Source of the DNA: Adineta ricciae
Lineage: Eukaryota; Rotifera; Eurotatoria; Adinetida; Adinetidae
DNA length: 64,000 bases
Direction: 5' to 3'
Assembly (NCBI GenBank): GCA_905250025.1
Contig: CAJNOJ010000091.1
Coordinates: 186,001 to 250,000 of the forward strand
The notes under the pieces are model-generated. The model saw only the letters and a list, made by a program, of their open reading frames with translations. It was not told the origin of the DNA and did not search any database. The translations under genes were made by a program, and so were the position numbers. Of this stretch, positions 1 through 64,000 are shown piece by piece. Within the stretch, counting starts at the first letter, position 1; the number at the start of each line of letters is the position of its first letter.

Positions 1-3000
1 CAGCTTGTCGGCTCTATTTAGCTGGTGGTATTGCTGCGATCTACTGTCTATTCATTGTGCAATTATTTCCTGCAGACATCTACATCGCTGTTGGTGCGAC
101 AAACATCTTTGTTCTTCTTATCGTTTACACTGATCTACCAGTAACCGTACGTCGATTTTCAATCTTACCTACTTGTATTATACTTTTACAATGGTTTAAA
201 AAATCTCATATAAACACAGTTTACATTCTTCACGCCTGGGCATCGTTATCAATCGGTTGTAGTTTGGCAGTAGTTGTCTCGTGTATTCCATTACCGTTGA
301 TTCCAACTGCGTATCGTGAACTGACTAAGAGAATGAAATTTATTGCTGGACAAACTCGCCGTGAAATAGCCGCCACTGTTTTGTTAATATCGGAATATCA
401 TAATATTCATTTACAGAATAGTTATAATCATGAAATGGATCGACATAAGAGTGAAACTGATGGCCGTAGTGAAGATGAGATTATTTTGCCAACTAATTCC
501 TTCCGTGAAGATGATCTTTATGATCATTCGACGTCATTTGAAAATCTCAAGGATGATCATCTTTTAAAAAGTGATATTCAAGATTTGCATTTATTAGTCA
601 ATGGTGAAATTAAACATATGCAACGTGCTTTAGAAGAAATCTCATATGAACCGTATTTTATCTATTTAAGAGCAAATAATCTCATACGACGCGTTTTGCG
701 TCTGATTCCATATTTGAAGAAGTTTGTTGACAAACCATCAACGTTGGAAAAACGATTAGAAGTTTGGGCTGTTTGCTTTGCTTCGTTACAGCGAACAATT
801 ACTGGAATGCTGTCATTAGACCATCATCATCATGCATTTGTTGGTCAACGAAAGCTGATTAATGTAAGAGAAAATCATTTTCTTGTCGATCAATTTGTGA
901 ACTTTGTTGCTTAGGCGATTTGCCTTCTACTTGACTCAACATTTCATTTTCTGGAGTCTGTACTTCCATATACAATCTCATCAGAACGACGTATAAACAT
1001 CTCGAATACGGTTACGTGTCGTGCGAAAGTTGAAGAAGCACTAGAGCATTTCTTTGAGACCTACGCTCAAGTACGAGAAAATCGTTTTCATTCAAACATG
1101 TCCAATACTGATTCGATACTTTTAAACACTTTTCTTTTGCTCGTCTTACGTCTTGTTCACGTTATTATAACAGCTGCTGAAGCAAGTGAGACACCCGGTG
1201 TACGTCTTGACAGCGACTTGGAACAACCAACAACTGATTCTCCATTGTTGAATAAAGAATCTCATTGGAAGACTTATTTTCGTGATCTGATCGATTATAT
1301 TGGTTTAAAACCATCATTTGGGAAATTTATACGTGCTTTCAAAACAAGTTTAAGTGTTCTCGTGTCAGCAGTCGTTGTTTTGAAATATCGTGAGCGTTTA
1401 CAAGCATATGGTTGGGTTTATTGGGCACCAATGACTACAGCATTAGTCTCTGATTCTTCCGAAGGTGGAACAATTCGTTTATCAGTTCAGCGTCTCATGG
1501 CTGTTCTACTCGGATCAACCTATGCGTACGTTATTGTTCTTGTTGCTCAAGAGGAACTGGCAGTTGGTATATTTATATCGATATTCGTTGCATTTATGGG
1601 TTACATTAAAACAGATCCACAAAAAGAATATTTTGCAAGTGTCTGTGCTCAATCAGCATCGATTATCACATTTATTTCCAATCAAGAAGGAATCAAAGAA
1701 TCGAACAAGGCAGTACTTGCACGAACAAGTCTGACGTTTTTAGGTATATTCATCCATGTGATAATTTCCAATCTATTCTTACCTGTTTCTGCACGAGGAT
1801 TAATAAAAAAGAAAGTAAGAAACATCTCCTGTTAATTTTTTACATCTATGATGAACATTTTTTTAAGGTTCTAATGATGATCAATCATGTTTCTTCAGCA
1901 TTGAAGATCGCTACCGACGATTTTTGTTCATTTATCGAACCAAACACGGCAAATTCAAATATAGCAGATCAATCAACATCATCATCAAAGAAAAAACCTT
2001 TGTATTTAACCGACACATTGTCCGAAATTGAATTGATCACTGACGATTTTCCCGATTTACTTGAGGAGGCGCTTAGTGAGCCAAATCTCTGGAAGCGTCC
2101 ATTTGCCGAAGTCAAAGATCGATACGATGACATATCGAAAACATTACGTCGAATTATCCTCAATATTCGATTTGTTCATCGATGCACAACAATTCTCAAA
2201 GCAGAAACCAAATTACATCTCGCACAAGAAGCAAAGTAAGTTCATTCTATCAATCAACAATGACTTTCTCTCACATATATACTCTAATTAATCACTTCAA
2301 ACCTTATTTGTTAATTTCACCTTTTTGATTAAACACTTTTTCTTCGTAGATGGCAAGTTCGTCAGCCAAATCTCGTACCTATGAATAGCAACAATTCAAA
2401 TGCCGACATGCGAGCATCTCATGCATGGACAATGACGGAATTGCGTAAACAAAAGCAATTACAAGATGACCTTGATATTCCATTGACAATTTTCATGACA
2501 TACACTCCCCGATCCTCAGCCCGATTCGAAAGAAGCTCTATTATATCGAACAATTCACTACCATCACTTCGAATGACAAACACCGCATCTTATCAACCTG
2601 TTCTTCAACATATCTCTGCACTGGAACAACATATCCAACAGGTTCTGACATACACAAGACAATTACTCGAAGAACAAGCGACTGTTGATGTTGGTGCATT
2701 TGAATTGCAACAACTTTGTCGCGAAGATTCATTTGATGAACGTGCGAAAAAGCCGAATGAGAACAATAATCATCACCGCCGTTCATCATTTAAACCTATT
2801 CGACAATTTCAAGCAATTCCACTTTCAACTAATCATTACAAATTCTTTTCCTGTTGTCATTTCAGTCAGCAGCAAGACAATCAACCTTTGCCATCCCTTC
2901 GTCAAGCAGTTGACCTGATGCTTGCAGCATTAATCCAATTTCTTTATGCGAACAATCACTTCATTCGAACTGAACTAGTGTCTACACAATCCATTGGAGA

Positions 3001-3133
3001 TATTCTTGCTTTTCATACGTTATCCTATGCGTTGAAAGATATGGTTGAAGCGACAACAGATTTAGCGAAGAATGCGCGAAGAATAAAACATATCGATACG
3101 CGAACATTGACATATGAAGAGAGAAGTAACTGA
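1..3133 (+). CDS. FUSC-type multi-pass membrane protein (5' end outside window)
   Basis: Four exons are visible: 1(frame from 3)-863, 915-1814, 1868-2235 and 2350-3133, joined by introns of 51, 53 and 114 bases with GTAAGA/GTAAGT donors and in-phase joins. About 970 residues are present and the reading frame is open at the left edge, so the N-terminus is missing. Two blocks of hydrophobic helices are separated by a long charged loop. The second block holds the stretch YWAPMTTALVSDSSEGGT followed by RLMAVLLGS, typical of FUSC_2 / fusaric-acid-resistance or aluminium-activated malate transporter-like proteins, which move organic anions or aromatic acids across membranes. The C-terminal third is hydrophilic and low in complexity. 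The family is mostly bacterial, fungal and plant, so an acquired origin is possible but not shown. Substrate unknown. Confidence 0.75.
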
Positions 3134-3327
3134 GACGACAGAACACTATTATCTAGTCTATTACATTCGATGGACAATCAAATTTATAAGTCTCTCACAG
3201 TTTTTCTGTTACCGTCTGAGCATTGTTTCTTTTGATAATAAATTAACCTTAAATGACTTATTCTAGCGACCAATAGTTAAAGTTCTAATCTGATTTCTTT
3301 TTTTTTCTCTCTCTATGTTTCTTGTCG

Positions 3328-4215
3328 ATGGCAGATGAATTCTTTGAATATCTAACTGGCTATCGATCCTCGTGCAAATATCATTGTCAAGGAAATGTGA
3401 ACATTATTCTTTCTGCACCACATGGAGGAAATCAAATGCCCGATGATGTATCTGATCGAACGGAAGGTATATGTAATGATCAATCAGAAGTTCGACGTTA
3501 TCGAACGACGGTGGTGAAAGATTCTCGAACTGATGAATTTGCTGAAAATGTTGCGAATGCATTAAAATCAAAGTGGAACTTCAAACCATTTGTTATTATT
3601 GGTAAATGGCATCGTATAAAAGTCGATTTCAATCGTCATATACATGAAGGAACATTGAATCATTCAGAAGCAATATCTGCTTATCATAGTTATCATTCGT
3701 ATTTGAATAATGCAATTGAACAAGTTAATCAATTGTTTGGAAAAGGACTTCTTATCGATATTCATGGTCATTCCAAAGGAAAGTAAGGAAAGATTTTCAA
3801 TATTCTAGGAAAATTCCAGACTTATTCTTTTAGTTATGCTATGATTGGATATACGCTATCGAGTGATCAATTGAATCAAGATGATCTATCGGATTCTTCG
3901 TTTCAAACATCGATCGAATCGTTATGTTCAACAAATCGTAATGAATGTATTCGTGGTGAGAATTCCTTTGGAAATATATTCGAACGAAATGGTTTAGGTA
4001 TCGCTTATCCCTCATTACTCAATCCAAAACCGGAAGAGCGAACATATTTTGCCGGTGGATATATCGTTCGACATTATTTATCGAAGATCAACACTATTCA
4101 AACAGAATTAGCGTACAGCACACGGATGGGACCAGATGCGCTTGAAAATGCACAACTTTTTGCGCAAACTATTGTAGAATATATGAATAAGTATAATTTG
4201 TTGAAATCACGATAA
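3328..4215 (+). CDS. N-formylglutamate amidohydrolase-like protein
   Basis: Two exons, 3328-3782 and 3834-4215, with a 51-base intron; the join makes the sequence HGHSKGNYAMIGY. The product has 278 residues. The motif SAPHGG near the N-terminus and LLIDIHGHSKG near residue 145 match the metal-binding motifs of the N-formylglutamate amidohydrolase / zinc peptidase-like fold, and ELAYSTRMG lies near the C-terminus. Bacterial members hydrolyse N-formyl-L-glutamate in histidine breakdown; what the animal proteins act on is not established. The start is the first in-frame ATG at 3328. It sits 194 bases after the previous stop, behind an AATAAA at about 3237 and a TTCTAG acceptor-like site at about 3267. 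A further upstream exon cannot be excluded. Confidence 0.72.
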
Positions 4216-4347
4216 GATTTCGAATCTTGCAGAGTGTTATATCTGATTGAATAGTTTTTTGTTTCTCGTATTTTTCGTACGGAAAATAAAATGCATAGGG
4301 AAAAAGTGCTTTATTATATAGAAAATCAAAGAAATTTTCCTTTAAAC

Positions 4348-4806
4348 TTAAGACATTCGTTTACGGAGAAATCGAAGTGCCAATCGCTTTTTCAATTCTC
4401 GTCGGCGTAATGTTTGCCGTTTGTTGTCCATATTATTTGAATTGTATTTCTTCATCACTGATGCCAATCGTTGATCATACTCTGGACAGTATGCAAGAAA
4501 AAGTGTTGGGTCTAATTTGGCTAAATCATGATGCTGGACAATCATATTCATTCCTTGTTCACAAAGATTCTCGCGTGACTCAGTAACATCATCATCTTCG
4601 TAAACATCATCTTCTTCAGCATCCCAAGTCGCTTCAGCATTGTGGTGTTGTAAATCGTGATCTTTGGACAAAGAATTCGATGTTATCGGTACACGAGCGT
4701 TGACAATTGCGGTTAGAATGAAAAGTAGAAAAGTGCAGGACGAAAGATAACTAAAAGCGAAATTAAAATGTCAATTCAGCATTGGTGACAAGAATGCTTA
4801 CTGCAT
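4348..4806 (-). CDS. Small secreted protein, possible neuropeptide-like precursor
   Basis: A five-base first exon (4802-4806, ATGCA) splices across a 51-base intron to 4348-4750. This gives 135 residues starting MHYLSSCTFLLFILTAIVNA, a good signal peptide ending in a small-residue cleavage site. A longer ORF without the first exon would have no such leader. The mature part has an acidic block (DAEEDDVYEDDDVTE) and ends in a strongly basic tail with several dibasic sites (KR, RRR, KKR, RKR). Between KKR and RKR lies LALRFL. No Gly needed for C-terminal amidation is seen, and there are only two cysteines in the mature chain. I do not recognise a family. The precursor idea is inference; a secreted basic protein is equally possible. 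Confidence 0.6.
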
Positions 4807-5111
4807 TATTCTGGTTCTGCTATGTCTGTGATTTGCAATCGAGAATATTTTGTTGTTTATGGAAAAACCTTATATATTAATCACGAAAGGAATAAATTAA
4901 AAACAAAAGGAAAATATTAGTTCAATCAAGCAGACAAAGGAGAAAAAAAGACGTTTTTGACATCCAACTCGACAAAAACACGACAGACCAGTAGTAATAA
5001 TATATTCAAATTTCCTTTTCTATGGCTTTATTGGATCGTCTGTTTACATCTAATAAACAATGCTAATCACAACATTCGATCTGATTATCTTTCCTTCTTT
5101 TTTTTTCATTT
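4807..5111. other. Gene-free stretch
   Basis: 305 bases between the 5' end of the small secreted gene and the 3' end of the hydroxyacid oxidase. AT-rich with oligo-A tracts; it should hold the promoter of the leftward secreted gene and the 3' UTR of the oxidase. No other signal seen. Confidence 0.5.
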
Positions 5112-6350
5112 TCAAAGTCTTGATCTTGGCATGGCAACTAGATGCGAGTATGGCGACGACGAGATATTGTTTCCATTGGGTAACGAAGTACATCCACAAA
5201 GCATCACGGCAAGTTTAAATTCCCGTTTGAATATGTCGATAACGTCAACTACACCTTGACATCCACCGACAGCTAAGCCCCAGAGGATAGGTCGACCGAT
5301 GAGTACCGCGTCAGCTCCGAGTGCTACGGCTTTGAGAATGTCCGTTCCACGACGAACTCCTCCATCAAGATAAATATCAACTTTTTTCGTTGTTTCGATT
5401 CGTCGTACAGCGGAGACAATTTCTGGTAAAACTTCAATTGTGCTGAATGTTGTATCGATTTGACGAGCCCCGTGATTAGACACAACAATTCCATCGACAC
5501 CAGCTTGGACGGCTAATTGAGCGTCTTCAGCTGTCATGATGCCTTTGACAATAATCGGAAGTCGACTGATTTGACGTAACCATTGAATATCCTTCCAAGT
5601 TAACGTTGCATCCAGATTTTTTGCAATGTAATCATTTAATGCTGAATCATGTTTACCGTCTGCTTGTTTTAAGCCAGCATCATACAGATTTTCCAACTGC
5701 ATATCTGCTGGTAGACGAAAACTATTTCGACGATCAGCTTCTCGATTACCGAATCGTGAAGCATCGACTGTAACAACGAGAGCACGGAAGCCAGCCTTTT
5801 CAGCACGTTGAACCAAGCGCGTGGTAAATTCACGATCTTTGAGTATATATAATTGAAACCATAATTGTGATGTTGATTGTGGATATTCTTTCAGCGCTTT
5901 TTGATGCTCGTCAGCTACATCTTCGATCCGTGTAGTCGAAAGTGTTGAAAGAATCATCACGGTATTCGCACGAACTGCAGCACGTGCTGTACTTCGTTCA
6001 CCACCTTTATTATCAGCCATACGATGCATGGCTGACGGTGCAAACAAGAGGGGAAATGAACATTTTGTTTGACCATTTAATAATGTCACCGAGCAACTAT
6101 TTTCATCTCTGTCATGATGAGCAACATTTACAAACACTCGTGGACGTAGTTTGATTCGTCGAAAAGCATTAACGTTGTCTTGTAAAGTTAATTCATCATC
6201 AGCACCTGCTCGATAATAATCATAGACCATTTTCGGTAGTTTGGCTTTCGCTGCTTGATGATAATCTTCAACATTGATCAAAATCGGAGCGATTTGACCA
6301 GCGCTTGTATTTTGAGCGATTGTGTTGTCCAATACTTGCTTTTCGGACAT
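5112..6350 (-). CDS. HAO1: (S)-2-hydroxy-acid oxidase, peroxisomal (glycolate oxidase family)
   Basis: A single uninterrupted exon of 412 residues, notable among split neighbours. FMN-dependent alpha-hydroxyacid dehydrogenase: it oxidises glycolate or longer 2-hydroxy acids to 2-oxo acids and makes hydrogen peroxide. Family motifs are in order: VYDYYRAGADDE near residue 42, FAPSAMHRMA near 107, LWFQLYILKDRE near 162, VTVDASRFGNRE near 193, the catalytic-His segment VSNHGARQ near 291, and LDGGVRRGTDILKA plus GRPILWG near 330-355. The C-terminus is Ser-Arg-Leu, a type 1 peroxisomal targeting signal. Human HAO1 has 370 residues, so this copy carries about 40 more, mostly at the C-terminus. Its ATG faces the FAD oxidoreductase across a 223-base divergent promoter region. 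HAO1 versus HAO2 cannot be told apart by eye. Confidence 0.92.
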   Translation of the reverse strand: MSEKQVLDNTIAQNTSAGQIAPILINVEDYHQAAKAKLPKMVYDYYRAGADDELTLQDNVNAFRRIKLRPRVFVNVAHHDRDENSCSVTLLNGQTKCSFPLLFAPSAMHRMADNKGGERSTARAAVRANTVMILSTLSTTRIEDVADEHQKALKEYPQSTSQLWFQLYILKDREFTTRLVQRAEKAGFRALVVTVDASRFGNREADRRNSFRLPADMQLENLYDAGLKQADGKHDSALNDYIAKNLDATLTWKDIQWLRQISRLPIIVKGIMTAEDAQLAVQAGVDGIVVSNHGARQIDTTFSTIEVLPEIVSAVRRIETTKKVDIYLDGGVRRGTDILKAVALGADAVLIGRPILWGLAVGGCQGVVDVIDIFKREFKLAVMLCGCTSLPNGNNISSSPYSHLVAMPRSRL

Positions 6351-6573
6351 GATTCGAACGACGCAATTTATCTAATGTTGATTCGTACCTATAGTCATTT
6401 ATATAGTGTCGATAAGAGACTATAAAGATATGTGTACTACTTGCGACCTCCCTATGTCCCCACATCTGATTTCGATTGGTTTGAAACATGTGTGAGTTAA
6501 AAGAACGCCAGAAACTTTTTTGTTTTGCGTATCAAATCTACGAATTATCACGATAATCTTTCTTAAAATAAAT
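6351..6573. promoter_or_regulatory. Divergent promoter region between two flavin oxidase genes
   Basis: The 223 bases separate the start codons of the leftward hydroxyacid oxidase and the rightward FAD oxidoreductase, so both promoters must lie here or overlap. No TATA box or factor site stands out with confidence. Confidence 0.45.
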
Positions 6574-7991
6574 ATGTCAAATTCTAGTCGAATTTGTATT
6601 ATCGGTGGTGGAATAATAGGCGTTTCGATTGGTTTTCATTTGTCCGAAGCTGGATGTACGAATGTTACAATAGTCGAACGAACAAATATTGCTTGTGCTG
6701 CTAGTGGACGTGCTGGTGGATTTCTTGCCAAGAATTGGCGTACGGGTGCTGAGGGAAAGTTTTCTGAATTGAGTTTTCAAGCTCATAATGATCTGGCTAA
6801 ACGTTTAAAAGAAGAATTCTCTACTGATGTTATGTATCGTCGTTTAACGACATTAAATTTATCAATAAATGAGGCAGAATCATCGACAAAACGAACAGAC
6901 AGCAAATCAACGCTACCGAAATGGGTAACGACCGAAGTTGACGAACAGGAAACAATAGGAAACGAAGAAACCACAGCACAAATTCATCCTGGGTATGAAT
7001 TTGATAAAATTACTTTTCTTTTCAACTAATCTCATTTTCTAGATTATTGACAAATGCTCTAGCGAAAATTCTGGAAAATCGAGGTGGACGAATCGTAATC
7101 GGAAAAGCAAATGGTTTTCTTTTTGAAACTATTCCTACTCATACAGATAGAGATGTTCATCATCAAACATCACCGGTACGAGCACTGAAATTATTAATTG
7201 AAAACCAAGATCCAATCGAAGCTGATATTTTCATTCTTGCCATGGGTCCATGGACTTGTAAGAACACTGGAAATACATCTTAGATCTACAGAACTCGTTA
7301 CTTTAGATCAAGCGGCACCCTGGTTCCGAGATGCAATGGTATTCAAAGAGAATATTTCTCACCAATTAGACGCCATCAGCGGTGTAAAAGCACATAGTAT
7401 CATATTCAAAGGAAATCAGCCGACCGAACCCTATGCATTCTTTCTCGCATATGAATCCAATGATGGCACTATGACCGATCCAGAAATCTATCCACGACCA
7501 AGTAGATTCTTCCTTTTATTGTGATATTTCGAAAGAAGAGAGAAATTTTTGTATTCAAGACGGTGATATCTATGTATGTGGATTTGGAGAGAAACCTTCA
7601 CAGGAATTACCTGACGATGCGAATGCGGTACCAATCAACGAAAAAAGTTGCGATCGTCTTCGCGATATTGCTGTTCGTGTTGCATCAACATTAAAAGATG
7701 CGAATGTTGAAACCAGACAAGGATGTTATCTACCACAATCGAATGATGGAATTCCTCTGATTGGACGTCTCTATGGATTGAATAATGTCTATATTGCTAC
7801 GGTAATACGAGAATTCTTATATGTAAATGTTTCCAATGTCTTCTCTTGTTTAGGGCCATAGTTGTTGGGGTATTTTGAATAGTTTAGCAACCGGTGCTCA
7901 ATTGACACAATTGATATTAAAAGATGAAATGTCTCCCTACTTGAAACAATGCGATCCAAAGCGATTCTTTCAACGTGCAAGTCATGAATAG
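6574..7991 (+). CDS. FAD-dependent oxidoreductase (DAO fold, TDA3-like)
   Basis: Five exons: 6574-6992, 7043-7257, 7307-7501, 7560-7801, 7854-7991; introns of 49-58 bases; 402 residues. The N-terminus has the dinucleotide-binding fingerprint ICIIGGGIIGVSIGFHL followed by the acidic strand end VTIVER. ASGRAGGFLAKNW follows, as in DAO-family amine/amino-acid oxidases and the fungal TDA3 group. Further signatures are FILAMGPWT near residue 208, YVCGFGE in the middle, QGCYLPQSNDGIPLIG near 325, and a terminal FAD-contact segment IATGHSCWGILNS. The substrate is probably an amine or amino acid. It ends in SHE, so no peroxisomal tag is seen, unlike the divergent neighbour. Both neighbours are flavin oxidases, which hints at shared control but does not prove it. 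Confidence 0.85.
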
Positions 7992-9607
7992 ACTGAAATA
8001 TTTGTATTTTTCTATAACAGATCTTACTGATGAGGATTGTAGATGAATTTTTTAAGAAGAATAAACAAAAATTTGAGAACAGACAAAGTTTCTCTAAAAG
8101 TGGAAAACCTTTCTTCAACATCTGCGCAATTTAACCGTAGTGTTACATGAACATCGCAGACAAATCATCTTTGAAACCTCTGAAACAAAAAAAGAATATT
8201 TTCACACATAGAAAATCCTGTACATAATCAATTGAATTATATGTAATTAACTTAGTTTCTAAATTTATCATTTTCACAAATATACTAGTTTCATTCACAC
8301 GTTTCGACTACACTCGGAAGAATTTCATTACCAACATGAATGATATTTCCTTGACTCTCGTTGCGAGAATCTTGTTCACCCGACTTTAACAAATATTTAT
8401 CATGGAATATATAGTTGTTATTTCGCTGGTTACAGAGAAAACAAAGAAATGTTATTTCTTTTCAATGACATCTGTCAAAAACAGAAATATGCTTTTCAAG
8501 TACATGACAATCATTGATAATCTTCAGATATAATTCGATCCACTGGATCGGATTCAATGAAATTCATCGAATTTGCAGGTCCTTTGGATGATTATTTTCC
8601 ATATTCTCATTAACAACGACAATCCAAATATGAAAATTCTCTTTCTCAACGACCAAATTGATTAATCTCCGATAAAAACCGAGTTCTTGTTTCTTTGGTT
8701 AACCAAATGCTGTTTATTAATAACAGTATATAGAGAAACCCTGGGGTGCTATATATATAATTACGCTATTAGCACTTATATGATCCGTATCTTTGACGAG
8801 CGTCAATATTCTTCTCTTTCTTTTTTCGTCGAACGGTTATTGGATAAGATTTCCCTTTTGTTATTTCGAAAAAAAAGAAACTTGGATGAATATTGATTGA
8901 CATTCAACTAAATTGGAGAAATCAGAAGAAAAGTAGCATTGACAAAGCAAATAGAAGATGAAGAGGGAGGAAAAAACAAAAGAAAAGGACCTTGGAATTT
9001 CTTGGGTTCGATCGCGGTTGCATTACCAATAAATATATATTAGTTTCCTATCAAGTTAGTATTTCCGCTGTGGAAATGAACAGAATCGTACGAAGAATGA
9101 CGTGATGAGAAGAATAAGAACAAGAAAACCAGCTCGTTAAATCTTATTACAGACAAAGTCGAAGACAGGAAATATAATTCGTGAGAAATCATCGTTAGTC
9201 GAATGTTGAATGACACGGAAAAAGGAAAATGTCAACTCATTTTGTATACAATGAAACTACATTTAAAGATCTTGAAATTTTATTCAAATGTAGAGGTAAT
9301 TAATGTTTTTCTTTGTCTTCATCCGTAATATGGTGAACTTCCAATGATGTGTTTTATTGCGACGAATATATTTTTCTTTTTCTGCTGTCTTTTCCACTCT
9401 TTCTTTTCTTCTCTTTCTTCTTCTTCTTCTTCTTCGCTCTGTTATTCCTATTAGTATTATCTCTACGCATTTCTATCTCTTTGAGCGTATGCGATATTGT
9501 GAAAGGGTAGGGAATTACAATCAAATCATACTTAATCTTCTTTTCAGAGCATTTCGATGTATTTTACTTTTGCCTAAATCTTAATTCATTCACTTCAAAT
9601 TTACAGT
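7992..9607. other. Gene-free stretch
   Basis: 1.6 kb of AT-rich DNA with no credible coding frame: only short ORFs without conserved motifs. A CTT microsatellite lies at about 9412-9435. It presumably carries the 3' UTR of the FAD oxidoreductase and the regulatory region of the next gene. Confidence 0.5.
9412..9435. repeat. (CTT)n microsatellite
   Basis: About eight tandem CTT units in non-coding DNA upstream of the four-membrane-segment gene. Confidence 0.85.
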
Positions 9608-10493
9608 ATGGTCGATAAAAGTTACATTGTTTCACTTCTCGGTTGTGCCAATCTAATTGAACTAGTACGTATAGAAAAAAAAAGACGCTAATCTACTCCT
9701 GCACACAATAAATCGCTTCTTCTTCTTCTTCTTATCAGACATTGCTGACTGGTGGCTTTATTGCTGTTTGTGTAGCATCAACAGGATACGGTCAACTTGT
9801 CGATTCTTCTTCTAATCTTAGTCAGACTGTAAGTGCCGAAAATACGATGCAGTGATGTACATATATGTATCTGTCAATCATGTAATTTTTCTTGCAGAAT
9901 AATGCTGATTTAACGATATTTTATGATATTAGTGTTTACACGATAAAACAAGCTGACCAAGGCATTTTAATAACAATCTTTCTTTTGACATTCTGTTCAC
10001 TATTTGCTCATATTATATTTGCTTTTCGCTATCGATATTCTTGGCATCGTCTATCGACTGTGGTAAAAAAATGCTCGTCTTGTTTTTCTACTTACGTCGT
10101 CTTCATAGATATTTGTCATCTTTAGGTAGCTTTCCTATGTGTTATCTACGCATTTGCAATACTTGTTATATCTATACTTGTTGCTGTAAGTGAAACAGGA
10201 GACTGAAATCATATTCAACATCATTTTATTATTCTCTAGTGCTGGGAAGATAAAATGAGAAAACGATTAACGAATTCCTATGCCACAAATTCGATTCTCT
10301 CAACATCAAATGCTTCAATCAAACCACAGATTGGTTCAGCAGCAGCTGCAGCTGTAAGTTCTGTCGACCTTTGCTCTCAATGGCAAATCGTTTTCTTTTT
10401 TTTTCATAGACATTTGGCTTTGCAGCATGTCTTGCTTATCTTGCCGAAGCATTGATACGATTTCGACGTCTAGCAGACAAGATTCAAACTTGA
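9608..10493 (+). CDS. Four-transmembrane protein, MARVEL-like topology, family not recognised
   Basis: Six small exons: 9608-9664, 9739-9828, 9898-10062, 10126-10185, 10240-10353, 10410-10493. All introns fall between codons (phase 0), giving 189 residues. Four hydrophobic helices can be seen: LLTGGFIAVCVAS, ILITIFLLTFCSLFAHIIF, AFLCVIYAFAILVISILVA, and TFGFAACLAYLAEALIRF after a loop with an Ala run. The order (short cytoplasmic start, helix, outer loop, two central helices, loop, last helix, short basic tail RFRRLADKIQT) resembles tetraspan families such as MARVEL or PMP22. No family signature is certain. Exon 3 uses a GTAAAA donor after a GTG codon; a shift by one codon is possible. Confidence 0.7.
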
Positions 10494-10886
10494 ACCATCC
10501 GTCCAGATTCGATCTCGAGCATTTTACTGTTGTTTCTCTTCGTGCAATGTTTTGTTCTTAAAGAAATATAGTTCCAAAATGAAAGAAATTATTTCCTATC
10601 ACAAGGCTAAGCGCAAGGAATTATGACTTATCACTGATCAAATTTCTTCTCGCAGTACTCTTGCACAATAAGAAAATATTTTGTTTTGATTATCTGTAAC
10701 ATAATCTCCGTCGATCTGCCGATGAACTTGTCTTCGTCAATGTGAATATATATATGTATGTCTTTGAAGATGTCGCTGTCGTGCTTGCCATTGAGGTTTG
10801 TTATTGATGAGAGTAGAACCAATGGAAATGTTGAGTTGTTTCTTCCTTTCTTTCTTTCTTTCATCGTTATTTATTTATGATATTGT
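10494..10886. other. Gene-free stretch before the PBX pair
   Basis: 393 bases of AT-rich sequence with a TTTCTTTCTTTC tract at about 10851-10861 just before the first PBX start codon. It should contain the promoter or a splice acceptor of the PBX gene. No other signal seen. Confidence 0.45.
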
Positions 10887-12047
10887 ATGCCAATGAGTTC
10901 AGCGACCAATGAACGTGCTGGAAACGATTTATCTGTATATGAAGGTTTAGATTCATCTACCTTGAGTAATATAAATGACAATATGACAGAGGAAAACTAT
11001 GAGCTTCTTAAGAATGACTATCCACATGCGAATGGCAATGATATTATCAATCGTGTATTAACCATTGTCGATCAACGTCTAGACGATGCTCAAGATTGTA
11101 AAAGTCAATTCAATAAGAATACGCTGTATCCAGCATTTTATCAAGTCCTTTGTGAAATAAAAAACAAAATTTGTAAGGCAATATAGATATTCTTGATTTG
11201 AAAATGATCGATTTTTTTCTATTTAGTACTTCATCGACGACATGACTCCGATGTGGGTAATGAACCATCTGAACAGTTGATTCGGGTTGATAATATGTTA
11301 CATGCGGAAGGAATTTCCGATCGGTCTATATCGACGAGTTCGTCGGATCAATCGGATTACCAATCGAAATTCTTGCAGATAAAACAAGTGTACAATTTCG
11401 AGCTTGAAAAATATAATAATCAATGCGATGACTTTTGTTCACATGTTCGGACACTTCTGCGTGAACAATCACGAGTTCGACCGATTAGCGAAGAAGAAAT
11501 CGAACAAATGGTGAAAATCATTCGAATGAAATTTTCGACTATTCAGTTAGAATTGAAACAAAACACGTGCGAAGCGGTGATGGTCTTACGTTCGAGATTT
11601 CTTGATGCAAGGTAAGAGAGTGCAGCTTTTCGCGATATATTTCGAATGAATTTCATCTTTATTTCAGAAGGAAGCGACGAAATTTTAGTAGATTAGCGAC
11701 TGAAGCATTGAATGAATATTTCTATTCGCATCTGTCAAATCCATATCCTTCCGATGAAGCAAAAGAAGAACTCGCACGTCAATGTCAAATCTCTGTAGCT
11801 CAAGTAAGCACAACATTTGAAAGAAATGAATAAGAAGCATTTTGATTTGTCTTCTGTAGGTGAGTAATTGGTTTGGTAATAAACGCATTCGATACAAAAG
11901 GAATATTAGCAAAACTCAAGAAGAAGCGAATATCTACGCTGCTAAGCTCGCTTCACAGGCTACACGTCATCCCAACACATTATCTGATGGTAAAGTTCAT
12001 ACCTGTTTTTGATTAACTTACATATTTCTTTCTTTTTAGATTACTGA
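10887..12047 (+). CDS. PBX: PBC-class TALE homeodomain transcription factor, copy A
   Basis: Five exons: 10887-11172, 11227-11611, 11668-11803, 11860-11989, 12040-12047; 314 residues. The N-terminal half is a PBC-A/PBC-B domain, with [16 protein letters not shown] and [15 protein letters not shown], then [14 protein letters not shown] and [25 protein letters not shown] at the junction to the homeodomain. The TALE homeodomain has the three-residue loop extension SNPYP in [17 protein letters not shown] and recognition helix [15 protein letters not shown]. The PBC-specific tail [10 protein letters not shown] follows, then a short end SDDY. Members bind DNA with Hox and Meis partners in the nucleus and pattern the body axis. 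An alternative start is the ATG six bases downstream. Copy B follows after 148 bases. Confidence 0.93.
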
Positions 12048-12174
12048 AGTCATGTCGATTCTAAACCAGATATCTTTCTCTCTGCATGTGTTTTTTTTTA
12101 TTCGTTTCTCTTTGAATCTATGTATTGCTTCTCGTTGTTATATTTAATGCATTTTACAATTTGTTGTAATAGAA

Positions 12175-12195
12175 ATATTTGTGAATCTATTTCAG
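12175..12195 (+). other. Splice acceptor abutting the start codon of PBX copy B
   Basis: The sequence TTGTGAATCTATTTCAG directly precedes ATG at 12196. No upstream coding exon of copy B is evident in the 148 bases after copy A. It could be a cis intron end after a non-coding exon, or a spliced-leader trans-splice site. Confidence 0.5.
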
Positions 12196-13179
12196 ATGAC
12201 TACTGAAGATCAATTAGCGTCGTCTTATCATGTTTTAGCACCGTTGGAAAATGCGTTCTATACCAATATGAACAATCAAGGGCAAACATCGATGATTGAT
12301 CGGATTATGTCGATTGTCAATGATCGATTAGACGATGCACAACAATATAAAGATGCTTTCGATCGGAACCCGATCCAACCTGTTTTGTTCGACATACTTC
12401 GAGAAATAAAACAAAAAAATGGTGAGATCGACGAATCTGACTTTCATCGCTAAGCAAATTTGTTGATTCTAGGTCTGAATATGCGTCAAATATCTCATGA
12501 AGATGAGTCTTATAAACAGGAATTAGCTCGTCTTGACACAATGCTTCTAGCTGAACGTATTATTGATCCGTATCCGAACGATTTACCCGCGAATAATTCT
12601 GTCGAGATCGAACATCCTGAATACGAAGAAAAGTTAAACCGCATTCGTCATTTTTATCATACCGAATTGGCTCAATTTGACAAAAATTCCAATGATTTTT
12701 GTACACATGTCATTACCTTAATTCACGAGCAATCACGTGTTCGGCCAATCACACCCGAAGAGATGTCTCATATGATTTCAATTGTTCGAAAGAAACTATG
12801 CTTAATACAAATCCAATTGAAACAAAATACCTGCGAAGCAGTTATGAATTTACGCACAAGATTTCTCGATGCACGGTAAGTGAACAAATGATTGGCAGTG
12901 TGAGTTCTATATTCGTTTGATTTAGACGTAAACGACGAAATTTCGACAAAACAACGCAAAAGATCTTAAACGAATATTTCTATTCACATTTATCGAATCC
13001 TTATCCATCGGAACAAGTCAAAGAAGAATTAGCCCGTAAATGTGGTGTCACCATTTCTCAAGTAAATCTCTCGTTTTTGAGTGTTCGTCGAAACAAAAAG
13101 ACTTGTCTTATTTTAGGTAAACAATTGGTTTGGAAATAAACGTGGACGTTATAAGAAAAATATGTTGAAAAATGAATAA
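12196..13179 (+). CDS. PBX: PBC-class TALE homeodomain transcription factor, copy B (diverged)
   Basis: Four exons: 12196-12421, 12473-12875, 12926-13061, 13117-13179; 275 residues. Intron positions and phases match copy A, so the two arose by tandem duplication. The PBC domain is recognisable ([55 protein letters not shown]). The homeodomain keeps [17 protein letters not shown] and the invariant Trp-Phe-Asn, but its recognition helix reads [15 protein letters not shown]: the Ile usual at homeodomain position 54 is Gly and the usual VSN is VNN. The protein stops seven residues later, so the PBC tail found in copy A is gone. Partner choice or site preference may therefore differ. Confidence 0.9.
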
Positions 13180-14907
13180 TTAACATTCGATGTAGTCTTG
13201 TGTATATAAACCGTATTCAATATATGTATTCAATTGTTGTTTTTCTCTTTTGTATAATCATTTTATGTTTTCGAATCAAATTGTGTAATCAAAATAAATC
13301 TGAAAACATATTTGACAAAGTTTGTCGTTTACAAATGAGTGTTGAAATTGAAAGCTAAACGATTGAAACATCGAGGAGTTTTTGGAACATGAATCGAGTT
13401 GAAACTTGTCGATTGAACGGGAACTGTATGCTTTAGATGTGATGAACATAAAGCGTCAATATCCTGTTGACACGAGAGGATTATTTGTTGTTGTTTGTTA
13501 GAGAATTCTTCGAGTTTGGTTATGATCTACAATAATGATCGATTATGTGAGAGTTACAAGAATATTTTGGTTTACATTTGATCGAGTAGATGGACAGTTT
13601 GGATGGAGATGTTTGTCCTGAAGGATTTGATCGATTTTTTTTTCATAGAGAAGCCACATCTGAAATGATTGTTTAAGAAACAAAGTATTTTAGTGGAGAA
13701 ATTACCTCATCTACTTTATTAATCAAATAATGCGAGATATACTTGGAAAAAATGGCGTGTTTTAATTGACATGATATTTGATTGAGATTTTCATCGGATT
13801 TACTCTTCGATTTTTTACTTGATGTTTCCATCGATAAAATATTACATAAAAACGAAATTAGTGGTCACATAGTAACGAGGATCAAATAAAATACTTCAAA
13901 ATCTAAATAAGCATGACAATATTGACTCAATCGATGATTTTTTTATGAAACAATGCCTCATTTCATGCTTGTCTAGTTAGATAATTATTCTATTCATACG
14001 AATTGGACAGGTACTGACTTTTTCATGTGCATCTGCGAGTTTTTTCACGGTTAATGAAGAAAACATGAGAAACGTGCGTCTAAACTACAGCAGTCAACCA
14101 AATCAAAATATAATGTTTTGGTATTTGAAAGTGAAAATACTAAAGAAAGATTTCTATAAATTAATCTTCAGGTATAAAGTCATACCATACAATCATTGTT
14201 TAGACAAAGTTCGAATGAAGTGATAATAAAATACTCATGCGATATTGGTGACGAGATACTTCGAGTATTTGTATTCGATTTCATAGATAAATCGATTGAG
14301 ATAAAGTTTTTTTTTGTCTTTATTAAATAGATTTATCAAGTGTTTTGATTGATGAAGAAAAAGACAAAATGATCTTGATGAAATTTTGTTCATATTACAC
14401 AGAAAAGAACTCTTATCTGATCTTCTATATAATGAAGTATATTATGATGAATATAAGAATTTCTTTGTTTCATTCAAACAAAATACTTTGCAAAAGAGAA
14501 TAAGAGAAAAAGAAAACAAAACAGACCAACACAACAAACTAGCACAACAATGAGAAGAAGAGAGAAAAAAGAAAGAGGGAGAGAGAGAGAGAGTGAAAGA
14601 AGAGATAATATCGTTTGTACATTTTATAAACAAAAATATGACAAGAAGAATGAACGGCGAAGAGCACCGAGTACAAAAGAAGAAAAAAGGTTTGTTGTTG
14701 TTGTTTGATGAGAGACGGAAGAGTTAAACTAATCTATATGAATGTATAATAAGCTATCTTTTGAAAAAACTTTTACATTATTGAGACATATTTGAGTTTC
14801 ACTGTCGGGATATATGTATATGTATATATCAGGTAGAATAATATCGGTTAGAATCGACTAAAAGAAAGAAATTGATTGGATGATTTAGTTTATGTATACG
14901 AAGTGAT
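13180..14907. other. Gene-free stretch
   Basis: 1.7 kb between the convergent PBX copy B and atrophin genes. No credible ORF. An AATAAA at about 13293 is a plausible PBX 3' end, and a GA dinucleotide run lies at 14577-14594. Contains the 3' UTRs of both genes. Confidence 0.5.
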
Positions 14908-17900
14908 TTACCGAAGCAAGTCATCGGGTTGAGGATGAAATGGAAATCGAAGTTGCTGTTGCTGTTGCTGTCTTTCAGCGTCAAGATTCAAACGACGAAA
15001 TTCATTTTCACTATGTTCACGTAAGGATCGTTCACGAGAATGCATCCGCGAGAGATCTTCATGACGTGGTGGCATCTAAAATAGTTCAACGAAATAGTCA
15101 ACTGAGTGTTCATTTTCAATCGAAGAAAAATCGATTTTACTTGAAGTGGATTAGCCGCAAGTGCTAATGACATGGGATCAAATCGAGAACTATTGGCTAA
15201 CATAAATGCCATCAATTCACGTTCACGTGATAAGTTATGCATTGCTTCAAGACTTGCCATCGATGGCGATGAATGTGATTGTGGTGGACCAGATGAATGT
15301 AATAGTGGACCGGCATGAGAAAGACCTGAAATTATGATAAGTGTCATTTTATAGATATCATTATGGTATGAGAAATGTCTTACTTGAAAGTGAATTAGCA
15401 AATGGCATCATTGGCGGCGGTTGTAATGTAGGACCATTTGAATTATTTGTCGATCCCGATGCTGATGAATCATTATTATTTAAATGAAGATGTGTATGAG
15501 AGTGGGAATGAACATGTGAATGACTATGTGCACTATTAGAAGCATTGGCGGATGATGATGACGATGAATTTGCTGCTGATGACGATGATAGACCAGCTGA
15601 GGCGGGGGATGAAGTGCCAAATGGTGAAATCATGCTACGATAGCGTGGATCGAGCAAAAGAGCGGCTGTTGCCGGATCTAAGCCATTCGGAGATGGACGG
15701 CTAACATTAGCATTAAAATGTGATTGAGCAGCGAATAGTTGAGCAGCCGCTGCAGCTGCTGGATTCATTAGACGCAAACCCAATGGATCAAATTGACGTA
15801 GTGCGCCATTATCATGTGGCGACGGACCGAATGGTAATGAAAAATTTAATGGTGGTGGGCCACTAGCACCAGATCCAGGTGGTTTATGTGCGGATGAGAG
15901 AGCATGTAATGGCATAGGATGAAATAGAGAATTATTACGATTCATCAACAATGGATCATGATGTGGATTCAATGGTGGAAAGAGTGGCGGCGGGCCAGAT
16001 GGATGAAGTAGAGGTGGTCCTTTATCCAATGAAAACGGTAATTTCTACAAAAGTAAATCAATGAAAAATACGTTTCTTCATTTTTGAATACGTACTGATA
16101 AATTGCGATCTTCTTGTTTCATTCCCATCATCATCATTGCTGCCGCAGCTGCAGCCGCCGATGACGGTGGTACTGATGGCATCGAAGGTATCGATGAAGT
16201 ATCATGTTGTGAAGATTGTTGGTGTTGTTGTTGTTGTGATGGTTGCTGCTGCTGCTGCTGTTTCTCATTATTACTGGTTGATTGTGGTTTGCGACGGATA
16301 CGTGAACCTCGTTTAAGCATGATATCAGTGCGTGCACAAGAGTTTTGTGATTTCGAACGATCATACACTTGCAATAAAACGATTCCTTCAGATTTATTGT
16401 AGCATTCTACGAGGGAGAGACCAAGAGATTTTTCAATTGTAAATGTTATAGCAAGCAAACCTCTTTCACATAACATTGGCGCAGGACCATCATCATGATT
16501 GACTTCACTAGTACCATTTGCTGAATTATCTGATGTATTGCCATCATCTGGTATATCCGTTGTTAGTAGATCATTATCTTTTGATTCATGTAACGATGAT
16601 GGTATTAGCAATGGTGGGGGTGGGATACTTAGGGATGATGACGGAGTAACATCGCCACTGAGTATTGTTGGATGCATAGGTGTTGATTTTGATGTGTAAT
16701 TAAGGCTACTTGAGTGTGATCGATGTGATGATGGAGAAACAGCTTCTTCTGTATTGAAAGAAAACGAAATGGAATTCATCTAGTTGATATTGCTTGTAAA
16801 GAAATTACCTTTTGGTATGCGTCGTTGATCTGGACTATGAATAGATGTTTTTGACGTGCGAGAAAATGCTGAACGAGGTGAAGATAATAATGATGGTTGT
16901 AAAAGATTTGAATGAGGTGTTGAATCGTTTGAATTTGTTTGCTCTGATTTGATTGCTGCTGATGATGATGGAGATACAATTAGATTTACATTGCTTTGTT
17001 TTGTGTGATCAATGAGAATCTTATTCGTTATTTTAGCCGGGCCACTACCAACAGAGACTGATGTTGGCGAACTAATTTCTTGTTTGCATGTTGTCGAATT
17101 GATTATCAATGATGGTAATGGTTGAGAAAGTGTAGACGGTGGTAAATCATCTGTTTTAATTAAGAAACCTGATGTTGTTATCGGAGGAGTTGATTCTGAT
17201 GGTTCTGAAATCGAGAAAACAGTTTGTTTTGTTCAAATTTAGATGGAATGAAGTCATACCTAGTAGTGGTTTTTCATTTTCTTGTTCTTCTGCTTTGATT
17301 CCATTGTTGACCGTCGATTCGTCTTTGCCGCTATCTTCTTCGTCTTCGCCCTCTTGTTTGCCAGATGATGTTTGTTCATTGACGCGAGTTTTCTTTTTCG
17401 ATCGCGTCAGAGATACCTTCGTCGTCTCTTCCGATTTGTCAACAGTTGGTGTCGAAGACGCAGGCGCCGATGATGCCGATGGAGTTGGCGATGACGATTG
17501 CTTCAATTTGTTTCGTTTTCGTTTACTACCTGTACTATTACTTGGACTTGTTTCATTCAATGGTTTGAATAGATATGGTGGAGGTTCTTGACTAATGATT
17601 GGCATTTCGCCATATTTTTTATAATACATGCGGCAATCGTAACATAGTTGTTGACTATCACGTCCACCTGCTTGTAAATCTTTGGACGATGTTTGACAAT
17701 GTCGACAAAATTGTTCATCGGCATCTGTTGCATTGTTATCATCATTGTCGGAATTATGCTCAGATTCGTCTTTATTATTTGCTTTCGCATTTCGTTGTTT
17801 CGCTGGTGTAGGAGTCGTCGATAGGTTCACCGATGTTGAACATGGACGTTGTCGACGACGCGGACGACTTGATTGCGCTTGTGGAGTTTTCTTCCAAAGA

Positions 17901-20900
17901 TAATAAAACTCGACTAGATCGGATGTTTCTTTGTGCGGTAGCTGTTCTTTTCGTATGCGATAAAAGTTTTTTCCATATTGTCTCAAGCCTTTGATGAATT
18001 TCTTCTGATCATCATCTGACCATTTTCGATCGATACCTTTCGGTATTGGACACTTTACTAATGATTGTATAGCACGTTTACAATCATAATCGTGATTATG
18101 TAAAGTATTTAATGCATTAATTGTTGTGTCATCACGTTGCGCGACATCATACATATCTTCTGGTAAACCTCGATCGCACATTCCAGCGAACGCGGCAATT
18201 GATCTCGCTGCTTGTAAGTACATAGATAAATCAATGTCGGATGTTTTATTCTTCCACAATAATTCTTCAGGCAAAGAACTTGGCATCTCATCATTAAGAC
18301 CGTTTGTTAATGTTGAGGGTGAATAGGATTTCAAAAGTGGTAGTTTGGCTTGATGCGATGGGCCAACACGAATTTCACCTTGCGTGTTCGCCAGTCTGCG
18401 TGCTTCCGGGTTATATGTTAAAATATAAAAGAATGTATCCGGATCGGGCTTGAATGCACGAGCTTCTTCAATATCTTGGTAATGCGCGACACGGCACCGG
18501 CCTCTGAAATTGAATATAAAAATGTTTAGACAGACAAAACAAATCTTTGTACATAGAAAAAGTGTACGCATGTTTGTAAGAAGTACACATTCTTCAATCT
18601 CCCTCTCTCTTTTCCTTGTCAAGAGATTACAGTTGTCGGTCGTCATTTTTTCTCTTCTTTCTCTTCAGTTCTTTTTTTTTCATTCGATTCTCTATTCAAG
18701 TCAATAAGGTTTTAAATATTCTTCTTACTTAATGTGTACGGCCGGATAGAATTCTTTGATTTCCGATACGAATAATTCTCGACCAATAATATTCGGATCT
18801 TGTATTATACCAGAATCTTTCGTTTGTTTATCTTTAATTGATGTTGATGTTTGATTGTTACCCTCTTTAAGAAAGAAAATAAGATATATCAATAAGTAAA
18901 TAAACAAATCTTTGTCTATATTAGATATATACCATTTTTTTTCTTTCAATAGAAAAAAAACAACAAAAAGCATCAAGTAATTTAGTTTTCTTTTAGATGA
19001 ATGAACGGAAATCATGTCGACAACGACGACGACTGCTCTTCTTGCTTATTCGCACTCTCTTCTTATTTCTCGCACACACACACACACGTACATTCATACA
19101 GAATCAAAAAGGCAGTATGAGGGTGCACGATGAAGCAAACGACTCGACAGAGAAAGAAAACTGAAAAAAAGAGGAAAGAAAAAGAAAAGAAGACGCAGGA
19201 GCTCGCTTCAGTCCTTGAAACTAATCAATCATACTTCTGTTAGTCGAAGTACAGCACGACAGCTTATCAGGTGTAGATTATTGACATTTAAAAGTTTTTC
19301 TGATCGATTAAATGAAAAAGAAGAAGAAAAACGATGAATCTATATCAAAGAATACGTAAAATAAACAGCTACAAAAGAAAACTGAAGAAGAAAAACATGA
19401 ATATGTAAGATCGCGTGTCGACACGCCCATTTGACCGATCTATTGAGAAGGGTGTTCAACTTCTATTCTCTTAACTCAACTCACAATTCGTCGATGAATT
19501 CAAAGCAATGTACAACACATACATATATGTACATATTCAAGCACAGCAATGAATATTAGTGCGACGCGCGAGTCGGCGTTGTCGCTCTACTGTGTATGTC
19601 ATTAACCAGAAATTATAACATGCACACATACATACATATATGAAGAGGAACGATCAACTTGCCAAGTGCGATAAGACATATATATACATATATATTCATA
19701 GTGGAGTAAAAAAGCGAAGAAAAAGAACCAATAATGCTGATAGATATAATCGCATAATAAATAATATACATATCAGAAAGAAAACAAATGAAATTGATAA
19801 TTTGTTGCTTATTTGAAATAATAATTTTTTCGTTTATTCTTTATAAATTACCTCCATTTGGACGTGAAGTATATGATGCAAAATATGCATGTTAAGTGTG
19901 AAAAGAAAGGGAATAAAACAACGCCAATCATAATGGACATACACAAGTGATAGAGAAGGAGAGAAAGAACAGCGTACATAGAGACACAACGAAAGAGTGA
20001 GAGCTCGTTGTTGCTAGTGTCACCTTAATAAGGAACAAACTAACGTCGTGTCACGGTCCTTCTCTTTCTCTCTTCTCTCTATACAAATATGTATGTGTGC
20101 ATTCGTTCTCTAATTTCTTCTTTTTACTATACAATAGTGTCTTAAGAGCGTGCAATGGCTGCTGTTTGTTGAAGAGGAAGGAAAAGAAAACAACAAACGA
20201 TGCATCCAACAACAATTTATCGCTCGTCATTAGATTGTTTTAGATAAAGATATATTAGGGACATTAGGTTATTGATTAGTGTGACATGAGCCACAACGGA
20301 TACTCTAATGTATACAACAATGTTCTATCTCTTGCCGTTTAATGATAAAACAAAGTGTGAATATAATATATAGACATGTTTAACTCGAATGTTTTGCTTC
20401 TGATAGACAAAGAGGATAAAAGGTCGTTGACGAAAAGAACAGAAGAAGCAAAAAAAAACCTAGAAGAGATACCTCGATCAAGAATGATGCGAACATTCAT
20501 ATATAAATATATACAGAACGAGAAAAAAGAGTCAGTTGATCCGATTAATCAATCACTTATGGTATCGGATGTGTTTCTGTTTGTTCGGCTCGATGAACCC
20601 ATACATATGCATACACAAACCATATAATGACACGAAATATGAATACCTGAATAAGACTCTCTTTTTTTTATATTTATGTTTCTTTTTTTCTTTTCTGTAT
20701 ATTTCTAATTGATGCGGTAGTGATGATTCGTTTGTGCTAATCATTGTTGTTATTCTTAAATAATCAACAACAGAAACGCACAGAAATTAAAGAAGTAGAA
20801 GAGAAAATACCGCATGATTATGATGGGGATAATAGATATTTCTTTTCTTCAACTAAGACTATAGAAAGTGAAAAATGATAATTACACAGACATGCCATCA

Positions 20901-23476
20901 TATGTATGTAACGATAAATCAAACAAGACGGTGACGATAAATAGGAAACACATATTGATAATGAGTACAAAATAAAGCAAGAGCAAATGGCATCATATGG
21001 ATATTTACAAGAAGAAAAGTTGATATTTTGTTTGTACTTCGTTGTTGCTTGCATACGCATTACTACTTAAAAGGATTTCTATTATTGTTATTTGAGTGAA
21101 GAGAGAAAGAGAGGAGAAGGAGAAGAAGAACGACTTGCCGCCATCACTCATCCGTCGATCAATGATTACACTAGACTGATTATTATCTGTGTTTCGTCGA
21201 GTCCTCCGTTGTTCGTCGCTCATTTTCACGCGCTATCTCCTTTCTATTCTCTCTCTCTCTCCTTCTTCTTTTCTTTCGACTCTCATCATTCTTCATCGAT
21301 GAATTATATACATTCTAACAATAATTTGACAGTGGTTATATGTTTGGTCTCAATGCAAACGCGAACACATACATATCGTGAAAGAAGAGTGTATGTTATA
21401 GTTGAAGGCATAGACGACGAATGGAGAGTGGCTACAGAGAAAGAAAAAGAAAAAAAAGAAATTCTTTACACAACTATCACCAATGAGTACTAGATGTCAG
21501 TATGTCGAGCAAGAAAGAAAGAGAGGAAATCTCTCCACACATGCCGATCAATACCACTTGTCAATAGTACTAGTAGCGCTCTTATCTCTCTATATGCCAT
21601 TGAAGAGAATTGAATTTTAATGATAGATGACTATGTGCTATGTCTACGACTAATTACATCGATTTATATGAAATAATAATAATAATCATCATAATAGAAA
21701 TAACAATAATGATGATGATGATGATACTAGTTGCCTGTACTCACCTGTAACAGTGTGTACTTTTAAAAATATCGATGCATATCCAAAGAGGCAAAGTGAA
21801 AAGGAGAGAGGAGGAAAAAATCAATCAAATATATAAAATAAAAAAAAGAAGAAAAACGACACACGACACCATACATAACATCATCATGTCGGCGGGTATG
21901 ATGTGATATTGTTCTTCTCTATTTGTTCCTCCGGCAGCTAAAGAGAGTAAGCAGGAGCTCCTGTTGAGAGACAAAGACCACGAGAAAAGAAGAAGAAAAG
22001 CGACAATAATGATAAACTACAGTACTTGATGCAAACATACGTGTGTCGAGTACATACTGCCGAGAAGAGCAATAAACAATCAGCACACATACACACTCAT
22101 CGACTACATTACATAGATATATAAATAGGATGACGAATAGAACTTTTTAACCAAATAGAAAAAAAAAAAAAGAAAACATCAATATTACACTTCTGCTTAC
22201 AACTATTGATTTTGTTTAGCTATTCATAGTCAAACTCAACGTAAATGAATCAGATTGACATATATTGTCTCAAAGATAATCTGTCAATCTTATGAAAGAA
22301 GGAAAAAACTGAAAGAGCATCTCTCGACGCAAATAGAGTAACGAGAAAAAATGTCGATAAAGCATAAGAACGTTAGAGAATAACTTACTTGACTAACTAT
22401 GACAGTTACTCTTGTAAACTAGTAATCGTTGTAGTAACACATCATGGAATAAATACACATTGTTCTTCTGACGAAGATATGAAGAATGTGTTTATAAATG
22501 TATGATTATATACATCAATTTTCTTTTTCTTTAAACTTATCATATGGGATAGGAATGATGATGATGAATGGACTTGCAGGGACATTCTTTTCTCTATATC
22601 CAGGGATTAGATGAACGAATTAATAGAAAGGAAAGGAATGTTTTGTTAAAATTTACAATATTACATTTCGACACGTATGAATTTCTCAATCATTTATTTA
22701 TATATCAAATAACTAACTTTGATTTAACTAAATGACAATCGAAAGAATGATTAGTAATCATTTGCATTCGTTGTTTCGGTTTTAACTGAAGACTGTTCGT
22801 TTAGATCTGCCTTAGAGAATAGAACGAGAAAAGAATAACATTTTACAAGAAATATTCTTATCGGATGATTTATATAGATAGATATTGACTGTCGCCGGAG
22901 ATCGATGATGAGAAAAGTAAAATGTGACAATATAAAAACTCGATTGAACAAAAAAATCAGACTTACGATTTTCATGATATCGATCTTCGATGAGAAGATG
23001 GTAAAGATTAGGTGGAATCTCAGCTGGTCGATAATACCATCGAACTTCTAACATAACATGGTCTTTTCTTGTCTAAAAATGTCAAATAGATAAATATTTC
23101 TGTGGAATGATGGGATCACTTACTAAACGGAAATCCAAGATCGAAGCAATTGAGTAAGGTTCGGCTTGTTTATTTGTTTCCAGATAGACATGATCTAAAT
23201 GAGAAACGATATGATACGGAAAAGTGTATGTGGATCGTTGCTTACCTCCAACTCGATAACAAATGCCGTTTTTATCAGTGTGCGATTCAATTTTTTCATC
23301 TTTAAATGTATGCCGGCTTGATTTATTGGTCGATGTTTGCCGAGTTGTCAATGGTTTATTCGTATTACTATTAGCCTGTGCACGAAGACGCTCTTCCAAA
23401 CCTTGAAAATACATTCCAATCAAATGTTTATTGATTTCTTTCAGTTATTCTTACTTTGCTCATCCTCTGCGTCCAT
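14908..23476 (-). CDS. RERE: Atrophin / arginine-glutamate dipeptide repeat (RERE) co-regulator
   Basis: Eleven exons: 23455-23476, 23246-23401, 23124-23194, 22967-23072, 18729-18864, 17260-18503, 16809-17204, 16096-16748, 15384-16044, 15141-15325, 14908-15075; all joins in phase; 1265 residues. The order is that of RERE. A BAH domain comes first (YRVGDHVYLET, VRWYYRPAEIP, IEDRYHEN). ELM2 follows at about residue 206 (GEIRVGPSHQAKLP), then a SANT domain at about 323-370 (KWSDDDQKKFIKGLRQYGKN), and a GATA-type finger C-X2-C-X17-C-X2-C at about 430-454. The Pro/Ser/Gln-rich atrophin half contains the hallmark NSCARTD, a polyglutamine run, and a His-rich HSHVHSHSHTHLHL. It recruits histone deacetylases as a nuclear co-repressor. 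One intron (18865-22966) is 4102 bases, far longer than the rest. It lies 154 bases downstream of PP6. Confidence 0.93.
19072..19087. repeat. (CA)n microsatellite
   Basis: Eight CA units inside the long atrophin intron. Confidence 0.85.
21708..21726. repeat. (GAT)n microsatellite
   Basis: Six tandem GAT units inside the long atrophin intron. Confidence 0.8.
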
Positions 23477-23504
23477 GTTTATAAATGCATACGGATAAAA
23501 AAAT

Positions 23505-23521
23505 CTAGAAGAAAAAAAAAT
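23505..23521 (-). other. Acceptor-like site upstream of the atrophin start codon
   Basis: On the minus strand a run of T followed by CTTCTAG ends 28 bases before the atrophin ATG, within the 154-base gap after the PP6 stop. It fits a trans-splice acceptor or the end of a 5' UTR intron. Confidence 0.4.
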
Positions 23522-23630
23522 ATTCGTTTTTTCTTGCTGTACACAATTAAACACTGTTAGGACGAAGACAATGAAAAAAAAATGTAGAATTCTCAATAGT
23601 CTTTTGCTTAAAACTTCATTTTTGAGTATT

Positions 23631-24694
23631 TCAAAGAAAATACGGCGTCGTCGTTTTCGATGGGACAACTCGTTGATCTTCAGGAACGGCATTGAATAAC
23701 TTCGTCTCATGATTCGTAGCTGTATGAAAAGCAAGAATAGCAGCGATATTCCCACAACGATAGCAATAATTGGGTGCTGACCATACAGTCACAAGATGTT
23801 CGTCGAACATGAATTTAATACCTAGAAGAAAAATACGACAGACTGTCGAACGGAAAAAGCGAAAAAAAAGAATGCAAATTTTACCTTCTTGAACAAGTTG
23901 ATGTGCACGACAAATCAAACTTAATTGATTATTATGCATGAATTGACTTGTTGGTTTTTCACCGAACAACCATCCTGCACCGCGTGGTGATATTGCCCAC
24001 CAATCAATATCATCGGGATCGGACCACATCAAGTCACAGAAACCACCATGATGAGGAATTTCTTGATCACGTTCAATCGTGCGCATTTGATCAATTGTAC
24101 CTATATTTGGTGAAAGTCCACCTAGAAAAACACAAATATCAACGAATCCAATCAATGCGTTTTTCCTTCGCTATTCAAATGTTTACCATGAATACATAAA
24201 ACTTCATTATCAATCAATGCACCAATTGGCATAAGATCAAATAAACGACAACAAAATCTCCATAAATTGGCATTGCCATATTTTTTCATACATTCATCAT
24301 AAAATCCATAAACTTGAGTTACTTGTCGTGATTCATGATTACCACGTAACAACGTTACACGATCGGGCCATTTAGCTTTGAAAACAAGTAATTGTGTCAA
24401 TGTTTCTAAACTGTAGTAACCCCGATCGACGAAATCTCCCATGAAGATATACTGCGTGTCGGGCGGATAGCCTCCGGTACGAAATAATTCTTGAACATCA
24501 TAATATTGCCCATGCAAATCGCCACAGATGGTTACTGGAGAGAAAACGGGTTGAACATTCGATTCTTCAAAGAAAATATCTGAGATAATTGTGCATAATT
24601 GTTTAAAGTCCGTTTCAGGCAAATATTTGCAATCTTTAATCCATTCAATCCATCGATCGATGTCTCCATTCGTATTGGAATGATTTTCAATCAT
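23631..24694 (-). CDS. PPP6C: Serine/threonine protein phosphatase 6 catalytic subunit
   Basis: Three exons: 24187-24694, 23885-24121, 23631-23821; introns of 65 and 63 bases; 311 residues, against about 305 in the human enzyme. All PPP-family metal and phosphate motifs are intact: [30 protein letters not shown], and [11 protein letters not shown], where the metal-dependent core ends. The N-terminal [15 protein letters not shown] and the C-terminus TTTPYFL point to PP6 rather than PP4 or PP2A. It dephosphorylates phospho-Ser/Thr in signalling and cell-cycle proteins with SAPS-type partners. The start at 24694 lies only 123 bases after the U2AF35 stop on the same strand, and three bases behind a TTTATTATTTCAG acceptor. 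Confidence 0.95.
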
Positions 24695-24697
24695 GAT

Positions 24698-24722
24698 CTG
24701 AAATAATAAACAACACAAATTT
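24698..24722 (-). other. Splice acceptor immediately before the PP6 start codon
   Basis: Read on the minus strand the sequence TTGTGTTGTTTATTATTTCAG is followed by ATC and then the PP6 ATG. Upstream in the same 123-base gap are AATAAA-type poly-A signals for U2AF35. Poly-A signal followed by an acceptor is the usual layout of a trans-spliced operon junction. Confidence 0.5.
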
Positions 24723-24817
24723 ATTTATTAGAGGTTTTTTTTTTGTTTTCCGCAGTTCAATTTATTCCAATGAATAGAAAATGTTTATTTTTGTTATTCT
24801 GAATTGTGACTTTTCAT

Positions 24818-26011
24818 TTAACGTCGACGATCTCGTTCGCGAGATCGTGAACGATCGCGAGATTGTGACCGCGAACCACCATGTGTCTTCTTCTGACGCC
24901 GTTGATACAGACGTTTTCGCAGGTCTTTCGAAATCTAAACACAACGCAAACTGTACAATGAAAAACTAACATTTCATCTTCACTTACTGGTTTCAGATGC
25001 ATAAAATTACAGAAGCCACCACGAGGACAATCCCTAAGAAAAAAAAACACACCATTTAAGTTTATCAATACTCAGTTTTGAATATGAAGGTTAGCCATGC
25101 GTCTGCCCAAGATAAGTAAAGCCCTTGAAAAAATGTTCAATAAAATCATTTTACTCATATCTGATTAAATACCGTTTAGAGGACGAATATTGTGAACTCA
25201 ACTGAAATAACAAGGCCATCTATAAGATAGGAATGAATGATTCACGATACAAAGGTGAACAATAGCTTACGGAATTCTATCAGAAGAAATATTTAGTTGG
25301 AAATTTGCTTGATAATGACAAGTTTCCTATCTAGAAAGCAATTCAAGAGTCGAAACAGACCTGTGCAAGTGATTTCTGTCAGATAAGGAAAGTTTTCCGG
25401 GAAATAACTGAGCTGATTACACTGAGAGGGTTCATCGAGTGGAATAGCAGAAAAATATCGAAATTTAATTACCCCATTTGATATTGTCGACAACAAGCTT
25501 CATGAAAATCAGTTACAGGACTTAATTCCGCATAGACAGCACGACCATCGAACCAACGATTGTTAAGATCAACAACAGCTTTTTCAGCGTCTTCTTCAAG
25601 ATGGAATTTTACATAACAATTACCTAAATGAAAGGTATGAAAACACATGTCGGCGTCATTTCGAATCAGTTTACCAGCTAAATGTTCCGAAAGATTATCG
25701 CAAATGTTCATCTCTTCGATTTCGCCGTATTTTCGTTCTAATTCAACAAACAATTCTTCGAACGTATCATCGAAATGCTCTTGAATACGTTCTTCAGTAA
25801 TATCATCGGCAATAAATGATTTATCGGCTTTTTGTGAACTATTTTCCAAACTTAAGTACAAATTCTTCAATAAGATGGTTTGACTGAATGTCGGTTTGTT
25901 GTGCAATTTTGAACAATGTTCACCATGTCGACAGGCACCAATTTTAAAGAAAAACGAACAGTTAACTTTATCTTTTTCAGTTCCGAATATCGATGCGAGA
26001 TAGTCAGCCAT
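24818..26011 (-). CDS. U2AF1: U2 small nuclear RNA auxiliary factor, 35-kDa subunit
   Basis: Four exons: 25675-26011, 25473-25623, 24988-25033, 24818-24934; 216 residues against 240 in human. The layout is zinc finger, atypical RRM, zinc finger, RS tail. Finger 1 is in KVNCSFFFKIGACRHGEHCSKLH; the RRM ends with GNCYVKF and RWFDGRAVYAELSPVTDF. Finger 2 runs from CCRQYQ through DCPRGGFCNFMHLKP. A short tail SRSQSRDRSRSRERD follows. The protein recognises the AG at 3' splice sites. The RS/Gly tail is shorter than in vertebrates. Intron 1 is 51 bases, a multiple of three with no in-frame stop, so retention would insert 17 residues into the RRM. The gene is divergent from the HSD17B12-like gene. 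Confidence 0.95.
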
Positions 26012-26245
26012 TTATTTTAATTATCTTCAATATTTGACACCACGTTGTAGACGATGTAAAGAAGACGTGCAAATACAAAACGAACAAACACAATACGTTC
26101 TTTCTTTCTTCTATATCTCATCCAGAGAATATTCTCCGGACGCATTGTATTTCATTGGTCGAAAGTTCATAATAAAAAAACAAATATTTTCTCGTTCTAC
26201 GGACGTTGTTATTTATCAAATAGGTAACCGAAAAATCACTGTGAA
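26012..26245. promoter_or_regulatory. Divergent promoter region, U2AF35 / HSD17B12-like
   Basis: 234 bases separate the two start codons, which point away from each other, so this interval must hold or overlap both promoters and 5' UTRs. No specific factor site is claimed. Confidence 0.5.
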
Positions 26246-27423
26246 ATGGGTTTCTTAGGCGTAACTGGTGCATTTGCACTAGTGTATGTCACTGCACGTT
26301 TCGCTTCGTTTCTCTATCGACTTCTTTGTCCAGTGAAACTCAATATACGAAAATTTGGTGAATGGGCATTGGTTACCGGTTGCACAGATGGTATTGGTAG
26401 AGCATATGCCATTGAGTTAGCTAAACGAGGTAGACAAATATATGATAAAAGATATGAACATTTGTGATTATTGGATATAGGAATGAGCGTGATTTTAATT
26501 AGTCGAACAAAGGAAAAATTAGAACAAGTAGCGAAAGAAATCCATAGCAAAAATGCCAATGTACAAACGAAAACTATCGCTGTTGATTTCACCAGTAAGA
26601 CTAGTAGATTAATGATGTAGGAAGATCGAAGCGTTTTGTTTTATCTAGAAGATAACTCGATCTATTCAACCATTCGTGAGGAAATTCGCGGTTTGGACAT
26701 TGGTGTCTTAGTTAACAATGTTGGAATGTCGTATGATTATCCGGAATTTTTTGATAAAGTAGAAGACAGTGCAAAATTAGTGAACAATATGATTCGATGC
26801 AATGTGGATTCCGTTGCCTATCTCACTCAGATGATCTTGCCAGGTGTGCATTTGCTATTACAAAGACTTTTTCGCAAATTCTTCCTCATTTATATTCGAT
26901 ATTTAGATATGCTACAGAAACATCGTGGTCTTATCGTTAACCTATCGAGTGTCTCCGGCCGACGACCTGTACCTTTATTAGGTCTCTATTCTGGCACAAA
27001 AGGCTTTGTCGATTTATTTTCCAGGTAAGTGAAGTATTGAGATTGCTTTAGAGTAAAATGTTCTTTTGTAGATCATTAGCTGCGGAATGTGCATCACGTG
27101 GTGTATTGATTCAATCATTATGTCCTGGTTTTGTAGTTAGTAAATTATCTGGTATTCGCAAGCCATCTTTATTTTCTCCAACGCCCGAACAATTTGCATC
27201 GAGTGCTATTGATCGTATTTCACTTCCATTTACAACCGGTTACTGGGCACATGATCTTCAAGTAAACTGTGTAACTTTTCTCAAATAAAATAATGTGTTT
27301 CATTTGTGCATTTAGGATTTTGGTCAATCACTCTTACCGGAGTTTCTTTCCAACAAAGTGACAATGTATGTTCTAGGTGGCGTTCGTGCTCGAGCATTGA
27401 AGAAGCGCAATCGTGCACAATAA
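26246..27423 (+). CDS. HSD17B12: Very-long-chain 3-oxoacyl-CoA reductase / 17-beta-HSD type 12-like SDR
   Basis: Six exons: 26246-26429, 26481-26594, 26649-26843, 26907-27024, 27072-27261, 27316-27423; 302 residues. An N-terminal hydrophobic anchor (FLGVTGAFALVYVTARFASF) precedes the short-chain dehydrogenase core. Core motifs are ALVTGCTDGIGRAYA (cofactor TGxxxGIG), VNNVG near residue 117, and NLSSVSGRRPVPLLGLYSGTKG with the catalytic Ser and Tyr-x-x-x-Lys. The end KKRNRAQ is lysine-rich, fitting ER retention. It reduces 3-oxoacyl-CoA during fatty-acid elongation at the ER membrane; some members act on steroids. Exon 3 could start two ways, but only the used acceptor keeps frame. No odd features. 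Confidence 0.9.
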
Positions 27424-29827
27424 ACCAAAATCTCAGTTGACATTTTCAATTTTTCTTCACTGATTTTAACATTTTTTTGTTTTTGTACGTTCGCATCCGT
27501 GTACGGTTACTCTTAGATCTATCCGATGATAATTTCATGACAAACGGTCATATTCCTCTCTTTTCTAAATAAAACTCTTTTGTTTTGCAGCAGCCAACTC
27601 GAAAATTGATATCGGCTCTATGAGCTCAAAAACATCGACATCCATCTAACAAATGAATTAAATATAATTAGAAAAGAGTTATTTTGACAGATTTCATAAT
27701 GTGTTAACTATTTTCTAAAGATAATTAAACATTAAATTCGATTTGACCTTGTCGTACGGCTGAAATATTTTCATAAGAAGTGAATTAGACGAAAGAAACG
27801 ATTTGTTTATTATATAAACAAGTGCAAAACAAAACATTGAATGAGTTTTATATCGCCTGTTCCGCTTGTCTTCAAACAAATAAATCGAGTTAGGAAAAAA
27901 AAGTCAAGTCTGATAGAAATTATCCGGATGAATAGAACGACAAGTTATTCAAAGAAAAGTTAGTTAATAGTAGCTCATTTTTACTATAATTTCATATCTA
28001 GTTTCTTGTTGTTTGACTCCGACTGAAGCCCATTCAATGAGACGCTCAAGGCAATCTTATCGAGAGTTTTTATCTGAGTACGTACACTAATCACTACGCT
28101 CTTTGCTTTGATTAAAAAAAAAGAAGTCTGTCAGAGAAAACTTTTTCAATTGCGTATCCACTGAAATCGTCTAAAAGACGTTCTTTTTTATGTATTTCAT
28201 CATGATATTTCCACGTACAAATTCAATTTCTTCGTCAAATATTATAATTGTATCCTTTGCATGTTGTTCTAACGGAAAATATCCTTTCGAAAAAATACTT
28301 CTCTTGACTAGTAGTCATTATTGTCTATTAAACCAAATAAAATCATTAAGATCAACCATATCAACTTGCTTGTGAAAGAACGAAACGTAGGAGAAGAAGA
28401 AGAAGAAGAAGACAGCGTATCTGTCTTGTCTAATCAATGAATGATAATGCATAGAAGAATAAATTATCAAGACTATTTCATGATGTCTATACATCATCGA
28501 CATCTCGTTTCGGATGCATAAATTAGATTTTCAGACAGCAGCAACAACAACAATAACAGGATAGTAGTCATATTCGTTCAGAAAAAAAATGATGCCTAAG
28601 GATGCTTATGACCCCGTGTGTATACGTACATGTCAGTTCATATTTCTCATTCTATTGTCCATTCGATGGTTTATCGACCCATGACTAATTTAATTAAACA
28701 GACCAGAAAAATGAACTTGACTGGCAAACTAGATCGATATATTTGTAGTTTTTCATTGAAATGAAGACTGTCGTTACATGTTAAATGTACATATAGTTAG
28801 TCTACTCCAATCGTTGAGCTTCCTATTCATTCAATTAGAATCTCGATGTCGAAAGTATTCGCGCTCGATCGACATTAAGACATTTCCGATTTGTCTGTGA
28901 CGGCCGAGAAGCAAAACGAATTAGTTTGTACTAAAGTATTGGCGACATTCTTTTTTTCTCCTTCTTCCCTCTCTTGTCTTCTCATATGCCGCTCGACATT
29001 TCTATTGTATTGAAAATTGGCTGAGTTCATTGTACACACGTATTCAATTCATCTCTAATTTTGTGCGACATACGCAGCTAAATGGAAACATGGCCATGAT
29101 GGTGGAACGAAGAAAAGAACTAGTTCACACACATACTTTTTTGTGCGTATAAAAGACTACGCCTTCTGGTGTCTGTTCTTCTTTTTTTTTCTTCTTCTTC
29201 TTCTTCTTCTCTTCGTTTCTTTTTCCTCCACTCTGTGAAAGAGCGTTCAACCAATTTTTTTCAATGCGATGTCTGCACAAAAATGAGAAAAAGAAAGAAA
29301 ATGTGTGTTCGCTATGCGTCGAAAGGATGCTTCTATCGAACTCCGCCAGTGCCCGTCGAAGATCAAGCGAGAATAATGGAAAATTAAATAGAAGCAAAAG
29401 GGAAGGATGACATGTTCAAAAAAGTCTAAGATTCAATCATCTTAACAGGTAGAAGGGTGTTATTAAATCTGAGAGATTTCTTTTCATTTGCTAGACTACA
29501 AAAGATTATCGAAGAGAAAGTAATCAGTACACGCTATCATCACTCTGCCACAAAAAAAAATCAGTAGAGAGAAAGAGAAAGAGAGCAGAAAAAAAGAATA
29601 AGAATGAGCGTCGAAGAAAAAAAAAAGTCCCGGAAGAGTGTGAGAAAAAGAAACATGGTCTTTCTCTTAACTTCTACTTGATGCACGTCATTCCTTGTTG
29701 TATCCAAAGATACATTGGACTATCGCCAATGACACTTGGATATTGTCTTCTACCAACAAATAATATCTGACTTTTGCTCCATTTCTCTCCGTTTTCAAAG
29801 TTCTCTTTTAGATCTAGTCACTTCATC
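27424..29827. other. Gene-free stretch
   Basis: 2.4 kb without a credible coding frame. GAA and CTT microsatellites lie at about 28391-28411 and 29191-29211, and short ORFs there are low-complexity shadows. It probably contains the regulatory region of the CDK5 activator gene. Confidence 0.5.
29191..29211. repeat. (CTT)n microsatellite
   Basis: Seven CTT units after a T run in non-coding DNA upstream of the CDK5 activator gene. Confidence 0.85.
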
Positions 29828-31375
29828 ATGGGTAATATCTCACCTCGCCAATCAAAATCATATCGTGATGGACTTAATCATCTCTCATCATCAACAACGA
29901 CTGCAAGCACAACTACACCAACGCGTTCGTCATGGAAAAAACAATTGCAAATCATTAATGATACGCTGAACATCAAGAAATTTACTCTGCGACATGCGCA
30001 TGGACGACACAAACGTTACCGAACGAATTTTGATGAAACAAACCATTCGAAGTTAGCAACATCAGTCACCACACAAAATTTTCCCGATCTAACTAAAACC
30101 AATGCGGAAAAATTGCTGAGAGACGAACACACCGAGAATAAATTTCCTTCAGACAATCATTTTACCAAATCATTTAGTTTATTTTCCATGAAACAACCAA
30201 TGACAGATATAACAAATAAAGAGATTATGACAAAATCAATTACAGCGAATATTAAAGAAAAAGATGAGATATTACAAGAGCAACAACTGACATCGAATAG
30301 CTCGACAAAGAACTACAAACAGCAAGAAAAGATTTTACTGAAAGAAAATCAAACAACAGATGTTTCCATTCAATACAAACGACGACACAAATGTGAAATA
30401 ACCACAGGTGAATATTCCAGCAACAAATTTCAAAAATCTTTTGTTAATCTATATTTTCACTCCTCCGTCTCCAGAGATTTCATTCGGGAGGGAAAATCGA
30501 CATATGTCATGCTTATAAAGAAGTTTCCCATGAGTGATTTGAAATTCAAATCTCTGTTTGATTTGATGAGGTAGTCGACAATGAACAGAAATAGATTACA
30601 TAATACACAGATTGAATAACGCAATTACTGATCAATCATTACTAAAACAGAACAATCCACTTCGAAAGTCTGAACTTTATCACTTTTTCTTTCTTTAGTA
30701 TCCAATTCACTCGTTAATAAACGTCATTCCGCATTCATTGCTCCGTCATATCATTTATCAAAATCTCAATCACAATACTATCATCATCCCAATCATATTC
30801 AATTGTCTTCCTATACAACATTAACCAACGGTTTATCATCGAGCACGAAACACATTCGTACGATAGAAAAGCACACGACTCGAAAGACGATCATTCAAGC
30901 ATCAACGAATGAATTACTTCGATGTTTAGGCGAATACTTATGTTCCTGTTGCTCACATTTATTACCCATCCTCGATCCATTGGATTGTATTTTATGGATA
31001 AAAAGTGCTGATCGTCAATTGATTCTACAAGGTTGGCAAGAACAAGTCTTTGTGAATCCGGCAAATATTGTTTTCGTCTATCTTCTCGTACGTGAAACAT
31101 TAACATATGTTATCCCGTCGATAACAATTAAAAATGTCACGGAATTACATGCGATTATCTTAACGTGTTTATATCTCGCATTTAGTTACATGGGAAATGA
31201 AATAACATATCCATTGAAGCCTTTCGTTACTGACAATGAGACGCGTGATGTGTTTTGGCAACGCGTTGTGTTAATCATGGCTCGTTTGAGTTCGAAAATG
31301 TTGGCGATCAATCAAAATCCGAAGTTTTTTACTGAATGTTTTTCCGAATTGAAAACTTATAATCTAGTCCGTTAA
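29828..31375 (+). CDS. CDK5R1: Cyclin-dependent kinase 5 activator (p35-like)
   Basis: Two exons, 29828-30407 and 30699-31375, with a 291-base intron; 418 residues. The start MGNISPRQS puts Gly at position 2 in a plausible myristoylation context, as in p35, which is held at membranes that way. The long N-terminal half is Ser/Thr/Lys-rich and unconserved. The C-terminal half is the cyclin-fold activator: QASTNELLRCLGEYLCSCC, then LQGWQEQVFVNPANIVFVYLL, CLYLAFSYMGNEITYPLKPF, and MARLSSKMLAINQNPKFFTE. These match the CDK5-binding domain across its length. It activates CDK5 in neurons without cyclin-type phosphorylation. The first exon reads on in frame past the donor to a stop at 30574, but only the spliced form keeps the conserved domain. 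Confidence 0.92.
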
Positions 31376-31436
31376 TGAAATCTGGTTTTTTTTATTTGTG
31401 CAATAAAGAATGATATAAAACTCGAAGCGAAAAGGA

Positions 31437-31970
31437 TCATTTTTCTTGTGCATTTGTATTATTTAGCGATGGATTGCTCATGCCATCATGACGAAGATCA
31501 AACATCGTGTTGATTTGATATGTTATATCACGTAGTGTATCGATGATGAGTTTTAATTGAATTTGTTTCTCATTAAGAATTTCTTCATAGATAGATTTCT
31601 GTTTCAATAAACGTTCTAATTCGGGATTGTTTGTGGCAGTTGTTGGTTCACGATTGATTACGTATTCATGAATTTCACGTAGACGGGAGAACAAATGTCG
31701 TAAGGAAATAAATTGAGTTGTGATATCGTTTAAAGTGCCTTCGAAGCGCGTGCGTTTATCAGCAAGATTCTGGGCTTGTTGTTGTTGATGACTCGGGTTC
31801 GGTAGATGTGCAATTGGACGCGCTAGTTGAGAGAGCCAAACGCAAATTTCAGCTGGTTTTCCAACTAATTCTTGAACAGTTTCCTGGCATTGACGAATGC
31901 AAGCGAGACGACTCAATGGCTCGGACTGGCCACTAGTCGTTAGTTTTAATGAGGATGAAGAGGAATGCAT
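31437..31970 (-). CDS. MED30: Mediator complex subunit 30
   Basis: A single exon of 177 residues, close to the human length of 178. CIRQCQETVQELVGKPAEI at about residue 24 matches the conserved start of MED30. The second conserved part is the C-terminal coiled coil KQKSIYEEILNEKQIQLKLI and IDTLRDITYQINTMFDLR. Between them lie a Gln run (HQQQQA) and RTRFEGTLNDITTQFISL. MED30 belongs to the metazoan Mediator head/middle and links activators to RNA polymerase II. It is convergent with the CDK5 activator gene, with about 60 bases between stops. Confidence 0.85.
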   Translation of the reverse strand: MHSSSSSLKLTTSGQSEPLSRLACIRQCQETVQELVGKPAEICVWLSQLARPIAHLPNPSHQQQQAQNLADKRTRFEGTLNDITTQFISLRHLFSRLREIHEYVINREPTTATNNPELERLLKQKSIYEEILNEKQIQLKLIIDTLRDITYQINTMFDLRHDGMSNPSLNNTNAQEK

Positions 31971-33366
31971 GAAGAAAATCTAGAAGGATACTTTTATCAG
32001 ATTTCATCAGACTAAACAACCTCAAGTGTGAGAATATGAAATAAAATATGAACAGTGAGCTTTTATTTTTTGTGTCGAAGGAGAAATTCAATGGAATATT
32101 TTATTAAGTATACGATATGAATTTGATCTATCACGTTGCTTACGTCATTCGATAAGAAATAGATTCTCCTTTGATGTGAATTATTTATTAATGCTGATAA
32201 ATACACGTAAATACGCAAAACTCATTAAAATCAAATACGTTCCTTCCGTTATTTAACATGTAGTTCATTATGGTTAATAACACTTGTCGTTACTCTTCTA
32301 CGTTTAGAAAAAAGCGTTTCTATTCATGATGATTTTGGAGTGATGAGGCTTTTCATAAGAAATAAGGTGACTGGTATTCGAAAGGATTTCCAGTGAATGT
32401 CTTCTCATTTCACATTCCCGTGAACTTCGAAATCTTATCAGTGCATTTCCATCTTGATGCTTATCGTTAAACTACAAAGAACGTGTCATCATGATTCTAC
32501 GTTCTTCGAGTTGATCTCATTTAGGAAGAGAATCTTTATCAAGAGGACACGGTCGAAGACAAATATATAGGCACTTGAGAATAGGAGATTTCATCTAGAA
32601 CTATTGCCCTATGTAATCATCGGCATCAAAGTCAACAAGTTTATTCTGAAGATAAGATCTAAGATCGAGATAATTAGATTTAAACTAATGAAAAACTTTG
32701 CTTAAACGCGGAAACATCTACTTTTTTCGAATAAAAGATGCTCATCATCAAAAGATTCTGCTACACTTTATCCAACCCTACATGACCGACAATTGATTAT
32801 TTAACAACCTAAACTCACCGTACTAACTAAAAGGCAAATATTATTTTAAAAAATCTTTCTTTGTCTGTCAAATTTTCCCCCAAGAAAAAACTCTGTCGGT
32901 CGATTGGTCATTTCATTTTCCAACGATGAAATCTTCTCTCTAGTGACATCTGTCTTCGTTAATGTAAACAAGAAAAATAATTTTAGCTTCTCTCGATGTA
33001 AATTACTAAAATCAGGATGGTAAGAAGTTGTTTATTTGGAAAGTAATCGGAACAACTATCATTTGCCGATTGATTCACATCAACAATGGCAACGTTGAGA
33101 AAAAAGACGAGAACAAACAAAAAAATATAAAAGGTATTCTCCTCCATGTTCTCTCATTTTTGACGTTATTCTAGATCAATTTTGCGATGTTTTTGTGATA
33201 AGCTTAGTTCTCCTTGATTTACACCATTCTTTCAATTCAAGAATCATTTTTCTCTGTAAACATATCAGTGTGTGTATTCTTGTTTTGTTTTGTTTGAAAT
33301 TTTATGCTCTTTTGTTGTTGATTTTCCTTGTCAAATCTCGCGCTCGATGATCGTCGTTTTTCTCTA
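31971..33366. other. Gene-free stretch, divergent MED30 / WTAP
   Basis: 1.4 kb between two start codons pointing away from each other. AT-rich with no credible ORF. Promoters of MED30 and WTAP should lie here. Confidence 0.5.
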
Positions 33367-34375
33367 ATGGACTTAACTAATAATCTAATTAATCCCAATA
33401 CTGCGCCAACCACGTCGAATTCAACGACAACAACAAATCCATTGAAACGCGTTCGACTTGAAAGTGACGATTGGAGTGAGAAAACTCCGCGATCACGTCT
33501 ACTTGAACGTTGGAAAGAACAAGATTTATACATTGATTACTTAGAATCACGAGTACATCAATTACAACAATCGATTGAGTCAAATGAACTTGTACGGGAG
33601 AAAGAAGCCGAGTGTAATAAATTGAAATCTTTACTTAATTATCGGTTTTTAACGAAAACAACTCAACAACAAGCGTTGGTAAATTGAATAAACTCGATTG
33701 GGATAGTTATTTTTTTATTGATTTCTTTCTTTCAAAAGGATCAAATGCGTGATATGATGCAAACACCATCCTTAGCTCGACTTAGACAAACTTATTTAGA
33801 TCCATCGATTAATCTTATCTATGGACAAATGCGTGAAGAGATCGAAAATAGTCGAAAAGCATGTGATGAGGCACAAAATGAACTACGAGCGTGGCAGTTC
33901 ACAGCAGACAGGTAAAGATCAAATAGATCATTTCGTTCGTATATCTCTTCATGATTCGTAGTAAAACTGGCAAAATGCTTATGGCGAGATGTAAAAAACT
34001 ACTCGAAGAAAATGAACAATTAGGAAAAATTGTTTCGTCAGATAATGTAGCGAAATTAGAAAGTGAAATCGCTCTACAAAATCGACTTATATCAAACATA
34101 AAAGATGCACAAACAGGTAAGTTGAGAATGTTCAGTTGGAAAAGAAACGAAGTTCATGGATTTGTTTAGATTATGAAGAGATTATGTTAGACATGGATAC
34201 AAATATGGATGCAATGTCCAATGCATTGCTTCACATGCGACATCAATTATCTGAATCACATCGACAAATCAGTTTGTTAAATGAAGAAAATGCTCGTTTG
34301 AAAACTTTTTGTCAATCAACAACTAATACTCTCAACACACCGAATGGAATTTCTCTTTCTGATTCACCGTTGTGA
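33367..34375 (+). CDS. WTAP: WTAP / Fl(2)d, regulatory subunit of the m6A methyltransferase complex
   Basis: Four exons: 33367-33678, 33739-33911, 33962-34116, 34170-34375; introns 50-60 bases; 281 residues. KRVRLESDDWSEK near the N-terminus matches the nuclear-localisation and start segment of WTAP. The long coiled coil follows, with family signatures SLARLRQTYLDPSINLIY, AQNELRAWQFTADSKTGK, and MLMARCKKLLEENEQLGK. WTAP scaffolds METTL3/METTL14 in nuclear speckles and influences splicing. The protein ends soon after the coil, lacking the roughly 100-residue Ser-rich tail of the 396-residue human form. An upstream in-frame ATG at 33304 runs into a stop, so 33367 is used; a 5' non-coding exon cannot be excluded. 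Confidence 0.9.
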
Positions 34376-35268
34376 TGATATTTGTGCCGATAATGTTGTA
34401 TTTATTTTTCTTGGTTCTTCTCTTTCTATCATCTAAATCTTTCTTTCTTGGTTGCATATGTAACAATGTGTTTTTGTATGTAAAAAAAAAACAATGTGAT
34501 CCTTGTCTAGAAGAAATAAACAAAAGTACAACGCCATCACCTCTAACATTTCTTCTATGATAACAAACAAGTTACCGTGATCATCAAGTTTAGTTACTGT
34601 ATGCTTTGTTTTACAAGAGATGAAGAAAAGAGAGTTCGTGTTCTTGAGATTGATCATGTTCATGATGCATGTTTGATACAGGAAAGATTAGACTCAAATC
34701 TTTCTTATACTTTTTTTGTAGTTTACCGACGAAAACTTATTTGAGTGATTGTTTTCCTCTTAGGTTTCGGCTAAAGACATTTCTATTTTCAATGTACCCC
34801 GTAGTTATCTTTTAGTAATTTATGAAAGAATTAATGAACCATGTTAATTACTTTTGCAATCGGTACAGACTTATGTATTTAATCAGTGAAGTTCCGTTTT
34901 TTTTGTCTTCTTTTCTATGCTGAACATTTTCGTGTTGTTTTCCCTCTTTTTGGATAAACCAGAAACCAAAAAAGATGGAAGTATAGGGGAGATTCCCATT
35001 TATATGACTTTTTATCATTGGATATGCACAATATTGCGCGTGAAATACTGGAATGTTCGCCTCGATGATATTTATTGTCAGTTTTGACATTTAGTATAAT
35101 TAATTTATCACTTGAAGATATCAATAACAAGTGTATTTGTTGATTGAATAGATTATACGAGTTTATTTTCAACTAAGAAAAAAGTTATGGTCTAGCAAGC
35201 TATTTTTTCAATCAAAGTTCAACTAACTAAATGAAAGCCGTTAGAAAAAAGTGATTCTTATTGAAAAT
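34376..35268. other. Gene-free stretch, convergent 3' regions
   Basis: 893 bases between the WTAP stop and the DUF4139-like stop. Only short ORFs without motifs. Contains both 3' UTRs. Confidence 0.5.
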
Positions 35269-36669
35269 TTAAACAACGTGTTCGAATTTGTAAGAAACAG
35301 TTTTTTCTTCATCAGCAGCTAATGTTAAAACACATTTGATTGTCAAACCATCTTGTGTACAAGCAGTGTTGGGCGTTCCTAATTTAACGGACTGACCATA
35401 GTTGTTGAGTTTATATTCAACTTTCACTGGACGATTCTTTTTGAAGTTTTTAAAGGCCACATTTACGTTGTACACTGATTCTTTTCGTACTTCCACAGGA
35501 AAACTTCCACGACGATTCGTATCGTTGAAAGTGCGTGATGAAACTACGGTAACGTTTTCTTTGTAGGTTACATCGCTATCTTCACCAACTGTAAATTCAT
35601 GTTTGTCTTTTGCAGCTAAATTTGGTAATGATGTTTCACCGACAAGACGATCATATTCACGAATGACACAGTTTCCTGACGACAAAAATCGATCAGCTGA
35701 TAGCCGATACGATCGCTGAGCTTTGCCATTCGATGCGCCAGCATTGTGAAAATGTTTAGAAACTGATGCAAAGCGTTCAACCGTAACATGTGGTCGAAAC
35801 ATTGGCAAGAGGTAGTTAGTTCTTCCTTCAATAGAAAAAGGAGTGTTAATCGCGAAGACGTATAACCCAGCAACTTCCTCAGGCTTGCTAATAGTTGGTG
35901 CATGAGATGAACCTGCGTCTGCGAAAGTGCGAGCCATGGCCATTTCCGGCACAGCATTATAACCGCGCCAATGTGAGTTCGAATGTATTTGCAAGTTGAT
36001 GTCACCGCCCAATAATTCAGCATGTTCAATGTCAACTCGTGATTGACCATCATTTCGAATGTCAGCCATCGAGATCAAAACAACACTCTTCGATTCGTCA
36101 AACAAATTCAGTTGATATCGGGTCTTCCAGTTGAGATTTGATCGAAGATAACTCACATACACGGCATCACTTGTGTCGAATGTAAAGTTCACATAGTATT
36201 TCGATTGTGGTGGATCACTTTCATATACGATGTGATCAGATGAAGCAGTGAAATAGATCGGCTCTTTACTGATATCTTTGTCGATGAGCTTGACGAGATT
36301 TCGCTTTTCATCGACGAGTGTGGCTTTGACGAATTTGCTTTCGGTGTTGGATGATGAAGGCGCACGAACGAAGACATGAGCGTTGTTGAGTGACTGTTTT
36401 TTTTCGGTGATAGTTTGTTGTGTGACCGTGACGTTGGAGCCGACGAGTGTAAGTGAATCGGAACGAATATCTCTCCAGTCATCTTCGGAGAACTCGAGAG
36501 GTAGTTTTCCGAGTGGTTGAATGATTTCTGCAAGATTTGAGTAGATTTTAACGTTGGCGAGGATGCGATGGTCATTTGTTACTTGTGTTTTGTTTTTGCT
36601 GAAATGTAAGAAAGCATCTCCTGTGTTGAGAAACACAGCTGATATAAGCAGACAGAAAATCGACTTCAT
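35269..36669 (-). CDS. Secreted DUF4139-like protein, copy 1
   Basis: A single exon of 466 residues starting with a signal peptide (MKSIFCLLISAVFLNTGDA). Several Asn-X-Ser/Thr sites suit a secreted glycoprotein. The region VSYLRSNLNWKTRYQLNL near residue 180 and the later FSIEGRTNYLLPMFRP fit the DUF4139 beta-rich domain found in bacterial and some eukaryotic proteins (the C. elegans F37C4.5 type). Function unknown. Copy 2 lies 548 bases upstream in the same orientation. Residues about 20-230 are identical between the two, including the DNA, while the C-terminal half is only patchily conserved. No introns are present in either copy. Confidence 0.75.
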   Translation of the reverse strand: MKSIFCLLISAVFLNTGDAFLHFSKNKTQVTNDHRILANVKIYSNLAEIIQPLGKLPLEFSEDDWRDIRSDSLTLVGSNVTVTQQTITEKKQSLNNAHVFVRAPSSSNTESKFVKATLVDEKRNLVKLIDKDISKEPIYFTASSDHIVYESDPPQSKYYVNFTFDTSDAVYVSYLRSNLNWKTRYQLNLFDESKSVVLISMADIRNDGQSRVDIEHAELLGGDINLQIHSNSHWRGYNAVPEMAMARTFADAGSSHAPTISKPEEVAGLYVFAINTPFSIEGRTNYLLPMFRPHVTVERFASVSKHFHNAGASNGKAQRSYRLSADRFLSSGNCVIREYDRLVGETSLPNLAAKDKHEFTVGEDSDVTYKENVTVVSSRTFNDTNRRGSFPVEVRKESVYNVNVAFKNFKKNRPVKVEYKLNNYGQSVKLGTPNTACTQDGLTIKCVLTLAADEEKTVSYKFEHVV

Positions 36670-37217
36670 CTTGCAATGATAATTCTTTTATCTGGTGTAT
36701 TATCATGAGAATGTGCTGCATTAAATACTTGCGGTTAATGACGAAGAAAAGTGGGCGCCGGGCATCTTTTCTCCTTCCTATCTAAACTCGTGATGATATA
36801 TGATATTGTCATCGGCAACATCTGGACAAGGAAGGAAAATATTAATGTTAGACGATAGTAATGAATACTTTGTTGAATCATTCGCGCAAAAATAGAATTA
36901 TTGATCGACAATTTCAACACGTGATCAATTTTAACAAATAAGAAGATGGTCTGTGGAAATCTAATTGTATTTGTTAGATAGAAGTGTTAACTGACATATC
37001 CTAATCACTAGCAATCGTCTCTAAAGTCAGACAATACCAGTCATTTTTAGAGAAAAAAAGAAGGTATACGTATGCCAACAATGTACACTGTAAATTTAAT
37101 GTATTTTATTAGAGTCCAAACATATAAAGTCCACTAAAAAGAAAAGGATAAGATAAATATGAAAATGTATTGATAGGGTGCTATATGAATCGCGTCGAAA
37201 ACGCGTGTCGTGTTCAA
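36670..37217. other. Gene-free stretch between the two DUF4139-like copies
   Basis: 548 bases; AT-rich, no ORF with motifs. Holds the promoter of copy 1 and the 3' UTR of copy 2. By eye it does not share the near-identity of the coding tract. Confidence 0.5.
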
Positions 37218-38615
37218 TTAATTAACCACTTCAAGTTTATAGGATAAAACTTTTTCTTCATTCGCTGCTAATGTTGTTCTATATTTGACAGCTGAATTTT
37301 CGAGTGTAAAATTCGTGCGTGGTTCGATCAGTTTGACTGAACTTGCATGTACATGTTGTTGATATTCAAGTTTAAATGGACGATTTTTATAACTTTTGAT
37401 GTACAAGTTTACATTATATGTTGTTTTTATTTGTCCCTGTGTTCCATGATATGAACTGCTCACAGAGCTCAAAGCTTGCGAAGATATCAGAGTAACATTT
37501 TCCTTGTAAACAACGTCCGCATCTTCGCCAATTGAAAAATCATAGGAATTCTTGGCGGCTAAGTTTGGTAATGATGTTTCACCGACAAGACGATCATATT
37601 CACGAATGACACAGTTTCCTTTCGACAAAAATCGATCAGACAATAGACGGTACGATCGCTGAGCTTTGCCATTCGATGCGCCAGCAGTGCTAAAATATTT
37701 TGAAATTAAGGCGAATCGCTCAATGGTAACACGTGGGCGAAACATCGGCAACAGATAGTTAGTTCTTCCTTCAATAGAAAAAGGAGTGCTGACCGTAAAG
37801 ACGTATAAGCCAGCAACTTCTTCGCCTTGACCGACGCTTGGCACAAAAGATTTTCTACTTGCCACACCTATCCCAGCAGAATTATCGAACGCAGCTCCTT
37901 CGTGCATTGAGGGGCCTGATTTCCAATATAAATTCGAATGTATTTGCAAGTTGATGTCACCGCCCAATAATTCAGCATGTTCAATGTCAACTCGTGATTG
38001 ACCATCATTTCGAATGTCAGCCATCGAGATCAAAACAACACTCTTCGATTCGTCAAACAAATTCAGTTGATATCGGGTCTTCCAGTTGAGATTTGATCGA
38101 AGATAACTCACATACACGGCATCACTTGTGTCGAATGTAAAGTTCACATAGTATTTCGATTGTGGTGGATCACTTTCATATACGATGTGATCAGATGAAG
38201 CAGTGAAATAGATCGGCTCTTTACTGATATCTTTGTCGATGAGCTTGACGAGATTTCGCTTTTCATCGACGAGTGTGGCTTTGACGAATTTGCTTTCGGT
38301 GTTGGATGATGAAGGCGCACGAACGAAGACATGAGCGTTGTTGAGTGACTGTTTTTTTTCGGTGATAGTTTGTTGTGTGACCGTGACGTTGGAGCCGACG
38401 AGTGTAAGTGAATCGGAACGAATATCTCTCCAGTCATCTTCGGAGAACTCGAGAGGTAGTTTTCCGAGTGGTTGAATGATTTCTGCAAGATTTGAGTAGA
38501 TTTTAACGTTGGCGAGGATGCGATGGTCATTTGTTACTTGTGTTTTGTTTTTGCTGAAATGTAGGAAAGCATCGCTGACATTGATAACAATAAGAAGTAA
38601 TAGAATCGCCTTCAT
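37218..38615 (-). CDS. Secreted DUF4139-like protein, copy 2
   Basis: A single exon of 465 residues with its own signal peptide (MKAILLLLIVINVSDA), different from that of copy 1. From AFLHFSKNKTQVTNDHR on, the protein is identical to copy 1 for about 210 residues, then diverges (for example YWKSGPSMHEGAAFDN versus SHWRGYNAVPEMAMAR). Short identical islands follow, such as SIEGRTNYLLPMFRP and GETSLPNLAAK. The C-terminal beta-rich region differs most. Role unknown; a secreted surface or matrix-type protein is a guess. Identical blocks inside diverged flanks suggest gene conversion rather than a simple young duplicate. Confidence 0.75.
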   Translation of the reverse strand: MKAILLLLIVINVSDAFLHFSKNKTQVTNDHRILANVKIYSNLAEIIQPLGKLPLEFSEDDWRDIRSDSLTLVGSNVTVTQQTITEKKQSLNNAHVFVRAPSSSNTESKFVKATLVDEKRNLVKLIDKDISKEPIYFTASSDHIVYESDPPQSKYYVNFTFDTSDAVYVSYLRSNLNWKTRYQLNLFDESKSVVLISMADIRNDGQSRVDIEHAELLGGDINLQIHSNLYWKSGPSMHEGAAFDNSAGIGVASRKSFVPSVGQGEEVAGLYVFTVSTPFSIEGRTNYLLPMFRPRVTIERFALISKYFSTAGASNGKAQRSYRLLSDRFLSKGNCVIREYDRLVGETSLPNLAAKNSYDFSIGEDADVVYKENVTLISSQALSSVSSSYHGTQGQIKTTYNVNLYIKSYKNRPFKLEYQQHVHASSVKLIEPRTNFTLENSAVKYRTTLAANEEKVLSYKLEVVN

Positions 38616-39241
38616 TTTGGTTATTACTAAATCGTAGTGTGTGTTATTTTTACTTTAAGTATAGATGATAAGTTTTCTTGCTTTATATACATTTATGGTA
38701 CATAAGGGACATGAATTGGTTTTTTTTTCTCCCACATCTAATGAAAAATCGGAACAAATTGGTTTTTAGACTTTGATTTCGTCAGTGGAAATAGTCAATA
38801 AACATGACGGGAAAACATTTGCTTTGACATTTACGATTGATGATAGACAAAAAAACAGAAATATATCTATTTATCGCTAACATATGTTACAGATGTATCA
38901 AGTCTAATTGAGTATTCCGTTAATAGGTTCCTATTTCTAGTTCTAATTTGCTTAATTGCGAACGGACGTGAAAAATGTTCTTGATAACCAACAAAAGGCT
39001 TTTCGCTCATCCATAATCCGAATGTAAAATTTTCATACTATAGATAATCGGTTTAACTAATTGAAATCTACACGTGCAATGAAAAGATAGTTTGCAAATT
39101 TAACTTTGAACCCTCGAATTTCTTCTTTCTTTGAAAATATCACATTTGTTGATCTTTTGTTTTCTATTTTATCTCGTTCGATATCTTCACAAAGAACGAA
39201 AAATCTAAAAATGTGTCGTACTTCTATTATCTATACAGACC
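38616..39241. other. Gene-free stretch, divergent DUF4139 copy 2 / NAGLU
   Basis: 626 bases between two diverging start codons; AT-rich, no credible ORF. Expected to hold both promoters. Confidence 0.5.
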
Positions 39242-42200
39242 ATGGAGCGTTTAACAATAAGCTACACTTTTGTGGTTGTAACTCTTGTTTTTCTTCTAAC
39301 ACGTCGTAAGTTAATGAAGAATCACTACTCAGTCGACATTTTCAATATGCTTTTCCGTAGAATGTCATGCTTTACAATGGCCTAAACCGACCGTTTCTTC
39401 ATCTTCTACGCAAGCAATTGCTGATTTGATTTCTCGCGTGCTTGACGGAGCTCCGAGTGCTCGCCTCTTTCGCCTTTCGATCAATGCTAATCTAGACATT
39501 AACGGCAAAGATGTTTTTGAACTTTCAAATGGCCCTGATCCTGGTACAGTCCTCATTACAGCATCATCCGGCGTGGCTGCTGCATGGGGATTTAATTACT
39601 ACCTCAAATATATCGCTGATAGTTCATGTATGGTGTAGTAATTGTATAATGTATCATTGTTGTGCTTGATTTGAATAGTTTATTGGTCTGGCAAGAATAT
39701 TCGACTAAATGGGTCAGCATTAATTCCTATAACATCACCTATTCGAATAGTTGCAAACGATCTTTTCCGTTGGTATGGCAATCCGTGCACATTCAGTTAT
39801 TCGGCTGTGTTTTGGAACTTTTCCAGGTACATTCTAATTTGACTGTTATAGATCTATGATTTCGTTATTACATGAAGATGGGAGAAAGAAATCGATTGGA
39901 TGGCTATGAATGGGATCAATATAGTATATGCAACGACTGGTATGGAATACATTTTCAGTAAAGTCTGTGTTACTATTTGAGTTTCGAATAAAATGTAATC
40001 AATAAGCTCATTATAGGTATTTCTTCAAATGGGCTTTACTCAGTCGGAAATAGACGAATATTTCACTGGTCCAGCGTTCTTAGCTTGGTAGGTTAAATTG
40101 TTGTCTTCTGTTTTTTTTTGTGAATAAATTCCAACTTATCGCTGTTAAAATGAAAGGCTTCGTATGGGTAATCTTCAAAAACATGGTGGTCCGCTCTCAC
40201 AAAATTGGCATCAATCACAATTTCAATTAGCTAAACAAATTATTCAACGAATGACTGATATTGGAATAATACCAGTTCTACCGGCATTTACAGGTTTTAT
40301 GCCTCGTACTGCGCCAAGGTAATAAATTTATGTCTTGTGATGAAGACAAACTTTGAGGAAAACGTATTCGCTTTAGACGTTTCCCAACAGCAAAATTCTA
40401 TTATTCGTCGGACTGGAATGGTTTTGGTTGTAACGATTCTTGGTGAGTTTTTACACGTTGAGTTATTCATCAGTTCGATGACATCTTTTTTTCCGTACAT
40501 ATCAGTCTTCCATATCTCGATCCGACTGATCCATTTTTTCAACAAGTTGGCGTGGCACTGTTGAACGAAGTATGTTTATCTTATTGAGTACAACATAGTC
40601 GTCCGTGATTAAAGAAATTAGACAGTGACTTCATTGAACATACTTTCACATTATTACGCCTGTGATCTATTCAATGAAATGACCCCACCGATTAGGTAGA
40701 CTTTGACTATTGTAATATTCTCAGTTCACAGAATATTTCTCTTAGCGATCTGAGTTATTTGGCCAATGTTAATGCAGGAATCATGAAATCAATGCAAACA
40801 GTTGATCCAAATGCTATCTGGTACGTCTTGATTTGTATAAGATATGTGAATTATATTAGCTCTGCCATAGGGTTATGCAAGCTTGGCTATTTCTTTCAGA
40901 CTTTTGGACACCAGCTCGTGTACAAAGTTATCTCAGTAAAGTTCCTCCGGTATGAAACATCTTGCTCCGTCAACATTAATCTATCATGCGTATATATTTC
41001 CTCACATTGAAACAGGGTCACATGATTCTATTGGATCTTTTCTCCGAAGCTCGTCCTCAGTATTCACGTTTTCAATCATTCTATGGACATTACTACATAT
41101 GGAACATGCTACACGACTTCGGCGGAAACAATGGTTTGTTTGGTTCTCTTGTTAATGTTACAAATGTATGCATTTTGCTTGATTGTGTTGTGTAATGTCA
41201 AAAGATTTAATTTGTAGGGTCCGCAAGCAGCTAGAAATTTCTCTAAAGAACAAATGATTGGTGTTGGCATTACTATGGAAGGTATTAATCAAAACGAAAT
41301 CATGTATGAATTTGCTCTTGAACAATCATGGCGTTCTCCACTCAACGAAACCGAATTAAATGACTGGTATGACGATTTCAATTCGATCTCCTTTACATAA
41401 ACAAATTTTAGGTTAGTCGGATTTGTTATGCGTCGATATTCTAGCAATCAAACAATTCCGAGTTCTGCGCTGTACGCATGGCAAGACTTAGGCAATTCAG
41501 TTTATCATTTAAATCCTAATCGTGCCTATTCATTGATGTTACGTCGACCAGCACTTGATCGAGGTCAAAGTGTGAGTATCAACAAAAATTTATATCAATT
41601 AGACTAAGGTGATGTCATATAACAGATTAGTTTCGATTTGAAAGTTTTGCTGTCTGCATGGGAGTTGTTAGTGAATTCATCGGATCAATTGGATGCGGAT
41701 CTATTCCGTTATGATTTAGTAGATATTACTAAAGAAGTTCTTCAATATGAATTCGCTTGTCAATTTGTACAATTAACTGTTGCTTTCAATCGAAGTGATC
41801 TTTACGGAGTAGCGTAAGAATCTATATGAATGTTTTAATTTTTGTTCACTATTTGTCATACATACTAACTTTAGGACTCAAGCAGCTATTCTTACGGATC
41901 TTTTAGAAGATATGGAGAGAATATTGGCATCTGATCGTCGTTTTCTTTTAGGCAATTGGATTGCAGATGCATTACAGTTTGCCAAAAATGAAGAAGATAT
42001 TCATTTTTATAACATGAATGCTAAACTTCAAGTATCTATTTGGGGAACTAATTATACACTAGGATTGTTTGATTATGCGAATAAATTTTGGTCTGGAATG
42101 ATAGAAGAGTATGTACACAATCAATATCATTCATTTCAGATATAAAATGAAACATATATCTTTCTTTTTCCAGTTATTATGCTCCTCGATGGCGTGTCTT

Positions 42201-42563
42201 CTTCGATGTTCTTGTCAAGTGTCTTCTAGAAGTAGGAGATATCTTTATATTTACTGTTCTCATTTCGTAATGTAATCATGTACAACAGGGCATTCCAGTG
42301 GATACAAATCTATTACACAAACGTTTATTTTTCGAAGCTGAATTGCCATTTTTCATGTTGGATACGAAAATTTATCCCACGAGCACCCGAGGTGAGCTTC
42401 TCTATCGATTGAATCGTTTCGAGAAAACTTTTACTTGTCTTCAGGTGATTCAATCCAAATTGCTCGTGAACTGTTTAACAAATATAATCCATCAATCAAT
42501 TCTGTGTGTTTGCCATTGGGCTCTCCAAAACTCGACTATCCATTCGGTCGCTACTTTAACTAG
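39242..42563 (+). CDS. NAGLU: Alpha-N-acetylglucosaminidase, lysosomal (GH89)
   Basis: Nineteen exons start at 39242, 39361, 39679, 39878, 40017, 40157, 40377, 40506, 40622, 40746, 40871, 41016, 41218, 41412, 41626, 41875, 42174, 42289 and 42445, with mostly 49-60-base introns; 771 residues against 743 in human. The first exon encodes a signal peptide ([14 protein letters not shown]). Conserved blocks in order: [39 protein letters not shown]-like [35 protein letters not shown] with the acid Glu, [28 protein letters not shown], and LDYANK-like FDYANKFW. It removes terminal GlcNAc from heparan sulfate in lysosomes. Exon 4 ends at an unusual GTCTGT donor, chosen because it alone restores IFSKVFLQMG in phase. 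Confidence 0.93.
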
Positions 42564-45500
42564 ATCAACAATAACTTTCTATCTACTTTCATTTAAAACA
42601 TTTTTTCTTTGAAAAATCCTTAAAACACATTGCCCTTCCTCACACCATTTCATTCGAATATGTTTTACATTGCCTTTTTTCTTCATCATCGTCGTCAAGA
42701 AATATCTTTCTATGCAATTTCTATACAGCGAACAAAAATTCTCCAATTTCACTTTGATCTAATTTCAAGTATGATTCATTAGACATTTTAGTATAATATA
42801 CACACACAACTAGTTCCATCCTTTCGACGAAAATTTTCATAGGGATAATCTATGTTTACTTCATTTCGAATACACTCCTCATATCTTGTTAGATATAAAC
42901 ATTGAATAAAGTTCCCTTATTTTCCTCATGATTTTCATCTGATGAAAATACATGTATAAAGACATCGTATTTCGAAGATATTTCCTGACATACGGAATCT
43001 TACAGGCCACTGTTGAAAAGAATCTTAATCGTCTATGTGCGAATTGAAAGTCACATAAATATACTCAGAGTCACTTTTGTTCTACTCAGGAGCAAGTAAT
43101 CGATTCCTATTGTAGCCATCTTTTAACGACTGCGATGCAGTTGCGCGCTTTCAAATTCTAATGTCTACCAAATATTTTTTTTCTCTTTAATTCGCTACAT
43201 AGCGCTCATAATTTGGCGTTACAATTCATATTCCGACTCTGTCTTGGTTCTGCAATAAAAATGGCATCCTGAGTTTCTATAAAGTCGCGTGAAACGAAAT
43301 AAACAATAGATTAAAACATTAATAAAACTTGATTCAAAGAAGAAATAAAAGTTAGTAATAATTATCATGAAAATTATATGTTTTGACATTGAGGCAATTA
43401 AAACAACGATAGTTTTTTTTATAGATTGTCATTTTTTTTCAAAGGCTTTTGTTCTCCCATATCTGATTGTAGACGAAGCATAAGTAGTAAGTGAAACATA
43501 TCTACATATGGAAAATAATACCATAACCGTATGCATTTAGATTTCTGATTCAATATATATACGGTAACTCTTCGTATGTTTTTAGAGAAGTTCATAATGA
43601 ATTCCCAATATCTCTGAATATCTGCTCCCCTCCATGAAGAAAATTTCTTTCGCATTAGTACAATCGACAGGTTATTATTTACGTCGAATCCATTCTCAAG
43701 TAGAAACCCCATGTGATATAAGGTCATCATACAGCAACTTGAGATTTCGATATTTTGTAATTAATTTGGGGTACATGATGATCATTCTACGATGAAGTAA
43801 CTTAAAAAGCGAATTTTTCCCGTATTCAATCGATCTATGAAATCTTTTCGCTCGAAAGATAATCTACTCTAGAAGCCGCAAACGACATTTGTCTAATCAT
43901 TTGGATTTAAATTCAAACTGCAAATCTATCACCAAAGAAAATCTTCAATATACAAAAAATAGGCTATAATCTTTTGAATACAATACATCATTATTCTGCG
44001 TCAAATTGCAAACAAAAGTTGTTGTTCTCCTTTAACCTAGTCATCATTCAATTGTGAATGAAAATGGAAAAATTCCTATTGGATAATCAAAAGAATTCTG
44101 TGTCGTTTCGTTTTCTTTTTGAATCTGACTGATTCATAAATCTTTTCCCGTTCTTATGAATAACCGTTGATAAAAGCTTGTGATAAATTAATCCTATTAA
44201 ATCGTTGCGCAAACAATCGACAAGAGAGCGTATGTATATGTCGCACGCTTGCCTATCCGATGACATTCGTAAAGCAACGATAACAGCGACGAAATCGGAG
44301 ATGCCAAATGAGCAAGTAATCCTATCAAACCTAAAAGGATAGAGAGTGAATACTCCAAGCTGTCATATGCTTGTCTATTGACGTTGTTTTTTAATAGGAG
44401 AGAATGAAATCGAAGAGAAGAGACGGAGAAAACGTAAAATATGACGATCGATTTGATATAGCAATTCATATGCCATACGCACACTTGAATCAATCCACTT
44501 TACTTTTGCACTACATTTAATAGATTTCTTGTAATGTATAGACAAGAACGACACAAACGTCGACAAGGTTGTTTTTATTATGCTCTGGCCGATATGATTT
44601 CTCTTACAAGCATGATGATCATCTAACAACTGTTCTCTCCTCCTCTCAAGAGCAGTATGTGCTTACAAGCAAGAAATGGCGAAGTTTTATCTTGAAGCAC
44701 GAGAGAAAGAGAGATTCTTACGGTTCTTATCACAAATCATGTATATATACACTATAGCACATTTTACTATCGAGTGGAAAGGAAAAGAAGGGGGCAATTG
44801 TAGATGCAAGCATGTCTTCGACATATTCTCATAAAAAAGAAAGAAAATGAGGTAGAAAAAATCGAATTATCGACTAATGGAAAAATAGTGTTTCCCTTAC
44901 TCTCGTTCGTCATTCCAACATGAAATATTTCTATCCAATCATATCGCAACACGAAACATCTCTTACACTTTCAATCGTAGATAAGTTCATAAAGTGTATT
45001 CCTTGCGCACAGAAGCTCCGATACAACATAGTTATTTACTGTCGTGAATAATAACAAGCATGTGTATATAGATGATTAAGTCGCATGAGTTCGTTCCTTC
45101 TTTGTGTTCGTACTGAACAAACAAAGTAGAAGCGAAATGTGAAATTTGAATATGGATATGATTATAATATGAGATGAACTCGAAAAGAACAGAACAGAAC
45201 ATAAATTTTCTTATTGTTCAGTCTTTATATGATATACGATTGACACTTGCCCTATTCGCAACTAATAGGTCACCCGATCAATAATTAGACTAGCTGTAAA
45301 ACAGACCATATCGAAGTTGTACTTTCTTCGATCAATTGAGAACAATAGTAGCGGTGAAGACTGCACGAAAAAGAAATTTTCAATCATGATTCTTTTGCTT
45401 TGGGCTGTCTCTTTTTTCAGTCATTCGGTGTGTATGTAGCGGAATAAATGAATGAATGAATGAATTGAATAGCAGAGGAGAGCGCCGTAAGGTTCATGTC

Positions 45501-46036
45501 GATTTCACTAGAACATTTTTCGTTTCATAAATGAGAAGAAAACAGAGGAAGGAGGAGAGAACGGAGGTTAAAGAGAGAGAAAGGAACACCACTGGCACCA
45601 ATTGAGTATCAATCAATTGAAAAATACCCCCTATCTCGTGATTACTTGAGCCTTTTACAATATATATTCACGCAGTGTATACTGGTATCGTACTCAAATA
45701 AGAACATGAATGAATGATGCAATATAAAGAACAACGATGAGGTAGAATATAAAGAATCCACTGTACACATTCTAAGACATAGCTGAATAAATTAGAACAG
45801 AAACATAGATACGCATACAGACACAGACACACATGCACGCACGCACATAAACACATATTTAATGATTATCATTCATTCTCGCTTCTTCATCATCTCAACA
45901 TCACAGTATTGCTTAGTCGATTTGGTTTTTCTAAATATATATATATGTATATGTATGTATGTGTATTTTTGCTTGTCGCTGTCTTGCTATGTCTCTAAAG
46001 CCAAACCGGCTGTGAATAGTCGACAACAGTGCTGTT
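42564..46036. other. Gene-free stretch
   Basis: 3.5 kb between the NAGLU stop and the FoxA copy A stop. No credible coding frame on either strand. An (AATG)n run lies near 45447-45465, with many AT/GA-rich tracts. The length is unusual here and suits cis-regulatory DNA of the FoxA cluster, though that is inference. Confidence 0.5.
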
Positions 46037-47573
46037 TCATATAACTGGTGACGACGACGTTGGAGGAAATTGGCTGAAATAGTAGGACGATGATGCTTGT
46101 GGATGAAGTGAAGTCGTCGACGATGACGGTGATGATTCTGCTGGATAATAATTGGTTGAATTGGTTGATGCGGAAGTGTTATTCGAGTAGACCATGTCTG
46201 TTGATGTTGTATTTGTTGAAAATGGTTGTAAACTTGCATAAATAGGAGTGTGAGACATTGTAAGGAAATGTTGTTGTTGTTGTTCATTGGAATAGAGTGG
46301 ATGGGAATGATGATGATGAGGGTGATGATGTGTTGAATGGTGTTGAGTTTGAGGAGAACGAGGAACTGATTGACATGTTTCATGCTGTTTAGATGAAGGA
46401 GAAATAAGAACACCGTTGCCTGAAAAGAAATGCATTCGACATGTCTTTAAAATGCTCATTCTTTTATATTGAAACTTTACCGTTTGGTTGATGATAGGCA
46501 TCTTCACTTGTCGATAAAAGTTTTGGTATAGGTGCAGTAAAATGATTTATCGTGAGAGTTGAATGATTTAGTGATATATGCGTCGGAGTCGAAGCGGACG
46601 TTCGTGTCAATGGCATGTGAACTTGACTGTCCATGAGCATCGATCGATGATGTTCATCGTCTCTTCCATTACCATTTTCAATCGATTCACTCTCATCTTC
46701 ATCGTCATCATCGTCATCCGATTCGCCACTGTTTGATGCTAATGGATCGTTTTTATTCAGATTTGTCGATGTAATACCTGATGAAGATTGTTGATGTTGT
46801 CCGTTATTAGCTGCGCGTGATCGAGCTTTTGATGCTTGTTTTGTGCATTTGAAACGTTTCTGTCGTCGTAAGTAACAACCATTCTCGAACATATTTCCAG
46901 CGTCTGGATGCAATGTCCAATATGAACCTTTCCCAGGACGATCAGGTCCACGTGGAACTTTAACAAAACAATCATTGAATGATAATGAATGACGAATAGA
47001 ATTCTGCCAACGTTGTTGATTTTGCCGATAGTATGGAAATACATTCATAATAAATGTGTAAATATCATTTAACGTTACCATTCCGGATGGTGCATGCTGT
47101 ATTGCCATTGTAATGAGACTTATATACGAATACGGTGGTTTCGATGGTGTATTACCACGTCGATTTCCTGACGGTGCAGCTGTTGTAACCGTCGACGACT
47201 GTTGACGTGATCCCAAATCGAGATTGGATTTTTCAACGGAATGATTCACATCATAGGGTGATTGGGTTAGCATATAACTCGATGCTGGCATGGGTTGTGG
47301 ATTGTCGTAATAATGCATTGTCGGTGTTTCTAATTCAATTTTTGTCGTTGGAAGTGATTGAACAGGTACAAGAGTTGCATAATCTAAATGTTGTGATTCT
47401 GTAATTGTATGTCTCTGTTGTTGTTGTTGTTGTTGTTGCGACAAGGATGATGAAGATGGTGGGAGTGGTTGAATTTGTAGAAGTTCGTTTACTTCTGGTT
47501 TGAATTCTGGTGTGGTAGTATTTGATGAAGATGATGTCGATTCATCTCCGACACTAGTATGATGATTGTGCAT
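46037..47573 (-). CDS. FOXA: FoxA-class forkhead transcription factor, copy A
   Basis: Two exons, 46481-47573 and 46037-46419, with a 61-base intron; 491 residues. The forkhead domain runs from about residue 145 to 240: [70 protein letters not shown] and RRQKRFK, the pattern of FoxA (HNF3). Flanks are rich in Gln, Ser and His, with a polyglutamine run near residue 46, an acidic block [11 protein letters not shown], and a [11 protein letters not shown] stretch near the end. FoxA proteins open chromatin and pattern gut and endoderm. The domain is encoded in one exon, whereas copy B has an intron inside it. The start is the ATG at 47573; an in-frame reading continues further upstream without an ATG. 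Confidence 0.92.
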
Positions 47574-47880
47574 TTTGATTCTTGTTCTTCCCTGAATTCT
47601 ATTTTCTTTTGTTTGATTTTTATTTTTTTTCTTCTTTTTCTCTTCTCGTTTGGCGTGGAAAAAAGAGAGAACACACACAAAGTCAATAAGTGCTTGGATT
47701 GATGGATAGTGGTGATCGTTGTCGTTGTCTCGACCACTATTTGATCATCATTTAAAAGTTAAAGGATAGCTTGCTTGTCCGCGTGTATTGTAGACAACGT
47801 CAATTCGAATACAAACAAATCTTTTCGATGAGAACGATGACGGCAACAACAACCAATGCGACGAATCCCCGTCGAGCAAN

Positions 47881-47987
47881 TATGATCAAAACCGAATACC
47901 ATCATCATCCGACTTCTTCATCAATTTATACACCTCCAAACTACGATCCGAATAATAATGGTTTACAATATTTAACTTCCGAACATA
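47881..47987 (+). repeat. Inverted 107-base copy of FoxA copy B coding sequence
   Basis: Translated, it reads [20 protein letters not shown] and onward to YLTSEH, as in FoxA copy B at 49047-49153, but on the opposite strand. It matches base for base by eye. It starts exactly after the N at 47880, so a misjoin in the assembly is the simplest explanation. Confidence 0.85.
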
Positions 47988-48536
47988 CATCACAGGAAGA
48001 CGAGAGAGGGAGACGAGAGAGACACAAGTCGAACCAAATAGTAACACAAATTTTTTGTAGTTGTCATTATTCGTAATGTGTGTAATAGGGAACAAATATT
48101 TGCTCAGAGACGATGCAGAAAAGTAGTTCTTCATTAAGTGAATAAGAAAAGTGCTTTCTGACGTGATCAAATGGAGGGAGAAAAACGAATGACAAGCGAA
48201 GAAACTTTCGAATTCCTGTGATTATCAGCAAAGCCGCTCATTTTCTTCACAGAGAAGAAAAACAACAAGCCGATATCAATAAGATAGTTCGTCAACACAG
48301 GCAAACTATCGGTTACATGATATAAGAGATATTCTTTCACATACGGATGTCACATATCGCATAAACAAAATTCTCTTCATTTCTGCTTTTGTTTCCTCTA
48401 ACCATATGTTCATATTCATCGGGAGAGAAAGGAAGGCGAAAGACTAATCCGTCTTGCACGTACATATTCTTGATTGTTTGCTGAACGTGCATATATTGGA
48501 GCTACCTGTCTGATGAAAATTGATAACCGAGAAAAC

Positions 48537-48557
48537 GAAGAAGAAGAAGAAGAAGAA
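48537..48557. repeat. (GAA)n microsatellite
   Basis: Seven GAA units in non-coding DNA between the FoxA genes. Confidence 0.85.
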
Positions 48558-48813
48558 AAAAGATCAATCAAGATTTTGACAATCATGTCTTTTGTAGTCG
48601 AGAATAAGAAATTGCATATAGAGATATATGTAGATATATTGACATACGCATACACACATACATACGCACGAAGTTTAGTGAGAGAACAGAAAACAAAAGA
48701 AACGAAGAAATAGAAGAGAAAAACACCGCATAGAGTTTGATCAAAGTTTTGTATTTTGTAGAAGAAAAGTAAGAAATAGACTAGGTTCAATTGAAAAGAT
48801 AGACAAGAATGTA

Positions 48814-50006
48814 TTAAGATGATGGTGGATTGGTAGTATTATTGTTATTATAATAGTAAGCATTAGGATTTGTCGTGTCCAAATAATTACTTGTTGTTTC
48901 ATGACCAGTCATTGTTGAGTAGAACGATTTGAAATCTGGTTGACCATTTATCAGATCTTCAATACGAAAGGTGCCTGGTGGAGCAATTTGATGTAAAAAC
49001 GACGATGATGGTGTTGTTTGATCGATTCCATGAAAATATTGTGGATTATGTTCGGAAGTTAAATATTGTAAACCATTATTATTCGGATCGTAGTTTGGAG
49101 GTGTATAAATTGATGAAGAAGTCGGATGATGATGGTATTCGGTTTTGATCATAGGCATTGTTTCATTTGAATAGTTGGTTTGCGATTGAATTTGTGAATA
49201 TTGATGATGAGGATGATGGTAATAGGATGATGGTAAAGGTAGAGTCAAAGATTCCGATGCACTAGCTTGCCGTGGTGATGAGCCTGGTGAATCTAATCTT
49301 CCCATTGTATGATCCGATAATGGTGACGATGATGAATGAGATTTATTTAGATTCAAATTGCCTATTTTATCTTTAGTTGTTGTTTTTGATTTATTTGGAT
49401 CTTTCGTTTTATCTTTGACTTTAAAACGTTTCTGTCGTCGTAAATAACAACCATTCTCGAACATATTTCCACTATCAGGATGTAATGTCCAAAATGAACC
49501 TTTCCCAGGACGTTCACTACTACGCGGAACTTTAATAAAACAATCATTGAATGATAGTGAATGACGAATAGAATTCTGCCAACGTTGTTGGTTTTGTCGA
49601 TAGTACGCATAACGATCTTGAATATATTGATAGATTTGTGATAGAGTACACATACGGTCAGGTGAACCATTGATAGCATGTGTAATTAATGAAATATCTG
49701 ACGAAGAGAAAAAAAAAGAATGAATATATTCAATTATCCTTCGTTTTATGAGTAGTCGATAGACTTACAAGAATATGGTGGCTTAGACGCTGCATATCGT
49801 CGTGCATAACCAAGATTAGCAGACGGGAGTGATTGTAAAGATGGATTATTGGGTGAAGTTTGTTGCATTGGATTATTATTATTGGGAGTTGTGGGTATTT
49901 GTGATAAATAAGCTGCATTATTGGATTGCCAAAGATCGGCCATAGTTGGATTTGCATCCAATTCAGTCGATGGTATTAGTGAATATGACGATGTAATACG
50001 ATCCAT
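48814..50006 (-). CDS. FOXA: FoxA-class forkhead transcription factor, copy B
   Basis: Two exons, 49769-50006 and 48814-49697, with a 71-base intron; 373 residues. The intron interrupts the forkhead right after KPPYS, splitting the next Tyr codon; the domain then continues [66 protein letters not shown] and RRQKRFK. The N-terminal part contains a Pro/Asn/Gln-rich region, and the C-terminal part ends in an Asn-rich tail. The domain is more diverged from typical FoxA in its first helices ([18 protein letters not shown]) than copy A. It lies head to tail with copy A, consistent with tandem duplication. It should act as a nuclear DNA-binding factor. Confidence 0.9.
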
Positions 50007-52211
50007 TCTTTTTATGTCATCATTTGTAACGTTGTTTTGTTTTAAAATATATTTATAGAGTCTCTACTCTTGTCGTATATGCGTGTGGGTATGCGTATGT
50101 GCGCAGAACTTCTAATGTGTCAATGTAATGTTTGTAAGAGATGCAGAAGGAAAAGGAGAAAAGAAAAGAAAAATGTGGGTGACAAGAAGAAAACGAAGAA
50201 GAGAAAAAAAGGGAAATACGCGAGTGTAATTGAAGTGAGGAAGAGCCGATTGGCTGACCGTATACATAGATATGTATTCAGTCGTTTTTTTTCTTCTTCT
50301 CTTCCTTCTCTCCCTTTTTTTTTTAACATCCTTTTGCCAATTGATCGATTTCCGGCTGACCATTCGTGTAGAGAACAAGGTCAATTGCTTGAAAATCAAA
50401 ATCCCTGATTAATGAATGTTCGAATGTCTCGTCGTTGTAGTCAATAGTCGGATGAACAATTAGAGATCGAAGGTATCAACGGTTAATCCATGAAGGAGAA
50501 AAAGAAAAGAATTGAATCCAACAAGCGCAAAATGCCGACATCTAGTATGTTGTTCTATCTCATCGATTTCAATCTCAAACCGAGCCTTTATTTACTTTTC
50601 ATTCGTAGTCAAGCAGTCTTTCTCTTCTCTTTGAACCTTTTGACTGATTAGATGATGAGAGCGACACATCATCCTCATCATTCGATGTTTTCTTTACGAT
50701 TTTGAATCATCCCGGTGTTTTTTTTCTAATGATACAAAAGGTATATGTGTGACTTGGAATATTTTTGTTATTGTTGATAGAAATGATTTGACTGTATGAG
50801 AGAAGGACAAAAAAAGGCGAAAAGTATGAACATCAAAAGGGATATATTAATCAGTCAGAAAAATTGACTGAGTATATGTGTATATATGAGCTTTATCGAG
50901 AGTAGGTGCAATTGTTTTCTATGTTCTTCGGTTAACGGCATTTCACATTGAAGATAGACAGAGAAAATAGTTCGTTTGATCATCAGAACTCTGTCAATGA
51001 ACGTTACGAAAACGATAAAATTGNAATGCAGCTTTCATTTTCTCATTACGAAAACGGAGATGAATGAAAGCTGCATTCTTCGTCGATGAGATGATGGGAA
51101 AGAGTTTTTTAACAAGTCTTATAGCATATTTTCGAAAGAAAAGAAAATCTAGTTAAACACTGTTCAATCATTTCATGATTTGATGGCTTCTTTTCCTTTC
51201 ATTTCATTCGACAGCCAAGAGATACAATCATAGAAGTGAAGATGAACATAAGGTTCCTATTATCGAACATATTGAAAGTGATGCTTATGATTTGAATGAA
51301 GACAGCAAATACTCGAACATGCTTGATAAAATTTTTCGAAGAACTGATGTCTATTGGGCAAACTAATCAAAAAAACGATGGCAGAATCGTAGGAGGATTG
51401 TCAATATTAGATATAGACGAACGAAAATCAATCATACATATGCATACAGAATAAAACAAAACTCACTTGAACGGCTTGCTCTATTAACGACAATGATGAT
51501 AGTGATAATGATGCTCTTGGTTTATTTGTCTGCTATGCCAATGCGTGGATGTGTGCGCGCAAAGAAAAGACGAAGGAGAATAAGTGAGGTGGCCACCATC
51601 ATCAATTCGTCGCATCATTGTGTGGTTGACTAAATCAATATTTGCCCATTTTAAGTCGCTATTCTCGACACTGTCTTCTTATTGTCGTTTTCTTTTTCAA
51701 AGAATATCTTAGACGAACTAGAATATTAATGCAGGAGCATTGTCATCACAATCGGACAAATTTACATTAAAATTGATTGTATTCTTTTTTTTTCAGTCGG
51801 GAACTGGCGATGTTCGGGAAAAGATAACGGCTTCTTATATGACCGTAAACGAAACAGACTGATATACTTTCGAGATTAGTTGAAAATTATCGTCAGTGAA
51901 TATCCTGTTCGAAAATGTGTTTCGTCATTCTGTCGACATAGATGACAGCATAATACGATTTCTAATTTGCTAATGTAATTTCGAAATTTTCGTTTTGATA
52001 ATGATATTTCAATAGTGAATCGAGCAATTACGGTGTTGGATTGAGTAATTCTAATCAGTATATAAACGACTTCTACGCATTACTCATTTGTTATTACGCA
52101 ACTAACAACCAATCTAGTCAAACAACATAAAAACTGTATAAAATCCGTGCATTTTCCATTTGGAAAAGCTCTCTCGAAGTTTTTCTCACTGTGAGAAGAT
52201 TTGCCTGCACA
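50007..52211. other. Gene-free stretch with a gap base
   Basis: 2.2 kb between diverging FoxA copy B and DUF4291 genes. ORFs near 50070-50408 on both strands are purine/pyrimidine-biased shadows. An N at 51024 sits beside a 15-base inverted repeat pair (51025-51039 and 51063-51077). Presumed regulatory DNA. Confidence 0.5.
51025..51077. repeat. Inverted repeat next to an undetermined base
   Basis: AATGCAGCTTTCATT at 51025-51039 is the exact reverse complement of 51063-51077, with a 23-base loop. TTACGAAAACG also occurs twice nearby, once on each side of the N at 51024. This looks like a fold-back or gap-filling artefact. Confidence 0.8.
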
Positions 52212-52975
52212 ATGGATTGGTTGAATACATATGAAAATGCTACAGAATTGTACACTGATGCTATTCGTCGTTGGCCAATCAATAGAGAGCAAGCACCTGG
52301 AAAATGGATTTTAGCATCCTATGATGATGAATCAATCATTGTCTATCAGGCTTATAATGCAAATATAGCGAAATATGCCAGTGAAAACCATCGATTTATC
52401 GGATGTCCGGATTATAGTAATACACGTATGACATGTAAGAGTGAAGAGATTTCAGTTGACATTGATGAGATTTTGATTGCTGGTTCTTCTTAGGGATTAA
52501 AACGAATTTTCTTTGGATGATGTATCGATCTCAATGGGCAACATCACCAAATCAAGAACATATACTGGCCATATGGTTGCGCAAATCCGCATTCGATAGT
52601 TATTTAGCTCAATCAGTGAATAGTCAACACAAAGGTTTACCTGAGGACAAATCGAAATCTAGTCAAGACAAAACTGGTACGAGTTTAATTCGTTTACAAT
52701 GGGATCCTGATCATCATCCACATGGCATGTCAGTCAACGGACGTCGAGCGATTCAATTGGGTTTGAAAAGAGTTCAGAGTTTCCTTGATGGTAGTGATAT
52801 CATTCGTATTGTCGATATCACTTCATTTGTTCAAAAACAATATCAAAATGCTGTTTTACCAAAGGAACAACTTGATCAATTACGTGTTCCTGTTGAGTGC
52901 GTTTACGTTCCAGCTGACGAACAAACACGTCTTCATATACAGTTAGACCCTTGGCAAGTCGATGAAGACAAATAG
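52212..52975 (+). CDS. DUF4291 family protein
   Basis: Two exons, 52212-52434 and 52494-52975, with a 59-base intron; 234 residues. Splicing creates MTWIKTNFLWMMYRSQW, the hallmark of DUF4291. Other family blocks are DDESIIVYQAYNANIAKYA, HRFIGCPDYSNTRM, ILAIWLRKSAFDSYLAQSV, and LQWDPDHHPHG followed by RRAIQLGL. Function is unknown, and the family is best known from bacteria and fungi. The presence of a typical short intron and host-like base composition shows the gene is resident, even if it was once acquired by transfer. The start is the first ATG after an in-frame upstream region without one. Confidence 0.88.
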
Positions 52976-53348
52976 AAGCACCCGGTAAAACATTTCTCCA
53001 CTTAAAAATGAACTTTCGCAAATAATCTGTCATCTTAAATAAAACAAACAGATTGTGGATAATTCCGTTTCTTTAAATATACCGAGAACACAGAATCTCA
53101 TACGTATATGTTATTGTACATATAATAATATGAAAAGAATCAAAATAGAACTCAATACATAGGCAGCAGACAACAAAAAAAAAATAGAATGACGAATAAT
53201 AGTTATTACATCGTTGAAAAAAATCATCACTGTACTCATTTATCTTCTCTCTCAATATATACCTCAAAAAGCAAAAGTACGAAATAAATGTTTGTTCTGT
53301 TTCACCATACAAGTCACTGGTTTCCTGACTTAAAATTCATCCTTTGAA
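52976..53348. other. Gene-free stretch, convergent 3' regions
   Basis: 373 bases between the DUF4291 and WIP stops; AT-rich with an AATAAA near 53037. No ORF with motifs. Confidence 0.5.
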
Positions 53349-54704
53349 TTATTTCGCGTGTGTTGGTGGCTTCCAGGGTTCAGGTGGTGGAAGATTTTCG
53401 ATCGGAGTAAATCGAAAACGTCTTTCAAAACTGTAATCATACATCAATGCGCCAACGCTTTGTTGGTCCGAGGGATGTCCGTTGTGAGCATTGGCAAAGA
53501 CTTCAGATGATGATGGAGGGGGTGGCGGTGGTGGTCGACGTAATGTTTCGGTGCCATTGTGAGGCCCTACATTTCGAGGTGGGGGAGGTGGTGCGGGCGG
53601 CGAGGATAAAGGACCATTTGCGTTCATCATATTGGTAAATTTGGCAACATGACCTGCATTTAGTTGAACAGTTGGTTGATGACTATTGTCATTATGAATT
53701 GATGGAGGTGGTGGCGGAGGAGAGGGGCGAACGAACCTCGCTGCAGTATCTAAAATTGGTAATCGAAATTGTTTCTATGGGATAAACGAACAGCAAAAAG
53801 GTGTAGTAGCTACTTGACGGAGACATTGGTTTTATTGTATTCGCATTGGCACCGTGTGCGGATGACGAGGATGGCGGTGTTGACGGAGGAGGGGGAGGAG
53901 GATCTCGAGGTGGTGGCACTTTTGGCGTAGTTGCTGGTTGAGCCGGTGATATCGGACGATTGATATTTCTATTCGTAGGTTCAGTTTCGTCTAAATAGAA
54001 TGCAGTTGTATTCAATGTTTTTTTCTTGCGAAGCAGTCTTTACTTTTCTTTCGTAACACGTCAGCTGGATTCACCGACGGATGCATTGGTCTAACTGGAT
54101 GCTGCAATAACGACGGAGGAGGTGGAGTAGAAGGTTTTTCAGAAGCTGGTAGAATTGAGGGTGGTGGCGGTGGGGGTGAAACTGGTGCAGTATTAGTTGT
54201 TATAGTTGTCGGAGTTGATTTGGGAATCGACTGCTGTGTTGGTGGTGGAGAAGCTGCCGCACCTGGATAATTATGGGTAGCTGTTTTCTGTGCTCCATCT
54301 CTAGATGCGTTAGGCTTTTTTAGAACCGATCTCGGATCCGACGGTATAACTAATCCACCGGTCATTGGGGACGGCTTTACCGCAGTATCTCCACGAGCAT
54401 GTGTATTAGAAGAACTTGAAGCACCTCCTGATGAGTTACTGCCAGTACCAGCACTATCCTTCTTCACATTGCCAATAATCGCACCACTTCGATCATCAGT
54501 TTCCGCGTGTTTCAAACCGCCTTTTTTGAATTTAGAAATTTCGTCGAGTAAGCCAGCTCGATCGCCGCCACTAGCCGGTGGACGAGCGGCAGTCAGATTG
54601 GCTGGTGGCGGTGGTGGTCCTGGAGGTGGCGGTGGGCCTGGAGGTGGCGGCGGACCGAATGATGGAGGAAGAGGTGGTGGCGGGGGTGGGGGTGGTGGTG
54701 GCAT
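53349..54704 (-). CDS. WIPF1: WASP-interacting protein / verprolin family
   Basis: Three exons: 54044-54704, 53814-53990, 53349-53749; introns 53 and 64 bases; 412 residues. It starts with a long polyproline run, then a WH2 actin-binding motif, GLLDEISKFKKGGLKHA with RSGAII (about residues 50-75). Pro/Ser-rich spacer with several PPPP stretches follows. The C-terminal WASP-binding motif is present: YSFERRFRFTPIENLPPPEP, comparable to the ESRFYFHPISDLPPPEP of vertebrate WIP. The protein stabilises WASP and actin filaments at the cell cortex. Vertebrate WIP is longer (about 500 residues). Exon joins give KKNETEPTNRN and PSNTAARFVRP. WIPF1, 2 and 3 cannot be told apart. Confidence 0.88.
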
Positions 54705-57078
54705 TTGAAAGCTGCTGTACGATCAATAGTCAAGTAGAAGTACCATGTCTGTCTTTTATCTGCAATGAAGATAAGATGTATTACCACGTCATAAGCGTGA
54801 ATAATCAAACGCGCACTAGAGTATGGTGAATAAGAGACGGCAAAAAAGTCCCACGGAAAAAAAAGTAACGAAATATATAAGCATTGTAAATATGTTTTTT
54901 TCGTTCTCCGCAGTCGTTGTCATTCTATGTCAACAAATATAATAGTCACACATTATTTTCTTTTTTATGCGATGATAAACAAAACAGAAAAAAATCACGG
55001 AATGGTTCTTTGTGCAATGTCGCCCATCAGAATAAGCGTGTCATTTCTTACGTCCTCTTCTTTTATTCAGTTTTCACAAACGCCTATTTGACGCTCAAAA
55101 ATCTAATCATATCAAATAACTAAAAACATTATTTTTAAAACCATGTGACTATGGTGATGATATGTTTCTTATCTGACGACAGTAAAATATTGAAAGAAGA
55201 GCGAAAAAAAGCACGACAAAGAACATGAAAAGGCATTTCTAAGATAAATAAACCTATATGAGAACGCTGTTCGAAACTATATAAATAAAACAAACAACTA
55301 TTTCGCTATGCCAAATATCTTATCTATTGCATATTTTCCGTCTATGATCATTACAACGAGGAAACCGAATCGCTGCATCTTTAAATTGAAAGCTATCGGT
55401 AAAGCTAATATTGCTTCTCACGAATAAAGACATGTGGTTAAAGAAAACTCACGCATGTATCATATGTTGCTCATTTTTGAAATAGGAGATGTGACTCACG
55501 AAAGATAAGACATCCTCATTACTAATCAACGATAAGCGTACTGAATTCCATGATAAGACTTGCCAATGCAAGATACAAACGAATCAATCTCATTAGTAAT
55601 TGTTTATCTATCGTACAGAGATGAGATGGTAAAACTGTGAAGTTCAATAATCTCTGAATATCGGTATCAAATATTTCCATTGCACCTGACTCGGTCTCAA
55701 AAATAAGAACTAAAGAACAGTGTACTTCTCTGTTTATTAAAAAGTCGTAAAATTTCTCTTCGATGATGCTGTACATAAGTTTTTGATAATCGAAACGAGC
55801 TACTCTCGAAAAACGATGACTTTCGTCGAGTGACAGACTGCTTGAAAGTATGAAAAAAACATTATTTTTCATAGAATTTTGACAAAAACAGAACAAATAG
55901 AACAAAAATAAAACATATTTAAAAAAAAATAACTTCATTGAACCTAAAACAGACCAATGGGTGATCTTATTTGATTTGCAACTGATTCTGCGCGACATCT
56001 CGCCATACAATGTAACAATATATATCAAACCATTGTCTTTGACATGTGAACCACAGAATCGAACGTGTTTACATATGTTTTAATCAACTTCTATTGAATC
56101 ATTCAATGTCAATATCATTGTTAGACATATTCATTTGAATATACTTGAACAAGTTCGAACTTTTGTTTTGTTTTCATTCGCCTTTGTTCAAAGGTTCTTT
56201 TCTCTTTATGTCTTCCTTGCATTTGACATAGGTATTACTTCGTTGCGGTATGTATGATAAATAATGCCTGAATACACGTGAAGAAAAATAAACATCAGAC
56301 AGATAGGCTGACGCACATCACATCGCTGGGTATCTATTTATTCATACCCCTGCTATTCCACAGGCTGCATGTCGATAAAAACAAAAGACGGAGGAGAAGG
56401 AGAAGGAGAAGAAGAACTGCTATTATTTTCTTTCCCATGGTCATGATTAACGTCGAGATTATCATTCGTATTCTATACTGTTTGTTGTTAATGATAAGGC
56501 GATCGTACACATCTGTGTCTTTTAGTGTTTTCTATGATTTGAAAAGAACTTTCTCGTTGGTTATTCTATTAGAACGAGATCTGTTAATGAAAGTCAATAT
56601 TGTCTCATGTGTTTTGATAGTAAACGTTCAGATTAGTTGATATTTGAATAGCAGAGAGAAGATATTTGGTAAATAAGAAAATAAAAGATGATTATTTTTA
56701 TTGTCGAAATTGACATCGAGACAATCTTTTTCTTTTTCTTCCCCATCATAATTTTTCCTCTTCTGTTTCTACGCTACTCACACATATACTTCACTCGTTC
56801 TCTCCTTGCTTTTTTTCTTACATTTTTACTCGTCTTGTATGGTCGTTTGAATGTTAAGGTCTCGTCGTATTTCCGCTTATTTTACTGAATGAAAAACAAA
56901 ACAAAATCTCCTCATGAGGTTGTTTGCTGATTATAAAAAGTTAAATTTTATCGTTAAAACGTCATGTAAAGTATTTCTGAGATTTTCTGCTTCACTTTTC
57001 TGAATTATTAGGATTCTCTTGCAGAGAATAACGTCACTTTCAATTCATATTGGTTCTGCTTGAAACCTGTAGATTGAT
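54705..57078. other. Gene-free stretch with one unexplained ORF
   Basis: 2.4 kb between diverging WIP and SLC44 genes. An ORF of 168 codons on the minus strand (55522-56028) has no recognisable motif; see findings. Otherwise AT-rich, with a GGA/GAA run near 56390-56413. Confidence 0.5.
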
Positions 57079-59623
57079 ATGAATAAATATATCGCTCCAG
57101 ATAGTGGAGTTCGATATGAACCACCAAAGCAAGGTTTGGAACGTCGACGGTCATGTACAGGTAAGACGAAATGATTTTGAACGAATGACAAAATCGAAAA
57201 TTCGGGTTTGTTCGAATTTCAGATATTCCGTGTTGCTTCATTTTTCTCATATTCATTCTTCTCTTCGTTGTACTAAGCATATTTGCCTTTCAAGAAGGTA
57301 GGAAGAAGACTCTCGAATAAAACTGTCAATTGATTGTCAATAGGTGATCCAAAACAACTTCTCCATCCGACCGACAGTCAAGGGAACCTATGTGGATCAG
57401 GCAAATTTCCAGATCGTCCTTATGTTTACTTTTTCGATTGGACAAAATGCATAAAATCACTCAATTTCGCATCAAACATGTTAAAAGGCCGTCCATTTGT
57501 ATGTCCAACAACTCAAGTATGTGTTCAACAATGTCCAAGTCAATCCGCCTATTATCAATTTAATAATTATCAAACTTATCGTGTTTGTACATATGATGTT
57601 ACTACGAATAATACTAATAATGTTCAACTCGTAAGAGACGGCAAATGTGCACCATATGTCTTAGCTAGTAAGCCACTCTTCGGTCGATGTATTCCTGAGA
57701 CGTTAGAAAATCTAGTCAATGATTTTATTCAAGTTAGTGATAGATTTCTCTGTTTGATAAGAGAAAAATTAGGTATCGTTTATCTTTAGGTGCCAAATAA
57801 TAACAATGTCAGTCAAAATCTTACTGATTCTAATGGAGAAGTCCTAACTCGAGCAAAGTTAGAACAAGTAATCAATATTGTTTTATTAAGAGACATAGGT
57901 TTTTGTTTGTACGTGTAAACTTATCTCTAGGGAGTGAAATACTTAGTTGATTTGTTGAATTTAAAGCAAGTTGGTGCATTTCTTGTCGAAGATTTAACAA
58001 CATCATGGAAATACATTCTAATCGCATTGGCTTTTGCCGCTATTATTTCCGTAGGTTCATTCGAACGTCTGATAAATAGGAAAAGATTGTTGTTTGTAGT
58101 TTATATGGATTGTTGTAATGCGTTGGCTGGCTAAGCCAGTTGTTTGGCTTGGAATTCTCTTATTTATCTTTATGTTGGCAATCGTAACTGGCCTATCATT
58201 TTACGAATTCGATCAACTTCGAAAGAAAAATGATAATCAAATCATCACCGAATTTAAATTTGTCGCTGATGCGAATTATTATCGAGGTTTACCAATAACA
58301 TGGTTGGTTCTTGGCATTCTATTGTCGATTCTACTCATCATCTCAATTCTCGTTTTTTTGGCCTTATTAAAACGTTTACGGATCGCTTTAGCTATACTCA
58401 AAGAAGCATCAAAAGCGGTGGGCTATAACTTTTTCAGTCTTTTTTGGCCGTTTATTCCATTTTTGTTACAAATTGGCATCTTTGTTTATTGGGCTGTTGT
58501 GGCTATTTATTTATCTACAGCAGGAAAACCCATTTATCGTATTGTTTATAATGAGACATTGGCAAATACAACAAATGTGCAATTAGGCGATATTTGTGAT
58601 CCGAAGAAGTGGAATAATACCAATGGATCGAATGGACAATGTGTCTTTTGGGAATATGGATATGATCCACAAATTGATTTGGATAGTGTATTAAATGGTA
58701 TGTTGGATTTTGAAAATGAATTGAGGAAATCGACTGATTTTGATTTAGGGACTGGTACTCATTTCAAATCGTTCATTATATTCGTAAATGAGCATCAGTG
58801 GCTACCTCAAGTTTTCTCCGTTTTTATGTTATTTTGGTTGACAGCTTTTGTTATTGGATTTAGTCAATTAGTTCTTGGTAAGTCGTGTGCAAGTCGAAGT
58901 AAATGATTGACTATGAATATTTTAGCTGGTATCTATGCGCGGTATTATTGGGATCGTGAACGATTCGGTGTTCCCTGTTCATCGCTACTCGCTTCTCTTT
59001 TTCGTGCGCTTATCTTTCATCTTGGTACAATCGCATTTGGTGCTTTAGTTATTGCAATCGTGAAATTGATTCGCGGCATTTTAGAATACATTGAAGAGAA
59101 AATTAAAGACAAAACTGGTATTATTGCTCGATGTTTATTCTGTTGTTGCCGTTGTTGTTTATTTTGTTTGGAAAAATTCTTGAAATTTCTCAATCGTAAT
59201 GCTTATATCATCACTGCGATCTACGGCACAGGATTTTTTACATCTGCAAGACGTGCATTTCATTTAATCGTGTCAAATCCTCTTCGTCTACTTGTTATCG
59301 ATAAAGTTTGTGATTTCTTAATTTTTCTTGGCAAGTTATGCGTCACAGCTGGTATTGGTATTCTCGCTTTCTTTTTCTTCACACATCGAATAGCTCAAGC
59401 CGAAAAGTATGTTCCGGAATTGCATTACTATTTCGTACCTTTGCTATTGATTATAATTGGTACATACATCATTGCGACGTGTTTCTTTTCGGTCTATTCG
59501 ATGGCGGTCGATACTTTATTCATTTGCGCAATACAAGATATACAACTACATGAAAGTAATAAAGATCATCAGCTGATGATGCCGAAAGGCTTGAAGAAGG
59601 TTTTTCGTGTTCAAGACAAATAA
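57079..59623 (+). CDS. SLC44A: Choline transporter-like protein (SLC44/CTL family)
   Basis: Seven exons: 57079-57160, 57223-57297, 57344-57732, 57790-57867, 57931-58050, 58100-58877, 58926-59623; 739 residues. The first exon is cytoplasmic and basic. Exon 2 encodes transmembrane helix 1, and exon 3 the large Cys-rich outer loop with DPKQLLHPTDSQGNLCG and RPFVCPTTQVCVQQCPS. Several further helices follow, and the CTL-domain signature FRALIFHLGTIAFGALVIAI with DKTGIIARCLFCCCRCCLFC and FLNRNAYI is clear. This fits plasma-membrane or mitochondrial choline/ethanolamine transport. Exon 3 ends at a GTTAGT donor. The gene is convergent with OSGEPL1, with the mobile element between them. The exact SLC44 subtype is unresolved. 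Confidence 0.92.
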
Positions 59624-59771
59624 ATCGAATTAGTGGATTATCGATCGAAATCAATATTTAGATGATCTGAACCGTCTGGAATATTTTAAAATTAACCTGT
59701 TGAATGTCTCGATGCTTGCATTTGATTTCCCTCTGTTTCTTTTTTGTATTAGTTAAGTTCAGCAATAAATG

Positions 59772-60329
59772 CAGGGTGGCCCAAAAGCCACGCAACTGGG
59801 GAAAAAATTTCATATTTCCATTATGACTCAACCGAACGGACTTCTTTTTTTTACCAAGTATAAAGGCACGTCCACACTCCGAATCCATATAGGCAAGATT
59901 AGTCAGGACTTTTCTTAAGTATCACTATTGACCTCAACAAGAAATTTTACATTTTCACAAAACAATATACGGAATGGTATAAAAATGACTTTGTCGAAAA
60001 AGAAAATTGTACATCTCCATTACGGCTCGAGCTAAAAAACTTATTTTTATTTAACCAAACACAGAAGCATGTTTGTATTCGAAATCGATACAAGTGGCAT
60101 GACTGAGGATCTATGTTAAGTATCATGTTTTCTTTTCCTATCTATGAACAAGTAAAAATTTTCTTGTTGAGGACAATAGTGATGCCTAACCGAAGTTCTT
60201 ATTAACCTTGCCCATATGGATTTGGAGTTTGCACGTGCGTCTTTACTTAACAAACAAAGTCCGTTTGATCGAGTCATAATGGAGATATGAAATTTTTCCT
60301 CAGGTGTGTGACTTTTGGATTACCCCGTA
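59772..60329. mobile_element. Non-autonomous DNA element with long inverted arms (MITE-like)
   Basis: About 560 bases. The left arm (about 59772-59955) and the reverse complement of the right arm (about 60160-60329) align over some 180 bases at roughly 80% by eye. Shared words include TTTCATAT, CCATTATGACTC, AACGGACTT, TCCATAT and CACTATTG, then CCTCAACAAGAAA. The ends read GGGTGGCCCAAAAG and GGGGTAATCCAAAAG. The middle (about 60011-60125) holds a third, more diverged copy of the arm in the left-arm orientation. No transposase ORF and no clear target-site duplication are seen. It lies in the 3' space between convergent SLC44 and OSGEPL1, so it disrupts no coding sequence. Confidence 0.75.
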
Positions 60330-60372
60330 TTTTCTAGTGTTGCTGTTCATTATACAAAAAACAAGCTTTTAT

Positions 60373-61907
60373 TTATAATGAAAGAGGTTTCTTTTCAAGA
60401 AGATTCTTCCAATTGAATGGTACATCAATATCACAAGTTCGCACTTGTTCGGAAATGTCCGGTCCAAGGGGTGATCGACCTTCAGGCACAAGATTGTCGG
60501 GCATTTCGGATAGAACATTCAAAGACCGCTGATACCGTTCGATGCCGTTCCTTGATAAGAATGAAAGCGAGAATTTTAGATGAAAAATAGAGGCTAGGAA
60601 AGCTCACCAAGCAATCATAATGCCATTATCAGTGCATAATTGCGGTGGTGGACAAACAAGTTTAACGCCATAGTGAGCGCATAGGTCGTGAATACGTTGT
60701 CGAAGGTACAGATTACTGGATACACCTCCTGACAAAACCTAAATAGATGTCAATTCAAACGAGTTTTTCAGTTTTTTTCAATGTACTTACAAGCGTGCGT
60801 TTCCATTGAGGTTTTTTAATGGCATCACAGAACAGTATTGCGCGATGAATACGTGTTTCGATATGTCGAACCACACTTGCTTGGACACACGCAGCAAAAT
60901 CTTTCAACTGTTGTTCATCGGAAGTCGTTGATCCTAACAAAACATTTCTGAATGGTACGATAAATACGATTGAAATTTACGTACCACAATAGATTGCTTC
61001 TTTGTCGACAACTCGAATAATTTGAGATAACATTCCGCCGAAACTGAACGAACAATCTTTCATTTTAGCGGAATATTTTGGCGTGATCAATTGGTATCGA
61101 CTTTCGTCACCATCTCGAGCTAACCGTCCGATAGCTGCTCCTCCGGCCATATCACGAACAAGTGCATGTTCGTGCAGTTTCATTGCTCGAGCACTCTAGA
61201 CCAATCACGAGTCCATTTACCAACATAAATTCTTCATTAGCCTTACTTTATCGAGCGCTTCTCCTGGTGCAATATCTTTCGTTTCACCTAACCGGTTGAA
61301 TTTATCCACATCTTCTACAATTCCCAAAATACAATGGCCACCACTGGCCAATAAAACCATATACGGGAAGGAAACGCTACGAAAACCAACATCCGTTGAA
61401 GACGTACAACAAATAAGTAATTTACTTGTGGGTTAATCGAACAGTAAGCGCATGTGCTTCCATATGGTGAATGGGAATAAATGATAAATGGGAATATTTA
61501 TGGAGAAGTTGTCGAGTAAAATTTATTCCTTGCCATAACGAAATCACCAGACCTGGTTTGACACTTGTGGCAATCGCGGCAATTGTCTAGACTAAATCAA
61601 AGCAACATGTATTGACTCGTTTGACAGAGATGTTCAGTTGCGGCACGCAATCACTCACATTCCATTCGATATCTTTCATCGTCTCAGCAACGACTGGTAC
61701 TAGATTTTCATAATGATGCTTTTTGGCGATACTTGGTACAATTCCACCCCACGGTTGATGATATTTCAATTGACTTCGATATACTTCACTCAGAATGGTT
61801 CGTTCACTGTCAACAACAGCTGCAGCTGTATCGTCACAACTTGTTTCGATACCTAGGATTCTCAATGGATGAGGAAATCGATGTGTCGATAGACGTCGTA
61901 TGATCAT
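60373..61907 (-). CDS. OSGEPL1: Mitochondrial tRNA N6-adenosine threonylcarbamoyltransferase (Qri7/OSGEPL1)
   Basis: Seven exons: 61659-61907, 61426-61586, 61247-61376, 60985-61195, 60791-60933, 60608-60738, 60373-60550; 400 residues, against 414 in human. The start MIIRRLSTHRFPHPLR is a likely mitochondrial presequence. The ASKHA core follows with ILGIETSCDDTAAAVVD, GGIVPSIAKKHH, the metal site HHMEAHAL, LLASGGHC, GEALDK, and VLSGGVSSN. It transfers threonylcarbamoyl to A37 of tRNAs reading ANN codons, giving t6A in mitochondria. The ATG directly follows an acceptor (CCATTGAATAG) with an AATAAA just upstream, 186 bases after the last AP-1 sigma stop codon on the same strand. Confidence 0.93.
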
Positions 61908-61930
61908 CTATTCAATGGAAAAGAAACGAG
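61908..61930 (-). other. Splice acceptor abutting the OSGEPL1 start codon
   Basis: On the minus strand CGTTTCTTTTCCATTGAATAG is followed directly by ATG. CAATAAAAA lies a few bases further upstream. This is the layout expected at a trans-spliced downstream cistron. Confidence 0.5.
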
Positions 61931-62093
61931 TTTTTATTGCACTCTGTATTAAAATCAAGATCAATCATCATATGACATTCTCAGTTTTTCAAAATCATTG
62001 CACGATAAAAAGAGAGAAGAGATAGCAGCACTAATATACAACGAAACGAGATGAAATCAAACGTCAAACAAGAACGATCATTGTCGTGGTTCA

Positions 62094-63474
62094 TTACGCA
62101 AAGCCAAGGTCTTCGAGTACACTGCGTTTTTCTTCCAATTCTTCCTGCAAAATATCAAGGAAAGCACGTTAGATTATAATCAATCAATATGTTCACGTCA
62201 AAACAAAGCACATTCACGAACACATACATCAAAAGCATGAAAAACGATAAATTCGTGCAAATATTGTATATTTTTATTTGATTACTCAGCGTGTTTGACA
62301 TATGTGAAAACGGAAAACTTCGAGATGCAACTGTTGCTAAAGACAACACTAAGAAGAAGAAGAAGAAGAAGAGAATTCTCTGGAAAAGTTCAAATCTGAC
62401 TAAATAATAAACGCGAATTGTTCATGAAAACTGAAAAACACAACGAAAGATATTCCGAATACAAAACACATGCAAAATGAAGCGTGCGTGTCTTTATATG
62501 TCAAATCATCATCAGAGCTGGATATGCTTATCCAAGACCATGATCTTCAAAAAAACCCTGCGGTGTTTCTTCCTAGAAATAGATAGATACAAAAAGGACA
62601 TAAGCGAGAAAGCATGGCTCAATGCGGAGAGAAGGAAAAAGTTATCGCGCTGAAATTTTATTCCGAAGAAAAGGAGAATTTCGATTATTTTCAAGAGCAA
62701 GCATCTTTATAAGTAGGAAAATCAAATCAATCCGTATTCATAGAGTGTTTCTTGGAGTTGATCATCCTAGGAATGATACATTGCAAAGCGTGTTTTAGAT
62801 GTCGTTCACTGATGAGTAAATAACTTGGAATTTCGAATCTATCGATCATCAGAAAAGGATTTTCGAATACAAAACTCACCTCTTGAATGATGTCTTGATC
62901 ATTGATAGCTTTCAGAACGCTTTTTTTACTTGTTTCTTGAATTTCTCCGCCAAGGATGAATTCATCGAAGATGAAATAAGCTTTTTCAAAGTTGAAAATA
63001 ATATCCAATTCACAAACCTATCGACAATCTCATAGTTAAACAAGATGATATTCACATTCACTTACACTGCCGAAGTACTTATCGAGCAATTCCACATAAC
63101 GATGAATGGTTTCCAATGTTAGTAGTTCATTATCATCTTGTTCTATCGCACAACAAAAGTAAAGACTAGCATATCTAAATGACAGTAGAAATGTCGACAT
63201 CTAACTGGGGAAGAATGTGTTTTTTTTACCGTTTGTAGACTACTTTCAGATCTTTCCATTCGAGAAAGCTTGACATTTTTGGTTTACGTGAAAGAACTGC
63301 CGCGATCAATTCACGTGTGATCTTCTTCTTCGACTTCTCCGTTTGCGGTGTGTACCATTTTTGTAAACGAAGTTTGCCCTGTCGACTGAACAGAAGAATA
63401 AATTGAATCTAAACAAATATGATCAGTTCAGCATTGCACAACGTAAGGCAAATAGCTATTCCGATATTTACCAT
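62094..63474 (-). CDS. AP1S: AP-1 complex sigma subunit with three candidate last exons
   Basis: Common exons: 63472-63474 (only ATG), 63230-63408, 63066-63174, 62880-63017. The core is unmistakable: [75 protein letters not shown] and [16 protein letters not shown]. It is the small chain of the clathrin adaptor that sorts cargo between the trans-Golgi and endosomes. After the donor behind IIQE there are three acceptor-led tails: 62722-62766 ([14 protein letters not shown]), 62528-62572 ([14 protein letters not shown]) and 62094-62144 ([16 protein letters not shown]). Each starts in phase 0 and ends in its own stop. The last is the closest to the usual AP-1 sigma ending. Proteins of 157, 157 and 159 residues would result. 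Confidence 0.92.
62351..62372. repeat. (AAG)n microsatellite
   Basis: Seven AAG units in the intron between the second and third AP-1 sigma tail exons. Confidence 0.85.
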
Positions 63475-64000
63475 ATCAATTCTTATTCGTGAGACAGACA
63501 GAAACGATCTGAAACATATTTAGATATGATAATCTAAAATTTCTTTTGAGATAAAAAACTACAAAAGAGCAAAGATGGTCTTTTATTCAAATGAAATGAT
63601 AAAAACAATCAACGTACAATAACCGGACACGAGCGTTATCCTCTAACTGTTCCAATCATTGTTTTTTTTTGTCACAAATCCAGAATATCTATCTGACAAT
63701 GACACCCATAACAAAAAAAGCTAACAAATAAAATCCGGATATCGATTTCTTTCTTTTCCTTCTTCGCTTTTCTATGTATCATTCTGATTTTTTCTTGCTT
63801 AGTCACAATGTACATGACATCAACATCGAATGTGTCGATAATAAACAAAAAAGAACCTGAAGGAGAACTAGAGCAAACACCAGTTCTACCGTGAAATATC
63901 CATGAAGAAAGAAAGTCAAACGAAAGAACGAAAACTGGAGAAAAAGAACATATCTAGAAATGAGGATACTGTTACAAATATAAAAACGAGCTCAGTACTT
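63475..64000. other. Upstream region of AP-1 sigma
   Basis: 526 bases to the window end; AT- and GA-rich with no credible ORF. It should hold the 5' UTR and promoter of AP-1 sigma. No specific site is claimed. Confidence 0.5.

Follow-up and report, generated by a model that had tools for sequence, protein, structure and literature searches.

Can a single gene for an AP-1 sigma subunit supply several alternative carboxy-terminal tails? The question is raised by a locus of the bdelloid rotifer Adineta ricciae, where a complete AP-1 sigma coding region (contig CAJNOJ010000091.1, positions 63474-62094, minus strand) offers more than one way to end the protein. Positions refer throughout to the window, that is, to the whole analysed stretch of 64,000 nucleotides of that contig. 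The first-pass annotation of this DNA had described three consecutive last exons after one common donor at 62880, encoding tails of 14, 14 and 16 residues, and the arrangement was reproduced here in its coordinates, acceptors, phase 0 and stop codons as well as in the tail lengths (Table 1; the exons are designated T1, T2 and T3 in order from the donor). In the reading that we consider probable, the locus is a single AP-1 sigma gene whose last exons lie in tandem and are mutually exclusive; it would provide two or three tails, each with its own stop.

Table 1. Coding exons, tail exons and candidate polyadenylation signals of the AP-1 sigma locus (positions in the window)
Feature	Position	Strand	Remarks
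Coding exon 1	63472..63474	-	ATG alone, then donor GTAAAT
Core exon 2	63230..63408	-	AP-1 sigma
Core exon 3	63066..63174	-	AP-1 sigma
Core exon 4	62880..63017	-	ends at common donor GAG/GTGAGT
Predicted alternative last exon T1	62722..62766	-	14 residues, acceptor CCTAG, phase 0, own stop
Candidate poly-A signal AATAAA for T1	62657..62662	-	59 nt past stop; kept in A2
Predicted alternative last exon T2	62528..62572	-	14 residues, acceptor TCTAG, phase 0, own stop
Candidate poly-A signal AATAAA for T2	62273..62278	-	249 nt past stop, GT-rich DNA further on; kept in A2
Canonical last exon T3	62094..62144	-	16 residues, acceptor TGCAG, phase 0, own stop
Candidate poly-A signal AATAAA for T3	61933..61938	-	155 nt past stop

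The core shared by all predicted products comprises 143 codons (429 nt in frame), with its last base at the common donor. Three copies of the gene were found in the genome, namely the window copy (A), a close twin (A2) and a diverged copy (B), and the split that leaves the ATG alone in the first coding exon is readable in each of them, the donor after it reading GTAAAT in A, GTAAGT in A2 and GTACGT in B. The common donor is ATTCAAGAG/GTGAGT in A, where 62880 is the final exon base, GAA/GTAAGT in A2 and GAG/GTAATT in B. The protein obtained by joining the core to T3 matched PF01217 (Clat_adaptor_s) with an E value of 2.3e-58 and 196.6 bits, against a cut-off of 22.5, and the match ended at residue 138 of the 158-residue query (taken without Met). 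Thus, the tails lie outside PF01217. Among solved structures, the best bit scores were obtained with sigma-1A (260.9) and AP-1 sigma-3 (239.2), followed by AP-2 sigma (139.6) and the more distant AP-4 sigma (108.6) and AP-3 sigma (96) chains. The gene product is of the AP-1 sigma type, nearer to AP-1 sigma than to AP-2, AP-3 or AP-4 sigma. The AP-2 sigma chains (141-142 residues) align to query residue 134 only, whereas T3 reaches the end of sigma-1A (1w63/4p6z) in an alignment that covers query residues 2-158; judged by its sequence, T3 is the canonical sigma-1 tail.

All three tails carry a net charge of -4, as does the tail of sigma-1A, and they differ in their content of Ser, Thr and Tyr (T/Y/Y in T1, T in T2 and S in T3). 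When T1 or T2 was substituted for T3 in the phmmer query, the sigma-1A alignment still extended to query residue 156/157. Against AP-1 sigma-3 (7ux3), the alignment ran to residue 152 with T1, to 146 with T2 and to 143 with T3 (query without Met), which suggests a faint likeness of T1 to that chain, to which we attach no weight.

Short open frames after an AG are common, and T1-T3 might be nothing more than chance frames of this kind in an AT-rich intron. For a null set, both strands of the 64-kb window were searched, and all [CT]AG sites with a phase-0 open reading frame of 12-18 residues directly after them were collected; there are as many as 423 such candidates, 3 of which are T1-T3. The ending [DE]xG[LFI](x), a pattern picked after the tails had been seen, occurs in 3 of the 423, and these are T1, T2 and T3. 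Scored against the sigma-1A tail, T1 reaches 17, T2 26 and T3 39, compared to a best score of 9 among the other 420 candidates, and the T1 peptide of copy B falls within the null (score 3). Scored against T3, T2 reaches 14, above all 420, and T1 reaches 9, a value equalled or beaten by 2 of the 420; the protein score between T1 and T2 is likewise 9, equalled or beaten by 1 of the 420. Both strands were also scanned in 14 of 27 loci; the remaining 13 lie within the three AP-1 sigma loci and are shorter. No tail-like exon was detected in any of the 11 loci (some of them overlapping) around other sigma-like matches, and the three AP-1 sigma loci showed their own tails only. Chance is barely credible as the source of the three exons, given that the tail-like ending is confined to them, that their match to sigma-1A lies outside the null and that such an exon is missing from the surroundings of the other sigma-like matches; the purely synonymous differences of A2 from A and the retention of T2 in B, described below, speak against it as well. 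On the sequence evidence, the anatomy of T1-T3 is beyond chance, and we return to the reading of one gene with alternative last exons.

A search of the genome with the DNA of the gene returned A2 (contig C119, 94% identity) and B (contig C194, 78%), so that the whole genome holds at least three copies. Bdelloid rotifers are described, in the part of the source covered, as degenerate tetraploids with close former alleles and more diverged ohnologs, the printed averages at non-synonymous positions being 1% and 27%, respectively (PMC6264785). The pairs A/A2 and A/B fit this two-level pattern, not its figures. A tetraploid would be expected to have four copies; the one that was not found is absent, unassembled or was overlooked in the search. 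A rotifer telomere repeat sought in this genome did not stand out from its reversed control (38 against 44 matches) and does not serve to identify the animal. The region upstream of the gene looks alike in A and B, with an open frame ending LMTAV in both.

One donor followed by several in-phase acceptors, each leading to its own stop, is present with T1-T3 in A and A2 and with T2 and T3 only in B. The three in-phase terminal exons of the window copy thus recur in its 94% twin, with only synonymous differences: the peptides of T1, T2 and T3 are identical between A and A2, and all 7 substitutions in the tails (2 in T1, 2 in T2 and 3 in T3) are synonymous and fall on codon position 3. Divergence between and just past the tails is 3-8%, and the changes in the core are 12.0 synonymous against 1.0 nonsynonymous (pS 0.14, pN 0.003). 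The simulated chance of an all-synonymous outcome is 0.049 for T1, 0.058 for T2 and 0.014 for T3, with a joint product of ~4e-5 for the three tails and of 0.003 for T1 and T2; the signal of each tail comes from 2-3 substitutions, and that of T1 by itself is borderline. A (TTC)n run in the T2-T3 interval (window ~62350-62373) is 6 nt longer in A2 than in A.

Copy B provides the more distant comparison. Its core is intact and differs from that of A with pS 0.66 and pN 0.026. MAFFT left T2 and T3 of B unaligned with those of A, and the two exons were picked from the B sequence and from the genome search match. B keeps T2 as VETPQGLIDEYGLG followed by a stop, with acceptor and frame preserved and 8 of the 14 residues the same as in A, and this exon is the best counterpart of A T2 among 303 acceptor-preceded 45-mers in the B locus. 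Between A and B, T2 shows pS 6.0/9.3 and pN 7.0/32.7. The acceptor and stop of T3 are also kept in B, where this tail again has 16 residues, and T3 differs by 8.0/10.0 synonymous and 2.0/38.0 nonsynonymous changes. With pN of 0.21 for T2, 0.05 for T3 and 0.026 for the core, T2 is moderately constrained, less so than the core or T3. Because T2 and T3 are kept in B, both are older than the A/B split. The stretches between the donor and the successive tail exons are much shorter in B than in A (113/83, 149/68 and 383/158 nt for A/B; L006, ~3749-4198), and the spacing between the tail exons is 68 and 158 nt in B versus 149 and 383 nt in A.

These numbers bear on a further reading, in which protein is made with T3 alone, T1 and T2 being either relics or poison exons whose inclusion would lower the sigma dose via a minor or unstable product. 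Such a role would agree with T3 being both the canonical tail and the one with the strongest A/B conservation (2.0 nonsynonymous changes out of 10.0), and with the pN of T2 compared to that of the core. We nevertheless hold it to be very improbable: at a core pS of 0.66, T2 has kept more than half of its residues together with its frame, acceptor and stop, and a poison exon needs a stop only, not a sigma-like tail that scores 26 where the null maximum is 9. Use of T2 as an alternative to T3 remains part of the reading that we favor.

The position of T1 is different. Its acceptor is present in B, the stop is lost and the frame stays open for 58 residues; A T1 and B T1 share 28 of 45 bases, the best value among the 303 acceptor-preceded 45-mers of the B locus, and 11.0 of the 15.0 changes in the sense codons are nonsynonymous (11.0 on 34.5 sites, versus 4.0 synonymous changes on 7.5 sites). 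A frame-breaking change in a relative had been named in advance as an observation that would count against the additional tails; such a change is found in T1, the stop of which is gone in B, and T2 is kept. Of the three copies, only the similar pair A and A2 has an intact T1, which may either have decayed in B or have become functional only in A. It could accordingly be that T2 and T3 are the only true alternative last exons, and that T1 is a decaying duplicate still open in A and A2. The lost stop and the mostly nonsynonymous changes in B would fit such decay, as would the fact that T1 is the tail least like T3 (a score reached by 2 of the 420 null candidates) and that its A/A2 signal consists of 2 substitutions only. 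Both of these substitutions are synonymous, the acceptor, frame and stop of T1 are intact in A and A2, and T1 scores 17 against sigma-1A where the null stops at 9; we regard the restriction to two tails as unlikely, yet as the most serious competitor of a gene with T1 included.

The signals around the tail exons were inspected for the manner of their use. GTAAG and GTGAG are absent from the intervals after T1 and T2 in all three copies, so that terminal exons fit better than cassette exons. A does have weaker GT[AG] sites, a single one past T1 and 11 past T2; one of them (GTAATC) is close to the core donor of B (GTAATT), and given these donors T1 and T2 may also be used as cassettes. Each tail of A is followed by a candidate AATAAA. 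The distances past the stops in A2 are as in A for T1 and T3, and 255 nt for T2; all three copies have an AATAAA no more than 300 nt past the stop of T3. In B, no AATAAA occurs between T1 and T2 or between T2 and T3, and own poly-A sites for the two upstream tails are thus not conserved. The chance of an AATAAA per interval is ~0.13 (T1), 0.10 (T2) and 0.08 (T3), and its presence lends weak support to own poly-A sites. Taken together, the lack of strong donors and the AATAAA motifs after the tails would point to competition among the last exons, polyadenylation being early or late. The next gene downstream, also on the minus strand, starts at window 61905-61907, ~25 nt past the AATAAA of T3, and reads MIIRRLSTHRFPHPLRILGIETSCDDTAAAVV; it resembles OSGEPL1/Qri7. 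This gene adjoins A and A2; around copy B, a search of 8 kb (~3.8 kb of it past T3) did not reveal it.

Under the favored reading of tandem, mutually exclusive last exons, splicing would join the common donor to T1, T2 or T3. With splicing to T1 or T2, the transcript would end at a poly-A site past that exon, and where both are skipped, it would continue to T3. The adaptor core of the product would not change, and would carry one of three acidic tails beyond the small-chain domain, so that the fold should be unaffected. T2 and T3 are kept in both lineages, and T1 is intact in the A lineage only. We infer that the tails would change partner binding or phosphorylation and not the assembly of the complex. 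Tuning of partner binding, which the first-pass annotation had also raised, is suggested by analogy, because in mouse ArfGAP1 is bound by sigma-1A and Rabex-5 by sigma-1B (PMC4944158). Nowhere in the part of that paper covered (12 of 22 places) is the binding of ArfGAP1 or Rabex-5 assigned to the sigma-1 tail, and no function for this tail came up in the passages on sigma-1 that were covered.

As to the origin of the additional tails, the first-pass annotation had seen in them duplicated and diverged versions of the same exon. A T1 and B T2 share 25 of 45 bases, which agrees with this view and exceeds the best non-self match (23) among 2524 acceptor-preceded 45-mers of the window. The likeness does not extend to A T1 and A T2 (19/45) or to A T2 and B T1 (21/45), the latter falling below an unrelated 45-mer of the same locus (23), and unrelated 45-mers reach 23-24 matches. 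There are hints that T1 and T2 may be old tandem copies, which would probably stem from duplication of a tail exon before the split between the A and B gene copies. We tentatively propose a broader scenario, which we consider possible without giving it even chances: tandem duplication of the last exon before the A/B split would have created a three-way choice of tails in one invertebrate AP-1 sigma gene, splicing would do the work of the three vertebrate genes, and the copies would now be dividing the tails among them, three in A and two in B. The contrast between three intact tails in A and two in B offers a small test of how isoforms are divided among gene copies.

The arrangement was also compared with what is known from other genes and organisms. 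Relatives of the 128-residue core were not found to be encoded in viral_contigs or genome_contigs (6 and 23 pattern stretches, respectively, none confirmed); these collections consist of viruses and prokaryotes, and the negative result therefore says nothing on conservation in animals. Titles and beginnings of abstracts were searched on sigma-1 isoforms, tails, duplicated terminal exons and bdelloid splicing (15 of 27,715 entries for the last), a set with most subscription journals outside its scope, and none of them dealt with tandem last exons of AP-1 sigma; the tail peptides, searched as text, gave no paper either. Alternative last exons coupled to alternative polyadenylation are a known general kind, with which the rotifer locus has in common a shared donor, competing terminal exons, an own stop for each and possibly an own poly-A signal. 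The rotifer locus differs in that a single tail seems to be present in diverged forms, one per terminal exon. Single AP1S genes of human and fly have annotated isoforms with alternative C-termini, and should these annotations hold, the rotifer case would be one more instance of a known habit and its novelty would be limited.

The closest known counterpart is sigma-1A (AP1S1; 1w63, 4p6z), which is the same protein with the tail at the same position. In the parts of the literature covered, isoforms of AP subunits in general are attributed to different genes or to alternative splicing (PMC8806629), and the sigma-1 variety of mammals or vertebrates is treated as a matter of three genes (PMC11525306, PMC10138411). 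The rotifer gene appears to offer three versions of the tail where human sigma-1A, 1B and 1C are three genes (PMC11525306). The paralogues AP1S1, AP1S2 and AP1S3 likewise give an animal several versions of sigma-1. However, sigma-1A and AP-1 sigma-3 differ over the whole protein, whereas the predicted rotifer versions differ in the last 14-16 residues only. A fixed core with a swapped tail would amount to a natural experiment in which the tail is set apart from the remainder of the subunit, something that the vertebrate paralogues do not provide.
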